Shown here: positions 1 to 64,000 of the stretch, in pieces | Numbering within the stretch: the first letter of the stretch is position 1 | Layout: each line of letters starts with the position of its first letter | Origin: Chitinophagaceae bacterium | Lineage (GTDB): Bacteria > Bacteroidota > Bacteroidia > Chitinophagales > Chitinophagaceae | Length of the DNA: 64,000 bases | NCBI GenBank assembly: GCA_025934485.1 | Contig: JAICXX010000001.1 | Location: 1 to 64,000 of the forward strand | Reading direction: 5' to 3' | Notes under the pieces: model-generated | Databases searched by the model: none | Told to the model about the DNA's origin: nothing | What the model saw: the letters and a program-made list of their open reading frames with translations, nothing else | Made by a program: the position numbers and the translations under genes

Positions 1-2
1 GG

Positions 3-137
3 GATGATACCGGGCTTATGACATTGGAAAATTTGCTGAACGAGTGCGAGATGAATCTTTATACACCGTCCTATGACCGCAGGAATATGCAGCAGTTGCT
101 GCGGCAGGCGGAATGGGTGCTGGATAGATTGGCCTGA
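3..137 (+). CDS. C-terminal fragment of a CDS entering from the left edge, function uncertain
   Basis: Open frame from the window edge, ...DDTGLMTLENLLNECEMNLYTPSYDRRNMQQLLRQAEWVLDRLA*, stop TGA at 135-137. Confidence 0.5.
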   Translation, partial: DDTGLMTLENLLNECEMNLYTPSYDRRNMQQLLRQAEWVLDRLA

Positions 138-227
138 CAAATCCGGAGGCTTTGTGGCCGAAGGCCCGACATTAGCCCCGCTCCTTCGCGCCGAAGGCGC
201 GAAAGGCCGAGCGACCAAAAGGCCAGG

Positions 228-929
228 TTACTCGGTGTACTTATACCCAACCCCCCGCACCGAATGAAAATATTTCGGATGCCGGCTATCTTCTTCAAAG
301 TATTTGCGAAAATTCAGCACGAAATTGTCGATGGTTCGGGTGGTCGGATAGACATTGTATCCCCATACCGCCTGCAGGATCTTTTCCCGCGTCACTACTT
401 CGTTGCGGTTCTCGATCAGTAGCTTCAACAGCATCGCCTCCTTTTTGCTGAGCTGGATGCGATCCCCGTCCTTGGTGGTAGCTTCCTGTGCCTTGAAGTC
501 GACAAGATTCTTCCCGAAGCTGTAGACATCCGGGGTGGACTCCTTGTCCTGCATCTTTTTGTTCTTCTCGATGAGCTTTTGAATACGTAACAGGAGCTCT
601 TCCAGATTAAAGGGCTTGGTGAGATAATCATCCGCGCCCTTTTTAAGGCCCAGGACCCTATCCGCGCTGGCATTCTTTGCGCTCAGGATCAGGATGGGAA
701 CGTCGTTGTTCTGAACCCTGATGGTCTCCGTCACGCCGATCCCGTCGACACCGGGCAGCATCACATCGAGGATAATGAGATCGAAGTATTCGCTTTGAAC
801 CGCTTTCAACGCCTGGCTTCCGTCGTAGGCGGAAGTGATCTCATAGCCTTCCAGCTCCAGGTTGAGCTTAAGCGCTTCGTGGAGATTTTCTTCATCTTCG
901 ACCAGCAGTATGGAAATTTTTGAGCTCAT
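228..929 (-). CDS. OmpR/PhoB-family response regulator
   Basis: Receiver domain (ILLVEDEENLHEALKLNLELEGYEI, LIILDVMLPGVDG, TKPFNLEEL) plus winged-helix output (RTIDNFVLNFRKYFE...VRGVGYKY); start set at MSSKISILLVED. Confidence 0.93.
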   Translation of the reverse strand: MSSKISILLVEDEENLHEALKLNLELEGYEITSAYDGSQALKAVQSEYFDLIILDVMLPGVDGIGVTETIRVQNNDVPILILSAKNASADRVLGLKKGADDYLTKPFNLEELLLRIQKLIEKNKKMQDKESTPDVYSFGKNLVDFKAQEATTKDGDRIQLSKKEAMLLKLLIENRNEVVTREKILQAVWGYNVYPTTRTIDNFVLNFRKYFEEDSRHPKYFHSVRGVGYKYTE

Positions 930-944
930 TGCCGCGTCTTGTTT

Positions 945-985
945 TTTCCCGAAAGGGTCACCGGAAAAATAACCCTTTCGGGAAA
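945..985. repeat. 14-bp perfect inverted repeat (tttcccgaaagggt / accctttcgggaaa, 13-nt loop) between the HK and RR genes
   Basis: Read directly: arms 945-958 and 972-985. Confidence 0.85.
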
Positions 986-1017
986 TTCGGCTGATGATTG
1001 CCCTTCGGGCCAAGACC

Positions 1018-1992
1018 CTATCGGGTCTTGAATATAACCGTAAAAATACTCCCAACCGGTGAATTGTCAGCGACTTTTAGCGTCGCCTTATGGTCCTGGG
1101 CTATTTTCAGACAGAGATACAATCCCAGCCCCGTGCCTTTTGTCCGCCGCGTGGCCTCCTGTCCCATCCGGTAGAACTTGCCGAAGATGCGTTTCTTTTC
1201 GTCGTCGGGTATGCCCGGTCCCTGATCCTTTACGGAAAGCAGGACATGACGGCCCTTGTGTTCCAGCTTGACGTCTATGGCGCCTTCACGGGGCGAGTAT
1301 TTGAGGGCATTTTCAACCAGGTTGCTCACCAGCAGCTGCAGGAGAATGACGTCACCCAGGATCGTACAGCCGGGCTCGATGTGTTGCTCCCAGGGCCGGT
1401 CCGGAAAACGATGCCGGAAATCCTGCATCGAAGCCTCCACCAGCCCTGAAAGATCGAGCGACTCCTTCGACTGCACATAGCCGACTCCTTCGAGTTGCGA
1501 GGCGATGAGGATGTTGTTGGCGAGGACGTCGAGCCGGTCCGTCTCCTGGAGGGCTGCCCGGATCATTTTTTGCTGTCGTTGTTCGTCGAGCTTGTGTTTG
1601 CGCAGGGTCTCCAGGTTGAGCTTCGTGACGGCGATGGGTGTCTTGAGCTCGTGGGTGAGGGCCATCATGAAATTCTGCTGTTGCTGCTGAAGCCGGATCT
1701 GCCGTCGCACCTCGCGATAAACGAAACCGGCGCCAAGGAGGAAGGACAGAAGGAAGGTGCTGCCTTCGCCGATGTATTGGGCTGTTTTTTTGTTCTCTTC
1801 TGTGAAGATGGCGTCGTACCTGGTGATGTAATCGGGTGTGTCCATCTTCATCTGCCGGACTTTCAAGGCCGCCATCTGCTGGTTCTGTGTCTCGAGGGCG
1901 ATGAACCACCACACCAGCCCGCTGACGATATACCCCAGCAGGATCCAGTATACGGTAATGGCAACCGCGAGCCGTTTCTTTTTGAACAACAT
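1018..1992 (-). CDS. Membrane sensor histidine kinase, partner of the downstream response regulator
   Basis: Two TM segments, H-box LTHELKTPIAV, N-box LVENALKYS, G-box DQGPGIP and GTGLGLYL. Confidence 0.93.
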   Translation of the reverse strand: MLFKKKRLAVAITVYWILLGYIVSGLVWWFIALETQNQQMAALKVRQMKMDTPDYITRYDAIFTEENKKTAQYIGEGSTFLLSFLLGAGFVYREVRRQIRLQQQQQNFMMALTHELKTPIAVTKLNLETLRKHKLDEQRQQKMIRAALQETDRLDVLANNILIASQLEGVGYVQSKESLDLSGLVEASMQDFRHRFPDRPWEQHIEPGCTILGDVILLQLLVSNLVENALKYSPREGAIDVKLEHKGRHVLLSVKDQGPGIPDDEKKRIFGKFYRMGQEATRRTKGTGLGLYLCLKIAQDHKATLKVADNSPVGSIFTVIFKTR

Positions 1993-2201
1993 AACTTATC
2001 GCGCTTTTGATGCTGCCGGGATCCACGGTGGCCGCTCGCGTTGTTGGAAACGCCGGCTAGGGCGCGAAGCGTCCCGTCCGAAGGATACCCGAGCGCAGCG
2101 AAGGGTACGAACGAGGAGGACCGTGGCGACGCAGGTCCGACGAAGTTCATTAAAGGTTTGCCCGGAAGCGCTATTTTCATTGCAGCGCATTTCGGGCACA
2201 T

Positions 2202-2681
2202 TTATGGTGCCTTTTCGATCCGGACACCGACATCCAGCACATGTTTCAGCGGGTCTTCCCGCATGATCTGTTCCAGCGTGAACGAATAGGTGCCCGGCCG
2301 GCTGAACTTCGTTTCCTGCTGGATCTCGACCCGGTGTTCGAAAATATCGTCCATCCCGCTGCCCAGCCAGCCTTTTTCGTTGGTGGCGAGCAGGAGATCG
2401 TACCGTTCGCTTTTTTGGACGGTATCACCGGGTTGTTTCACCGTCCCCCGGATCCAGATATTGTTGTAGTTATAGGCATCGGTATGCCGCAGGACCAGGT
2501 AGATATTGTAACGGTTGCTGGTATCGGCCGGATCGATGGTAAAATTAATGGTAGGCCGGAAATTGCTCGCCCATTGTTGATCCGGGAGGACAATATCCTT
2601 TTCGAAAACGCCGGAGGGTGGGGTGCAGGCCAGCCAGTTAATGGAAGAGGCAAAAAACAGGAATATGAAGAGGTTTTTCAT
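2202..2681 (-). CDS. gldH: Gliding motility lipoprotein GldH
   Basis: Lipoprotein signal (FFASSINWLAC) and GldH-like body (NYNNIWIRGTVKQPGDT, GSGMDDIFEHRVEI, FTLEQIMREDPLKHVLDVGVRIEK). Confidence 0.85.
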   Translation of the reverse strand: MKNLFIFLFFASSINWLACTPPSGVFEKDIVLPDQQWASNFRPTINFTIDPADTSNRYNIYLVLRHTDAYNYNNIWIRGTVKQPGDTVQKSERYDLLLATNEKGWLGSGMDDIFEHRVEIQQETKFSRPGTYSFTLEQIMREDPLKHVLDVGVRIEKAP

Positions 2682-2771
2682 GTCGAGTCTAATGATTTTC
2701 AAAGGAGACATGCAGTCGCTGCGCTCGTGTCATCAATACAAAATTAAACGCATTTTGCGTACTCCATATTA

Positions 2772-3647
2772 TTATAATACATTCAAAACCTGTTCCTTCG
2801 CCTTTTCGAGTTCGTCTTTCATCAGGACTACGCATTGCTGGATCGTCGAATCATAGGCTTTCGAGCCCGTAGTATTGATCTCTCTTCCGACCTCCTGGAG
2901 GATAAACGACAGCTTTTTACCCTTGCCTTCTTCCTGTGCCCTGAGAATGGACCGGAAATAGTCGCAGTGGTTCTTCAACCGGACCTGCTCTTCGCTGATG
3001 TCGATCTTCTCGATATAATAGATCAGTTCCTGTTCCATCCGGTTTGGATCGTAATTTTCCTTCCCCACATGTTCTTCCAGCAGTTTACGCAGACCTTCGC
3101 GGATCTTTTGTTGACGCATGGGTTCCAGCTTGACGACCTCTGCCTGATATTTCTCGATATTGTTAATGCGCAGTTGCAAATCCGCTTCCAATGAAGCGCC
3201 TTCATTTAACCGATGTGCATCCAGGTCTTCGATCGCCGCCAGGATCACCTTTTCGAATTCCTTGTATTCCTGATCGGTAAGGGTGTCGCCGGTGGGGGTG
3301 ATGACTTCGGGTAATTTTACCAGGGTGCTGAGGATATTTGAAGGATCGAGATTCAGCTCCGAGGAGAGATCGGCGAGGGCCCGGTAATAGGCTTTCGCCA
3401 GGTCGGTATTGATGCTTACCGGCTTTGCATTGCCCGTTCCTTTGAGGCTGATGGTGCAATCCAACGAACCGCGACCCAGTTTTTCAGAGATAAGTTTCCG
3501 GATAGAGAATTCGAAGGGTTTCAGAAAACCGGGCAGCTTCAGTTGTAGCTCGAATTGTTTTCCATTCAGGGATTTGATGTCTACCTGAAAGGTCTTGTCT
3601 CCTACAGCTTGTTCGGCACGACCGAAGCCGGTCATCGATTTGAGCAT
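2772..3647 (-). CDS. YicC family endoribonuclease-like protein
   Basis: MLKSMTGFGRAE N-terminus, and C-terminus LSFILQEVGREINTTGSKAYD. Confidence 0.93.
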   Translation of the reverse strand: MLKSMTGFGRAEQAVGDKTFQVDIKSLNGKQFELQLKLPGFLKPFEFSIRKLISEKLGRGSLDCTISLKGTGNAKPVSINTDLAKAYYRALADLSSELNLDPSNILSTLVKLPEVITPTGDTLTDQEYKEFEKVILAAIEDLDAHRLNEGASLEADLQLRINNIEKYQAEVVKLEPMRQQKIREGLRKLLEEHVGKENYDPNRMEQELIYYIEKIDISEEQVRLKNHCDYFRSILRAQEEGKGKKLSFILQEVGREINTTGSKAYDSTIQQCVVLMKDELEKAKEQVLNVL

Positions 3648-3707
3648 AATATCAATGTTTTAGATTTACGCCTTTGGACTGTTGTCAAAGGCTTGTTCGG
3701 CTACAAT

Positions 3708-4304
3708 TTAGTGATTCCTTTCCGCAAACAGCATAGAATACATCTCCTTCCTGTTCGGTGAACGCATTTCACCCGGCTTTAACCCTGCAAGCTCGAGCTT
3801 TTCTATACGGTGCCGGAGCAACCTCAGGGTCGGGAAGCCTGCCTGAGCCGTCATCTTTCGGACCTGACGGTTCTTTCCTTCCGTGAGTATCATCCGTATC
3901 CATGTCGTGGGAATGTTCGCGCGATAGCGAATGGGTGGATGTCTGTCGGGAACTGCCGGGGGCGTTTCGAAAAGTTGTACGATACAGCGTTTGGTCCGGT
4001 AAGGCTTGCCGTCCACGGTGATGGTGACGCCGGCCTCCAATGTCCGGATCGCTTCGGGGGTGATCGCGCCGTCCACCTGCACCCAATATTCCCGCTCGTG
4101 TGCGAACCGGGGGTTCAGCAACCGGTGATTGAGTGCCGTGTCATTGGTGAGGATCAGCAATCCTTCGCTATCGAAATCCAGCCGGCCAACGGGATAAACG
4201 TCGCCGGGAACGGGGAAGAAATCCTTGAGCGTTTGCTTTCCTTCCTGCGAGGTGAACTGCGAAAGAACCTGGAATGGTTTGTATACAACGTAGTATTGGT
4301 GCAT
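3708..4304 (-). CDS. 23S rRNA pseudouridine synthase, RluE/RsuA family
   Basis: VYPVGRLDFDSEGLLILTND and ILTEGKNRQVRKMTAQAGFPTLRLLR motifs. Confidence 0.9.
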   Translation of the reverse strand: MHQYYVVYKPFQVLSQFTSQEGKQTLKDFFPVPGDVYPVGRLDFDSEGLLILTNDTALNHRLLNPRFAHEREYWVQVDGAITPEAIRTLEAGVTITVDGKPYRTKRCIVQLFETPPAVPDRHPPIRYRANIPTTWIRMILTEGKNRQVRKMTAQAGFPTLRLLRHRIEKLELAGLKPGEMRSPNRKEMYSMLFAERNH

Positions 4305-4375
4305 GTTTGCGGCGAATGGATGCTAGTAACGTTTGCGTGAATTTGCATTTTGGCTGTTCGTCATTAGCCAACGAA

Positions 4376-4400
4376 AAAGCCCGGTGCGAAACCGGGCTTT
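4376..4400. terminator. Stem-loop AAAGCCCGGT-gcgaa-ACCGGGCTTT, terminator-like on the minus strand
   Basis: 10-bp perfect stem; T-run on the minus strand side. Confidence 0.6.
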
Positions 4401-4552
4401 AATATATGGATGGGTTAGTAAGTACCGGGAAATAAATTTCCCTACACAATATTAAAAATAATTTTCTCTATTTAAAAAAGTTTTCCAATAAATTTTATTC
4501 ACATTTTTTTTTAAGCTGTGGAAAATGGTCACGTTTCACCGCGCTACCAGCC

Positions 4553-4560
4553 TACCTTTG
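4553..4560 (+). promoter_or_regulatory. Putative Bacteroidota -7 element TACCTTTG upstream of the LpxD-like gene
   Basis: Matches TAnnTTTG consensus 16 nt upstream of the preferred ATG at 4576; no convincing -33 TTTG seen. Confidence 0.4.
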
Positions 4561-4575
4561 CGCAAAATCTTCACT

Positions 4576-5559
4576 ATGCGTTTTCCTACTCCCGTATCCA
4601 TCGAGTGGTTCGCCGAGTTTCTCGGCGCCGAATTGATAGGTGATCGAAATGGTCAGGCCACCGGCATCAACGAGATCCATAAAGTCGAAAAAGGAGACCT
4701 CGTTTTCGTCGACCATCCGAAATATTACGATACCTGTATTCAGAGCGCCGCCACCTTCATCATCATCAACAAAGCCGTGGAGGTCCCTACAGGCAAGGCT
4801 TTGCTGGTAGTCGACCAGCCATTCGAAGCCTATCTCAAGATCGTAAGACACTTCCGTCCGTTCGAACCGGCGACGAAGATGATTAGCGATACCGCACTGA
4901 TCGGAGCGGGTTCTTATCTCTATCCCGGCGTCTTCGTAGGCCATCATACGACCATCGGCAGGAACTGTGTCATCTATCCCAATGTCACCATCCTCGACCA
5001 CTGTGTCATCGGCGACAATGTCATCATCCAGGCCGGCACCGTGATCGGGTCGGACGCCTTCTACTATAACACCAAAAAGGATCGCGCCGTCTGGTATAAA
5101 AAGATGGAAAGCTGTGGCCGGGTGGTGATCGAAGACGACGTCGAGATCGGTGCAGGCTGTACCATCGACCGGGGGGTGAGCGGCGACACCGTGATCGGCC
5201 GGGGAACCAAGATGGACAACATGATCCATGTCGGTCATGATTCCGTCACCGGTAAAAACTGCCTGTTCGCCGCGCAAGTCGGCATTGCGGGCGCAGTGGA
5301 GATAGGTAACGGCGTCATTTTATGGGGGCAGGTTGGGGTGAACAAGACCCTGACCATCGGCGACAACGCCGTCGTACTTGCGCAAAGCGGGGTGCCCGGC
5401 GACCTGGAAAGCGGTAAGGTCTATTTTGGGACTCCCGCCGACGATGCCAGCATCAAAAAGAGAGAGTTGGTGTGGATCAAACGCATTCCCGAGATCTGGG
5501 AAATGTGCAAAAGATTCGGCGGCCAACCGGAGGGTTCCCGAGCGAAGCGAAAGGAATGA
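4576..5559 (+). CDS. LpxD-like UDP-3-O-acylglucosamine N-acyltransferase
   Basis: Hexapeptide-repeat left-handed beta helix (YPGVFVGHHTTIGRNCVIYPNVTILDHCVIGDNVIIQAGTVIGSDAF), DRGVSGDTVIGRGTKMDN. Confidence 0.85.
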   Translation: MRFPTPVSIEWFAEFLGAELIGDRNGQATGINEIHKVEKGDLVFVDHPKYYDTCIQSAATFIIINKAVEVPTGKALLVVDQPFEAYLKIVRHFRPFEPATKMISDTALIGAGSYLYPGVFVGHHTTIGRNCVIYPNVTILDHCVIGDNVIIQAGTVIGSDAFYYNTKKDRAVWYKKMESCGRVVIEDDVEIGAGCTIDRGVSGDTVIGRGTKMDNMIHVGHDSVTGKNCLFAAQVGIAGAVEIGNGVILWGQVGVNKTLTIGDNAVVLAQSGVPGDLESGKVYFGTPADDASIKKRELVWIKRIPEIWEMCKRFGGQPEGSRAKRKE

Positions 5560-5704
5560 ACGAGGTTCGCACCGGTGGTGCGTCACGAAGGCCTCGAAGC
5601 TCCGACGAAGTTCCATTAGCCCGGCTAGCGCCGAAGGCGCGGTGCATCCTTGCGACGAGCTACACGCAAAGCACCGTCGGCTCGCAAGGCCGGCCAAGTG
5701 TGTT

Positions 5705-6859
5705 TTACTGTCCGGGATTGTAGTCGTAGGGCACGACCTCCGCCAGCTTTTTCCAGGACCAGTAACCGATATTCGTCACATCGCTCTGATCGTAGAAATA
5801 TCCATTCTCTTCGATAACAAACCCATTCTGGATGTCCATCGCGGAGATCTCCACCGCCGTATTCAGCGGAAACTTATTCTGGATGAGATATTTTTTATCG
5901 GGGTTCTGGGCGGTGTAGCTTACCCGCAGCCTTCCCTGGATATTGATGTCCACTCCACTGCTGTCACGGGAGTAGATGGAGGAATCATAGGGATTTCGGA
6001 TCTTATGCATCTTGCTGCTGCCACTATCGGCCGTTTCCAGCACGAATCCTTCATCATCGAGCGTACTGTCGTACCAGCTGCGGACAAAGTGAAGCCGGGA
6101 GCCGGCATAGGCATATAGCCGGTTCTGTTTCCAGGTCTGCTGTTGATCCGGCGTACCTTGCATCTCCTCGAACAGGGGGTAGCCCGTATAGCTGCTGATA
6201 TTGTCGTTGTAGTAATAGACAAAAGAGTCCAGCTGATAGGTTATCTTATATCCCAGCGCGTTGTTGGTGATGTGCAGCATGTCCGTGGCCTTGATCCGTA
6301 ACTTGTTCCGCTTTTTGTAAAAATAGAAATGCACGGCATCTTTGTTTTCCAGGACGCATTGCGCCGCATTGGGTGTGGTGCCGATGAAATTGTCGAGGAA
6401 GAACTGGCCATACTTCGACCACCCGTCCCCGACCTCGAGGCTACCGGTGACCACTGCCTGCTCCAGCGCCTTGTCCTGCGGTTTCAGCCGGACGCGGAGG
6501 GTGTCGTCGGGACGATGGTCTTTACCGATGCGGATCGATTGCGTTTCATAACCGGTAAAGGAGATGATGAGGTCGTATCCGCCGTTTGGCAAACGAAGAT
6601 GAAAATAGCCGGAATCTTTCGATATCGCACCTATGGTGGTGTTTTGCGCAAAAACCGAAGCGTTGTTGAGCGGCGCGCCGGTGGCGGAGTCGCGGACTTG
6701 TCCGTTTATCGGAAATGTTTTTTCCTGGGAAAAGCCGGCGCCGGCGAAAAAGAAAACGGGGATGAAAAGCAGGATCAGCTGTTTGACCCGGAGTTTAAGT
6801 CTTTTAATTGGTCGGGTCGAACCTCGCGAGGATGAATGATCGGTCGTGCTCGGTTTCAT
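5705..6859 (-). CDS. Carboxypeptidase-like regulatory-domain (CarboxypepD_reg) protein
   Basis: INGQVRDSATGAPLNNASVFAQNTTIGAISKDSGYFHLRLPNGGYDLIISFTGYE. Confidence 0.85.
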   Translation of the reverse strand: MKPSTTDHSSSRGSTRPIKRLKLRVKQLILLFIPVFFFAGAGFSQEKTFPINGQVRDSATGAPLNNASVFAQNTTIGAISKDSGYFHLRLPNGGYDLIISFTGYETQSIRIGKDHRPDDTLRVRLKPQDKALEQAVVTGSLEVGDGWSKYGQFFLDNFIGTTPNAAQCVLENKDAVHFYFYKKRNKLRIKATDMLHITNNALGYKITYQLDSFVYYYNDNISSYTGYPLFEEMQGTPDQQQTWKQNRLYAYAGSRLHFVRSWYDSTLDDEGFVLETADSGSSKMHKIRNPYDSSIYSRDSSGVDINIQGRLRVSYTAQNPDKKYLIQNKFPLNTAVEISAMDIQNGFVIEENGYFYDQSDVTNIGYWSWKKLAEVVPYDYNPGQ

Positions 6860-6904
6860 TGGATATCGTTTTGAGTTGGTAAGATAGACAAAATTTAGGA
6901 TCGG

Positions 6905-7939
6905 TCACAACGCCGCCACGGGCCGCCCTTGCCGCAAATACGTGTTGCACGCTTCCCGGATGGTCTCTTCAAGCGGGGTGAATCTAAAGTCCGGCATTTG
7001 TGCCAACAGCTTACTGCTGTCGAAATAGGTGCTGCTCCGGGCGACACGTGCGCTTTCTCGGGTCAGCATGCCCGGCCGTCCGGAGAAAAGGCTTTTCAGA
7101 CGGGCTGTACGCCAGGCGATGCCCGCAATAAACGGCGTAGCTTCCCGCGACGGCGGTCGTTTCCCGAAACCCGCGGCAATGGTTTCGAAAAGGCGCCGGA
7201 ATGTCCAGTTGTCGCCATTGAGGATATATCGCTCGCCGCTGATATCGCTTTCCAGCAGACTGACCACGGCTCTAGCTGTATCCGTGACATCTACGAACCC
7301 GTTCACGCCTTCCGTATACCAGGGAAATTCGTTGTAAGCACTGCGAAAAAGCGTGCAGCTCGAGCTGTTCCAGTCCCCGAAGCCCAGGATCGTGCTGGGG
7401 TTGACGACAACGGCCTGCAGCCCTTCGCCCATGCCCCGCCAAACCTCTACCTCGCCGCGAAATTTGCTGATGGCATAGTTTGTGTTGTATTTGCTTTCCT
7501 CCCAGACCTTGGTTTCGGTAACCGTCTCGCCCTGTCCCGTACGCCCCAGCGCCGCCACCGAGCTCACATGAATGAGCCGCGGGACAGTCGTTGTCAACGC
7601 AGCATTGACGACATTGGCCGTTCCTTCTACGTTGACACGGAACATCTCGCTCTGGTCCTTACCGGCAAAAGAAACTTTCGCCGCCGCATGAATGACCCCA
7701 TCCACCCCTTCCATGGCCTCTTCGAGTCCTATGACATCGAGGACGTCGCCTATGACCCAATCGACTTGCTGTAAAATGCCGGCAGGAATAAAAGCCGGCA
7801 GGATATTGTTCCGGCGGATCGCCCTGACGGCATAGCCTTTCCCTACCAGTTCCCGGATGACATAAGCGCCGAGAAAACCCGTCCCCCCGGTAACCAGAAC
7901 CGTTCGCCTTGTAGCCGGAGTCGTGTTAAGATTGTTCAT
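6905..7939 (-). CDS. NAD-dependent epimerase/dehydratase family protein (extended SDR)
   Basis: TGGTGFLGAYVIREL Rossmann motif; YAISKFRGE catalytic YxxxK. Confidence 0.92.
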   Translation of the reverse strand: MNNLNTTPATRRTVLVTGGTGFLGAYVIRELVGKGYAVRAIRRNNILPAFIPAGILQQVDWVIGDVLDVIGLEEAMEGVDGVIHAAAKVSFAGKDQSEMFRVNVEGTANVVNAALTTTVPRLIHVSSVAALGRTGQGETVTETKVWEESKYNTNYAISKFRGEVEVWRGMGEGLQAVVVNPSTILGFGDWNSSSCTLFRSAYNEFPWYTEGVNGFVDVTDTARAVVSLLESDISGERYILNGDNWTFRRLFETIAAGFGKRPPSREATPFIAGIAWRTARLKSLFSGRPGMLTRESARVARSSTYFDSSKLLAQMPDFRFTPLEETIREACNTYLRQGRPVAAL

Positions 7940-8777
7940 ACCTATAATATCCTTTTCCTGTCTTTCGACCCAATGCGCCTTCCTTTACTTTTTGCTCCTG
8001 AAGAGACGATGGACGCAGCCTGAGTGGCCTGCCCATGGCTTCGTATACCGAGCAGCTAACGGTAAAATTGATATCATTGCCGATGAGATCCATCAGCCGG
8101 AACGGACCCATCTTGAAACCCGCGGCTTCCATGAGCGTGTCGACGGTCCCGATGTCCGCTAATCCCTGTTCCACCAGGCGCAACGCTTCCAGATAATAAG
8201 GCCGGGCCACATGATTCACGATAAAACCGGGCGAGTCCCGGCAAACCACCGGCGTCTTCCCCATTTGCAAGGCCACGGCTACCACCGTTTGGGCCACCGC
8301 AGGCGAGGTCTTCGCCGTTGTGACGACCTCCACCAGCTTCATCAGCGGGGCGGGATTGAAGAAATGCATGCCTACGAATCTATCCGGCCGGGGGATGGCT
8401 GCGGCGAGTTCGGTGAGGGAAAGACTCGACGTATTGGATGCGAATATCGTATCGGGGGAGTTCAGCTCAGCGAGCTGCCTGAAGACACCCGTTTTTACTT
8501 CGGGGCGCTCGACGATGGCTTCGATGATCAGGTCGGCTATGCAATCTGCGATAGCGGTGGAATAACGGAGCCGGCTTGTCGCGGCCTGCTGCGCGTCGGA
8601 TGTAAGCCTGCCCTTTTCCCTCAGCGTTTGCAGACTTTTTTCGATGGCCACGCGCCCTTTTTCCACCATGTTCGCATCGACGTCATACAGCAGCGTGCTG
8701 TATCCGCCCATGGCGGCAACCTGGGCGATTCCACTGCCCATTGTGCCTGCCCCGCAAACGACGATTGTATTTATCAT
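7926..8777 (-). CDS. 3-hydroxyacyl-CoA (3-hydroxybutyryl-CoA) dehydrogenase
   Basis: VVCGAGTMGSGIAQVAA, GMHFFNPAPLMKLVEVV, SPGFIVNHVARPYYLEALRLVEQG; overlaps the downstream SDR by 14 nt. Confidence 0.93.
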   Translation of the reverse strand: MINTIVVCGAGTMGSGIAQVAAMGGYSTLLYDVDANMVEKGRVAIEKSLQTLREKGRLTSDAQQAATSRLRYSTAIADCIADLIIEAIVERPEVKTGVFRQLAELNSPDTIFASNTSSLSLTELAAAIPRPDRFVGMHFFNPAPLMKLVEVVTTAKTSPAVAQTVVAVALQMGKTPVVCRDSPGFIVNHVARPYYLEALRLVEQGLADIGTVDTLMEAAGFKMGPFRLMDLIGNDINFTVSCSVYEAMGRPLRLRPSSLQEQKVKEGALGRKTGKGYYRYEQS

Positions 8778-8862
8778 TTTATTCAATGAAATATTATATT
8801 AACTTCTACTTTTGTCATAAAAGGGCTAAATTGTTAATACCTCAATTGAGGACATTTTCCAT

Positions 8863-9537
8863 ATGGGCACAATGATAAAGAAAAAACCATCATTGGGAAT
8901 TGGTTTGTACACGATTCCTGATGTTGCAAATATCCTGAATTTGGACGGTAATCTTGTCCAAAGATGGTTGCGGGAGTACTGGGGCAATCGATTTAGCGTC
9001 GGGCAGGATATCCTTTCGTCTTGGGGTAAAGGCAGGGATAAAGCGGTACATTTTTTCACTTTAATCGAGTTTTACGTCTTTTATCAACTCAGGAAACAGG
9101 GGGTAAGTGCCCAAAATATCGCAAAATCCCATGAAATTATTCGCCAGGAACTAGACAACGCCTTCCCATTTGCCAATGCAATCATTCTTACCGATGGGAA
9201 AAAGATATTTTACTCAAAAGACGGCGATTTGATCATTAATGCGGACAAGTCAAAGCAAATCAACTTTAAGTCAATTATCGAAGAGTTTTGCCATAAGATT
9301 GATTTCGGAAAAGACGCGTATGCACTCAGGTATTGGCCGTTGGGAAAGGAAAAGAATATAGTTGTTGATCCTCACCATCAGCTCGGTCAGCCTACGGTCA
9401 AAAACACGAACATTCTTGCCGAAACACTTTACAGCATGTATACATCAGGGGAAAAAATAAGCTTTATTTCTTCTCTTTATGATGTTTCGGAAAATGATGT
9501 CAAGGCCTCTATTGAATTTTTTAAGAAAGCTGCCTGA
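8863..9537 (+). CDS. HTH plus DUF433-domain protein, putative antitoxin
   Basis: MerR-like N-terminus (YTIPDVANILNLDGNLVQRWLREYW) and DUF433-like C-terminus (IVVDPHHQLGQPTVKNTNILAETLYSMYTSGEKISFISSLYDVSENDVKASIEFF). Confidence 0.75.
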   Translation: MGTMIKKKPSLGIGLYTIPDVANILNLDGNLVQRWLREYWGNRFSVGQDILSSWGKGRDKAVHFFTLIEFYVFYQLRKQGVSAQNIAKSHEIIRQELDNAFPFANAIILTDGKKIFYSKDGDLIINADKSKQINFKSIIEEFCHKIDFGKDAYALRYWPLGKEKNIVVDPHHQLGQPTVKNTNILAETLYSMYTSGEKISFISSLYDVSENDVKASIEFFKKAA

Positions 9538-9935
9538 TGAAAATATACATTGACGAGAACATGCCGCCGCAGTTGGCCGATGGGCTGGCCATACTGGAAA
9601 AGCCAAATAATGAAGGCGTCGAGGTCTATTCCATACAAAAAGAATATGGTAGGGGTATTCAGGATGAAGACTGGATTCCGCAAGTGGGTCAGGTTAACGG
9701 TATTGTCATCACTCAGGACTCGAAAATGCAGCGAATTAAGTCCCAATTCCGCTTATTAAGAGAATATAAGTTGGGCGTCTTTTATCTGATTCCGCCAGGA
9801 AAACAAGGATATACTTATTGGGAAATGGTTGAAAAAATTATCCTCAATTGGCAGGAAATCAAAGGTTTGTCAAAAAGAAACAAACCGCCCTTCGCCTTTA
9901 GAATTACAGCGCGAAAGATTGAAAAGATAACTTGA
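9537..9935 (+). CDS. DUF5615/PIN-like protein, putative toxin
   Basis: MKIYIDENMPPQLADGL N-terminus, EDWIPQVGQVNGIVITQDSKM; start overlaps the upstream stop (tgAtg). Confidence 0.75.
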   Translation: MKIYIDENMPPQLADGLAILEKPNNEGVEVYSIQKEYGRGIQDEDWIPQVGQVNGIVITQDSKMQRIKSQFRLLREYKLGVFYLIPPGKQGYTYWEMVEKIILNWQEIKGLSKRNKPPFAFRITARKIEKIT

Positions 9936-9942
9936 TCTGCCT

Positions 9943-10974
9943 CTACACCGCGCCGGTGAACTGTTTCAGGAACCGGACATCGTTTTGGGAATAGAGCCGA
10001 AGATCGTTGATGCGGTATTTGAGCTGGGAGATGCGTTCGATACCCATTCCAAAGGCAAACCCCGTATACTTGTTGCTGTCGATGCCAAAATTCTCCAGCA
10101 TCTTAGGATGCACCATGCCGCTCCCCAGGATCTCTACCCAGCCCGTGTGTTTACAAACACTACAGCCGCTGCCACCGCAGATGCGGCAAGTGATATCCAT
10201 TTCGGCGCTGGGCTCGGTGAAAGGGAAATAGGAAGGCCGGAAACGTACTTTGATGTCCTTATCGAACATCTCCTGCACGAAGAAATAAAGCGTTTGTTTC
10301 AAATCCGCGAAAGAGACGTTTTCGTCTACATACAATCCTTCCGTTTGGTGGAAAAAACAATGCGCCCGGGCGCTGATGGTTTCATTGCGATACACCCGTC
10401 CCGGACAGATGATCCGGATCGGCGGTTTCTGCCGCTCCATGGTCCTGGCCTGTACGCTGCTGGTGTGGGTGCGAAGAAGCCAGTCCGGATTTTGATGGAT
10501 GTAAAATGTATCCTGCATATCCCGCGCCGGATGGTTCTCGGGCAGGTTGAGGGCTGTAAAGTTGTGCCAGTCGTCTTCGATCTCCGGTCCTTCGGCTACG
10601 GCAAAACCCAGACGGCCGAAGATCTTCACGATTTGATCGCGCACCAGCGTGATAGGATGATGCGTACCCAGCGGAAGCGTGTCGCCGGGCAGGCTCAGAT
10701 CGATATTCCGAACGGGACCGGTGGCAGAGGAACCGAGACTATTCTTCCAATCTTCGTATTTCGACTCTGCCACTTGCTTGAACGCATTGAGGACGGCGCC
10801 GAAAGCCTTTTTTTGATCGTTCGGGACATTTTTCATCTCCGTGAAGAGTCCTTTGACGATGCCTTTGGTACCCAGAAACTTGATGCGATAAGCTTCCAGG
10901 GCATCGACCCCATCAGGAACGATAGCGGCGATCTCCTGCTTGTATTGCTCAATTTGCTGTAACAATTGGTCCAT
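9943..10974 (-). CDS. pheS: Phenylalanyl-tRNA synthetase alpha subunit
   Basis: HPITLVRDQIVKIFGRLGFAVAEGPEIEDDWHNFTALN, CRICGGSGCSVCKHTGWVEILGSGMVHP, GFAFGMGIERI. Confidence 0.98.
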   Translation of the reverse strand: MDQLLQQIEQYKQEIAAIVPDGVDALEAYRIKFLGTKGIVKGLFTEMKNVPNDQKKAFGAVLNAFKQVAESKYEDWKNSLGSSATGPVRNIDLSLPGDTLPLGTHHPITLVRDQIVKIFGRLGFAVAEGPEIEDDWHNFTALNLPENHPARDMQDTFYIHQNPDWLLRTHTSSVQARTMERQKPPIRIICPGRVYRNETISARAHCFFHQTEGLYVDENVSFADLKQTLYFFVQEMFDKDIKVRFRPSYFPFTEPSAEMDITCRICGGSGCSVCKHTGWVEILGSGMVHPKMLENFGIDSNKYTGFAFGMGIERISQLKYRINDLRLYSQNDVRFLKQFTGAV

Positions 10975-11011
10975 AGTGCGAAGATACGTAAGTTTGCCGC
11001 AAACGTAATCC

Positions 11012-12148
11012 ATGTCGCCCAACCTGCATATCAGCGATTTCCTCGATTCTGTGAGCCTGGCCGAACTGTCGCAGGACCAGGGATATAGGGACGGACAGGT
11101 AGGTAAGATCATCGACCTCTATGACGAAGGTTTTCCGGATGTTTATGCGGCGGATCTTGTGCTCGTAGGCTGCGAAGAGACACGGGGCCTCGGCCGCGAC
11201 AAACGCGAATCCGGCGGCCCGGATGCCATCCGGGAACAGTTCTATCAACTTTATTATTGGCATCATGATATCAAACTGGCCGATGTCGGCAATATCCGCG
11301 CCGGCGCAACGCTGAGCGATACCTATGCGGCGCTGAAAACGGTGCTGCGCGAGATCACGGCCATCGGGAAAACGGCCGTCGTCCTGGGCGGTTCGCATGA
11401 CCTCACCCTTGCGCAATACTATACCTATGCGGATAAAAAACACATCGTCGAGGCGACGGGTGTCGATGCCCTCATCGATCTGGACATCCACTCCCAACAC
11501 CGCAGCGACAATTTCCTGATGGAGATGCTCACTCACGAGCCCAACTATATCCATCATTATAATCATATCGGTTTCCAGAGCTATTACGTGCACCCGCATA
11601 TGCTGGAGACCATGGACAAGCTGCGCTTCGATTGTTTCCGGCTGGGCAGCGTGAAAGACAACATCGAGGAGATGGAGCCGGTGATCCGCAATTCACACCT
11701 CTTCTCCTTCGATATATCCGCTATCGCCAATGCCTTTGCACCGGCCAATCAGTTATCGCCAAACGGTTTCAACGGCGAAGAAGCGTGCATCCTCATGCGT
11801 TATGCCGGACTGAGCCACAACGTCAACACCGTAGGCATCTACGGGTATATGCCGGGTAAGGATAAGGAGCGATTGACGGCGCGGCAGATCAGCCATATGC
11901 TCTGGTATCTCATCGACGGCAAAAGCAAGGGACGCCGTGAGGCCGCATTGTCCGACCGGGATCTCTTTGTCGAATACCATACTGCTTTCGCTTCTGTGGA
12001 AACCACCTTTCTGCAAAGTAAAAAGACACAGCGCTGGTGGATGCAGCTCCCCGATAGCAAATACATCGCCTGCAGCTACCAGGATTATCTGCTGGCCAGC
12101 AGCAACGAGATCCCCGAACGCTGGCTCCGGGCGCAGGAACGGGGGTAA
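11012..12148 (+). CDS. Arginase/formimidoylglutamase-fold protein with altered metal-ligand motifs
   Basis: VVLGGSHDLTLAQY, ALIDLDIHSQH, LFSFDISAIANAFAPAN at the positions of the canonical arginase motifs. Confidence 0.85.
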   Translation: MSPNLHISDFLDSVSLAELSQDQGYRDGQVGKIIDLYDEGFPDVYAADLVLVGCEETRGLGRDKRESGGPDAIREQFYQLYYWHHDIKLADVGNIRAGATLSDTYAALKTVLREITAIGKTAVVLGGSHDLTLAQYYTYADKKHIVEATGVDALIDLDIHSQHRSDNFLMEMLTHEPNYIHHYNHIGFQSYYVHPHMLETMDKLRFDCFRLGSVKDNIEEMEPVIRNSHLFSFDISAIANAFAPANQLSPNGFNGEEACILMRYAGLSHNVNTVGIYGYMPGKDKERLTARQISHMLWYLIDGKSKGRREAALSDRDLFVEYHTAFASVETTFLQSKKTQRWWMQLPDSKYIACSYQDYLLASSNEIPERWLRAQERG

Positions 12149-12165
12149 GATCGTATATTGCAGGT

Positions 12166-13554
12166 ATGAAGAAGCTCGCCACCCTCCTGCTCTTACCCGT
12201 TATACTTTTCGGTTGCGCCACGTCGCATACAGCCGGTTCGGCTCCCGAAAAACATTCCAAAGATCCGTTGATGCAATTCACCGAGGATTCGCTGCTGAGC
12301 CAGCCCGGCCTCCTGCCGGCACAGGTGGGCCTCTGTCTTTATGACCCCGCTTCGTCGACCTACAAATTCGACTACCAGGGTGACAAATACTTTATGCCCG
12401 CCAGCAACACCAAGCTCTTTTCGCTGTATGCCGGTTTGAGCCATCTTGGCGACTCGCTCGTAGGCATGCGGTATTGGGATGCAGACACCGCGCTTTTCGT
12501 GATAGCCTCGGGCGACCCCACGTTCCTGCACCCTGAATTTCCCGACCAGCCTGTGATCCGGTTTTTACAGCAGGTTCACAAACCCATTTATATTACGGAG
12601 GCCAACTGGCAGGATAAGCCCTTTGGCCGCGGCTGGGCCTGGGACGACTATAACGACGATTATATGCCCGAGCGCAGCGCGTTTCCGGTATATGGCAACC
12701 TCATCCGCTGGATCTATGATACGACCTCGCAGAGTTTCTATTCGATTCCCGACATCGACTGGCCCGTAAAGTTCTCGCCGGATTCGTCGAAGCAGGGTTT
12801 TTCCGTCCGTCGGGACGTCCATAACAATGTATTCACGATCACCGAAGGTAAGGGGCGCGTGCGGGAACAGGATGTCCCCTTTATCACGGACGGGAGCGCT
12901 TCCGCTGCGCTGTTGCTGAAAGACACGGTGGGGCGGGCTGTCGCGGTGGGTACGCTGCCCGGGCACAGATACGGGCTTCCGCCGGGGATTACCCAGTTTT
13001 CGCAGCAGGACCTGCTCCGGGCGGGCTACAATGTCGTGCATTCGCGTCCTCTGGATTCTTTGTTCAGGCCGATGATGTACAACAGCGACAACTTCTTTGC
13101 CGAACAGACCCTGCTGATGGTGAGCAACGAACTGCTGGGTAAGATGAACGATGGCCGTATCATCGATACCCTGCTCTCCACCGATCTCAAAGGACTGCCC
13201 CAGCGACCCATTTGGGTGGACGGGTGCGGCCTCAGCCGGAATGATCTCTTCACCCCGCGCGATTTCGTTTGGCTGCTGGATACCATGCAAAAGCGGTTTG
13301 GCTTGAACCGGATGAAAGGTATCCTGCCGACGGGCGGCACCGGTACCCTCGCCAGCTACTATCACGATGACGTGGGGTTTATCTATGCCAAGACCGGCAG
13401 CCTCAGCGGTGTCGTTGCGCTCAGCGGCTATCTGATCACCAGAAAGAACCACCTGCTGCTGTTCTCGATCCTGATCAATAATTATATCGGCAGCGGCGTG
13501 ACGGTCCGGCGGAATATGGAGAAGTGGATCCATAAAGTGCGGGAGATGTACTAA
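12166..13554 (+). CDS. dacB: D-alanyl-D-alanine carboxypeptidase/endopeptidase, PBP4 (DacB) type, lipoprotein-like
   Basis: ASNTK (SxxK), NSDNFFAEQ (SxN), AKTGSLSG (KTG); lipobox LFGCATS. Confidence 0.92.
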   Translation: MKKLATLLLLPVILFGCATSHTAGSAPEKHSKDPLMQFTEDSLLSQPGLLPAQVGLCLYDPASSTYKFDYQGDKYFMPASNTKLFSLYAGLSHLGDSLVGMRYWDADTALFVIASGDPTFLHPEFPDQPVIRFLQQVHKPIYITEANWQDKPFGRGWAWDDYNDDYMPERSAFPVYGNLIRWIYDTTSQSFYSIPDIDWPVKFSPDSSKQGFSVRRDVHNNVFTITEGKGRVREQDVPFITDGSASAALLLKDTVGRAVAVGTLPGHRYGLPPGITQFSQQDLLRAGYNVVHSRPLDSLFRPMMYNSDNFFAEQTLLMVSNELLGKMNDGRIIDTLLSTDLKGLPQRPIWVDGCGLSRNDLFTPRDFVWLLDTMQKRFGLNRMKGILPTGGTGTLASYYHDDVGFIYAKTGSLSGVVALSGYLITRKNHLLLFSILINNYIGSGVTVRRNMEKWIHKVREMY

Positions 13555-13628
13555 TTTTTGCTTTTACCCAACGTTTTTCCAAGCATAGCCGTACGTTTGG
13601 GAGGATCAATCCTCTTAACCGTTAAATT

Positions 13629-15044
13629 ATGTTTATGAAGAACAAGTTTTACACCTTTATCTTACTGATCTTATGTTGCGGGTGGTGGACCGCCCGCGCG
13701 CAGGACTCTACCACTGCGTGCAATGCACAGTTTTCCGCCTCGGTGAGCGGTAACACGGTCGCTTTGAGGGCGGTGGACTCTGCTGCCTGGGTTCAGCATC
13801 TATGGATTTTCGGCGACACCAGCCAGCTTGGCTATGGTCCGTACGTGACGGCGACCCATACCTATAGTCATCCGGGCACCTATCGGGTGACCCATTTGGT
13901 TCGCGATTCGGCTGTGGGCTGTTTCGATTCATCGTCGCAGCTGGTCACTATCGGTGCGCCGCCGCCGCAGTGCAGCATCACTTTTATGTATAGCCACGAC
14001 AGCACCCGGCCGGGCCAGCCGTATTATTTCTATGCCCAGCCGAATCTGGGAGGTGCCTCCGCGGATACGGTTACGTGGAGGGTAAACGATACCATCGCCG
14101 GCACGGGCGACACGCTGGTCCGGGTATTACCCAACGGCGCCTCCAACGTCTGTGCGAATTTGGTGACCAGCTCGGGTTGCCAGAGCCAGTTTTGCCAGAC
14201 GATCGTTGTCGGCGATACCACGACGACACCTCCGCCACCCACCTGCAGCGTGAATGTTACCTACAGTCACGACAGCACCCAGCCGAATCAGCCATACATT
14301 TTCTTTGCTCAGCCGTCGCTGGCCGGCGCCACTTCGGACTCGGTTATCTGGCGGGTTAACGATACCATCGCCGGCATTGGCGATACCCTCGTCCGCGTTT
14401 TACACAATGGCATGAATACCGTCTGCGCGAACCTGGTCACCAATCTGGGGTGTCAAAGCCAGGCATGTGTCGCCATCCTGGTCGGCGATACCACGCCGCC
14501 GCCGCCGCCGCCACCCGCTTGCAGCATCAGCGTTACGGTAAGCCACGATAGCACCCGGCCGAATCAGCCCTATACGTTCAACGCGTTTGCGTCTATAGAC
14601 TCCGCCACCTCCGATTCGATCACCTGGTCGGTGAATGGTACCGCTGTGGGTACGGGTACTTCGCTTACACGTAGTTTCAGCAACGGAACCTACACGGTAT
14701 GTGCGGCGCTGGTTACCAATTTAGGTTGCACGAGCACGTCTTGCCAAACGATCACCGCCACGGATTCAACGGCGACGCCGCCGGACACCGCCGGCCAGCC
14801 GATCCGCTGTTTCCCCAACCCTGCATACAGCTCGACCAATGTCATCATCACGCTTAAAGCTCCGACGATGATCTATGTACGGGTCTACAATAGCATGGGC
14901 GGTGAGGTGGAAGAAAAGACCGTTTCCGGTTTCAGGGGTGCAAATATTATAAACGTGCCGCTGGGCTCGCTGCAACAAGGCATCTACTATATCCAGCTGC
15001 AATACGGCAATGAACTTAAACGCAGCAGGATACAGAAATTATAG
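13629..15044 (+). CDS. Secreted PKD-type repeat protein with a T9SS-like C-terminal sorting domain
   Basis: Signal peptide; PKD motif (WIFGDTSQLGYGPYVTATHTYSHPGTYRVTHLV); three internal repeats; C-terminus CFPNPAYSSTNVIITL...GIYYIQLQYGNELKRSRIQKL. Confidence 0.85.
   Translation: MFMKNKFYTFILLILCCGWWTARAQDSTTACNAQFSASVSGNTVALRAVDSAAWVQHLWIFGDTSQLGYGPYVTATHTYSHPGTYRVTHLVRDSAVGCFDSSSQLVTIGAPPPQCSITFMYSHDSTRPGQPYYFYAQPNLGGASADTVTWRVNDTIAGTGDTLVRVLPNGASNVCANLVTSSGCQSQFCQTIVVGDTTTTPPPPTCSVNVTYSHDSTQPNQPYIFFAQPSLAGATSDSVIWRVNDTIAGIGDTLVRVLHNGMNTVCANLVTNLGCQSQACVAILVGDTTPPPPPPPACSISVTVSHDSTRPNQPYTFNAFASIDSATSDSITWSVNGTAVGTGTSLTRSFSNGTYTVCAALVTNLGCTSTSCQTITATDSTATPPDTAGQPIRCFPNPAYSSTNVIITLKAPTMIYVRVYNSMGGEVEEKTVSGFRGANIINVPLGSLQQGIYYIQLQYGNELKRSRIQKL
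13971..14768 (+). repeat. Three internal coding repeats of about 273/276/249 bp (CSI/V...SHDSTxPxQPYxF...) with polyproline linkers
   Basis: Repeat starts at 13971, 14244 and 14520. Confidence 0.85.
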
Positions 15045-15052
15045 GCAGGACG

Positions 15053-15607
15053 TTGTATTCAAGAGAGGATGACATACAAATAATAATCCAGGGTTGCCTC
15101 AAAAACAACCGAAGGGCGCAGGAGGAGCTCTACAAGCGATATTATCCTGCGATGATGGCGCTTTGTCTCCGCTATTTGCGGGATCGCCAGGATGCGCTGG
15201 AAGTTTTGAATGATGCCCTATTGAAAGTTTACAAGCAAATGGGCCGCTTTGATCCAACCAAAGCGGCCCTTTATACCTGGATGCGAGCGATCGTGATCAA
15301 TACGGCGCTCGATGCGCTGCGGAGGCAAAAGGCGTTACGTGACAGGGAGATGATGCCCGAGGAGGAGGAACAACCCGGCGTCGACAACAAGGCGATCGCC
15401 AAGCTCAGCGGTAACGAATTATTGGGTGTCATCCGGCAGCTGCCCGCGACTACCCGGACGGTATTCAATCTCTATGTCGTCGATGGGTATGCGCACAAGG
15501 AGATCGGGGCTTTGCTATCGATCAGCGAGGGTACAAGCCGGTGGCATCTCAATGATGCGCGACGGCAGCTTAAGATGATCTTAAACCTTATGGAACCGAA
15601 AACTTAA
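15053..15607 (+). CDS. ECF-type RNA polymerase sigma factor
   Basis: Region 2 (AQEELYKRYYPAMMALCLRYLRDRQDALEVLNDALLKVYK) and region 4 (QLPATTRTVFNLYVVDGYAHKEIGALLSISEGTSRWHLNDARRQLK); TTG start. Confidence 0.92.
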   Translation: MYSREDDIQIIIQGCLKNNRRAQEELYKRYYPAMMALCLRYLRDRQDALEVLNDALLKVYKQMGRFDPTKAALYTWMRAIVINTALDALRRQKALRDREMMPEEEEQPGVDNKAIAKLSGNELLGVIRQLPATTRTVFNLYVVDGYAHKEIGALLSISEGTSRWHLNDARRQLKMILNLMEPKT

Positions 15608-17025
15608 TGGATAGACAGCCACATAATAACCTTTGGGCTGAGAAGCTGTTGCAGGTGTCCATGCCGGATAGCGGTGAGGCCTGGGCTGGTATGGAAGTCA
15701 TCCTTGACCGTGAGCTGCAGCAACGTTTACGGAGCGATTGGCGGAGGTGGCTGCTCGTGCTCCTTTTGTTGCTTCTGCTTATCGGCGTCTGCAATTGTCC
15801 GGGGCGTGGGCGTCTTTTCCATCGTTCGGGGCACGACTCCCGCATTTCCGGTGCTCTCCCTGCGACCCCGGCGAAGGCCCCGGCCGGCGGGAACCCGGCG
15901 AGCCCGGCTACGGCGACGCCTGTGAGTCCGGAAAATCCCGTGGTACAGTCTCCCGCGACTGCCGCGAACCCGGCGGCTCCTGAACCAACCACGCGTGCGA
16001 CCCGGCACAACCGGCGGACCCTTGCAGTCACGCCATCCGGGCGGCCGACGCCCGCAGCGCCACGCGGATCATCCGGGTCCGCCACACCCACAGCCTTTGG
16101 CGACGTCACACAGACCGCGCCGGATGGCTCACCGGTTGCGAAAACCTCCTTTCGGCGGCCACCGGCGAAGAGCAATCTAACCGCTGCCGGGGACACGGTC
16201 ACAAAGAAGAACGTCCCCGCCGCCAGCGATACGGCTGGGAAGAAGAGCACACCCGTGTTGCCAAAAGCCGTGTCGCGCAAAGACAGCTTGCACAGGAAAC
16301 CGCCCCCGCCCCCGCAGGAAGAGGACCAAAAGGAAAAAGACCATGGCTGGGTCTTTGGCATCGGCCTCAATCAGTTCTTTCCTATTGGCGGTCAAAGAGG
16401 CTCGACCTACAACGCGGATGGCCTCACGGGCACGCTAAGCGACTATCTGCCGGTGCCGATGATCCGCTATTACTTCAATCACAAGGCTTATCTCCAGGTG
16501 GAAGCACAGCTCAACACGCCACAGGCCACGAAGAAGAACCTTGTCTTCAACTCTGTGCTACACGACAGCACTTCCATACCCGGGGAAAATGTACAGACGT
16601 CAGCGACCCTTCAGCAGCTCTATTATTTCAATATCCCGCTGAGTTTTCACTATGCGGTGACGGACGAGCTGAACATCGGGACTGGTCTCCAGTTCTCTCA
16701 TTTGGGCAATGCTATCGGCAATTTCGACAGCACACTTACGAATTTGAGGACGCTGGAGGTAACGAATCCAAAGGACACGAAGAGCTTCAAAGACGATACG
16801 CTTTATCGGCGCATCAGGACGAACGAGTTCCGGTTCCTGGTAGATGCCAGCTACACCTGGAAGCATATTGTCCTGGGAGTGCGGTATAACCAAGCGCTGA
16901 GCAAGTTCATCAATGTCCCGCTGCCCACGGGAGGAAGTACGCAGTCGCGCAATAGCTCGCTACAGATCTATGTGCGGTATATCTTATGGGATACGCGGAA
17001 AAAGAAGAAGCAGGGGCCGCCGTAG
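15607..17025 (+). CDS. Single-TM, Pro/Ala/Thr-linker protein with an outer-membrane beta-barrel-like C-terminus
   Basis: About 47-aa N-terminus, TM stretch WLLVLLLLLLLIGVC, low-complexity linker, then amphipathic beta-strand-rich domain (WVFGIGLNQFFPIGGQRG...FRFLVDASYTWKHIVLGVRYNQALS...SLQIYVRYILWD). Confidence 0.8.
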   Translation: MDRQPHNNLWAEKLLQVSMPDSGEAWAGMEVILDRELQQRLRSDWRRWLLVLLLLLLLIGVCNCPGRGRLFHRSGHDSRISGALPATPAKAPAGGNPASPATATPVSPENPVVQSPATAANPAAPEPTTRATRHNRRTLAVTPSGRPTPAAPRGSSGSATPTAFGDVTQTAPDGSPVAKTSFRRPPAKSNLTAAGDTVTKKNVPAASDTAGKKSTPVLPKAVSRKDSLHRKPPPPPQEEDQKEKDHGWVFGIGLNQFFPIGGQRGSTYNADGLTGTLSDYLPVPMIRYYFNHKAYLQVEAQLNTPQATKKNLVFNSVLHDSTSIPGENVQTSATLQQLYYFNIPLSFHYAVTDELNIGTGLQFSHLGNAIGNFDSTLTNLRTLEVTNPKDTKSFKDDTLYRRIRTNEFRFLVDASYTWKHIVLGVRYNQALSKFINVPLPTGGSTQSRNSSLQIYVRYILWDTRKKKKQGPP

Positions 17026-17041
17026 GCTCCGTAGCCGGGAT

Positions 17042-18973
17042 CTACCGCCCGAATAGTTTTTCTACATAATCTTTTTTGAACTCGATGTAGGTGGGATCGC
17101 CGCCGGGGGTGACATTGTGTTGCGCACAGGCAAACAGCCCGTCTACCAGGGTCCGCATCTCCCTTTCGGTTAGGAGCGTACCCGCTTTGATAGAACCCTG
17201 CCGGGCGAGGCTGCGGATCAACTTCTCCCGCCGCGAGAACCGGATCTCGCTGGTAAAATTCTTGTATTGTTCGAGCAGGCTTTCCATGGCGACCTTTTCG
17301 TTGCCCTGAGAAGTGTCGCCTGGCGTCCCCTGGATAATGAAACTATCCTTTCCAAAGGGCTCGATACTATAGCCCAGGGGTTGCAGATCGGGCAGCAGCT
17401 CGGTGAGCAGGATCGCGTCGGGGGCGCCAAGCGTCAGCGTCACGGGGAACAGGCTCTTCTGGCTGGGGATATGTTGGCCTATCGAAGCTTCCTTATAGCG
17501 TTCATAGAGGATGCGTTCATGTGCCGCCTGTTGATGGATGAGGATAAAGCTCCGGTTGGTCGGTGTCACGATGTAGGTGGCGAGCAATTGCTGCAATGGC
17601 GCATTTTCGATGGGCATGATACGGTTTGGCGTCGCCGTCATCCAGCTTTCGCCAGCCGCGCCGGACCCGCCACTCGTTGCGCCATCGCCCGATGAGGCTG
17701 AGTCACCCGGCGAACCCACGCCCGAAACTGAACCCGCGCCCGAAGCCGAACCCCCGGCCGCATAGCCGGTCTTCTTATCGGCGGGTCCCTCGTAGAAATC
17801 CTTCCAGTGGCGAAGCTCGCTTTTGTTGGTAGGCTCGATGAGGTGCGCCTGGTTCTTTTGCGTAAATGTCTTGTATAAGGAGCTGGAAGTAACCTCCGCC
17901 TTCTTCTCGTCCGACACCGGCTTGCTTATTGCATCGAGCCGCTGGATATTGGGGTCGAGATCGAAGTCCAGCGTCGGCGTAATGCTGAACTGTGCCAGCG
18001 CATGTTTCACCGCCGCCTGGACGAAGGCATAAACGATCTTCTCGTCTTCGAATTTGATCTCCTGCTTCGTAGGATGAACGTTGACGTCTACTTGCTGTGG
18101 ATCGAGATCGATAAAAAGCGTATACAGCGGGAACGCATCCCGCGGGATCATGTCCGTAAAGGCACTCATGATCGCATGATTGAGATACGCACTGCGGATG
18201 AACCGGTTGTTCACAAAGAAATATTGGTCGCCGCGCGTCTTCTTGGCCGTCTCCGGCTTGCCGACGAAACCATAGATATTCAGGTAGTCGGTGTTCTCCT
18301 GGACCGAGACCAGCTTGCTTGCATAGGAGTTGCCCAGGATCTGCACCGCGCGTTGTTTGAGGCTTCCTTTTTCAAGATGCATCATCTCCTGGCCGTTCGA
18401 TGAAAGCGAGAAAAAGATCGCCGGGAAAGCCAGCGCTACGCGCGTAAATTCGTCGACGATATGCCGCATCTCGGAGGGGTTGCTCTTCAAAAAATTCCGG
18501 CGCGCGGGCACGTTGAAGAAAAGGTTCTTCATGCAAATGCTGGTGCCCGTGGCCATGGCCACCGGCTCCTGTCGTATGACACGGCTGTTCTCGATCTCGA
18601 CACACACGCCCATTTCGTCCTCGGCCCGTCGTGTCCGGAGCTCCACCTGGGCGACGGCGGCGATGGAAGCCAGCGCTTCGCCGCGAAACCCCATCGTCCT
18701 GATATGAAAGAGATCGTCGATATTCCTGATCTTCGAGGTGGCATGCCGTTCGAAGGCCATGCGTGCATCCGTCTCGCTCATCCCTTTGCCGTTGTCGACC
18801 ACCTGGATCAGCGCCTTCCCTGCGTCCTGCACGAAAAGCCGGATCTCGGTGGCGCCCGCATCCACGGCATTCTCCAACAGCTCTTTCACGGCGCTGCCCG
18901 GCCGCTGGATGACCTCTCCGGCGGCTATCTGGTTGGCGATGTTATCGGGCAATAATTGAATGATGTCTGGCAA
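17042..18973 (-). CDS. mutL: DNA mismatch repair protein MutL
   Basis: LLENAVDAGATEIRL, VVDNGKGMSE, TMGFRGEALASIAAV; C-terminal FACAQHNVTPGGDPTYIEF. Confidence 0.97.
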   Translation of the reverse strand: MPDIIQLLPDNIANQIAAGEVIQRPGSAVKELLENAVDAGATEIRLFVQDAGKALIQVVDNGKGMSETDARMAFERHATSKIRNIDDLFHIRTMGFRGEALASIAAVAQVELRTRRAEDEMGVCVEIENSRVIRQEPVAMATGTSICMKNLFFNVPARRNFLKSNPSEMRHIVDEFTRVALAFPAIFFSLSSNGQEMMHLEKGSLKQRAVQILGNSYASKLVSVQENTDYLNIYGFVGKPETAKKTRGDQYFFVNNRFIRSAYLNHAIMSAFTDMIPRDAFPLYTLFIDLDPQQVDVNVHPTKQEIKFEDEKIVYAFVQAAVKHALAQFSITPTLDFDLDPNIQRLDAISKPVSDEKKAEVTSSSLYKTFTQKNQAHLIEPTNKSELRHWKDFYEGPADKKTGYAAGGSASGAGSVSGVGSPGDSASSGDGATSGGSGAAGESWMTATPNRIMPIENAPLQQLLATYIVTPTNRSFILIHQQAAHERILYERYKEASIGQHIPSQKSLFPVTLTLGAPDAILLTELLPDLQPLGYSIEPFGKDSFIIQGTPGDTSQGNEKVAMESLLEQYKNFTSEIRFSRREKLIRSLARQGSIKAGTLLTEREMRTLVDGLFACAQHNVTPGGDPTYIEFKKDYVEKLFGR

Positions 18974-19009
18974 TTCTACCTTAATTTGTGTGCAATTTAC
19001 CTCCTATAT

Positions 19010-19095
19010 CTGAAAACGCGGTAGCGTTTTCGTCGGTACGACAGACATTAGCCTGAAAACATGACAGTGTTTTCGTCGGTACGACAGACATTAGC
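19010..19095. repeat. Two tandem 43-bp units, each with two small palindromes
   Basis: ctgaaaacgcggtagcgttttcgtcggtacgacagacattagc / ctgaaaacatgacagtgttttcgtcggtacgacagacattagc. Confidence 0.9.
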
Positions 19096-19152
19096 GCTTT
19101 GCCGGAAATGTGCTAATTTCTCAGATGCGCATTCCCGGCACATATATAGAAT

Positions 19153-22100
19153 ATGAAGAAATTCACCTTGTTGCTCGCCTTTCTTGCTGCGATCACCGGC
19201 CTCCGTGCCCAAAGTCCCGCCTATTCCACCGATTCGGCCGATCATTGGGTCGACAGTGTTTTCAAGACCCTTTCCCCCGATGAGAAGATTGCCCAGCTCA
19301 TGGTGATCCGTCTCTCCGGCATCGATCCTGCCACACATAAGGCCGTATTCTATGATACGACAGTGGAAACGGCGATCCGCAAATACAACGTGGGGGGTAT
19401 CTGTCTGTTCCAGGGCGATCCACTCACACAGGCGGCGCATATCAATTATTATCAGGACATCGCCCGCACCCCCCTCCTCTTCTGCATCGACGCGGAGAAC
19501 GGTCTGGGCATGCGTATGGACAGCGTGGCGGGGCTGCCCCGGCAGATGATGCTGGGCGCCGCCGGCGACCCCGATCTCGTCTACCGCTATGGGCGGCTGG
19601 TAGGCAGCCAGTGCAAGAGAATGGGTATCCAGGTCAACTATGCACCCGTAGTAGATATCAACAACAACCCCGATAACCCGGTGATCAACGATCGCAGTTT
19701 CGGCGAAGACAAGACGCATGTCGCCGAATATGGTGTCGCCTATATGAAGGGACTGCAGGACCTGGGCGTCATGGCCTGTGCCAAACATTTCCCCGGCCAT
19801 GGCGATGTCTCCGTCGATTCGCATTTGGATCTCCCTGTGATTACCAAGAGCAAGAAACAGTTGGACTCATTGGAGTTGTATCCCTTTCGGGCGATGTTCG
19901 ACGCCGGTGTGGGAAGCGTAATGATCGCGCATTTGTACATCCCTGCGATCGACAATACGCCTAACAGGGCCACGTCGCTCTCTTATAACAATGTGACAAA
20001 GCTGCTGCGTAAACAGCTGCACTATCGGGGCATCAGCTTCACCGACGCCCTCGAAATGAAGGGTGTCGCGAAATACTACCCTGCCGGCGATGCTTCCGTC
20101 CAGAGCCTCATTGCCGGCAACGACATGCTATGTCTGCCCGGCGACGTTGGACTGAGCCTCGGGAAGATCGATTCCGCCATCAAAGTAAAGAAGATCCGCT
20201 GGAAGGACATCGACGCCCGGGTAAAGAAAGTATTGTATGCGAAGTATACCTACGGTTTGGCGCATTGGACACCGGTAAATAAGATCAATCTGACCACCGA
20301 TCTCAACGAAGGCGTGGCCGACATGCGCCGCCAGGTTGCTACCGATGCCCTCACGCTCCTGCGCAACGACGATCCTTCCGTGTTTCCCTTGCGTCCCGTG
20401 GATGCTATGACATCGGGCAAGGCGGCGGCGGGTCTCCGGCTTTTCAGGCACAAACGGGTCGCTTATATCGGCATGGGACTTACAGAAGACAACGAATTCA
20501 GCCACAGGATGCGTACCGACTACAACGCGCACGTCTATTTCTTCGATTATAACCTCGACAGCACCAAAGCCGCCGCGGCGCTCGAGCTGCTGAGCAATCG
20601 CTATGATGCCATCGTCATCGGCTTGCATAACTATGCGCGCTTCCCCGCCCACAACTTCGCCATCAGCGCTCCTGCCACGTGGCTTCTGCAGCAGCTGCAG
20701 CAAAAAGAAAAGACCGTGACGTTTGTCTTTGGCAACCCCTATGCCATCCGCAATACGTGCGATGCGCGGGTGCTGGTCGCCTGTTATGAAGACGACGATA
20801 TCACCCAGGACGTAGCCGCCGATCTCCTCAATGGAAAGTTTGTCGCGCATGGCCACCTCCCCGTGACCGTTTGCCCCCAATGGAAGGCCGGCGCCGGCCT
20901 CACGGATTCGCTGGTCACTTTGCCCACCGTCAAACCGGCGCAGGAGGGGATGGATGCAGCCAAGCTGGACAAGATCGACGCAATTGCCGAAGAGGCCATC
21001 GCAAAGAAGGCGACGCCCGGCTGCGTCGTGCTGGTGGCGCGGCATGGCAAGATCGTTTATCACAAAGCTTTCGGTTATCTCACGTATGACAAGACGGAGC
21101 CGGTGTATAAAGAGACCATTTATGATATGGCTTCCTGCACCAAGATCTGTGCGACGACGATGGCCACGATGCGGCTGTATGATGAAGGCAAGATCGATCT
21201 GCAAAAAACGCTGGGGGATTATCTGCCCTGGGTGCGCGGCAGCGACAAGGATACGCTGAAGCTCATCGACATCATGCTGCATCAGGCGCGGCTGGTGCCC
21301 GATGTGGTGTTCTATAAGGAATGTGTCGACAGCAGCAAGGAACAGTATCCTCTTCCCTGGATCTTCTCGACGAAGGCCGACAGTACGCATGGGGTGCGTG
21401 TCGCCGAGAACCTGTATCTGCGTAACGACTGGCGGGACACTATGTGTCTGCGCATCGTGCAAAGCAAGCTGATGCCGCCGCACAAGTACATCTATAGCGA
21501 CAACGATTTCATCTTGATGGGGCTCATTGTCGAGAAGGTGACGGGGATGACGCTGGATCAATATGTGAAAACAACGTTTTATGATCCGCTCGGGATGACG
21601 TCTACCGGCTTCCTGCCCCGCAATCGTTTCCCGCTCGGCCGCATCGCCCCGACTGCCGACGAGCCCATCTTCCGTCACCAGCTGATCCGCGGGGATGTCC
21701 ATGACCCCGGTTCGGCGATGTTCGGTGGGGTGTGCGGACACGCCGGGTTGTTTAGCGATGCCTATGACCTCGCCGTTCTGGCGCAGATGTTGCTCGATGG
21801 TGGCTCGCTCAACGGGCAGTCGTTCATTAAAAAGTCTACGATCGATTACTTTACCGATTATCATAGCGACATCAGTCGTCGTGGGATAGGCTGGGACAAA
21901 CCGGAGAAAGACAATGCCACTCGTCGCGAACCTTATCCGTGCCTGTCCGCCTCGCCGCTGACTTTTGGGCACACCGGATTTACGGGCACTTGTGTGTGGG
22001 TCGATCCGAAATATGATCTTACGTTCATTTTTTTGTCCAATCGGGTGAACCCTATCGAGAACGATCCCTGGTTATCCCGGCTCAACATCCGCGGTCGCAT

Positions 22101-22197
22101 ACAGGAGACCGTCTATCAGAGCATGGGCGTCGATACTCGCGCCAACACGAAAGCCCCCGTGCCGGAGAAGAAAAAGAAACACCACAAGAGGCATTGA
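19153..22197 (+). CDS. Bifunctional GH3 (NagZ-type) beta-N-acetylhexosaminidase fused to a class C beta-lactamase-like serine hydrolase
   Basis: GH3: KHFPGHGDVSVDSHLDLP, FTDALEMKGV; serine hydrolase: SCTK, YSDNDFILMG, HTGFTGTCVWVDP; signal peptide. Confidence 0.92.
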   Translation: MKKFTLLLAFLAAITGLRAQSPAYSTDSADHWVDSVFKTLSPDEKIAQLMVIRLSGIDPATHKAVFYDTTVETAIRKYNVGGICLFQGDPLTQAAHINYYQDIARTPLLFCIDAENGLGMRMDSVAGLPRQMMLGAAGDPDLVYRYGRLVGSQCKRMGIQVNYAPVVDINNNPDNPVINDRSFGEDKTHVAEYGVAYMKGLQDLGVMACAKHFPGHGDVSVDSHLDLPVITKSKKQLDSLELYPFRAMFDAGVGSVMIAHLYIPAIDNTPNRATSLSYNNVTKLLRKQLHYRGISFTDALEMKGVAKYYPAGDASVQSLIAGNDMLCLPGDVGLSLGKIDSAIKVKKIRWKDIDARVKKVLYAKYTYGLAHWTPVNKINLTTDLNEGVADMRRQVATDALTLLRNDDPSVFPLRPVDAMTSGKAAAGLRLFRHKRVAYIGMGLTEDNEFSHRMRTDYNAHVYFFDYNLDSTKAAAALELLSNRYDAIVIGLHNYARFPAHNFAISAPATWLLQQLQQKEKTVTFVFGNPYAIRNTCDARVLVACYEDDDITQDVAADLLNGKFVAHGHLPVTVCPQWKAGAGLTDSLVTLPTVKPAQEGMDAAKLDKIDAIAEEAIAKKATPGCVVLVARHGKIVYHKAFGYLTYDKTEPVYKETIYDMASCTKICATTMATMRLYDEGKIDLQKTLGDYLPWVRGSDKDTLKLIDIMLHQARLVPDVVFYKECVDSSKEQYPLPWIFSTKADSTHGVRVAENLYLRNDWRDTMCLRIVQSKLMPPHKYIYSDNDFILMGLIVEKVTGMTLDQYVKTTFYDPLGMTSTGFLPRNRFPLGRIAPTADEPIFRHQLIRGDVHDPGSAMFGGVCGHAGLFSDAYDLAVLAQMLLDGGSLNGQSFIKKSTIDYFTDYHSDISRRGIGWDKPEKDNATRREPYPCLSASPLTFGHTGFTGTCVWVDPKYDLTFIFLSNRVNPIENDPWLSRLNIRGRIQETVYQSMGVDTRANTKAPVPEKKKKHHKRH

Positions 22198-22229
22198 TGA
22201 TCGCGTACTCACGCGCAAGATATTTGCAC

Positions 22230-22264
22230 AGAGAGCCACTACTTCGTTAGTGGCTCTCTTTTTT
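22230..22264 (+). terminator. Rho-independent terminator after the GH3/beta-lactamase gene
   Basis: AGAGAGCCACTA-cttcgt-TAGTGGCTCTCT followed by a T run. Confidence 0.88.
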
Positions 22265-22355
22265 CCCCAGAACCGCGCTCAACCAATGATGGTCCAAAAA
22301 GACGGACGCGTAAACCCTCCAGAAGTCCTCAAACGCATGGGAAGAATAGACTAAA

Positions 22356-23261
22356 TTATTTCGATGCCTTTTTCGCAACACCCGCCTTCGGCGCTCTTGA
22401 TCTCTTTGCACCCTTGGCCGCACTTGCAGGCACGCTCTTCTTCGCCACACGCGTCTTAGCGGTCGATCCGGCCGGAGTTTTCGAGGCGCGCGTGTTAGCG
22501 GGCCCCGATGAGGTGGTGGACTTTATGCGAAGCGAGGGATCCACGGCTGTCGCACCGTCTCGCGTTAGCTTCAGCACAGGCAGCCTGGCCTCGGGACCAG
22601 CGCCGCCGGTCGCAGTCGAATGTCCATAATTCTTTGCAAAATATTTACAGGCCTGTTGCAGTCCGCACTCGGGACATTTAGGTGTCCGGGCCACGCAAAC
22701 ATAGCGGCCGTGCAGGATGAGCCAGTGATGCGCAATATGTACCTGTTCTGTGGGGATAAACTCCAGCAGCTGCTTTTCCGCGGCGAGCGGGGTCTTGGCA
22801 TTTACTGTGAGCCCAATGCGCGCGGAGACGCGGAAGACATGCGTGTCAACCGCCATATTGGGCTGGTTGTCGACCACGGAAGTGATGACATTTGCCGTCT
22901 TGCGACCGACGCCGGGCAGCTGCACAAGCTCGTCTACGGTGAGGGGTATCTCGCCGTGAAATTTTTCCACAAGCATTTGGGCCATGCCGATAAGATGCCT
23001 GGTCTTGTTGTTGGGATAGGAGATACTCTTGATCAGTGGGAACAAGTCGTCGAAACCGGCCCTGGCAAGCGCATAGACATCGGGATAATCCGCGAAGATC
23101 GCGGGAGTCGTCATGTTGACGCGTTTGTCCGTACATTGAGCGGACAGGATAACCGCTACCAGTAACTGATAGGGACTGTCGTACAACAATTCAGTCTCGG
23201 CGTCCGGGTTGTGTGTGCTGAAATAATCCAGTACGAATTGATAGCGTTCCTTTCTGGTCAT
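22356..23261 (-). CDS. nth: Endonuclease III with a long basic C-terminal tail
   Basis: LPGVGRKTANVITSV HhH, VDTHVFRVSARIGL, Fe-S ligands C-x6-C-x2-C-x5-C (CVARTPKCPECGLQQAC); Lys/Ala/Ser/Thr-rich tail. Confidence 0.95.
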   Translation of the reverse strand: MTRKERYQFVLDYFSTHNPDAETELLYDSPYQLLVAVILSAQCTDKRVNMTTPAIFADYPDVYALARAGFDDLFPLIKSISYPNNKTRHLIGMAQMLVEKFHGEIPLTVDELVQLPGVGRKTANVITSVVDNQPNMAVDTHVFRVSARIGLTVNAKTPLAAEKQLLEFIPTEQVHIAHHWLILHGRYVCVARTPKCPECGLQQACKYFAKNYGHSTATGGAGPEARLPVLKLTRDGATAVDPSLRIKSTTSSGPANTRASKTPAGSTAKTRVAKKSVPASAAKGAKRSRAPKAGVAKKASK

Positions 23262-23299
23262 GGGGCCATGAAGGTACGTCAGATGCAGTGTACTCGTAC

Positions 23300-23554
23300 T
23301 TAGTGGTGTTCGATAGATTCAGATTCCTGTACAGCAGGAGCTGTTTTCCGGGCATAATTCAAAACACGCATGACAACTTCCATGCGGGGGGCTACTGTAA
23401 CTGTATCTAACGTATTATGTGAAGATCGTAAAACCTCCAATTTTTCGCGCAACATCCAGTCCTCCTTTAGCGCAGCCTCGATCGCTAAAGTCAACTCGGG
23501 GGAAGACTCTTTATACAAATACCGCAAAAGATCCTCCGGTGTAAAGAGTGTCAT
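23300..23554 (-). CDS. Conserved-looking hypothetical protein, about 84 aa
   Basis: MTLFTPEDLLRYLYKESSPELTLAIEAALKEDWMLREKLEVLRSSHNTLD..., reads as a globular helical protein. Confidence 0.65.
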   Translation of the reverse strand: MTLFTPEDLLRYLYKESSPELTLAIEAALKEDWMLREKLEVLRSSHNTLDTVTVAPRMEVVMRVLNYARKTAPAVQESESIEHH

Positions 23555-23778
23555 AGGCAAAACCATTTAATGTCCTAATATTGTCCGAAGCAAGTAAAAG
23601 TGAAACGTCCGTTATAAAAACGGGATTCAAGCACTGTTATTGTTCGGTGCCTTAATAAATGTTCAGTCGGGACAATTGGATTGGGCGGAACATGCGTTCG
23701 CCATCTTTTTAGCTATAAAGGGAGCGTACTGGGTAACTGTATGACAATCAATGCTGCGCCGTGGGTCTTTGGAAGACA

Positions 23779-24096
23779 CTAGCGCGTCTTCGGTCCACTG
23801 CCTTCTTTAATCAGGAAGAGGTCTTCGTTATCTCGCTTCATGAGGTACTTTTCCCGCGCATATTTCTCGAGCAATGCCGGGTTCGTCTTCAGCTGATCCA
23901 GTTCTTTTTGTGTAACCGCAATCTGCTGTTCATAATACTGTTTGCTTTTCTCCAGTTTTATGAGTTCCGCACGCTCCCGGAAATGACTCGTGATGAAGTC
24001 CCGGTTATCAAAGAACATAACCCACACAACAAAACCAACCGTTGTGAGGAAGTATTTGTTCTTTAGCCAGCCCGGAATTCGCGTTAAAACCCTCAT
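23779..24096 (-). CDS. Septum formation initiator family protein (FtsB/DivIC-like)
   Basis: N-terminal TM plus coiled coil (RAELIKLEKSKQYYEQQIAVTQKELDQLKTNPALLEKYAREKYLMKRDNEDLFLI). Confidence 0.88.
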   Translation of the reverse strand: MRVLTRIPGWLKNKYFLTTVGFVVWVMFFDNRDFITSHFRERAELIKLEKSKQYYEQQIAVTQKELDQLKTNPALLEKYAREKYLMKRDNEDLFLIKEGSGPKTR

Positions 24097-24099
24097 AAA

Positions 24100-24195
24100 A
24101 TCTAATTTCTGCCTTCGGCCGCCGCCTTACGGCGACGATCTAATTTCTGCCTTCGGCCGCCGCCTTACGGCGACGATCTAATTTCTGCCTTCGGT
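24100..24195. repeat. 38-bp tandem repeat, about 2.5 copies
   Basis: atctaatttctgccttcggccgccgccttacggcgacg at 24100-24137 and 24138-24175, then a partial third copy. Confidence 0.93.
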
Positions 24196-24218
24196 CAGCC
24201 GGCCCGGTGGCCGGCCAG

Positions 24219-24250
24219 GAAAAAAGCCGCGGGTGTTTTAAGCCCGCGGC
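24219..24250 (-). terminator. Rho-independent terminator downstream of eno
   Basis: On the minus strand GCCGCGGG-cttaaaaca-CCCGCGGC followed by TTTTTT. Confidence 0.85.
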
Positions 24251-24264
24251 AACTAATCTACAAC

Positions 24265-26468
<2,204 letters not shown>

Positions 26469-26506
26469 TGCTTGGATTTTTTGGTGCCGGACGCGAAGGT
26501 AGCGTT

Positions 26507-28027
26507 TTAAGTGGTTGGCGTCTTGTTAGAAATATAGATGGCGCCGACGATCACACATACCGCAGCTACGCCCATGGGGTACCAGAGCCCCGCCAGGGGA
26601 TCACCCGGTTGCCTGGCCACGAGCAGGGTAGCAACAAACGGCGTCAGGGCGCCAAAGATGCCATTGCCGATATGATAGGGCAGGGAGATCGACGTATAGC
26701 GGATATGCGCCGGGAACAGCTCGACCAGGAAGGCGGCGATAGGGCCATAAACCATGGCGATAAAAAAGATCAGCAGGAAAAGGATACCGACCATCTTCCA
26801 GTAGTCGGCGCCGCTCACCTTGTGGCTCACGGTGACCACGGGTTTCGTTACCGGCGTCGTGCCGCTGGCATAGATGGTGTCGGTAGAACTTTGCGTCACG
26901 GTGAGCCCGCCATCGTAATGCGAGATGGTGTTTGAGGTATGAAGGATATCTTTGGTTTTATCGATAAAAGTGACGGTCGACACGATCTCCTTTTGCGTCG
27001 TGAACTCGGTCCGCCCCTGTGTGCCTGGAATCGTCAGCAGCCCCCGGAACAAAAAGGGATAGGACACGATCGCCAGCAGCATCCCCGCGAGCATGATCCA
27101 TTTCCGGCCGATCTTGTCGCTCCAGGCACCAAACAGGATAAAAAAGGGCAGGGCCACCAGGATCGCCACGAGCAGCATGCTCTTCGTCTGATCGAAATCG
27201 AGCTGACAGGTATTCTGCAGAAACACCTGGGTATAGAACTGACCGGCATAGAAGACCACGCCCTGGCCCATAGTAGCACCAAAAAGGGCCAGCAGGACGA
27301 ATTTCAGGTTGGTTTTACGGCCAAAGCTCTCGGCCAGCGGATTTGGGGAGAGGCGTCCCTCCGTCTTCAGCCGTTCGAAGACGGGCGATTCCTGTAGCTT
27401 ACGCCGGACATATACGGAGAAGACCACGAGCACAATGGAGAGTAGAAAGGGAATGCGCCAGCCCCAGGCGTTGAATTTTTCCAGGCTCCGGGCCTGGTCG
27501 CTATCCAGACCATGCTGGACCAAAAGGATGACGCCGAGGCTTAAGAGCAGCCCTACTGTGGCCGTGGCCTGTATCCAGGAGGTATATAGCCCGAGCCGGC
27601 CCTCAGGGACATGCTCCGCGACGAAAGTGGCGGCGCCGCCAAACTCTCCGCCCAGCGCAAGGCCCTGCACCACCCTCAGGAGGAGCACCAGGAGCGGAGC
27701 TGCGAAACCGATCTGCGAATAGCCGGGGATCAGCCCTATGGCGCAGGTCGATCCGCCCATGATGATCATGGTGAGCACAAAAGCATGCTTACGGCCGGCG
27801 AGATCACCGAGGCGGCCAAAGACCAGTGCCCCAAAGGGGCGGGCGATAAACCCTACGGCAAAGGTCGCCAGCGTCGACAGCAGGGCCGCCGTCGGGTTCG
27901 AATGCGGATAGAACTGGCTGGCAAGGACTGTTGCCAGGCTGCCGTAAATACAGAAGTCATACCACTCGATGAGTGTTCCTAACGACGAGGCAACAATGAC
28001 CTTGCGGATGTCTTTTGGCCGGCTCAT
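26507..28027 (-). CDS. MFS transporter, metabolite:H+ symporter (ProP/ShiA-like) family
   Basis: VIVASSLGTLIEWYDFCIYGSLA, RPFGALVFGRLGDLAGRKHAFVLTM, LGGEFGGAATFVAEHVP. Confidence 0.92.
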   Translation of the reverse strand: MSRPKDIRKVIVASSLGTLIEWYDFCIYGSLATVLASQFYPHSNPTAALLSTLATFAVGFIARPFGALVFGRLGDLAGRKHAFVLTMIIMGGSTCAIGLIPGYSQIGFAAPLLVLLLRVVQGLALGGEFGGAATFVAEHVPEGRLGLYTSWIQATATVGLLLSLGVILLVQHGLDSDQARSLEKFNAWGWRIPFLLSIVLVVFSVYVRRKLQESPVFERLKTEGRLSPNPLAESFGRKTNLKFVLLALFGATMGQGVVFYAGQFYTQVFLQNTCQLDFDQTKSMLLVAILVALPFFILFGAWSDKIGRKWIMLAGMLLAIVSYPFLFRGLLTIPGTQGRTEFTTQKEIVSTVTFIDKTKDILHTSNTISHYDGGLTVTQSSTDTIYASGTTPVTKPVVTVSHKVSGADYWKMVGILFLLIFFIAMVYGPIAAFLVELFPAHIRYTSISLPYHIGNGIFGALTPFVATLLVARQPGDPLAGLWYPMGVAAVCVIVGAIYISNKTPTT

Positions 28028-28107
28028 GCGCCAAAACTATTGCGAATTTGATAAAATGCTTTAAAATTGTAACCTTAATGGCCTTTTTACCACTTTAACT
28101 AACGATT

Positions 28108-28695
28108 ATGACCACTCCTCCCGTTGTCGCTGCCAGCAAGGACGGCCTCGCCAATCCTGCACCGTTGGGCCTATGTGCCTTCGGTACCACCACCGTATTG
28201 TTGAATTTGCACAATGCCGGTGTCTTTGAGATCAACTCCATGATTTTAGCGATGGGTATTTTCTATGGTGGGATCGCCCAGGTAATCGCCGGCGTCATCG
28301 AAGCCAAGAAGAACAATACCTTTGGGCTGACGGCCTTCACGTCTTATGGGCTGTTCTGGCTATCGCTGGTCGCGCTGATCGTAATGCCGAAAATGGGCTG
28401 GATACCCGGTCCGTCCGAAGGTGGCATGGTTGCCTATTTGATTATCTGGGGGCTGTTCACTTTATTGCTTTTCTTCGGAACTTTGAAGCTAAGCCGCGCC
28501 CTGCAATTTGTTTTTGCCACGTTGACGATCTTGTTCTTTTTGCTGGCGCTGGGCGACGCCACGGGGAATGATACGATCAAACATGTTGCCGGCTACGAGG
28601 GGATCATCTGCGGGGCATCGGCCATCTATACGGGTATTGCCGGCTTGCTGAATGAGATGTATGGACGGGTGGTAATGCCCATTGGGAGCGTTTAA
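28108..28695 (+). CDS. satP: Acetate uptake transporter, GPR1/FUN34/YaaH (SatP) family
   Basis: [59 protein letters not shown]; six TM segments; adjacent to acs. Confidence 0.93.
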
Positions 28696-28717
28696 AAAAA
28701 TTCTAATATAAAAAAAG

Positions 28718-30631
28718 ATGAGCTATCCTTACCAGATCAAAACACCGGAAGAGTATCGTTCGGCCTATCAAAAAAACGTTTCCGATCCCGAAGGGTTCTG
28801 GGCGGACATCGCTAAGACTTTCTCCTGGCGCCGCCCCTGGGACAAGGTGCTGGAGTGGAATTTCAAGGAGCCTAACGTCAAGTGGTTCATCGGGGGACAG
28901 CTAAATATCACCGAGAACTGTCTCGACCGGCATCTGGCGGCCAAAGGCGACACGCCTGCCATCATCTGGGAGCCCAACAATCCCGACGAGCACTACCGCG
29001 TCCTGAGCTATAAGGAGCTGCATTTTAAGGTCTGCCAGTTCGCCAATGTCCTCCGGAACAACGGTGCCAAAAAAGGCGACCGCGTATGTATCTATATGCC
29101 AATGGTGCCTGAGCTGGCCATCGCGGTGCTGGCTTGCGCCCGTATCGGCGTTATTCATTCCGTGGTCTTTGGCGGCTTTTCGGCTCAGAGCATTGCGGAC
29201 CGCATCCAGGACGCCCAGTGCAATCTCGTGATCACCTCCGACGGCGCCTATCGTGGCGGCAAGGATATCCCGCTGAAATCGGTGATCGATGACGCGCTGG
29301 TACGATGCCCCAGCGTCAAAAGGGTGATCGTGCTGACCCGCACCCGTGTCGCCGTGAGCATGATCAAGGGCCGCGACGTATGGTGGGAAGACGAGATCCG
29401 CAAGGTCGAGACGCAAGGCAACCCCACCTGTCCGGTCGAGGTGATGGATGCGGAAGATCCGCTGTTCATTCTTTATACCTCCGGCTCTACCGGCAAACCC
29501 AAAGGGGTCGTACACACCTGCGGGGGCTATATGGTCTTCACCAACTACAGTTTCGTCAATGTATTTCAATATAAACCCGGCGAGGTCTATTTCTGTACCG
29601 CGGACATCGGCTGGATCACGGGACATAGCTATATCGTCTATGGTCCGCTGAGCGCCGGCGCGACTACGTTGATGTTCGAAGGCATTCCCACCTATCCCGA
29701 TGCGGGAAGGTTTTGGGATGTAGTGGACAAGTTTAAGGTCAATATCCTCTATACGGCGCCTACGGCCATCCGCAGCCTCATGGGCTTTGGTCTGGACTTC
29801 GTGAAGAATAAGGATCTGAGCTCGCTTCGGGTACTCGGCACTGTGGGTGAACCCATCAACGAAGAGGCCTGGCATTGGTATCATGACAATATCGGCAAGG
29901 GCCGCTGTCCCATCGTCGATACGTGGTGGCAAACGGAGACCGGCGGCATCCTGATCTCCAACCTGGCCGGCGTGACGCCCGAGAAACCGGCGCATGCGAC
30001 CCTACCGCTGCCCGGCGTGCAGCCCGTGCTGGTGGACGAGCAGGGAAAAGAATTAGAAGGCAACGGAGTCAGCGGCAACCTTTGTATTAAATTCCCGTGG
30101 CCGTCGATCATCCGGACCACTTATGGTGACCACGAACGTTGTCGGACGACCTATTTTGCTACTTATCCCAATCTGTATTTCACCGGTGATGGAGCTTTGC
30201 GTGACTCGGACGGAAATTACCGCATCACGGGCCGCGTCGACGATGTCCTCAATGTCAGCGGACACCGCATAGGAACAGCCGAGGTGGAGAACGCCATCAA
30301 TATGCACACGGGTGTTGTGGAAAGTGCGGTGGTGGGGTATCCGCACGATATTAAAGGGCAGGGCATCTATGCTTACGTGATCTTCAGTGGTAATAAAACG
30401 GACGATGAATCAATCCGCAAGGATATCATCCAGACCGTGGCGCGCATCATCGGCCCTATTGCCAAGCCTGACAAGATCCAGCTGGTCAACGGTCTGCCCA
30501 AGACCCGCAGCGGCAAGATCATGCGTCGCATCCTGCGCAAGATCGCGGAGGGCGAAATACAAAATCTGGGTGATACGACTACGTTGCTTGATCCGGCTGT
30601 TGTCGAAGAGATCAAGAGCGGGAGGCTGTAA
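28718..30631 (+). CDS. acs: Acetate--CoA ligase
   Basis: ILYTSGSTGKPKGVVHT, DTWWQTETGGI, LPKTRSGKIMRRILRKIA. Confidence 0.98.
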   Translation: MSYPYQIKTPEEYRSAYQKNVSDPEGFWADIAKTFSWRRPWDKVLEWNFKEPNVKWFIGGQLNITENCLDRHLAAKGDTPAIIWEPNNPDEHYRVLSYKELHFKVCQFANVLRNNGAKKGDRVCIYMPMVPELAIAVLACARIGVIHSVVFGGFSAQSIADRIQDAQCNLVITSDGAYRGGKDIPLKSVIDDALVRCPSVKRVIVLTRTRVAVSMIKGRDVWWEDEIRKVETQGNPTCPVEVMDAEDPLFILYTSGSTGKPKGVVHTCGGYMVFTNYSFVNVFQYKPGEVYFCTADIGWITGHSYIVYGPLSAGATTLMFEGIPTYPDAGRFWDVVDKFKVNILYTAPTAIRSLMGFGLDFVKNKDLSSLRVLGTVGEPINEEAWHWYHDNIGKGRCPIVDTWWQTETGGILISNLAGVTPEKPAHATLPLPGVQPVLVDEQGKELEGNGVSGNLCIKFPWPSIIRTTYGDHERCRTTYFATYPNLYFTGDGALRDSDGNYRITGRVDDVLNVSGHRIGTAEVENAINMHTGVVESAVVGYPHDIKGQGIYAYVIFSGNKTDDESIRKDIIQTVARIIGPIAKPDKIQLVNGLPKTRSGKIMRRILRKIAEGEIQNLGDTTTLLDPAVVEEIKSGRL

Positions 30632-30739
30632 TTGATCGCGGTCGGCGCGACAATGCTGCGTCGGCCGCTTTAGGCGCTGATAGCTTTATTCATTTGCAGC
30701 CAGGTCGCGAAGTCGGTCTCCTTTCTTGGCATGAAAGCG

Positions 30740-31378
30740 CTAATGTCTGTCCTTCGGATGAGCCGCAGAATGCGGCTCAGGGCCTTGAATGCAATTCGGG
30801 TTGCGAACGCAGATCTGAATATGGCTTTTTGCGAATAGTCCTGCGCCTTGGAATGCAGGGCCTCCTTCGGTAAAGACGCCTCTGGTGGTGTCGAAGATTT
30901 TGTTATCGGTGTAACCTTTTTTTTGAATGTCGTATTGAACACGGTGAGATATTTCACCATGCATATACTCTATTACCGCGCAGTCCCGGTGTCTCAGAAT
31001 TTTGTCCTTATGCGGGTCATTGGGGAGGTCCTTGTTGCTTGGCAGCACTTTTCCCGACGCAGAATTGATTTCTTCCATAGCGACAAAATACTGGGCTAAC
31101 AATTGAATATACTTCCGGTCCAAGAAATCGCAGCAAACACCTAAATACAGCACCGCGCCGATCACAGCAGGTTCCTTGATAGCACCCCGGCGCTTTTTAT
31201 CCTGCGCCCACTGGAGGGCCCGTTCATAATTGTTTTCCCAGAAATACATCCCATGCCCAAGCCAGTCGAAGGGTTCCCTGCTTATCTTAATTTCATGGGG
31301 GTTGTTTAAGAGCGCATCTCTTACCGAAGCTTCACATCCATGGAAGCCAATGATCAAATTTGGCTTGACATCGTACAT
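30740..31378 (-). CDS. ART/DUF3990-like protein, putative toxin
   Basis: IIGFHGCEASVRDALLNNPHEIKISREPFDWLGHGMYFWENNYERALQWAQDKKRR; immediately downstream of a 55-aa ORF. Confidence 0.65.
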   Translation of the reverse strand: MYDVKPNLIIGFHGCEASVRDALLNNPHEIKISREPFDWLGHGMYFWENNYERALQWAQDKKRRGAIKEPAVIGAVLYLGVCCDFLDRKYIQLLAQYFVAMEEINSASGKVLPSNKDLPNDPHKDKILRHRDCAVIEYMHGEISHRVQYDIQKKGYTDNKIFDTTRGVFTEGGPAFQGAGLFAKSHIQICVRNPNCIQGPEPHSAAHPKDRH

Positions 31379-31385
31379 GGAGAGG

Positions 31386-31553
31386 TTATCGGGGCGTTGC
31401 TAATTCGAGGATTTTATAAGGCTCGGTGTAATTTCCGTCCTTGTCAAGAATACCCACCCGAATAAGAATGGCCAAGGCCTCTTCTTTCGTGTACGTTTTT
31501 TCAGCTGCCCGCTTCGCCAGATCCATCAATGATTGAAATTCTTCCTCACTCAT
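31386..31553 (-). CDS. Small 55-aa protein, putative antitoxin (below the length cut-off of the supplied ORF track)
   Basis: Manual translation MSEEEFQSLMDLAKRAAEKTYTKEEALAILIRVGILDKDGNYTEPYKILELATPR*; stops 7 nt before the downstream start. Confidence 0.7.
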   Translation of the reverse strand: MSEEEFQSLMDLAKRAAEKTYTKEEALAILIRVGILDKDGNYTEPYKILELATPR

Positions 31554-31677
31554 AGCTTTGTCATTTAGTTATACAAAACTACCAAACGCCTTTATCACCG
31601 TGAGAAAAATCTTGCCATGATTTTTTTTGCCGGGCATTTTCAGTGCTGGAAATGAGCGATTTGTTAAAAGCGAAAAA

Positions 31678-32229
31678 TTAGTGCTGGATGATCACCTTCG
31701 TCCCCACCGGCGCGATCTTATACACTTCTTCCATGTCCTCATTTTTCAGCGACACGCATCCATTGGTCCACATTTGATAGTTGTCGACGGCATTGTCGTC
31801 ATGCGGCCAGGTACCATGGATCGCGATACCGTCGCCGATCTTTCCATTCTTCGGGATGAGACCCTGCGCCTTCCGTTCGTTGAACTTTGCAATATCCTGA
31901 GGGTTGGGATAATCCAGGTCCATGATCTTGTCCCACTTCTCGTGGGGCCGTTTCGCCACGATATGATATTCGCCCTCCGGCGTCTTTCTGTCTCCCTGAA
32001 TCATTTTGTCGTCCAGCGATTTGCTGCCGAAGACGGCGGGATAGGTGGCATACCAGCCGTCTTTGTCGTATACCTGCAGCTCGTAGTTGCTCTTGACCAC
32101 AACAATATAGACGTCACCATCTACAAAATGATGAAAAAAACGTTTACTGGAACTACGATGATGCGCGTCACGGAAGGAGAACAGTGCGAGGAGGAACAAA
32201 CTACTCAGGATCAATTTACGCGGTGTCAT
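31678..32229 (-). CDS. L,D-transpeptidase (YkuD) family protein
   Basis: IAIHGTWPHDDNAVDNYQMWTNGCVSLKNEDMEEVYKIAPVGTKVII, catalytic His/Cys motif. Confidence 0.92.
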   Translation of the reverse strand: MTPRKLILSSLFLLALFSFRDAHHRSSSKRFFHHFVDGDVYIVVVKSNYELQVYDKDGWYATYPAVFGSKSLDDKMIQGDRKTPEGEYHIVAKRPHEKWDKIMDLDYPNPQDIAKFNERKAQGLIPKNGKIGDGIAIHGTWPHDDNAVDNYQMWTNGCVSLKNEDMEEVYKIAPVGTKVIIQH

Positions 32230-32319
32230 AATACGGACTTTTTGTATCGTATTAGACAACGTCCCCCGCCCCGGGTTTATTTTTGATGTGAAGAACTTTT
32301 AACAATTCGGAGCCACGCT

Positions 32320-33168
32320 CTACCAATTTCCGAACCGGAGGCCGATGGTATAAGGGATCTGATCCAGTCCCCTGTTCCAAATGGTCTTGGTCGCATAGCT
32401 GCCGTACAGCGATACCCAATAGCCCAATTGCAGCTCGCCGATATAGGAGATCTTCCAGGGATCGAGGTCGAAGTCGTTGTAGGTCTTTTGTTTGCCGTCG
32501 CCATTGCTCTTGAATTTCTCCCGCGAGGAATACCGGTACCCAAAGCTTGCCCCTGCGCTGAGCCCGAAAGGATGGCGGCGATGCGGTGTGAAATTGAAAT
32601 TCAGCATCAGGGGCACCGTGACAAAATCCTCAGCCAGTTTATTCTTCGAATAGTTGATGGTATCCATGATCACCCGGGTAGGATTGGTGAGGAAGCGGAT
32701 ATTGTCCTCGTAGCGGTAGTTGTTGAGCTCGATGCCGACACCGTATTTCAGGTTCACCACATGTTTGATGAGATTCATCCGCTGCATAAAGATCCAGATG
32801 TTCACGTCCACCGATTTACCGTTATTGAGCTTGAACCAGTCCTTGCTTCCGCCCGGCGCAAATTGCTGCGCGGCGGTCGAAGTATAAACGGTCCTATCGT
32901 TGTAGTTTGTAAACCCGAGGTCCAGGATACCCCAGCTGGTGGTGATATTACGCGGCTCGTACTTGTCGCGATAAGGATGTCTGCTGGTAATGCGCATGTA
33001 GCTATCGGTGGTGCGGTCCTGTCGTCCGTTGCGGATGATCAGCAGATTGCCGACACGAAGGGTGTCATCTCCCGTCTGCGAGCTGTCGCGCTTGCTGGTT
33101 GTGTCGGTCTGGGCCTGCGTGAAAATTGCAATACATAATCCTGCCGTGAGTAGTAATACCCGGTTCAT
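32320..33168 (-). CDS. Outer membrane beta-barrel (PorT-like) protein
   Basis: Signal peptide; aromatic-alternating strands (FVTVPLMLNFNFTPHRRHPFGLSAGASFGYRYSS); C-terminal IPYTIGLRFGNW. Confidence 0.82.
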   Translation of the reverse strand: MNRVLLLTAGLCIAIFTQAQTDTTSKRDSSQTGDDTLRVGNLLIIRNGRQDRTTDSYMRITSRHPYRDKYEPRNITTSWGILDLGFTNYNDRTVYTSTAAQQFAPGGSKDWFKLNNGKSVDVNIWIFMQRMNLIKHVVNLKYGVGIELNNYRYEDNIRFLTNPTRVIMDTINYSKNKLAEDFVTVPLMLNFNFTPHRRHPFGLSAGASFGYRYSSREKFKSNGDGKQKTYNDFDLDPWKISYIGELQLGYWVSLYGSYATKTIWNRGLDQIPYTIGLRFGNW

Positions 33169-33231
33169 ATGAAATTCTTTTTTTGTGTGTAATCTAATAA
33201 TTGCCCGAGGGCGTACGGCCGCCGGCCGTTT

Positions 33232-34404
33232 TTATTTTAACGCCACCTGAAAGACGCTGATCGAAAGCTGCCGCGAGCCGTCGTCATCCCGATCCGCCGT
33301 TTTGCCAAAGGTGCGGGTGACCCTGCGGAACAGACCACGCAACTTCGTTTTCCCGGTGGTAGATGGCGTGTTGGCGGCCACATCGCCATCGCCCTCTTCC
33401 CGCGCTTCGTTTTGCAGCTCCTGGGTGGCGAAGGAACGTTGCTCTTTGGGGATATTCACCACCGCTACCGAAGTGGCGGCTGCTTTTTCCGTTCGCGCGG
33501 ACGTCGTCGGGTCCGCTGCCGTTACCCGGTTCAAAGCAGCTGTCGAATTCGAGGCAACTGTTGCATTCGAGGCAGCCGTTGCATTCGATGTGGCTGTTGA
33601 TTTCGAAGCTGTCGTTCCGGTGACTGCCGTCATCCTGTCGGGTGCCGTCGTGGGATCCGTCGAAGCCAAAGCCGTAGCAGCGGTAGCAGGCTGAGCCGTT
33701 TTATGCGTCGCGGTCCTTGCATCGGGCGTCGTATTCGTTGCGCCAGTCGCAGGTGTCGAGGCATTCGCCCGGTGGACCGCCGTCTCCGCTAATGCCGGCG
33801 CCTGCAGCGTAGGTTTGTCGGGCAGTGTCGCCGTAGAAGCGTTCCTTCCAGTATATAACGGCGATGTGACCGGGGGAGTTACAGTCCTGGAATTATTTTT
33901 TGCGACGGCAGTCACCGGGGCATCGGTTTTATGTCCATGTGGTAAAAGCAAGACAACCACAATTCCAATCACCGCTGCTGCCGCCGTAGCCTGTAACCAG
34001 GGCATCATCACCACTCGGCGGCGTTTCGCCGGATGATAGAGGCTTTCTTTGTCGGGAAAGAGGATAGCGGCATCGGGCTCGCTAACGGTGCTCTGCAAAT
34101 GCTTTAGCTCTTTTGCGTAATGCGGTTCACGCTGCGTCAGCTCTTCGACGCTTTTCCGGCCGGCTTCATCGAGCTCATCATCGACATATAGTAATAGCGA
34201 TTCTTCGTATTGCAGGAGCTTATGCTTGTCGGGGAATACGGCACCGGACTCCGGTTCCAGCCGGCATTGTATGAGCGTCTCCAGCTCTTCCCGGAGATCG
34301 GGGTTGGCCGCGACAAAGCGTTCCACCGCCAGCCGTGTCTCGGCCGGCAACTCGTTGTCGACATATGACAAAAAGAACTCTTCGTAATTTTCTCTCGTGA
34401 TCAT
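33232..34404 (-). CDS. Anti-sigma-factor-like single-TM protein with long Ala/Thr-rich periplasmic region
   Basis: FFLSYVDNELPAETRLAVERFVAANPDLREELETL (twice-repeated module), TM ATAAAAVIGIVVVLLL, low-complexity region, conserved-looking tail LRGLFRRVTRTFGKTADRDDD; adjacent to an ECF sigma gene. Confidence 0.8.
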   Translation of the reverse strand: MITRENYEEFFLSYVDNELPAETRLAVERFVAANPDLREELETLIQCRLEPESGAVFPDKHKLLQYEESLLLYVDDELDEAGRKSVEELTQREPHYAKELKHLQSTVSEPDAAILFPDKESLYHPAKRRRVVMMPWLQATAAAAVIGIVVVLLLPHGHKTDAPVTAVAKNNSRTVTPPVTSPLYTGRNASTATLPDKPTLQAPALAETAVHRANASTPATGATNTTPDARTATHKTAQPATAATALASTDPTTAPDRMTAVTGTTASKSTATSNATAASNATVASNSTAALNRVTAADPTTSARTEKAAATSVAVVNIPKEQRSFATQELQNEAREEGDGDVAANTPSTTGKTKLRGLFRRVTRTFGKTADRDDDGSRQLSISVFQVALK

Positions 34405-34409
34405 AGTGT

Positions 34410-34892
34410 CTAAATAAGATTTTCGACCTTGACCAGGTAATTTTTTAATTGGATCCGCGCCCGGTGCAGGTAGACCTTCACCTGGCTTTCGTTGAGCCCC
34501 GTGATCGTACCGATCTCGCTATAGGAATAGCCTTCATAGTCCTTCAGCAGGACCAACGAACGTTGTGTTTCGCTCAGCCGTGCAAGGGCTTCCTCCAACG
34601 CTTTTTTTAGCTGATGAACCGGGGCGGCAATCCTGGCCTCTTCCCGAAACTCCTCGCGGAGCTGCACCCGTTTCACCTTTCGGAGATGATCGATCATCTG
34701 ATGGTAGGCGATAGTAAAAAGATAGGATTTGCTTTTTTCCGCCGCCACTCCTTCCCTGTTCTTCCAGAGTTTCTCGAATGCGGACTGGACCACGTCCCGC
34801 GCATCCTCCTCCTGTCGCAGGTTTTTGAGGATGAAACGGTACACGTTGTCCGCGTATAGCCGTACACATTCATTGTATTCGATCTCTGTCAT
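34410..34892 (-). CDS. ECF-type RNA polymerase sigma factor
   Basis: ADNVYRFILKNLRQEEDARDVVQSAFEKLWKN, LSETQRSLVLLKDYEGYSYSEIGTITGLNESQVKVYLHRARIQLK. Confidence 0.92.
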   Translation of the reverse strand: MTEIEYNECVRLYADNVYRFILKNLRQEEDARDVVQSAFEKLWKNREGVAAEKSKSYLFTIAYHQMIDHLRKVKRVQLREEFREEARIAAPVHQLKKALEEALARLSETQRSLVLLKDYEGYSYSEIGTITGLNESQVKVYLHRARIQLKNYLVKVENLI

Positions 34893-35029
34893 AAGCAGGT
34901 CACCATAGGACCTTATCCGTAATACGTTGATGAAAGATAAAGAGTTACAGCCGGCAATAAAAAATTTTGCCGTTGTGGGAAATTCATCGGTCACCGACCG
35001 CCATGAATAACCGATCCGTGACGGATCAT

Positions 35030-35139
35030 CAGTTGACGACCAGGAGGCTATGGGTTGACATCTACGAGGCTATCAGTTGACATCCACAAGGCTATCTGTT
35101 GACATCCAAGAAGTTACCGGTTAGACACTAAGAGGTTAT
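35030..35139. repeat. Five imperfect tandem 22-bp units
   Basis: cagttgacgaccaggaggctat / gggttgacatctacgaggctat / cagttgacatccacaaggctat / ctgttgacatccaagaagttac / cggttagacactaagaggttat. Confidence 0.9.
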
Positions 35140-35362
35140 GCGTAAGAGACTCCAGGAGGATGATCTCGGACTTGGCCTTTCCGCCGTCGCATTTCCCGCT
35201 GCTTTCGTTGCAGGGATCTTCGGCCTTCGAGGAGCGAGCCCGGACATAGGAGAAAAGCAAAACACTCATTGAGGCCACCAGGACCACGATGAACAACTTA
35301 AAGTAAATGTTGTTTGGGCTTCGGCCGGCAGACCTTCGGTCTACCCGAATTTTGCGTTTCAT
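35114..35362 (-). CDS. Small single-TM hypothetical protein
   Basis: YFKLFIVVLVASMSVLLFSYVRARSS; N-terminal codons overlap a REP-like hairpin, 3' end overlaps the 22-bp repeats. Confidence 0.4.
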   Translation of the reverse strand: MKRKIRVDRRSAGRSPNNIYFKLFIVVLVASMSVLLFSYVRARSSKAEDPCNESSGKCDGGKAKSEIILLESLTHNLLVSNR

Positions 35363-35462
35363 GCGTAAGAAAGTGTTGCCTTTGGAGGACGAAATTACAC
35401 ATAAATTTGTTACAGCTGGACAAAAAAATGGGTGCCATCTAATAGATGATGGGTCAACTACT

Positions 35463-35470
35463 TACCTTTG
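35463..35470 (+). promoter_or_regulatory. Putative -7 element TACCTTTG upstream of kbl
   Basis: TAnnTTTG about 21 nt upstream of the ATG at 35492. Confidence 0.45.
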
Positions 35471-35491
35471 GTCTCTTAAAAAATCATCGCC

Positions 35492-36682
35492 ATGAACGCC
35501 TCCTTTGTGAAACGCATTGCCACCGAGCTGGACGAGATCAAAGCCGCCGGCTTATTCAAGACCGAAAGGATCATTGCCAGCCCCCAGGGCGCCGAGATCA
35601 CGGTGAACGGCAAAAAGGTTTTGAATTTCTGCGCTAACAACTATCTCGGGTTGTCGTCACATCCAAAAGTCATCGAGGCGGCTCATAAGACGATCGATCG
35701 CCGGGGGTATGGTATGAGCAGTGTCCGCTTTATCTGCGGTACGCAGGATATCCATCGCGAGCTGGAACAGAAGATCGCTACCTTCCTCGGCACTGAAGAC
35801 GCTATCCTCTATGCCGCTGCTTTCGACGCGAACGGTGGCGTCTTCGAACCACTGTTCGGCGAACAGGACGCCATTATCTCGGACGAGCTCAATCACGCGT
35901 CCATCATCGACGGCGTCCGGCTTTGCAAGGCCCGCCGGCTTCGGTATAAGCACAACACGATGGCCGATCTGGAGCAGCAGCTCAAGGCCGCACAGGATGC
36001 CCGCAGCCGGATCATCGTCACTGATGGCTCGTTCAGCATGGACGGCACCATCGCCCAGCTCGACAAGATCTGCGATCTCGCCGACAAATATGACGCCATC
36101 GTCATGATCGACGAATCGCATTCCTCCGGCTTCCTGGGAAAAACGGGCCGCGGTACGCACGAACATTGCGGGGTCATGGGCCGGATCGATCTTATCACCG
36201 GCACCCTTGGCAAGGCCCTCGGCGGCGCCAGCGGCGGCTTCACCAGCGGGAAGAAAGAGATCATTGAGATGTTGCGTCAGCGCAGCCGCCCGTATTTGTT
36301 CTCCAACACCCTCGCTCCGGCAATCACCGGCGCCTCCATCGCAGTACTCGACATGCTGAGCGAGACCACTGCGCTGCGCGATAAGCTCGAGGCCAACACG
36401 AAATATTTCCGGTCGAAAATGACGGATGCCGGCTTCGACATCAAGCCCGGCGTGCATCCCATTGTCCCCATAATGTTGTATGATGCCGTCGTCGCGCAGA
36501 ATTTCGCCGCCCGCCTGCTGGAAGAAGAGATCTACGTCATCGGCTTCTTCTTTCCCGTGGTTGCCAAAGGACAGGCGCGCATCCGCGTTCAGCTCAGCGC
36601 CGCACACGAACAGCAACACCTGGACAAGGCCATCGCCGCGTTTGTAAAAGTTGGAAAGGAATTGGGCGTGCTGAAAAAATAA
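35492..36682 (+). CDS. kbl: Glycine C-acetyltransferase (2-amino-3-ketobutyrate CoA ligase)
   Basis: [75 protein letters not shown]. Confidence 0.96.
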
Positions 36683-36755
36683 GGCCGGCGCAGGACGCGT
36701 GGCTTCCAGATCGCGTGGACAACCCCGCTCGCCCGGTCCCGTGCATGGCCACGCC

Positions 36756-37136
36756 CTACAAAGCCGCTATCATGCTGATCTCCACATTCGCGTTCTTAGG
36801 TAGCCCCTTGACAGCAAAGGTTTCACGTGCGGGAAAGTTCCCGGTGAAATATTTCCCATAGACCGTATTGACCTCGGCGAACAAGGCCATGTCGCTGAGC
36901 AGGATCGTCGTCTTGACCACGTGCTCGAAACCCCCGCCGGCTTCCGTGAGGATCGCACGCAGGTTGTGCATGACCTGATGCGTCTCGGCGATGATGTCCG
37001 CGGCGGTGATACCGCCCGTGGCAGGGTCGATAGGGATCTGACCGGAGATGAACAGGAGATTGCCGGTCTTGACAGCCTGGCTATAGGGCCCTATGGGGGC
37101 CGGGGCATTGGGGGTGTTGATGATGTTGGTTTCCAT
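36756..37136 (-). CDS. RidA family protein
   Basis: NAPAPIGPYSQAVKTGNLLFISGQIPIDPATG, VVKTTILLSDMALFAEVNTVYGKYF, PARETFAVKGLPKNANVEISMIA. Confidence 0.96.
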   Translation of the reverse strand: METNIINTPNAPAPIGPYSQAVKTGNLLFISGQIPIDPATGGITAADIIAETHQVMHNLRAILTEAGGGFEHVVKTTILLSDMALFAEVNTVYGKYFTGNFPARETFAVKGLPKNANVEISMIAAL

Positions 37137-37148
37137 TCGGTAAATATC

Positions 37149-37375
37149 GGCGGCTTCGGGTTGCCCACAAAATATGACCCTTGCCGCCGATCCATCTGAT
37201 GATTGGCCTTCGGCCGGCAGACCTCCGGCCTGCCCGTCGGCGGCTTCGGGTTGCCCACAAAATATGACCCTCGCCGCCGATCCATCTGATGATTGGCCTT
37301 CGGCCGGCAGACCTACGGTCTGCCAGTGGGCGGCTTCGGGTTCCCTGCCAAATCTAGCCCTCGCCGCCGATCCAT
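37149..37375. repeat. 90-bp tandem repeat, about 2.5 copies
   Basis: cggcttcggg landmark at 37151, 37241 and 37331, exact 90-bp spacing. Confidence 0.93.
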
Positions 37376-37383
37376 CTTATGAC

Positions 37384-37391
37384 TATCTTTG
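37384..37391 (+). promoter_or_regulatory. Putative -7 element TATCTTTG 8 nt before an ATG
   Basis: TAnnTTTG consensus match; would imply a very short leader. Confidence 0.45.
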
Positions 37392-37398
37392 CGCCCAT

Positions 37399-38085
37399 AT
37401 GACCATCGCCGCCATTACGGAAAACCATCCCGAAAAAGACCTCTCCGCGCTTTTTCCCGGCGCAGAAGTCAGGTGGATGGCTACCATACCCGCGCAGGCT
37501 GAACCGGACATCGCAGCCTATGTCGACCTGGATTTTGTGGCCGATACCCGCCGGATAGAAAAGCTCGGTGCACTGCTGCCCAACCTGGTATTTGTAAATG
37601 CCGTGACACCGACAATACTGGAGATCGGCCGCCCCTTCATCCGCATCAATGCCTGGCCCGGTTTCGCGACCTTGCGGCTACACGAGCTGGTGATCCCCGG
37701 CATCGCGACTGAGATCGCCGCCGGTAATCCGGCCGGCACCGCGTCCGCAACAGCCATGGCCGACCGCGTCGGGGCCTTATACCAACAACTCGATTGCCGC
37801 TATCTGGCCGCCCCGGATGTCCCCGGCATGATCAGCGCCCGCGTCGTCGCCGGCATTATCAACGAAGCCTGGTATACCTGGGAAGAAAAGGTGAGCACCA
37901 AAGAGGAGATCGACACCGCTATGCGGCTCGGAACCAACTACCCGTTTGGTCCTTTCGAATGGGGGGAACGCATCGGCCTCGGGGAGGTCACCCGATTGCT
38001 CCTGGCATTGAGCAAAACCGACGAGCGCTACACCCCCGCCGGCTTGCTGCTGGAGGCTGCGGGTCTGGAGAGAAAGGCTGGCTGA
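37399..38085 (+). CDS. 3-hydroxyacyl-CoA dehydrogenase C-terminal-domain-like protein
   Basis: DVPGMISARVVAGIINEAWYTWEEKVSTKEEIDTAMRLGTNYPFGPFEWGERIGL; Rossmann NAD-binding domain not evident. Confidence 0.82.
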   Translation: MTIAAITENHPEKDLSALFPGAEVRWMATIPAQAEPDIAAYVDLDFVADTRRIEKLGALLPNLVFVNAVTPTILEIGRPFIRINAWPGFATLRLHELVIPGIATEIAAGNPAGTASATAMADRVGALYQQLDCRYLAAPDVPGMISARVVAGIINEAWYTWEEKVSTKEEIDTAMRLGTNYPFGPFEWGERIGLGEVTRLLLALSKTDERYTPAGLLLEAAGLERKAG

Positions 38086-38172
38086 AGGCCGCAAAAGGCG
38101 TCCGGGACCGTTTGGGCCTAGCCGCGGTCATTAAAATGTGATTAAAAATTGTAATGTAAAAACTTCTTGGCG

Positions 38173-38844
38173 ATGGCGCTGATTTTAAGTATCGACACAG
38201 CGATGGCAAAAGCCGGCATCGCATTGTCAAAAGACGGGGTGGCCTTGTCCATCCTTGAAAACACCGCACAAAAAGAGCATGCGGCATGGCTGCACCAGGC
38301 CGTGGAGGAGGTCATGCGAACCACCGGTCATCACATGCGCGAACTGCAGGCGATAGCCGTGACCGCGGGCCCCGGATCCTATACGGGTCTGCGCGTTGGA
38401 ATGGCCGCTGCCAAAGGGTTTTGCTATGCTTTGAACATCCCGCTGATTGCGGAAGATACCCTTAAAGTGATGGCCTTCGCGGCCAAAGATCAAACCCCGG
38501 AAAAGCATCTGCTGTGCCCGATGATCGACGCCCGACGTATGGAGGTATTTACCGCACTTTACGGTCATGATATGACACCACTCCTTCCGTCAACCGCAAT
38601 GGTGATCGATCAGGATTCGTTCGCTTCCTGGCTTGCAGACAATAAAGTTTCGTTCTTTGGCGAGGGGGCCGATAAGTGTAAACCTCTAATCACAGCGCCC
38701 AGCGCGCATTTCACAGTGGTCAACTATCATGCCGGGTATCTGGGGATTATGGCTTTTTTACGATATTTGCAGGGTGAATTCACCGGTCTGGCGTACAGTG
38801 AGCCCGCTTATACCAAAGAATTCTACACTCATACAAGAAAATGA
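38173..38844 (+). CDS. tsaB: tRNA t6A biosynthesis protein TsaB
   Basis: LILSIDTAMAKAGIALS, ITGx-like region AIAVTAGPGSYTGLRVGMAAAKGFCYALNIPLI. Confidence 0.95.
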   Translation: MALILSIDTAMAKAGIALSKDGVALSILENTAQKEHAAWLHQAVEEVMRTTGHHMRELQAIAVTAGPGSYTGLRVGMAAAKGFCYALNIPLIAEDTLKVMAFAAKDQTPEKHLLCPMIDARRMEVFTALYGHDMTPLLPSTAMVIDQDSFASWLADNKVSFFGEGADKCKPLITAPSAHFTVVNYHAGYLGIMAFLRYLQGEFTGLAYSEPAYTKEFYTHTRK

Positions 38845-38959
38845 CTATATCATCATATAGGAAGATTTAGCCATTTTTATTCAAAGAGTTGATCATAAAT
38901 TTGCCCGTACCTGTCGTATGTCACGTATCTTCTTGAAATCCTTAAAACGGTAATCGCTC

Positions 38960-39316
38960 ATGAGCTTAACGATGAACAATAATAGCTATTGGATGGTAGT
39001 AAACGCAGAAGGCTCCGATGGCGCCCCTGTCAAAGTCGATTTTTTGAATCTAAAGAAAGGAGCCCTGATTTTAAGAGCACTGAATCACAAATTGCGTCAA
39101 CAGATCATCCGCCTGCTGGATGAGAACAAAAAACTCACCGTCACCGAGATCTATGTCCACCTCCGCCTGGAACAATCTGTTGCTTCACAACACCTTGCTA
39201 TCCTGCGCCGTGCGGGTATCGTAAAGACCCAGCGGGACGGAAAGTTTATCTATTATATCATCAACCACGACCGTCTCAGCGAGATCATGAAGTGTGTTGA
39301 CGAATTGATAGATTAA
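38960..39316 (+). CDS. ArsR-family winged-helix regulator
   Basis: ILRALNHKLRQQIIRLLDENKKLTVTEIYVHLRLEQSVASQHLAILRRAGIVKTQRDGKFIYYIIN. Confidence 0.92.
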   Translation: MSLTMNNNSYWMVVNAEGSDGAPVKVDFLNLKKGALILRALNHKLRQQIIRLLDENKKLTVTEIYVHLRLEQSVASQHLAILRRAGIVKTQRDGKFIYYIINHDRLSEIMKCVDELID

Positions 39317-39419
39317 TCCGAACTTTGCCTTCGGCCGAACCCGCCATTCAGCGGGCGACCCCAAGCCGCCAAGGGTGGCTGGTCCGCGAGGACAATCATT
39401 AACGGTAAAAAGCAAGGCA

Positions 39420-40820
39420 ATGTTCATCCGACAATTATATACGGGCTGTCTCAGCGAGGCGGCATATTATATCGATAGCGATGGGGAAGCGGCTATCATC
39501 GATCCCCTGCGCGACATCGAAGTCTATCTAAAGCTTGCGGAGGAACGCAAGGCCAAGATCAAATACATCTTCGAGACCCATTTCCATGCCGACTTTGTCA
39601 GCGGCCATCTGGACCTGGCGAAAGCTACCAGCGCTCCCATTATCTATGGCCCGCGTACGGAGACGAACTTCCCCATCCATTTGGCTAAAGACGGCGAGCG
39701 CTTTCAACTCGGCGACAGCGCCATCGAAGTGCTGCATACCCCGGGCCATACGGTAGAATCTTCCTGCTACCTCGTCCGGGCGGAAGGGAAGCCCTATGCC
39801 CTCTTCACCGGCGACACCCTGTTCGTGGGCGACGTCGGCCGCCCCGATCTCAGCAGCGGCAATCTTAGCCGTGAAGAGCTGGCGGGCATGCTTTACGACT
39901 CCCTTCGCGCGAAGATCATGCCGCTGCCGGATGATCTCGTAATCTATCCGGCGCACGGTCCCGGCAGCAGCTGCGGCAAGAACCTGGGTCCCAGCACCTA
40001 TAGCACCCTCATAGAAGAAAAAGAAACGAATTATGCACTCAAGGAGCAGTCCAGGGAAGAGTTCATTAAAGCCGTAACGGATGGTCTTCTTGCTCCGCCG
40101 GACTATTTCTCCGTCAACGCGCGGATCAATAAAGAAGGCTACGAGAGTCTCGACGCTGTTCTGGAGACCGGCCTGCAGGCCCTCGACATCTCCGCCTTCA
40201 AAAAGTGGATCGACGAGGACGCCGTACTGCTCGACACCCGGCGTAGTGATTTTTTTGTTGCAGGCTTCGTCCCCGGCTCGATCAGCATTGGTCTCGACGG
40301 CCGCTTCGCCGAGTGGGCCGGCAGTATCCTGCCTTTCTCCAAGCCCATAGTGCTCGTCACCGCTCCCGGCGAAGAAAAGGAAAGTGTCGTCCGTCTCGCC
40401 CGTGTGGGCTTCGACAAGGTCAAAGGTTATCTGCAGGGTGGCTTCGAAGCCTGGCAGCAGGCCGGCGAAACCATCGATATGATCATCGACGTGGAGCCGG
40501 ACGAGCTGGCGATGGACATCCCCTTCGACGAGAACCTCGTAGTCGTCGATGTTCGCCGCGAAACGGAATTTGCGGATGGGCACGTTAAAGGCGCAGTCAA
40601 CATTCCCCTGCAGGAACTCACCGACCCGGGCAGCATGGCCCAGTTCGAAGAAAGGCATAACCTCTATGTCCACTGCGGCGGCGGTTATCGTAGCATCATC
40701 GCGGCATCCCTGCTCAAACGCCAGGGTATCCACAACCTGCGCAATGTCACCGGTGGCTGGGGTAAGATCAAAGATCAAAAAGGCATCGAAATAATAAAGG
40801 AGAAAAGTGTGTTGAACTAG
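39420..40820 (+). CDS. MBL-fold hydrolase with C-terminal rhodanese domains, persulfide dioxygenase-like
   Basis: ETHFHADFVSGHLDLAKA, HTPGHTVESSCYLV, FTGDTLFVGDVGRPDL; rhodanese segments VLLDTRRSDFFVAGF and VVVDVRRETEFADGHVKGAVNIPL...YVHCGGGYRS. Confidence 0.93.
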   Translation: MFIRQLYTGCLSEAAYYIDSDGEAAIIDPLRDIEVYLKLAEERKAKIKYIFETHFHADFVSGHLDLAKATSAPIIYGPRTETNFPIHLAKDGERFQLGDSAIEVLHTPGHTVESSCYLVRAEGKPYALFTGDTLFVGDVGRPDLSSGNLSREELAGMLYDSLRAKIMPLPDDLVIYPAHGPGSSCGKNLGPSTYSTLIEEKETNYALKEQSREEFIKAVTDGLLAPPDYFSVNARINKEGYESLDAVLETGLQALDISAFKKWIDEDAVLLDTRRSDFFVAGFVPGSISIGLDGRFAEWAGSILPFSKPIVLVTAPGEEKESVVRLARVGFDKVKGYLQGGFEAWQQAGETIDMIIDVEPDELAMDIPFDENLVVVDVRRETEFADGHVKGAVNIPLQELTDPGSMAQFEERHNLYVHCGGGYRSIIAASLLKRQGIHNLRNVTGGWGKIKDQKGIEIIKEKSVLN

Positions 40821-41482
40821 TCAATACGTACGATCCCATTCTTCACCGCATACATGGCCAGGCCTACCCGGGTCTTGACATCCAGCTTTTCGAATAGGGC
40901 ATCCCGGTAGCCATCGATCGTCCGCGGACTGAGCGACATCCGGTCCGCGATCTCCTTGTAGGTCCATTCCGTACACACGAGCTTCATGAATTCTACCTCA
41001 CGCTCGCTGAGCGTCATGAGCCGTACACGCATCCTGGGCTCGTCGAGTCCGGTGATCATATGGATCAGCTTGCCCGTGACATTGTCCGTGTAATAATACC
41101 CCTTCTCCACAATGGAGTCCAGCGCGGCCCGGAGCTCGGCGGCTTCTATATCCTTGAGAATATAGCCTTTTGCGCCGTTCTTCAACATGCGCACCACGGA
41201 GCTGTCCGTGTCGTACATGGACAATGCCAGCACCTTGATCTCGGGACAATGCCGCCTGAGCCAGCAGGCGGTTTCAAAACCATCCATGTCCGGCATGTTG
41301 ATGTCCAGGAGGATAATGTCAGGACGGGGGAATTCTTTCAATTGCCTGATGAGGTCTTTCCCACTACAGGCTTCAAATAGTACTTCGTACTCGCCGAAAC
41401 CTCGTATCAGGCTGGCGAGTCCGCTGCGGAGTAGCACGTGATCATCCACGAGCACTACGCCTGGTTTAGCAGTTGTCAACAT
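40817..41482 (-). CDS. NarL/FixJ (LuxR-type) response regulator
   Basis: VVLVDDHVLLRSGLASLI, DIILLDINMPDMDGFE, LSEREVEFMKLVCTEWTYKEIADRMSLSPRTIDGYRDALFEKL. Confidence 0.94.
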   Translation of the reverse strand: MLTTAKPGVVLVDDHVLLRSGLASLIRGFGEYEVLFEACSGKDLIRQLKEFPRPDIILLDINMPDMDGFETACWLRRHCPEIKVLALSMYDTDSSVVRMLKNGAKGYILKDIEAAELRAALDSIVEKGYYYTDNVTGKLIHMITGLDEPRMRVRLMTLSEREVEFMKLVCTEWTYKEIADRMSLSPRTIDGYRDALFEKLDVKTRVGLAMYAVKNGIVRID

Positions 41483-41684
41483 CTTGAGAGTCGTTTGGGT
41501 TTAGGTGGTGTCGGGTTCGCTACTAATCAGACCACCTGACCAGGACAACCAGGGACGGAAAAGGGGGGTAAAGATCAAAGAAGTGTTAATCGAGGAATAT
41601 GTACGACGGCCGAGGCCCGACCGGTTGTAGTAAATTTATTATAATTTCCTGATACGTCATAGGTCAGTGGAAATATTTAGTTGG

Positions 41685-42590
41685 CTATAGACCCCGGGGA
41701 GGGGTAGTATCGACCCACAAAGACGCAGGCGACGGTGCCCAGGTAAATTTGAAGCGCTTGTGACTCCATAACCAGCAGTCCGGCTGTTTGCGAATGGCGT
41801 CTTCCAGTAGCCTTGCAAACCGGCGGGTAAGCTCTCCCTCCGGCAGCTCTCGCGGATGGTCGGCGATGGTGATGAACTCCGCGCGATAGTAGCCGCGACG
41901 CGGTTTGTAGATCCGGACAAAGACGGCGGGGATATCGGCGATGCGGGCTCCACGCTCCGGCCCGCGGATAAAGGCGGTGGGCCGGTCGAAGAAGTTGAGC
42001 CAATAAGCGTTCTCCGTACCGCTGGGCGACTGGTCGGCGACGAGGACGAGCATATACTGCTCGTGTCTATGGGAGATGATAGCCTTGTTCATCCGCGTCG
42101 CCGGCAACAGCACCGAGCCTGTGCGGCTCCGCAAATGTTTGAACAGCCGCTCGAAGATCTTGTTTTCCACCGGCATATAGGCGACGAGGAAGCTATAATT
42201 TGTACGCGGGGGCATGGCCATGTTCGCGATCTCCCAGTTAAAACAATGACCGAGATGCATTTGCAGCTTTCGCCCCTGAGCATGGTATTGGTCCAGCAGT
42301 TCCGGGTTGTCAAGCACCAGGTGTTTCTCCAAAAACCGCGGGCCTGCCGAAAGCAGCTTAATGGTCTCGATAAAGTTGTCGGTGAAGTTGCGGTAGAACC
42401 GTTTGGCTGTCCGCAGCCGTTCGGCATCCGACCAGGCGGGGAAAGCGATCGCCAGATTCGAAAGCACCACACCCCGCCGGTACCGGATCACCGCATATAA
42501 CAGAAAGGCGAGGACGTCGGACAACCCGTATAACAACCACATCGGAAGCAGGGACAGGAGATAGAGCAACCCATATACCAGGTAATACAT
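41685..42590 (-). CDS. Lysophospholipid acyltransferase family protein (LpxL/HtrB-type lipid A acyltransferase)
   Basis: LGHCFNWEIANMAMPPRTNYSFLVAYMPVENKIFERLFKHLRSRTGSVLLPA, VADQSPSGTENAYWLNFFDRPTAFIRGPE. Confidence 0.92.
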   Translation of the reverse strand: MYYLVYGLLYLLSLLPMWLLYGLSDVLAFLLYAVIRYRRGVVLSNLAIAFPAWSDAERLRTAKRFYRNFTDNFIETIKLLSAGPRFLEKHLVLDNPELLDQYHAQGRKLQMHLGHCFNWEIANMAMPPRTNYSFLVAYMPVENKIFERLFKHLRSRTGSVLLPATRMNKAIISHRHEQYMLVLVADQSPSGTENAYWLNFFDRPTAFIRGPERGARIADIPAVFVRIYKPRRGYYRAEFITIADHPRELPEGELTRRFARLLEDAIRKQPDCWLWSHKRFKFTWAPSPASLWVDTTPPRGL

Positions 42591-42601
42591 AGACGATCGT
42601 G

Positions 42602-44053
42602 TTACTGGTTGACCCAATTTTTCGCTTCCTGCTCGATATGATGCAGGTCGACCCTGACATGAAATTTGTTGCGTAAGTGGCGTGCCAGTGCGTCTGCCGC
42701 ATAGACACTCCGATGCTGCCCACCGGTACAGCCAAAGCTCACCTGGAGGCTCGAGAACCCGCGGCGGATATAATCTTCCACCGAGATGTCTACGATATCA
42801 TAAGCGCTGTTGAGGAATTCCGGCATCCGCGTCTGTTGTTCCAGATAGTCTTTCACGGGTTTGTCGCGACCCGTCGCGGTCTTGAATTCGGTGATCCGCC
42901 CCGGGTTGAGGATCCCGCGGCAGTCGAAGATAAAACCGCCGCCGTTGCCGCCCTTGTCGTCGGGCAACCCTTTTTTGTAAGAAAAGCTGTTGATGTGAAC
43001 GACCAGCGGTGTATGCTCATCCGCCTGTACCGGCTCGAACCTGCTAATGACCTGGTCCTGCACCATGAGATGCAGCAGCCGCTCGAACTCCGGCAGCACG
43101 ATTCCTACCTGCTTGTTACCAAGGAACCATTTGAAATTGCGCAGTGCCAGCGGGATGCTGATCAGGAAGTGCGCCTTCCGCTCGAACAAACCGCGAAACC
43201 CATATGCACCAAGGACCTGTAGAAGCCGGATAAGCACATAGCCGTTATACTGCCGGACAAACCGCACCCGGTCGATCTTCGTATCCAGCATGCGTTCCAC
43301 AATGTCCATATAATCTTCCAGCAGGTTGTCTTTCCATTCGTCGGAAAGTTCGGCCTTGGCCTGCCAGAGAAGCGAGGCGACATCGTATTGCAAAGCGCCT
43401 TTCATGCCGCCCTGAAAGTCGATGAAGTGTACATGGCGGTCCTGCAGCATGACATTCCGGCTCTGAAAGTCCCGGAACATAAAATATTTGTGATCGACAT
43501 GCGTCAGATAGGTGCTCAATGCCTCGAAATCGTCGATGAGCTTTTCCTTGTCATAGGGAATCTCGAGGGTGTCGAGGAAATAGTATTTGAAATAAAGCAG
43601 ATCGCTCAGGATAGCCTGTTTGCCGAACTCGCGCGAGGTGATGGCCCAGGAATAGTCCAGTCCCTCGTCGCCGAGGATCTGCAGCCTGGCGAGCGCCTCG
43701 AGACTCTGTTTGAAGAAGGCATACAACTTGTCGTTGTGCCCCTCTTTTTCCAGCTCCTTGAGCAGGCTCTGGTCGCCGAAGTCCTCCTGGATATAGATCG
43801 TATACTCCTCGTTGATGGCGAAGATCTCGGGTACGGGGCATCCCTTCGACCTGAAATGCCGGGCGTAATGTACAAAGGTTTTGTTCTCCCGGACATTCTC
43901 ATTGAAACAGGCGATATAGGAACCCGCCGTCGTGAGGATACGAAAATAGTTGCGATTGCTGCCGCTTTGGGGGATCTTTTCTATCCCGGTGATGGGATTG
44001 ACGCCCCTGGCAAAATCGGCATAAAGTTTTTTGATGTCGTCGATTACTTGCAT
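42602..44053 (-). CDS. APH/AmgK-like phosphotransferase domain fused to a RapZ C-terminal domain
   Basis: Kinase loop FMFRDFQSRNVMLQDRHVHFIDFQGGMKGALQYDVASLLWQA; RapZ C-terminus GGGFIFDCRGILNPGR...VSFGCTGGQHRSVYAADALARHL. Confidence 0.92.
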   Translation of the reverse strand: MQVIDDIKKLYADFARGVNPITGIEKIPQSGSNRNYFRILTTAGSYIACFNENVRENKTFVHYARHFRSKGCPVPEIFAINEEYTIYIQEDFGDQSLLKELEKEGHNDKLYAFFKQSLEALARLQILGDEGLDYSWAITSREFGKQAILSDLLYFKYYFLDTLEIPYDKEKLIDDFEALSTYLTHVDHKYFMFRDFQSRNVMLQDRHVHFIDFQGGMKGALQYDVASLLWQAKAELSDEWKDNLLEDYMDIVERMLDTKIDRVRFVRQYNGYVLIRLLQVLGAYGFRGLFERKAHFLISIPLALRNFKWFLGNKQVGIVLPEFERLLHLMVQDQVISRFEPVQADEHTPLVVHINSFSYKKGLPDDKGGNGGGFIFDCRGILNPGRITEFKTATGRDKPVKDYLEQQTRMPEFLNSAYDIVDISVEDYIRRGFSSLQVSFGCTGGQHRSVYAADALARHLRNKFHVRVDLHHIEQEAKNWVNQ

Positions 44054-44123
44054 AGCTAATGTTGGGCCTTCGGCCGGCGAACCTCCGGTTCGCGGGCTGC
44101 TAAGATAGCAAAAAACGAGCCGC

Positions 44124-46574
44124 TTACGGCGTCCCGGCTCCATTGGGGCTGCCAACCCGCTGGGTTTCCTCTTCTGCCGCATTCGTATGCTTGCGCGCGG
44201 CTTTGAGCCCAAGACTACCGAACCTATAGGTAAAATAGAGCTTCAGCTGGCGGCTGTCGTAGCCCCCCGTATCCCGGATGTACTGACCGGCGAAATTACT
44301 CGTCGCCGTGTACGTCAACGTCTTGAAGATATCCGTAACCGTAACCTTGAAGCTCCCATGACCGTTCAGCACCGTCTTTTGCAGACCTGCATCCAGGTTC
44401 CACGTCGCGGAGCTCTTGAGGGTGGCCTGCCAGATATCCGGCGTGCTCAGGTATTCGGTGAGCATCCCGGTCCAGCCCTTGCCCAGACGGATGTTGTGCT
44501 GGGTATAGATCGTGGTATGAAAGACATGTACGTTCACCTCCCTGCCGGGTCCGAAATTGGCCTTGTTGAGCGAGTAATAGGTGTTGGCGCTAAAAAACGC
44601 CGAATACCTTTTGTAGGCAAGGGAATAACTCACATTAAGGCTCGCGACGTCCTGGTTCGCCAGATTCTCGCGGCGCACGATTGTTTTAAATCCCTGGACA
44701 GTATCTACCAAAGTGGTGGTGAGGTCTTTGGTATGACTATAATTCAGCGTGGCGGTGAGTTTATATTTATACATGAACGTTAGACCTACGGTGTTCGTGT
44801 ACTGCGGCCGGAGCAGTGTATTCCCCTGCGAGAAGGTATAGTCGTCAAGCTTGAACTCGAAGGGATTGAGGTCCTGGTAGGCAGGACGGTCGATCCGCCG
44901 GCTATAACTCAGCGTCCATTGCTTGTCGGGGTTCTTGTTGTACGTGACGCCCGCGCTGGGGAAGAGATCGGTATAATGCCGGGTGAAAGACGAGTCATAG
45001 GTGCTGAGATCGGCGGCCTGGGGCTTCCAGCCTGTAGACGTGCCCTTGTCATTGGTGTTCTCGGCGCGGAGCCCGCCCTGGAAGGTCCAGCCGGGGATCG
45101 TCCGGTTATAGGTCACATAAAGGGCGTTGATTTTCTCCTTGTAATCGAAATTATTGCTGCTGAGGCTGTCCATCACCCGCTGGGAGCCGGTGACGTCGTA
45201 TTCCTGGAAGTCGTTGGTCGTGGTGACATAAGAGCACTTGCCGCCATAACCCAAACGGCCTTTGAGAAAGTTCGCCTCATAATCCACCTTGAGACTATAG
45301 ATATGGATATTGGTGGGCGAAACGATATTGTAGTCGTGGCTATATAGCAGCGTCTTTTCCGTGGAATCGAAATAGTTGTTGGGCTGAAGCTGGTTGCTGC
45401 GCAGATGGTAGAGGCTGTAATCCGCATCGATATCGAGCTCGTGGCCGCTGCTGTCCGCACGGCGATAGTTCAGATCGGTGCTGACGTTGTCGCTGGAGGT
45501 GACGGTGTGGTTATTGGCCTGCAGTATCCGGCTGGTCTCATTGGTGGGGATGTATACTATCGGCGTAGCGCTTGTTGTCGCCAGGGTTTCCACGGCCGAT
45601 GATCCGTTGACCAGCAGACCCAGGGTGCTTTTTTTCGACAGAAACCAGTCTGCTCCCACCTTGTAGGTATGCGTGGTCGGGGTCGACAGAAAATTGCTGT
45701 GTTGCAGAAAGGACGTATCCAATTGCGTACGGTGCATGGTGGCATAGACCTCGTACTGCCCGTGATTGAACGAGTAGTCGCCATAGATATTGAAATGGGC
45801 GTCCCGGTGGTTGAAGCTCACGCCCGCGTTGTACTTGCTGTAGATGCCGGCATTGTAACCTGCGCTTACGGACATATTGTTCCCGAAGGCCGTATTCTTT
45901 TTGAGCCGGATATTGATGATGCCGGCCGAGCCCGCCGCTTCGTATTTGGCGCCAGGGTTGGCGATGATCTCGATAGAAGCGATGGAGGATGACTGCAACG
46001 TTTTCAGGTAGTCGGCAAGAGTAGCCCCGGCGATATACGTGGGCCGTCCATCCACATAGACCTGTACGCCGTTCTTGCCGTTGAGACTCAGATTATTATC
46101 CTTATCCGCGGTGACCCCGGGGGACTTCTTCAGCAGCTCCAGCGCATCCGAACCCACGGCATCGATATTGCCTTCCACATGGAGGATCAGCTTATCGGTC
46201 CTGACCTCTACCAACGGTTTTTGCGCGGCGACTACGGTCTGTTGAAGTTCCCGCGCAACCCGGACCAGCAAGATGGCCGGGAGCTGCACATTTCCGCCGG
46301 CCCGCGTTTCAAAATTGGCCGAACTTTGTGACGCATAACCGATATGAGAGACGGTGACGAAATAGCTGCCGGGGTCGATGGCGGTAAAGGAGTACCTGCC
46401 GGTTGAATTTGAAATGCTTAGTTTTACTACTGAGGAATCCTTATTGTTTTTTAAAGCAATCGAAGCTCCAGCTAATGGTTTACCCTGGTCGTCCTGGGCT
46501 AATCCTATAATATCCTGCGCTTTCGATCTTGCATAGGACAATAGGATGAAGAAACATAAAGCTGTTATTCTCAT
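44124..46574 (-). CDS. TonB-dependent receptor/outer-membrane beta-barrel protein with CarboxypepD_reg N-terminus
   Basis: GLAQDDQGKPLAGASIALKNN; plug LLKKSPGVTADKDNNLSLNGKNGVQVYVDGRPTYIAG; long barrel with YSRRIDRPAYQDLNPF. Confidence 0.93.
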   Translation of the reverse strand: MRITALCFFILLSYARSKAQDIIGLAQDDQGKPLAGASIALKNNKDSSVVKLSISNSTGRYSFTAIDPGSYFVTVSHIGYASQSSANFETRAGGNVQLPAILLVRVARELQQTVVAAQKPLVEVRTDKLILHVEGNIDAVGSDALELLKKSPGVTADKDNNLSLNGKNGVQVYVDGRPTYIAGATLADYLKTLQSSSIASIEIIANPGAKYEAAGSAGIINIRLKKNTAFGNNMSVSAGYNAGIYSKYNAGVSFNHRDAHFNIYGDYSFNHGQYEVYATMHRTQLDTSFLQHSNFLSTPTTHTYKVGADWFLSKKSTLGLLVNGSSAVETLATTSATPIVYIPTNETSRILQANNHTVTSSDNVSTDLNYRRADSSGHELDIDADYSLYHLRSNQLQPNNYFDSTEKTLLYSHDYNIVSPTNIHIYSLKVDYEANFLKGRLGYGGKCSYVTTTNDFQEYDVTGSQRVMDSLSSNNFDYKEKINALYVTYNRTIPGWTFQGGLRAENTNDKGTSTGWKPQAADLSTYDSSFTRHYTDLFPSAGVTYNKNPDKQWTLSYSRRIDRPAYQDLNPFEFKLDDYTFSQGNTLLRPQYTNTVGLTFMYKYKLTATLNYSHTKDLTTTLVDTVQGFKTIVRRENLANQDVASLNVSYSLAYKRYSAFFSANTYYSLNKANFGPGREVNVHVFHTTIYTQHNIRLGKGWTGMLTEYLSTPDIWQATLKSSATWNLDAGLQKTVLNGHGSFKVTVTDIFKTLTYTATSNFAGQYIRDTGGYDSRQLKLYFTYRFGSLGLKAARKHTNAAEEETQRVGSPNGAGTP

Positions 46575-46659
46575 GCGTGATAGGCGGTTAATGGTTCTAC
46601 GAAGGAAAGGAAATTTTTTTTGAAGGCCCAAAGCCAAAGCAAAATATTTTGAGAACCCG

Positions 46660-48930
46660 ATGGATTATATCAAACAGTATAAGAGTTTTATTAATAGCCA
46701 TTATTTCAACGGCGCTATCCGTATCACTATAGGCATCACCCTCCCCGCTATCCTGCTAAGCCTGTTCCATAACCTGGGAGCCGGTATCATGCTTTCCATC
46801 GGCGCCATGTGCGTCGGCAACACGGATGCTCCGGGGCCGATACATCATCGCCGTAATGGGATGATAGCTTGCGTACTAATTATTTTTTTAGTGACGTTGT
46901 TCATCCAGCTTGCCTCGTGGTCGGTGTGGCTCACCGGAACGCTGGTATTTGTATTCTGTCTTCTATTCTCCTTTATGGGTGTTTACGGCGCAAGGGCCAC
47001 TTCCATCGGCCTCAATGCCCTGCTGGTGATGGTGCTGAACATCGACCGGCACCATACTCCGCTCGAAAGTCTCATCAACGCGGCCTATGTGCTGGCTGGC
47101 GGCGTTTGGTATACCGTGCTGAGCCTTTTGTTGTATAGTTTCAGGCCATACAAGCTGGTGCAACAGGCGCTTGGGGACTGCGTCCAGGCTACGTCGGGCT
47201 ATCTGCGTATCAAGGCGGACTTCTATTCTCCCGATGTCGAATACGACAAGGCCTACCGGCAGTTGCTGGAGAGCCAGGTCGACATCCATGCGAAACAGGA
47301 CCTGGTCCGCGAGTTGTTGTTCAAGAGCCGGAATGTCGTCAAGGAGAGTACTCATGTGGGACGGGTGCTGATGATGATCTTCCTGGACATCATCGACCTG
47401 TTCGAACGGATCATGACCTCGCAACAGGATTACCGGATGCTGCATCAGTCATTCGACAACAGCGAGCTGATGCTGGAATGCCGCAAGCTGATCCTCGACC
47501 TGGCCGCCGAGCTGGATGATGTCGGTATCGCCATCATGAGCGGCAAGGCCTCCGTGGAGGACCCCGGGGTCTATGCCCGCATTCGCCAGGCGCATGTGGA
47601 TCTCAACAGATTCAGAGCGGAGCATCCGGGCGCTGTGGAGGCATACCTCGGGTTATGCAATATCCTGGACAGCATCGAGGATCTCGCCGACCGGCTTCAC
47701 ACCTTGCACGGCTATACGACCTATGATCGAACGCTCGATAAAAAGCTCAACGCGGAGATCGATGTCGACGAATTTGTCGCGCACACGGAGGTAAACCGTA
47801 AGATCGTCTTCGACAACTTATCCTTTAAGGCAAATATCTTCCGGCATTCGTTTCGCGTCAGCATTGCCACCATCGTAGGCTACATCATCGCCAGCATGCT
47901 TCCTTACGGTCACCATGAATATTGGATCCTGCTCACGGTCGTGGTGATTCTCAAACCGGCCTATAGCCTCTCCAAACGCCGCAATTTCGAGCGGTTGACG
48001 GGCACGTTATGCGGGGCGTTGGCCGGCTTGATCCTGTTGTATTTTATCACGGATGACAGGGTGCTGTTCGTGCTGATGATCGTGTTCATGATAGGAACGT
48101 ATGTCTTTATCCGCACCAATTATCTTATCGCCGTGATCTTCACGACACCGTATGTGTTGCTCTTATTCCACCTGCTCTATCCTACCAATTTCCGCATCAT
48201 CCTGGCGGACCGGGTGACCGACACGGTGATCGGGTCGGGGATTGCTTTTCTTGCCAATTTGCTGATCATCCCTGCGTGGGAGCACGAGCGGATCACGGAT
48301 TTTATGACGGGCGCCTTGCAGTCGAATATCAATTACTTCCGGGATGTAGCATCGGCCTTTGCAGGGCGGCAGGTGACGGTGCAGCAATACAAGCTGTCGC
48401 GGAAAAAGGCTTTCGTGGCCCTCGCCAATCTCTCCGATGCCTTGTCGCGTATGCTGTCCGAGCCGCGCAGCCAGCAGAAGAGTATCACCGAAATGCACCA
48501 GTTTGTAGTCTCCAATCATATGCTTACGTCGCATATCGCGACCCTGGCTTATTATGTGGACCCATTTGCGGCTCGTTATGCCGACCCCGCCTATGAGCCC
48601 GTGATCGATGACATTAGCTTCCGTCTCGAGCAAACGGTAGCACTGCTGTCCGACCAGCCGCCGCTGTCGCGGACGCCGGTAAATAAAGAGGCGTTGCGGC
48701 TTCTCAACGAAAGGGTCAACGTCCTCATGGAGCGGCGCAAGGCGGAGATGGATGGTGGTGTTCCTGCCGACAGCGAGGCGCGCCGGCGGCTGAGCGAGTT
48801 CAAGCCCATCGTGGATCAGTTTAATTTTATCGGGAAGGTGGCCACGGACCTCATCAGGATCAGCGAACCTCTGCATATGGCGACCAAAGCCGGCCGGTGG
48901 CCGGCTGGCCGAAGGCCCATCATTGGATAG
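46660..48930 (+). CDS. FUSC family (YccS-like) inner-membrane transporter
   Basis: Two blocks of TM helices; RHSFRVSIATIVGYIIASMLPYGHHEYWILLTVVVILKPAYSLSKRRNFERLTGTLCGALAGL. Confidence 0.92.
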   Translation: MDYIKQYKSFINSHYFNGAIRITIGITLPAILLSLFHNLGAGIMLSIGAMCVGNTDAPGPIHHRRNGMIACVLIIFLVTLFIQLASWSVWLTGTLVFVFCLLFSFMGVYGARATSIGLNALLVMVLNIDRHHTPLESLINAAYVLAGGVWYTVLSLLLYSFRPYKLVQQALGDCVQATSGYLRIKADFYSPDVEYDKAYRQLLESQVDIHAKQDLVRELLFKSRNVVKESTHVGRVLMMIFLDIIDLFERIMTSQQDYRMLHQSFDNSELMLECRKLILDLAAELDDVGIAIMSGKASVEDPGVYARIRQAHVDLNRFRAEHPGAVEAYLGLCNILDSIEDLADRLHTLHGYTTYDRTLDKKLNAEIDVDEFVAHTEVNRKIVFDNLSFKANIFRHSFRVSIATIVGYIIASMLPYGHHEYWILLTVVVILKPAYSLSKRRNFERLTGTLCGALAGLILLYFITDDRVLFVLMIVFMIGTYVFIRTNYLIAVIFTTPYVLLLFHLLYPTNFRIILADRVTDTVIGSGIAFLANLLIIPAWEHERITDFMTGALQSNINYFRDVASAFAGRQVTVQQYKLSRKKAFVALANLSDALSRMLSEPRSQQKSITEMHQFVVSNHMLTSHIATLAYYVDPFAARYADPAYEPVIDDISFRLEQTVALLSDQPPLSRTPVNKEALRLLNERVNVLMERRKAEMDGGVPADSEARRRLSEFKPIVDQFNFIGKVATDLIRISEPLHMATKAGRWPAGRRPIIG

Positions 48931-49030
48931 ACGGGCGCCGGGACGATTTTTTGCCCACGACCCGAGCGCCCGGCTGGCGCCGCAGCAGGAGGTAGGCATA
49001 AATCCTTTGGTGTAGGCGGCCTGTGCCAGC

Positions 49031-50887
49031 CTAATTCATTCCCCCTAACAGCTCTCTTATCTTCAGTACCAGCTCCGTCTTGGTGATGGGTACGCCCATG
49101 ATCTTGTGATATCCTTTGGCGTCGAGAAGGAACTGGTCGCGGATGATCTTTATGAGCTGACCGTTATTGATCTCCGGTATCAGCACCTGCTTGAAATTGC
49201 GCATCAGCTCGCCCAGGTTGGCGGGGAAAGGGCGAAGATGACGGAGGTGCGCGTGTGACACGGCATAGCCTTGCTGTTGCAGTTCGGCGACGGCGCTTTT
49301 GATGGAGCCATAGGTACTACCCCAGCCCAGAACGAGCAGATCGCCTTTTTCGGGACCGCTGTCGAGTTTTTGTGCGGGGATATGGTCGGCGATGCGGGCG
49401 ACCTTTTCTTCGCGGATCTTGATCATCAGCTGATGGTTTTCCGGGTCGTAGCTCACGTTGCCGGTGACATTTTGTTTTTCCAGGCCGCCGATGCGGTGTT
49501 CCAGCCCGGGGGTGCCGGGAATGGCCCAGGGGCGAACGAGTTTTTCGTCGCGGAGATAGGGCTGGAATTTATCCTCGCTGTCGCCGAGTTCCGTTTTGAA
49601 CCGCACTTCGATGGGCTGGAGGTCGGCGCTTTTGGGGAACTTCCAGGGTTCGGCGCCATTGGCGATATAGCCGTCGCTGAGGAAGATCACCGGTGTCATA
49701 TGCTGGACGGCAATGCGCACGGCTTCATATACCGCGTCAAAGCAATCGCTGGGTGTGGAGGCGGAGACTACGGGCATGGGACATTCCCCGTTACGGCCAT
49801 AATAGGCCTGAAGGAGGTCGCTCTGTTCCGTTTTCGTGGGCAAGCCGGTCGAGGGGCCGCCACGTTGGATGTCACAGATGATCAGCGGGATCTCGAGCAT
49901 TACGGCGAGACCCATGGCTTCCGCTTTGAGCGCCATGCCCGGGCCCGAGGTAGTGGTGACGCCCAGCGAGCCGCCGTAGGCGGCGCCGATCGCGGAGGTG
50001 ATACCGGCTATCTCGTCTTCGGCCTGAAAAGTACGTACTCCAAAAGCCTTCTGTTTGCTGAGTTCGTGGAGGATATCGCTGGCAGGGGTGATGGGATAGG
50101 AGCCCAGGAAGAGCGGCAATCCGCTTTTCTGCGAGGCCGCGACGAGCCCATAGGCCAGGGCCTGGTTACCCATGATGGAGCGGTATACACCCGGTTCCAT
50201 CCTGGCCTTCTCCACTTTATAGGTGGTGGTGAACGTTTCGGTGGTGTCGCCAAAATGGTAGCCGGCCTGCAGCACCTTGATATTGCTTTGAAGGATCTCG
50301 GGTTTCTTACCGAATTTATCCGTAAGGAATTTTATCGTGCTGTCCATATCCCGGTTGTACATCCAATAAAGGAACCCGAGGACGAACATATTCTTGGCGC
50401 GGTCCTTCTCCTTGGTGCCGAGGGTGATATCCTTGAGGGCCTCCCGGGTCATTTTGGTGACGTCCATGGGGAAGACCGTATAGTTGTCTAGGGAATGGTC
50501 TTCCAACGGGTGGACCCCTTCGGGGTAGTTGGCGAGACGGAGGTTCTTGGTATCGAACCCTTCCGTATTGACGATGATCTTGCCGCCTTTTTTGAGGTTT
50601 TTGAGATTGGCTTTCAAGGCGGCGGCATTCATGGCTACCAGCACATCGCATTCGTCGCCCGGGGTGAAGACCTGATCGCTGGAAAAGCGAAGCTGATAGC
50701 CGCTGACGCCCGGCAGCGTGCCTTGCGGCGCCCTGATCTCGGCGGGGAAATCGGGGAAGGTGGCCAGGTCGATGCCCATGAGGGCTGTATTGTTGGTGAA
50801 CTGACTACCGGTCAGTTGCATCCCGTCGCCGGAGTCCCCGGCGAACTTTATCACCACGTCTTTAAGGGTCTCTTCTTTTCTGTTCAT
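49031..50887 (-). CDS. korA: 2-oxoacid:acceptor oxidoreductase subunit alpha (gamma-alpha fusion)
   Basis: VIKFAGDSGDGMQLTGSQF, FPDFPAEIRAPQGTLPGVSGYQL, YPITPASDILHEL, TTSGPGMALKAEAMGLAVMLEIPLIICDIQRGGPSTGLPTKTEQSDLLQA. Confidence 0.95.
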   Translation of the reverse strand: MNRKEETLKDVVIKFAGDSGDGMQLTGSQFTNNTALMGIDLATFPDFPAEIRAPQGTLPGVSGYQLRFSSDQVFTPGDECDVLVAMNAAALKANLKNLKKGGKIIVNTEGFDTKNLRLANYPEGVHPLEDHSLDNYTVFPMDVTKMTREALKDITLGTKEKDRAKNMFVLGFLYWMYNRDMDSTIKFLTDKFGKKPEILQSNIKVLQAGYHFGDTTETFTTTYKVEKARMEPGVYRSIMGNQALAYGLVAASQKSGLPLFLGSYPITPASDILHELSKQKAFGVRTFQAEDEIAGITSAIGAAYGGSLGVTTTSGPGMALKAEAMGLAVMLEIPLIICDIQRGGPSTGLPTKTEQSDLLQAYYGRNGECPMPVVSASTPSDCFDAVYEAVRIAVQHMTPVIFLSDGYIANGAEPWKFPKSADLQPIEVRFKTELGDSEDKFQPYLRDEKLVRPWAIPGTPGLEHRIGGLEKQNVTGNVSYDPENHQLMIKIREEKVARIADHIPAQKLDSGPEKGDLLVLGWGSTYGSIKSAVAELQQQGYAVSHAHLRHLRPFPANLGELMRNFKQVLIPEINNGQLIKIIRDQFLLDAKGYHKIMGVPITKTELVLKIRELLGGMN

Positions 50888-51138
50888 GGTTGTAAAGTTA
50901 ACTCATTTTTTTACTATGCGGCTACGCATGGATTTTCCCAGATTTTTGAGGGTTTCCAGGTTGGATGCCGGCAGTGGAGGGGCGGCGTCGGGCATCACGA
51001 GTCCGGCATACCAGTAATTGCTGTAATGCAGGTTGATCCACAACCCTGAGCGTAAAATAAAGGTTTCCGGGGAAAGTGTCGGTCTTGGAATTTGGAGGTC
51101 GCAATTTGCGTCCTCCAAATGCTTAAATTGCTGATCGT

Positions 51139-51666
51139 ATGAGTGCAGCATCCCGCATCCAGGTCATCCAAGGCGACATCACGAAACAGCCCGTCGACGC
51201 CATCGTCAATGCTGCCAATACCTCTCTGCTCGGCGGTGGCGGTGTGGATGGCGCCATCCATCGTGCCGGCGGTCCTGTGATCCTGGAGGCTTGCCGTGCG
51301 ATCCGCGCCAAACAAGGCAGCTGCGCTGTCGGCGAAGCCGTGATCACCACCGGTGGTAACCTGCCCGCCAAATATGTCATCCATACCGTAGGGCCGGTGT
51401 GGAACGGCGGTCATAAAGGCGAAGAAGAGCTGCTGGCCTCCGCCTACCGGAACTCGCTCCGGCTGGCCGTGGAGAACGGAATAAGATCGCTCGCCTTTCC
51501 CAATATAAGCACCGGCATATACCATTTCCCGAAAGAAAAAGCTGCTGGCATTGCGGTCCATACTGTTCGCGAGTTCCTGTCGACCCACCCGCAGATCGAA
51601 CAGGTCGTCTTCGTTTGTTTCGACAAGGAGAACTATGACCTATACACGCGCATGATGCCGGGGTGA
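51139..51666 (+). CDS. Macrodomain protein, O-acetyl-ADP-ribose deacetylase type (YmdB-like)
   Basis: [71 protein letters not shown]. Confidence 0.97.
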
Positions 51667-51743
51667 ACCAGCCTCTCAAGGAACCACAAGGTTGCCGTGG
51701 ACTCCGCCCTTGCAGCCAAAATTACCGTCTCTGGATTCCGTCT

Positions 51744-52652
51744 TTACCATACCACCGTAGCCGATTTAAAACACCTTGACAAGGACCTCGCAGAGGTCCC
51801 GGTGGAAGAAATGGATTTCGGCAAAAGGTGCGATGACAATTTTACAAAAATAGCATCCCCAAACCCGCGGCTGGACGACCCCTTGCGGAACAACACCAGC
51901 TTATCATTGATGTACAAGAGAATATCCATGGTATTGGCCGAACGACACCACTGGTAGCTAGGCCGAAAGCGGATCATGAACATGTCGAGCGAGTCGCCGC
52001 GGAGACCGGTGAGCATCGACACCCGCGTGCGGGGGAATCTGTAGTCGATATAGTAGTCTTCTTCTTCCTGCTTCAGCCGCTTCTTTAGCCGGCGTTTGCC
52101 GACCTCGCCTTTTGAAAAATAGCCGATGGGGCTGAAGCTAAGCCCGGGACCATCGCCGGGCCTCTTCTCATTCCAGAGTTTTACCGGATGCTTCTTGTCC
52201 AGCAACCAGGCATAGTCTTCGTGCCGTTGCAGGGAATCGAATTGATAGCTGCTTGTCTCGGTGACCTTGACGGCGGGGAGGGCGACGACTTTCTCGTGCA
52301 GATACACCGTGTACTCCGAATCGAGCATGCTGCGGTTCACCGGCAACGTATCATTGAGATACCCAGCGGAGGTAATGATAAGTGTATCACCGGGACGCGT
52401 GGCGATGCGGTAATTGCCACCCAGATCAGAGATATTGTGCTGACCGAGCGCGCGATTGCTCACCGTAACGCCGGCAAGGATCTCGCCAGAGCTTTTCAGC
52501 CTGATCCTGCCGGAGAGATGCGCCGGAGGCGGGGAAGACGACTGCAACGGCTGTCGGGGGAGCGGCGGCTGTTGGGTATGCGCCGGTTGCTGCGCCAGGG
52601 CCGTCGCCGGGACCAGCAAACAACAGAACAGCCACCGGTTAGTTGCATTCAT
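51744..52652 (-). CDS. CarboxypepD_reg-like domain protein
   Basis: LSGRIRLKSSGEILAGVTVSNRALGQHNISDLGGNYRIATRPGDTLIITSAGYLNDTLPV after a signal peptide. Confidence 0.83.
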   Translation of the reverse strand: MNATNRWLFCCLLVPATALAQQPAHTQQPPLPRQPLQSSSPPPAHLSGRIRLKSSGEILAGVTVSNRALGQHNISDLGGNYRIATRPGDTLIITSAGYLNDTLPVNRSMLDSEYTVYLHEKVVALPAVKVTETSSYQFDSLQRHEDYAWLLDKKHPVKLWNEKRPGDGPGLSFSPIGYFSKGEVGKRRLKKRLKQEEEDYYIDYRFPRTRVSMLTGLRGDSLDMFMIRFRPSYQWCRSANTMDILLYINDKLVLFRKGSSSRGFGDAIFVKLSSHLLPKSISSTGTSARSLSRCFKSATVVW

Positions 52653-52753
52653 AAGAAGACAGTTGAGGGATAACCAAATATGCAAATTTTCAGCCTGCGC
52701 CGCCGGCGACCGAACGAGGTTTAACATAAGATTAGAGCGAGCGCGCAGATCGC

Positions 52754-53989
52754 TTACTCATACCGCAATGCCTCGATGGGATCGAGCCGCGAGGCTTTTT
52801 GCGCGGGATAATAGCCAAAGAAGACGCCGGTGATCGCGCACACCAAAAAAGACAACACAATAGACGACTCGGTGACGAGGGTGGGCCAATTGAGGAAGAG
52901 GGTGACCAGCCGGGCGGAGGTGATGCCCAGCACGACCCCGATGAGGCCGCCGGTGATGCTGATCAGGATCGCTTCGGTGAGGAATTGCAACAGGATGTCG
53001 ACCCCGCGCGCGCCAATGGACATGCGCAGACCGATCTCGCGCGTGCGTTCCGTCACCGAGACATACATGATGTTCATGATGCCGATGCCACCCACGAGCA
53101 GCGAGATGCCGGCAATGACGGCCAGCAGGATCGTGAGGAGCTGGCTAGTCGAAGAAAAGGTATTGATAAGCTCCTGCATGGTCCGGACGGCAAAGTCGTC
53201 TTCATCCGTGGGCTTTAGCCGGTGCGTCGTCCGCAGGATGTTGGAGATCTCATCCGAAGCGGCGGTGGTGACGTTCTCGCTCACGGCCGATGCATAGATG
53301 TTCTGCACGAAGATCGTAGAGTTGGCCTGCGCGAGGATACGCCGCTGCACCGTGGTGAAAGGAGCGATGATGACATCGTCCTGATCCTGACCGAACGCAC
53401 TTTCCCCTTTGGTCGTCAACGTGCCGATCACCAGCAACGGCACATTACCAAAACGAATATATTTCCCGATGGGCGATTCGCCGTTGGGGAAGAGGTTGCT
53501 TATCACCGTTTGGCCCAACAGGCAGACCTTGGCCTGGACCTGGACATCCCGATCGGTAAACGGGATGCCGTCCTGCAATGCCCACTGGCGGATCACGGAA
53601 AGATAATCGGGGTCGACACCCTGAATGGTCGTAGGCCAGTTGTTATTCCCATAAATAGCCTGTCCCTTTGCATTCGCCATGGGCGTCACGGCGCTGAGAT
53701 CGGGTGCTTCCTTTTGCAAGGCTTTGACATCCTCGAGCGTCAGCGTCTGCACGGTGGTGGCGTCGAGCCGCGCGCCCGCGGAGATATTGCTGTTAGGCCG
53801 GATGATGATCATATTCGATCCCATCCCGCTAAGGGCGCTCTGGATGCTTTGCTTCGATCCCTGGCCGATCGCTACCATGGCGATCACGGCTCCCACCCCG
53901 ATGATGATACCCAGCATGGTGAGAAAGGCCCGAAGCTTGTTGCGCTGCAGTGCCTTTAACGCGATCCGGAGAAGATTGAAGAGGCTCAT
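52754..53989 (-). CDS. ABC transporter permease, MacB type
   Basis: ALKALQRNKLRAFLTMLGIIIGVGAVIAMVAIGQG, LLVGGIGIMNIMYVSVTERTREIGLRMSIGAR; start approximate to within 1-2 nt. Confidence 0.94.
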   Translation of the reverse strand: MSLFNLLRIALKALQRNKLRAFLTMLGIIIGVGAVIAMVAIGQGSKQSIQSALSGMGSNMIIIRPNSNISAGARLDATTVQTLTLEDVKALQKEAPDLSAVTPMANAKGQAIYGNNNWPTTIQGVDPDYLSVIRQWALQDGIPFTDRDVQVQAKVCLLGQTVISNLFPNGESPIGKYIRFGNVPLLVIGTLTTKGESAFGQDQDDVIIAPFTTVQRRILAQANSTIFVQNIYASAVSENVTTAASDEISNILRTTHRLKPTDEDDFAVRTMQELINTFSSTSQLLTILLAVIAGISLLVGGIGIMNIMYVSVTERTREIGLRMSIGARGVDILLQFLTEAILISITGGLIGVVLGITSARLVTLFLNWPTLVTESSIVLSFLVCAITGVFFGYYPAQKASRLDPIEALRYE

Positions 53990-53999
53990 GGTAACTGTT

Positions 54000-54794
54000 T
54001 TAATGGTGGTCGTCAGTTTTGTCGTCCGTCGCCGGCGTGGTCGGTGCGTAGTCATCACTCGAAGGCAGCGAGGCCAGCACCTCACGCGCGGATTTCTTGT
54101 TCTCGTTGAGGCTATCCTTGACCACCCTGCCATCCTTGAGCATGATCGTCCGGCTGCTAAAGGCGGCGATGTCGGGCTCGTGCGTCACGAAGACTATCGT
54201 CCGGCCCTGTGCGTTGAGCTCCTGGATGAGGGCCATGATACTATACGAACTGCGGGAATCCAGGTTGCCCGTGGCCTCATCTGCCAGGATCATCACGGGC
54301 TCGTTGACCAGCGCCCGCGCGATGGCCACACGCTGCTGCTGTCCGCCCGACAGCTGGCTCGGCGTATGATCCAGCCTGTCCCCTAAGTTAACCGCTTCGA
54401 GCGCTTTTATCGCGCGCTCCTTACGCTCTTTGGCGCTCATGGCGGGGTTATAAAGCAGCGGCAACTCCACATTCTCCAGCGCCGACGTCCGGGGTAATAG
54501 GTTATAGGCCTGGAACACGAAGCCAATCTTATGATTCCGCAGCTTCGCGAGGTCGTTGCGCCCCAGCTTTCGGACATCGACGCCATCGAGCAGATAGGTC
54601 CCTTCGCTGGGCTTGTCGAGACATCCCAGGGTGTTGAGCAGCGTTGTCTTACCTGAGCCACTGCTACCCATGATCGTCAGGAACTCGCCCGCGCTGACGT
54701 CGAAGGAAACTCCTTTGAGGGCCCTGACGATCTCCGAACCCATACGAAATTCCCGTTTGATATCATGCAGCTCGAGTATTTTTTGCGTGCTCAT
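54000..54794 (-). CDS. ABC transporter ATP-binding protein, MacB/LolD type
   Basis: GSSGSGKTTLLNTLGCLDKPSEG, LSGGQQQRVAIARALVNEPVMILADEATGNLDS. Confidence 0.95.
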   Translation of the reverse strand: MSTQKILELHDIKREFRMGSEIVRALKGVSFDVSAGEFLTIMGSSGSGKTTLLNTLGCLDKPSEGTYLLDGVDVRKLGRNDLAKLRNHKIGFVFQAYNLLPRTSALENVELPLLYNPAMSAKERKERAIKALEAVNLGDRLDHTPSQLSGGQQQRVAIARALVNEPVMILADEATGNLDSRSSYSIMALIQELNAQGRTIVFVTHEPDIAAFSSRTIMLKDGRVVKDSLNENKKSAREVLASLPSSDDYAPTTPATDDKTDDHH

Positions 54795-56149
54795 CGTCCT
54801 CCGCCTCCTCCGCCGGATGGTCTTCCGCCTCCCCCATTGCTGCCGCCGCTGCCGCCAGCGTTACCGGAAGGCCGGGAATTACTACGACGCCGCGTGGGCA
54901 TAAAAGGACTCCGTTCGGCGCCCGCAGACTTCTGGCCCTTTGCGGCCACCTCGACGCCATTGACGATCTCATCGGTGACGGCCAGCCCGCTCAACACCTG
55001 CACCCTGGTATCGTTGTTGAGACCCGTAGTGATCTTTTTCTCGACGAGGCTATCGCCATATTTTACCCAGACAAAGGCCGGCGTACCGGTGACCGGAGCG
55101 CTGTCGATCTCGCGGCTGGAGGAATCATGGTGATGCCTCGGCGGTGAGAGCGGGTTAACGGCATTGCGCCGGGTTTCGACGGCCACTTCGTGCTCACCGG
55201 CGGTATCGGGGATCAACTTGTATTGTTTGGCAAGCGAAGCGTCGGGTTTGAATTTGATCGATTTGGAGGTGATCAGCATCGCGCTGTCCACCTCTTTAGT
55301 GAAAATAAAAATATTCGCCGTCATTCCCGGCTTGAGCTTGAGATCGGCGTTGGGGGCGGTGACCATGGTACTATAAGTGACGACGTTGGCCGTGGTCACG
55401 GGCTCCAGCCGCACCTGGTTCACCGTACCCGTAAAGGAGATATCCGGGTAGGCATCAACGGTGAAGGTCACCCGCTCGCCGATCCGCACATCCCCGATAT
55501 CGGCTTCGGAGACTGCCGCCTGCACCTGCATCTTGCTGATGTCTTTGGCGATGATGAAGAGCGTCGGCGTATTGAAGCTGGCGGCCACCGTCTGCCCGAC
55601 GCTTACATTACGCGTCATCACGACCCCATCCACCGGTGAATGGATACTCGCATATTGCAGGTTCTTCGTGGCGCCGTCGAGCTGCGCCTGTACGCTTGCT
55701 ACCGTAGCTTTGGCCGCCAGGTACTGGTTCTGGGCGTTCTCGTAATCCGCCTTCGAAATGGCGCCGGTGTTGTAAAGCGTCTGCTGACGGTCGAATGTGC
55801 TTTTTTGATAGATCTCCGCAGCCTTGGCCTGGGCAAGATTGGCCTTGTACTGATCCACTGCGGCGAGAAAAAGTGATTTGTCGAGTTCGGCGATCAGCTG
55901 TCCCTTGTGGACCTTGGCGTTGAAATCGGTATAGATGTTTTGGATCGTCCCCGAGACCTGCGTCCCTACGGATACCGTGTCCACGGGCTCCACGGTGCCG
56001 GTGGCCGTGACGCTTTTAGAGATATAGCCATATCGGGGAAACTCCGTCTCCAGGATCAGGGGTTTCTCTTCCTTGTGCAAAAGGAAATACCACAGCCCGG
56101 CGCCGGCCGCGAGGAGAACAAGGATGATGATGACGATTCGGGTCTTCAT
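54791..56149 (-). CDS. Periplasmic adaptor (membrane fusion) protein, MacA/RND type
   Basis: VTATGTVEPVDTVSVGTQVSGTIQNIYTDFNAKVHKGQLIAELD; Gly-rich C-terminus; 4-nt overlap with the ATPase gene. Confidence 0.94.
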   Translation of the reverse strand: MKTRIVIIILVLLAAGAGLWYFLLHKEEKPLILETEFPRYGYISKSVTATGTVEPVDTVSVGTQVSGTIQNIYTDFNAKVHKGQLIAELDKSLFLAAVDQYKANLAQAKAAEIYQKSTFDRQQTLYNTGAISKADYENAQNQYLAAKATVASVQAQLDGATKNLQYASIHSPVDGVVMTRNVSVGQTVAASFNTPTLFIIAKDISKMQVQAAVSEADIGDVRIGERVTFTVDAYPDISFTGTVNQVRLEPVTTANVVTYSTMVTAPNADLKLKPGMTANIFIFTKEVDSAMLITSKSIKFKPDASLAKQYKLIPDTAGEHEVAVETRRNAVNPLSPPRHHHDSSSREIDSAPVTGTPAFVWVKYGDSLVEKKITTGLNNDTRVQVLSGLAVTDEIVNGVEVAAKGQKSAGAERSPFMPTRRRSNSRPSGNAGGSGGSNGGGGRPSGGGGGGR

Positions 56150-56153
56150 GGAT

Positions 56154-57506
56154 TTATAATTTTACCGCTATTCCCATATAGAAATCATAGATCTTAATGC
56201 TCAGGGCTGCATTGTACTTGGCCTGTATATACGCCTGAAAGGCTTGTGTATACAGCGTCTTCTGCTGCAGGTAATCCACAACGGTCGAAGCCCCTACTTT
56301 GAGCTCTTGGCCCGCGATCCTGAAGGTCTCCTGGTTAGCCCGCAATTCTTCCACCGCGGCATCGTATTGCGCCTGGGCATTGATGACATTGATATAGGCC
56401 TGCTCGATATCCAGCGCCAGCGTCGACTGCGTACCCAGCAAGCTGAGTTTCGAATTCGCCACTTCGATCTTTGCCTCTTCGACCTGCGTTTTTACGGTCC
56501 GACGGGTGAAGATGGGGATGGACAGGTTGAGACCCACCTCCTGGAAGAAGTTGTTGTCCAGCTGCCGCGTATAGTCGTCATTGACATTGTTGCTGTATCC
56601 GGTAGAGATCTCGGCAGAAGCGCTAAGGACGGGAAGATATCCCGCCCGGGCTTTGGCTAGATCGTAACGGGAGATGTCGATGCCCAGCTGCGCGTTTTTT
56701 ATTTCGGGCCGGGTTCGCGTGGCAATGGCCACCGCCGAGTCCAGACCCGTGACTGCTTCCTTGGAGATAATCGTGTCCGGGCTGACAATGTCGAAGCTAT
56801 CCTGAAAGGGTAGCTGCAACAGTTGTTTGAGCGTGACTTTGTTCTGCCGGACGGCGCTCTGTGCGGTCACGAGGTTGTACTTGTCCGTAGCAAGCTGGGC
56901 CTGCAGTTCGATATAGGCGTTCCTGGCGATACTGCCGGCCTCGTATTCCTTCTTGCCCTGGTCGACCTGTGCGGCGGAGGTATGCACGAGGTCTTCGATA
57001 TACACCACATTCTCTTTGGCCAGCAGGATGGCCAGGTAGGCCTGAGTGATCTGTAGGGTGATGTCGTTGATCGTTTGAAGGACGCTGAGGTTGGCCGATT
57101 CGATTTCGAGATTCTTCTGCCGGATATCGTTATTGATCAGGCCGCCGTTGTAGATCGTCATACCGGATGAAAGTGTAAAACTTTGTGAGAAGGAGCTCTG
57201 GGTCTGAAAGCCGCCGATGACGCCGCTCACCGATTTGTTGCTGTGGGTATAGGTCAATGGCACCGAGCCGGTGAGCGTAGGCTGCCGGTTGGCCCTTGAC
57301 AGAAGATAGTTTTGCTGCGCCGTTTGAACGTTCAGTCGTAGCATGTTGAGCTGAACATTGTTCTTTTTCGCATAGTCTAGACAGGTCTGCAGGTCCCAGT
57401 GTGTGGGGAGGCTGTCCTGCCTATGTGCGGCGGTACTATCCTGGCCGCGGGCGGCGCCGGCGAGGGCCAGCAGTATGACAAGGAACACTGAAAGTCGCGG
57501 GTACAT
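56154..57506 (-). CDS. TolC family outer membrane efflux protein
   Basis: WDLQTCLDYAKKNNVQLNMLRLNVQTAQQNYLLSRANRQPTL; paired helical repeats; directly upstream of the adaptor. Confidence 0.93.
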   Translation of the reverse strand: MYPRLSVFLVILLALAGAARGQDSTAAHRQDSLPTHWDLQTCLDYAKKNNVQLNMLRLNVQTAQQNYLLSRANRQPTLTGSVPLTYTHSNKSVSGVIGGFQTQSSFSQSFTLSSGMTIYNGGLINNDIRQKNLEIESANLSVLQTINDITLQITQAYLAILLAKENVVYIEDLVHTSAAQVDQGKKEYEAGSIARNAYIELQAQLATDKYNLVTAQSAVRQNKVTLKQLLQLPFQDSFDIVSPDTIISKEAVTGLDSAVAIATRTRPEIKNAQLGIDISRYDLAKARAGYLPVLSASAEISTGYSNNVNDDYTRQLDNNFFQEVGLNLSIPIFTRRTVKTQVEEAKIEVANSKLSLLGTQSTLALDIEQAYINVINAQAQYDAAVEELRANQETFRIAGQELKVGASTVVDYLQQKTLYTQAFQAYIQAKYNAALSIKIYDFYMGIAVKL

Positions 57507-57696
57507 AGTCCCTGTTTTAAGGTTACTGTGTGACTAAAGTGTTACAAAGCGCACGCCATAACGCTTTTCATTGGCCCGCTTGTGGAAAACAGGGTTTTCC
57601 CTGGCCGTTTCCGCGTTGCCGGACCGGGTGCATGGTATTGTTTTTGAATCGTCTACCCCGTTAGACCACCTATTTTTTCACTTTAAAATTTCGCAT

Positions 57697-58275
57697 ATGG
57701 CAACGTTAAGTGGTAAGAGGGTAGCCATTCTCACTGAAAATGGCTTCGAGGAAGTAGAGCTCACCAGTCCGAAGAAGGCGCTGGAGGAAGCGGGCGCCGC
57801 CGTGGATATCGTGTCACCCCAAAAAGGGAAAGTCAAAGCCTGGGATAAGGACCACTGGTCCATAGAATTGCCGGTAGACGAGGCGCTCGACGACGCCAAG
57901 GTCGATGACTACGACGCCCTGATGCTGCCGGGAGGCGTGCTGAACCCGGATCAGCTGCGGATGAACAAAAAGGCTGTGGAATTTGCGCAACAGTTCCTTG
58001 AAACCGGCAAACCGGTGGCGGCGATCTGTCATGGCCCGCAGTTACTCATCGAAACCGGGCTTATCGAGGGCCGGAAGATGACCTCTTATTGGTCCCTGAG
58101 GACCGATATGGAAAATGCGGGAGTGATCTGGGAGGACGAGGAGGTCATCGTCGACAACGGTCTCGTCTCGAGCCGCAGTCCCAAAGACCTGGAGGCATTC
58201 AACCGAAAGATGATAGAAGAGATCAAAGAGGGTGAGCATTCGCCGGCGGCTTATGCACCGGGTCCGCGTCACTAG
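57697..58275 (+). CDS. Type 1 glutamine amidotransferase / PfpI-DJ-1 family protein
   Basis: GKRVAILTENGFEEVELTSPKKALEEAGA, YDALMLPGGVLNPDQLR, PVAAICHGPQLLIE. Confidence 0.96.
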   Translation: MATLSGKRVAILTENGFEEVELTSPKKALEEAGAAVDIVSPQKGKVKAWDKDHWSIELPVDEALDDAKVDDYDALMLPGGVLNPDQLRMNKKAVEFAQQFLETGKPVAAICHGPQLLIETGLIEGRKMTSYWSLRTDMENAGVIWEDEEVIVDNGLVSSRSPKDLEAFNRKMIEEIKEGEHSPAAYAPGPRH

Positions 58276-58406
58276 TTGGAGCTCCGGCAGAAAGCCGTGC
58301 GGCCGGACAAGTGGTGTATCGATTGCGGACATTGGGGGGCAGCAGCGTTGTAACAGTCGATTGATCCTTAATCCTTTCGATAACCGGCATTCTGAGGCAG
58401 GTAGGC

Positions 58407-60293
58407 ATGCTTATTACTTTCTTCAAGACTGCCTGGCGCAATATTGTCCGCGATAAAGTTTACAGCGGTATTGAATTTATCGGGACTGGCGACAGGGATG
58501 GCTGTCGCATTACTCATCGGGCTTTGGGTTCGCTATCAGCTCTCCTATGACCGATTTTTCGCCGGCTATGAGCGGGCCTGCCAGGTGCGATTCAACTATA
58601 GTGATCATGGCGTTATCCGGAACCAAACGGAGGTGTGTTTGCCGCTGGGCGATGCGTTGAAGAAGGATATCCCCGAGGTGGAGCATGTGGCGCCGGTTTT
58701 CGATATCGGGCAGCAGGTGATGGTGGTGAAGGACAAGCGTATCTATGGCGATGTGCAATATGTGGGGGGAGGAATTTTTGCGGGTGTTCCCTTTTGCGTT
58801 GTTGGCGGGTGATGCTAGTCAGGCGCTGAAAGGACCAAGCTCATCGGTGGTGATCACCGAGTCGACGGCGAGAAGGCTGTTCGGTACAGCGGATGCGCTG
58901 AACAGGACGGTACGTTTCGGGAGCGATTTTTTGAAAATGGCCACCGTTGTGCCGGATCAGCCTCGTAACAGCACTCACTGGTGACGCTGTCGGGGTGCCC
59001 TATGGAAACGGGTTGTTCTGGCTGATCATGCTTTCGGTCGTGTTCCTGACAGGGCTGCTCGCGGGGAGCCGGCCGGCCTTCTTTCTTTCTTCCTTCCAGC
59101 CGGTGAAAGTCTCAAAGGGGGATTTGACGACGTCCCGAAGATACCCGGGCCGGTGGTTCCGCCAAGGCTGGTCATCAAGGAAGGTGTTGGTGGTCCTGCA
59201 GTTCACCTGTAGCATCGCGCTGACCATCAGTACCATCACCGTCTATTAGCAGATACAATATGCCAAGAACCGGCCGAGTGGGTATGACCCGAGCGGGCTT
59301 ATCGTTTCGCGCGCCCATTCGTATGCGTTCGCGGCTTTCAAACAAGAGGCATTGGCATCCGGAGTGCTGAGCAATGTAACGCGTTCTTTAAACCCACAGA
59401 CGAACCCGGAAGAAAAGTTGAGGATCGACAATTGGCCGGGGCGGCTACCGGATGAGCCTTTGGCGCTGGCGGTGAATGCCGTTGACGATTCCGACTATTT
59501 CCGGACGCTGGGCATCGGCTTTGTTAGTGGAGATGATTTCAAGGGCAATGAAAAGGCGGATTCGAACAGTGTCATTCTGAACGAGACGGCTGTAACGCGG
59601 ATGCGATTGAAACAGCCATTGAACCAATGCGTGGACTGTTCGTTCCATGGCACCGCTCACCGCTTGCGAATCATCGGCGTGGTCAAGGACGCCCTGGCGC
59701 AAAACCCTTTTGGCGCGGCGGAGCCGGGGATGTTCCTGTATCAACCCACCTGGTCCTGGCAGTACACGATGCGGCCGGCGCCGATGGTATCCACGTCTGT
59801 GGCATTGGCAAAACTGAAGGCCATTTGCGAGAAATTTGCGCCGGATAAACCTTTTGCTTATAGTTTCGCCGACGAGACCTATGCTTCGAAATTTGCGATG
59901 GAGGTGTTGATCGGGCGGTTGGCTGGGATCTTCGGCGCGCTGGCGATCTTTATCTCCTGTCTTGGCCTTTTTGGGCTGGCGGCTTATACGGCCGAACAGC
60001 GCATCAGGGAGATCGGCATCCGCAAGGTGCTGGGGGCGACGGTGAGCCAGGTGTTGTTGCTGTTGTCCAGCGACTTTATCGTGCTGGTGGGGATCAGCTG
60101 TCTGATCGCGGCGCCTGTGGCCTGTTATTTCCTGCATCAGTGGCTGGCGGGATATTATTACCGGGTCACCATGAGCGAGCTGGTATTTGTTGCGGCGGCT
60201 TTGGTTGCGCTCGTCATTACGGCGATCACGGTGGGTTTCCAGAGTGTCAAGGCCGCGCTGACGAACCTCGTGAGCAATCCGCGGAGTGAGTAG
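58407..60293 (+). pseudogene. Degenerate MacB/FtsX-type ABC permease
   Basis: Successive frames MLITFFKTAWRNIVRDKVYS / VLNLSGLATGMAVALLIGLWVRYQLSYDRF / FLRVFPFALLAGDASQALKG / NGLFWLIMLSVVFLTGLLAGSRPAFFLSSFQPV; in-frame TAG at 59247; intact C-terminal FtsX part EIGIRKVLGATVSQVLLLLS. Confidence 0.88.
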
Positions 60294-60587
60294 GCCGGGA
60301 ACAGGGCTGGTTTGTGTCGCGCCGTGGTGATCTATTCGGGCTAGGTCGCCATTAAGATCAACGTCCTTAACTCATGCTTTATTGATTTACAGTCGACTCT
60401 TTCATTATTCTATTTTCAATTCCGAAATTATTAAGATATTATAGGCTCTTCAAATGAGGCACAGCGTATCCCGAATATTGGCTTAACGCTGAAGCTTTTT
60501 ACGAATCCAAAGGAACGTGCAAGGTTTTCGCAAACATTCACCGAAAATTACGCAACGGCAAAGACCGATATGATTAATTGGTCCTTC

Positions 60588-61091
60588 CTATTTGTTGCTG
60601 AGATAGGCGTCGAGCCAGCCCATCACTTTTTCCCAGATCCCGGCGTTGCCGTATGCGGCCTGCGGGCGACCGGCAAAGCCCTCGTCCCTGATCGTCACCA
60701 GCGTTCCATGAGGAGAAGCCTGGAATCGATAGGTAATCGTTGTCTCCCTTTCGCCCTGAAAAGGATGCGAAGAGAATCGCCTGGTCATCACCAGCTTGTT
60801 AGGGAAATCGAGCTCGCAGAATTCACCGAAACCATATACGACATTACCGTCGTTCAGTTGGACCGCCACGCTCCATGCGCCGCAAACCCGCAGGTCCGCT
60901 TTCCAGTTCGTTTGATAATAAAACCCGGGAAACTTCCACCAGTTCTCTATTTCCTTTGTAGTGAGGGCATTGAATACCTGTTCGGGCGTTCCACCAATCT
61001 CCGCAACGGCCAGGATCATCCCGCCGATGCCGTCGGCGACCGCTTTTGGGGCCTTTTTGCCTTCTTCCGGTGCTCTGAAATCTTGTTTCAT
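60588..61091 (-). CDS. SRPBCC/AHSA1-like domain protein
   Basis: EIGGTPEQVFNALTTKEIENWWKFPGFY...RVCGAWSVAVQLNDGNVVYGFGEFCELDFPNKLVMTRRF. Confidence 0.9.
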   Translation of the reverse strand: MKQDFRAPEEGKKAPKAVADGIGGMILAVAEIGGTPEQVFNALTTKEIENWWKFPGFYYQTNWKADLRVCGAWSVAVQLNDGNVVYGFGEFCELDFPNKLVMTRRFSSHPFQGERETTITYRFQASPHGTLVTIRDEGFAGRPQAAYGNAGIWEKVMGWLDAYLSNK

Positions 61092-61188
61092 GGCTTTTTA
61101 GTTTTGAAACAAAGCTAAACCGACCGGGTGACGAATAGCATATCGAAAATGGAGATAATCACTCGGCGCCCATTTACAGTCACGGGGC

Positions 61189-62525
61189 TCATTGTCCCGG
61201 CGGCAGGATCATGCTATTGACGGCGCTTTTTTGCTGGCATAGCTGTTCGACGTCGGAGGACCGGCGCGGCGCCTGCCATGACAGCAGCTCGTATTTTGTC
61301 TTGCCGATGCGTACATCGTCTTCGATGCGCACGCCGATATCCCACCATTTTTTATCACAGCCACTGCCCGCGGGGATATAGATACCGGGTTCCACGGTGA
61401 TGACCATGTTCTCTTTGAGATCTTGATCGTAGTTCCCGAGGTCGTGGACATCGAGACCGAGAAAATGGGAGCAGCTATGCGGATAATAGAGATATACCTG
61501 GTCCTTGCTTTTGATAATTCCCAGGTCGAGGAGGCCTTGTGCGAGGACTTCGGTAGCCTTTTTATTGAGGTCGCTAAAAGGGATTCCTTCGTGACACAGC
61601 GGGAAGATGGCTTCCTGCGCGCGATAAACGAGGTCATAGATCGCGCGCTGCTGGGGCGTGAATTTGCCCGTGGAGGGCACAGTGCGGGTGACGTCGGCGG
61701 AATAGCCGTGGTATTCGGCGCCGATATCCATGAGGACCATGTCCCGCTTGATGTTGACTCGGGTGTTCTCTTCGTAGTGGAGGATACAGCCGTTGGCTCC
61801 GGCGCCTGCGATGGAAGGATAACCCACGTATTCGGCGCCGAGCTTTTTATGTACGTATTCCTGCAAGCCCTGTAGCTCGGCTTCGCTCATGCCCGGCTGG
61901 ATCGCCTTCATGACTTCCGCGTGTGCGATGGCGGAGATAGAGACGGTCTTGCGCATCAGCGCGATCTCTTCCGGCGTTTTGATCTCGCGGAGCGAACCTA
62001 TGAGCCTGGTATAAAGAAAGGTGTTCCATTTTAGCGATGCGAGCTTGTCGCGGAGTCTGGCGAGGTCGGCGGAGTCTTTGCAGTTGACCAGGTCGGTGAC
62101 GAACTCGTTGTCACGCATCTTTGCGCTGGCCTCGCGGCGTTTGTTCATGTAGCCGATGACCCTTTGGAGATTCGAGGGAGTGGTCCGCTCGAGCATTGTC
62201 GACACCAGCTCCATGATCTCCGCGTTGTAGTCTGTGGACAAGGCCGCTTTTTTGCGGAAGGTCTGGTAAAGGTCGTAGAGATCGGCGGAGTCGCTGAGGT
62301 CATCGTGGATGTCATCCGGAATGCCGGCGAAAAGGACCTTGTCGAAGGCGGAAAAGTCCAGCGGATATTGTGCCAATTCGCTGCCGGTGTAGACCTGGTC
62401 GAACCCGAGTTGCGCTTTTACTTTTTCTACGCCGAGCCTTCGGCCGGTCCAGCTTTCCTGTTCGGGATCGCGGCGGCGGCGGTAAACACGATGAGAACGA
62501 GAAAGGTCACGATGGCAGGTTTCAT
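61189..62525 (-). pseudogene. M24 Xaa-Pro aminopeptidase (PepP-like), apparent N-terminal internal deletion with frame shift
   Basis: Catalytic domain intact (YPSIAGAGANGCILHYEENT, DIGAEYHGYSADVTRTVPSTGKFT, HFLGLDVHDLG, VTVEPGIYIP) but no ATG in frame; a signal-peptide-like MKPAIVTFLVLIVFTAAAA lies in another frame upstream. Confidence 0.72.
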
Positions 62526-62588
62526 TAGCAGTGGGTTTGACAGTAAAATAGCGTTTTTCCTACTATTATTTTTAGTAAATTTGGGACG

Positions 62589-63821
62589 ATGAAACGATCC
62601 GGTACAGCAGATCTTCCCTTGCACGGCGGCTTTGTACCGCAGTGGCTGGCGGAGCGTATGGCGCGGCTGGGTCTTGCGGTCACGGAGGCTTTGTTGTGCG
62701 ACTATGGCAAGAGTGAGGTGTTGAGGCGGCTGGGTGATCCCTTTTGGTTTCAGAGTCTGGGTGCGGTGATGGGCATGGACTGGCATTCTTCCGGTATAAC
62801 GACTTCAGTAATGGGGGCGCTGAAACGGGCGATCAATCCACATTCGCGGGAGCTGGGTATCTATATTTGTGGGGGCAAGGGCAGGTATTCGCGGCAGGCG
62901 CCTGCGGAGATCGTCAAGGTGTGTGAGAGTACGGGCCTCGACGCGGCGGAGCTGGTACGCAGCAGCCGGCTGAGCGCGAAGGTCGACAATACGGTGGTGC
63001 AGGATGGGTTTCAGCTATATCTGCATTCTTTTGTGATGAACGATCTTGGAGAGTGGACGGTGATCCAGCAAGGGATGAGCGATGCCAGCTCGATGGCGCG
63101 GCGTTATCACTGGCATTCCGCCGGGCTGCAATCCTTTGTGGAAGATCCGCATACGGCGATCTGCGGTGTCAACCAGGGTGAGATCTTGAATCTGGCCGAC
63201 CGGCAGGCCTCACCTGCCCGGCAGGGTGTCTTGTCGCTGACGCGGGAGAAGCCGGAGCTGATGATGCAGGATGTGAACCGGCTGGTGTTGCCGGCACGGC
63301 ATCTTCTGTTACCGAAGCGACATGATGTGCGGTCGGAAGACGTCGATCTGCGACGGCTGGGGGCGGTGTTATGGCTGGCGCATGACCGGCAGCCGGCCGA
63401 TTTCGAGGAGCTGGTGTTACTGGAGGGGGTGGGCCCGAGGACGTTGCAGTCGCTGGCGCTGGTGAGCGAGGTCATTCATGGAACGCCGGCGCGGTTTCGT
63501 GATCCTGCCCGTTTTGCCTTTGCGCATGGCGGCAAGGACGGTCATCCTTTCCCGGTGCCGGTGAACGTATATGACGAGACCATCGGCGTCCTGCAGACGG
63601 CGGTCCACCGGGCCAGGCTGGGTCAGAGCGATAAAATGGATGCGATCAGGAGTCTCAGCGAGCTGGCGCGTAAGGCGGAGGCGGGTTTCACGCCTTCCGG
63701 GGGGCTCGAAAAGTACGTGGAAAAAGAACGCAACGACTCGTGGAAATATGGCGGCCGTACCGTGATGGGGCATGCTACTCCGCCGCCGCGGCAAGGACCG
63801 CAGCAGCTGATGCTTTTTTAA
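62589..63821 (+). CDS. DUF763 domain-containing protein
   Basis: MKRSGTADLPLHGGFVPQWLAERMARLG, GMDWHSSGITTSVMGALKRAI, QDGFQLYLHSFVMNDLGEWTVIQQGMSD; HhH-like LLEGVGPRTLQSLALVSEVI. Confidence 0.93.
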   Translation: MKRSGTADLPLHGGFVPQWLAERMARLGLAVTEALLCDYGKSEVLRRLGDPFWFQSLGAVMGMDWHSSGITTSVMGALKRAINPHSRELGIYICGGKGRYSRQAPAEIVKVCESTGLDAAELVRSSRLSAKVDNTVVQDGFQLYLHSFVMNDLGEWTVIQQGMSDASSMARRYHWHSAGLQSFVEDPHTAICGVNQGEILNLADRQASPARQGVLSLTREKPELMMQDVNRLVLPARHLLLPKRHDVRSEDVDLRRLGAVLWLAHDRQPADFEELVLLEGVGPRTLQSLALVSEVIHGTPARFRDPARFAFAHGGKDGHPFPVPVNVYDETIGVLQTAVHRARLGQSDKMDAIRSLSELARKAEAGFTPSGGLEKYVEKERNDSWKYGGRTVMGHATPPPRQGPQQLMLF

Positions 63822-63976
63822 ACCTCACGTCCGCGCCGCCCCGACTTTTTAATGTCGCGGTTCCTGGCTATCAGAAGGTTGGCCTTGCTTTGGGTTTCCT
63901 GGGCCGTCAGCCATTTTTTTATGAGCTTTTTCAACGCCCTTTCTTTCTCGGCGTATTTCAGGGGATCAGTAATCAT
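63818..63976 (-). CDS. Small 52-aa basic hypothetical protein
   Basis: Manual translation MITDPLKYAEKERALKKLIKKWLTAQETQSKANLLIARNRDIKKSGRRGREV*; overlaps the DUF763 stop by 4 nt. Confidence 0.4.
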   Translation of the reverse strand: MITDPLKYAEKERALKKLIKKWLTAQETQSKANLLIARNRDIKKSGRRGREV

Positions 63977-64000
63977 AGTATTTTGCCTTAACCGTTTTCG

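Follow-up and report, generated by a model that had tools for sequence, protein, structure and literature searches.

Whether one polypeptide chain can connect an outer membrane barrel to a cytosolic sigma factor is the question raised by two overlapping genes of a Chitinophagaceae bacterium (assembly GCA_025934485.1). They lie in a 64,000-nucleotide stretch of contig JAICXX010000001.1, called the window here. The initial annotation had proposed an ECF sigma factor followed by a single envelope-spanning protein. The sigma gene and the next ORF were found at the proposed coordinates and on the proposed strand (Table 1), including the one-base overlap at 15607. In the TAATG at 15605 to 15609, the last base of the sigma TAA is also the A of the ATG of the 472-aa gene. 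The sigma gene product matched the Pfam domains Sigma70_r2 (1.5e-16) and Sigma70_r4_2 (5.6e-11). The two genes very probably form a Dma-type sigma/anti-sigma pair, in which one chain would run from a cytosolic sigma-binding head to an outer membrane barrel, a surface signal would free the sigma factor, and the sigma factor would transcribe its own operon. Four elements of this reading are inferred for the window protein: the sigma binding, the two-membrane topology, the kind of signal and the control of the operon by its own sigma.

Table 1. Positions in the window of the genes of the operon, the candidate promoter and the parts of the 472-aa protein
Feature	Position	Strand	Evidence
Candidate ECF-type promoter of the operon, CCCAAC-N17-CGTA	13567..13593	+	Conserved in orthologous loci
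PKD protein, 471 aa: signal peptide, PKD domains, T9SS type A C-terminal sorting domain	13629..15044	+	PF18911 1.1e-7; PF18962 3e-6; TIGR04183 32.9 bits, over cut-off
ECF sigma factor, 184 aa, TTG start, Das-like	15053..15607	+	Pfam/NCBIfam matches; Das clade
Dma-type 472-aa protein	15607..17025	+	ORF; homologues; AlphaFold models
Residues 1-47, predicted cytoplasmic anti-sigma head	15607..15747	+	Motif P-D-x3-A-W-x2-M-x4-L-D-x-E
Residues 48-64, predicted inner membrane TM helix	15748..15798	+	Hydropathy 2.78; model helix 22-61
Residues 65-246, disordered Pro/Ala/Thr-rich predicted periplasmic tether	15799..16344	+	pLDDT mostly <50
Residues 247-462, predicted eight-stranded outer membrane barrel	16345..16992	+	Barrel-only model

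The N-terminus of about 47 residues ending in RSDWRRW is present in the 472-aa protein as annotated. Among 33 heads from across the class, Trp26 was invariant and Leu33 nearly invariant. The single transmembrane (TM) stretch was also recovered, residues 48 to 64 being hydrophobic (Kyte-Doolittle value, 2.78). Positive charges are located on both flanks of the predicted helix, and the positive-inside rule is therefore not decisive for this protein. The Pro/Ala/Thr-rich stretch that follows is present, but its length is about 183 residues and not 170. This tether is composed of 16% Pro, 15% Ala, 11% Thr and 9% Ser and has no Cys. In 49 homologues, the tether ranged from 112 to 370 aa (SD, 61), whereas the barrel part ranged from 207 to 285 aa (SD, 12); a variable tether next to a barrel of nearly constant length is as expected of a spacer. 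At 0.36 nm per residue, the shortest tether (112 aa) would have a contour length of about 40 nm. Where the TM helix is predicted to reach the periplasm, the sequence VCNCPGR (residues 61 to 67, 15787 to 15807) contains two cysteines, which are kept in the closest homologues and not in the distant ones.

Structure prediction, which had been proposed as a check, was run on the protein of 15607 to 17025 alone and on its C-terminal domain by itself, and the latter was predicted with high confidence as an eight-stranded barrel. The full-length AlphaFold model (14 homologues) consisted of helices at residues 10 to 16 and 22 to 61, disorder from residue 62 to about 244, and then eight strands; as a whole this model is of low confidence (pLDDT, 59.6), with nearly all of residues 62 to 229 at a pLDDT of <50. 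The barrel-only model (38 homologues) contained eight strands with a pLDDT of 89.5 and a pTM of 0.83. The solved structures nearest to it in a Foldseek search were the outer membrane barrels OmpA, Ail, OmpX and NspA; the E-values were significant, but the TM-scores were modest, about 0.5 at most, and the rmsd was large. The modeled strands and these nearest folds indicate that the strand-rich C-terminus is probably a barrel, as had been claimed, and not a soluble domain. A sequence search of solved structures gave nothing useful. In Pfam, the domain was nearest to OMP_b-brl_2 (PF13568, PorT-like barrels) and DUF7849, both under the curated cut-offs; for OMP_b-brl_2, the score was 20.3 to 22.2 bits against a cut-off of 27. 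This family was matched in 12 of the 38 homologous domains, and the homologues reached an E-value of 8.7e-10. Judged by its sequence, the C-terminal domain resembles OMP_b-brl_2 but falls outside the family cut-off.

Homologues of the 472-aa ORF were present in 13 of 60 related genomes, with identities of up to 60%, and the closest named record was a 54%-identical protein in a metagenome-assembled genome called Puia dinghuensis, which probably places the window in Puia or close to it. A genome neighborhood survey, also proposed initially, was made with nonredundant homologues of at least 340 aa from the family and class samples. The same architecture recurred, and an ECF sigma gene was located upstream, within -88 to +35 nt, in 59 of the 63 homologues, with an overlap in 42. 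Two of the four homologues without an adjacent sigma gene are at contig ends. Where the homologues were read with an intact upstream region, the ECF sigma gene was directly upstream in all of them. The homologues have the same start point, overlapping the sigma stop, and do not start downstream of the hydrophobic stretch. It is unlikely that this stretch is a cleaved signal peptide, since it is preceded by the head of about 47 residues, which is conserved across the class. The head-plus-TM profile matched 334 of 396 sampled Bacteroidia genomes, a count that includes some short barrel-less anti-sigmas. Evidence for Dma-like proteins now reaches well beyond the gut Bacteroidales. Further Dma-like pairs were seen on three contigs of the genome that contains the window. 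The TTG start of the sigma gene (15053) is also found in most close homologues, and the anti-sigma gene starts with ATG; a TTG sigma start beside an ATG anti-sigma start may hold the anti-sigma in excess.

Dma1 of Bacteroides thetaiotaomicron was reportedly described in PNAS in 2024. By the published definition, a Dma protein begins with an anti-sigma domain, continues through a TM helix into a long disordered tether and ends in a barrel; such proteins adjoin an ECF21 sigma factor and are found only in Bacteroidota (PMC13088901, J Bacteriol 2026). Such an anti-sigma factor was described in Phocaeicola in 2022, and mutation of the homologue there resulted in sigma-dependent envelope changes (PMC9308784). 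The reading of the window protein as a single envelope-spanning chain is thus supported in substance, but the architecture was already known and is common in Bacteroidota. The window protein shares with Dma1 and Dma2 the head, the TM helix, the disordered tether, the C-terminal barrel, an adjacent cognate ECF sigma and a Bacteroidota host. The neighborhoods differ, in that dma2 of B. thetaiotaomicron is accompanied by DUF4943, DUF4858 and an enoyl-ACP reductase-like gene, whereas the window operon has a T9SS PKD leader gene and a place between dacB and mutL. The sigma genes of the Phocaeicola vulgatus pair M0N98_03760/03761 and the B. fragilis EcfO pair are likewise followed by a gene for a large, predicted periplasm-spanning anti-sigma with an outer membrane barrel; for the P. 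vulgatus pair, the trigger is the toxin BcpT, which likely acts by stressing the envelope (PMC9308784). In cell-surface signaling (TonB-dependent transducer, FecR-type anti-sigma and FecI-type sigma), an outer membrane event also controls an ECF sigma, but two proteins are used where the window has one, and the window sigma fell outside the FecI-like sigmas that were sampled.

The B. thetaiotaomicron dma2 operon contains DUF4943 as BT_1557 (PMC13088901), and by means of DUF4943 this operon was recovered in two Bacteroidaceae genomes. The recovered genes come in the order sigma, Dma, DUF4943, further genes, enoyl-ACP-reductase-like, in agreement with BT_1559 to BT_1555. The Bacteroides Dma2 found in this way has a total length of 356 aa, and its tether is shorter than the 183 aa of the window protein. 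A profile of the head from which Bacteroides sequences had been left out matched dma2 in the DUF4943 operon with E-values of 9.6e-5 (L153) and 1.5e-3 (L154) and a second Bacteroides Dma-like gene (L157) with an E-value of 1.6e-5, all from small search sets. The profile-profile comparison of the head with Bacteroides Dma was significant (8.6e-7; probability, 91.5%) but short, covering 33 columns, and weak. When full-length profiles were compared, the head alone aligned, with a probability of 21%, and the barrels were unaligned. At the sequence level, the window barrel is not demonstrably homologous to the Bacteroides Dma barrel.

In a tree of 78 sigma factors, one clade (support, 100/100) contained the window sigma together with the Dma-linked sigmas and five Bacteroides Das-type sigmas; it stands apart from the PG0214-type and other ECF sigmas. 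The clade includes the Das2-type sigma of the dma2 operon, which has been assigned to ECF21 (PMC13088901). Against sigma_PG0214 (NF058625), the window sigma scored 63 bits with a cut-off of 130, and the two are separate in the tree. The PG0214-type family was also tried as a route to Dma and was rejected, its neighbors being short unrelated anti-sigmas. Three members of the clade (L092, L098 and L099) adjoin short head-plus-TM proteins without a barrel, indicating that the barrel may have been gained by, or lost from, an ordinary anti-sigma.

We propose that one helix would anchor the 472-aa protein in the inner membrane and that the cytosolic head of about 47 residues would bind the ECF sigma. 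The disordered tether would cross the periplasm to the eight-stranded barrel in the outer membrane. There the barrel would sense a change in this membrane or at the surface, whether caused by a ligand, by its own misassembly or by damage to the envelope. Pull on the chain, loss of its anchoring or its proteolysis would then carry the signal inward and set the sigma free. The freed sigma would transcribe its own operon from the CCCAAC-N17-CGTA element at 13567, including the gene of the T9SS-exported PKD protein. In Bacteroides, deletion of dma2 upregulated das2 and the operon genes, and the effects of the deletion needed das2 (PMC13088901). These data support sigma control in Bacteroides, and we infer the same step for the window protein.

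The tether might instead be cleaved, resulting in a separate inner membrane anti-sigma fragment and a free barrel, with signaling by regulated proteolysis and not through a continuous chain. Many other anti-sigmas are released by proteolysis, and a tether that is long, disordered and unconserved in sequence may be a good protease substrate. However, the fusion need not persist if the parts worked separately, yet the single ORF is kept across the class, and published Dma models take the chain as intact (PMC13088901). Cleavage of the tether is thus considered unlikely. It is highly improbable that the protein is an ordinary barrel, in the outer membrane or as a lipoprotein, whose long signal sequence is cleaved and whose sigma neighbor is incidental, and this reading was rejected. 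The end of the TM segment (LIGVCNC) is loosely lipobox-like, but its -1 residue is Val, which is outside the usual lipobox, and the Cys is missing from more distant homologues. The 47 residues ahead of the TM segment are conserved and are found again on the three shorter barrel-less TM proteins that follow an ECF sigma, and the sigma gene is adjacent in nearly all homologues.

The PKD gene, the first of the operon, ends eight bases before the sigma gene. GldL is encoded in the genome, which makes the presence of a T9SS likely. In seven genomes (the window and six others), the unit begins with a T9SS PKD gene, 0 to 47 nt before the sigma gene. Four other genomes have a lipoprotein-like leader gene, and another four have a dacB-like gene as the nearest upstream neighbor of the sigma gene; the dacB of the window is one gene farther away.

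Of 19 orthologous loci, 17, the window included, carry the element CCCAAC-N17/18-CGTA ahead of the gene that opens the unit, against an expectation of 0.011; these loci are related and not independent draws, and the DNA surrounding the element has diverged. Directly before the sigma gene, the element was found neither in the window nor in any of the 10 other loci with an extra first gene. This placement suggests an autoregulated promoter, which would tie the surface protein to the circuit. The 6.75-Mb genome has a single match to a longer form, CCAACGTTN13-15CGTA, and this match is the one at the operon. Genome-wide, the shorter form (CCCAACN17-18CGTA) gave 14 matches versus 28 for the reversed control and was thus not enriched, and for this reason no wider regulon is named. 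The element was absent upstream of the Bacteroides das genes and of two paralogous pairs in the same genome. It could serve in regulon mapping.

The PKD or lipoprotein leader and the promoter-like element are new relative to the literature cited on Dma. The position of the leader suggests that the T9SS-exported protein belongs to the signal that is sensed or to the response. It is conceivable, if doubtful, that the locus encodes a three-part surface-to-cytosol circuit, in which the exported PKD protein, or a surface lipoprotein elsewhere, would serve the Dma barrel as its ligand or as a sensor cap, and the cell would monitor its own surface export with feedback on the shared promoter. The locus is a lead on what Dma proteins sense, as the leader surface protein differs between genomes within the same autoregulated-looking operon. 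Downstream, the convergent mutL gene (17042 to 18973) holds its place next to the pair in most close relatives. It is followed at 19153 to 22197 by a gene for a 1,014-aa protein, in which a Glycosyl hydrolase family 3 domain is fused to a beta-lactamase-family domain.
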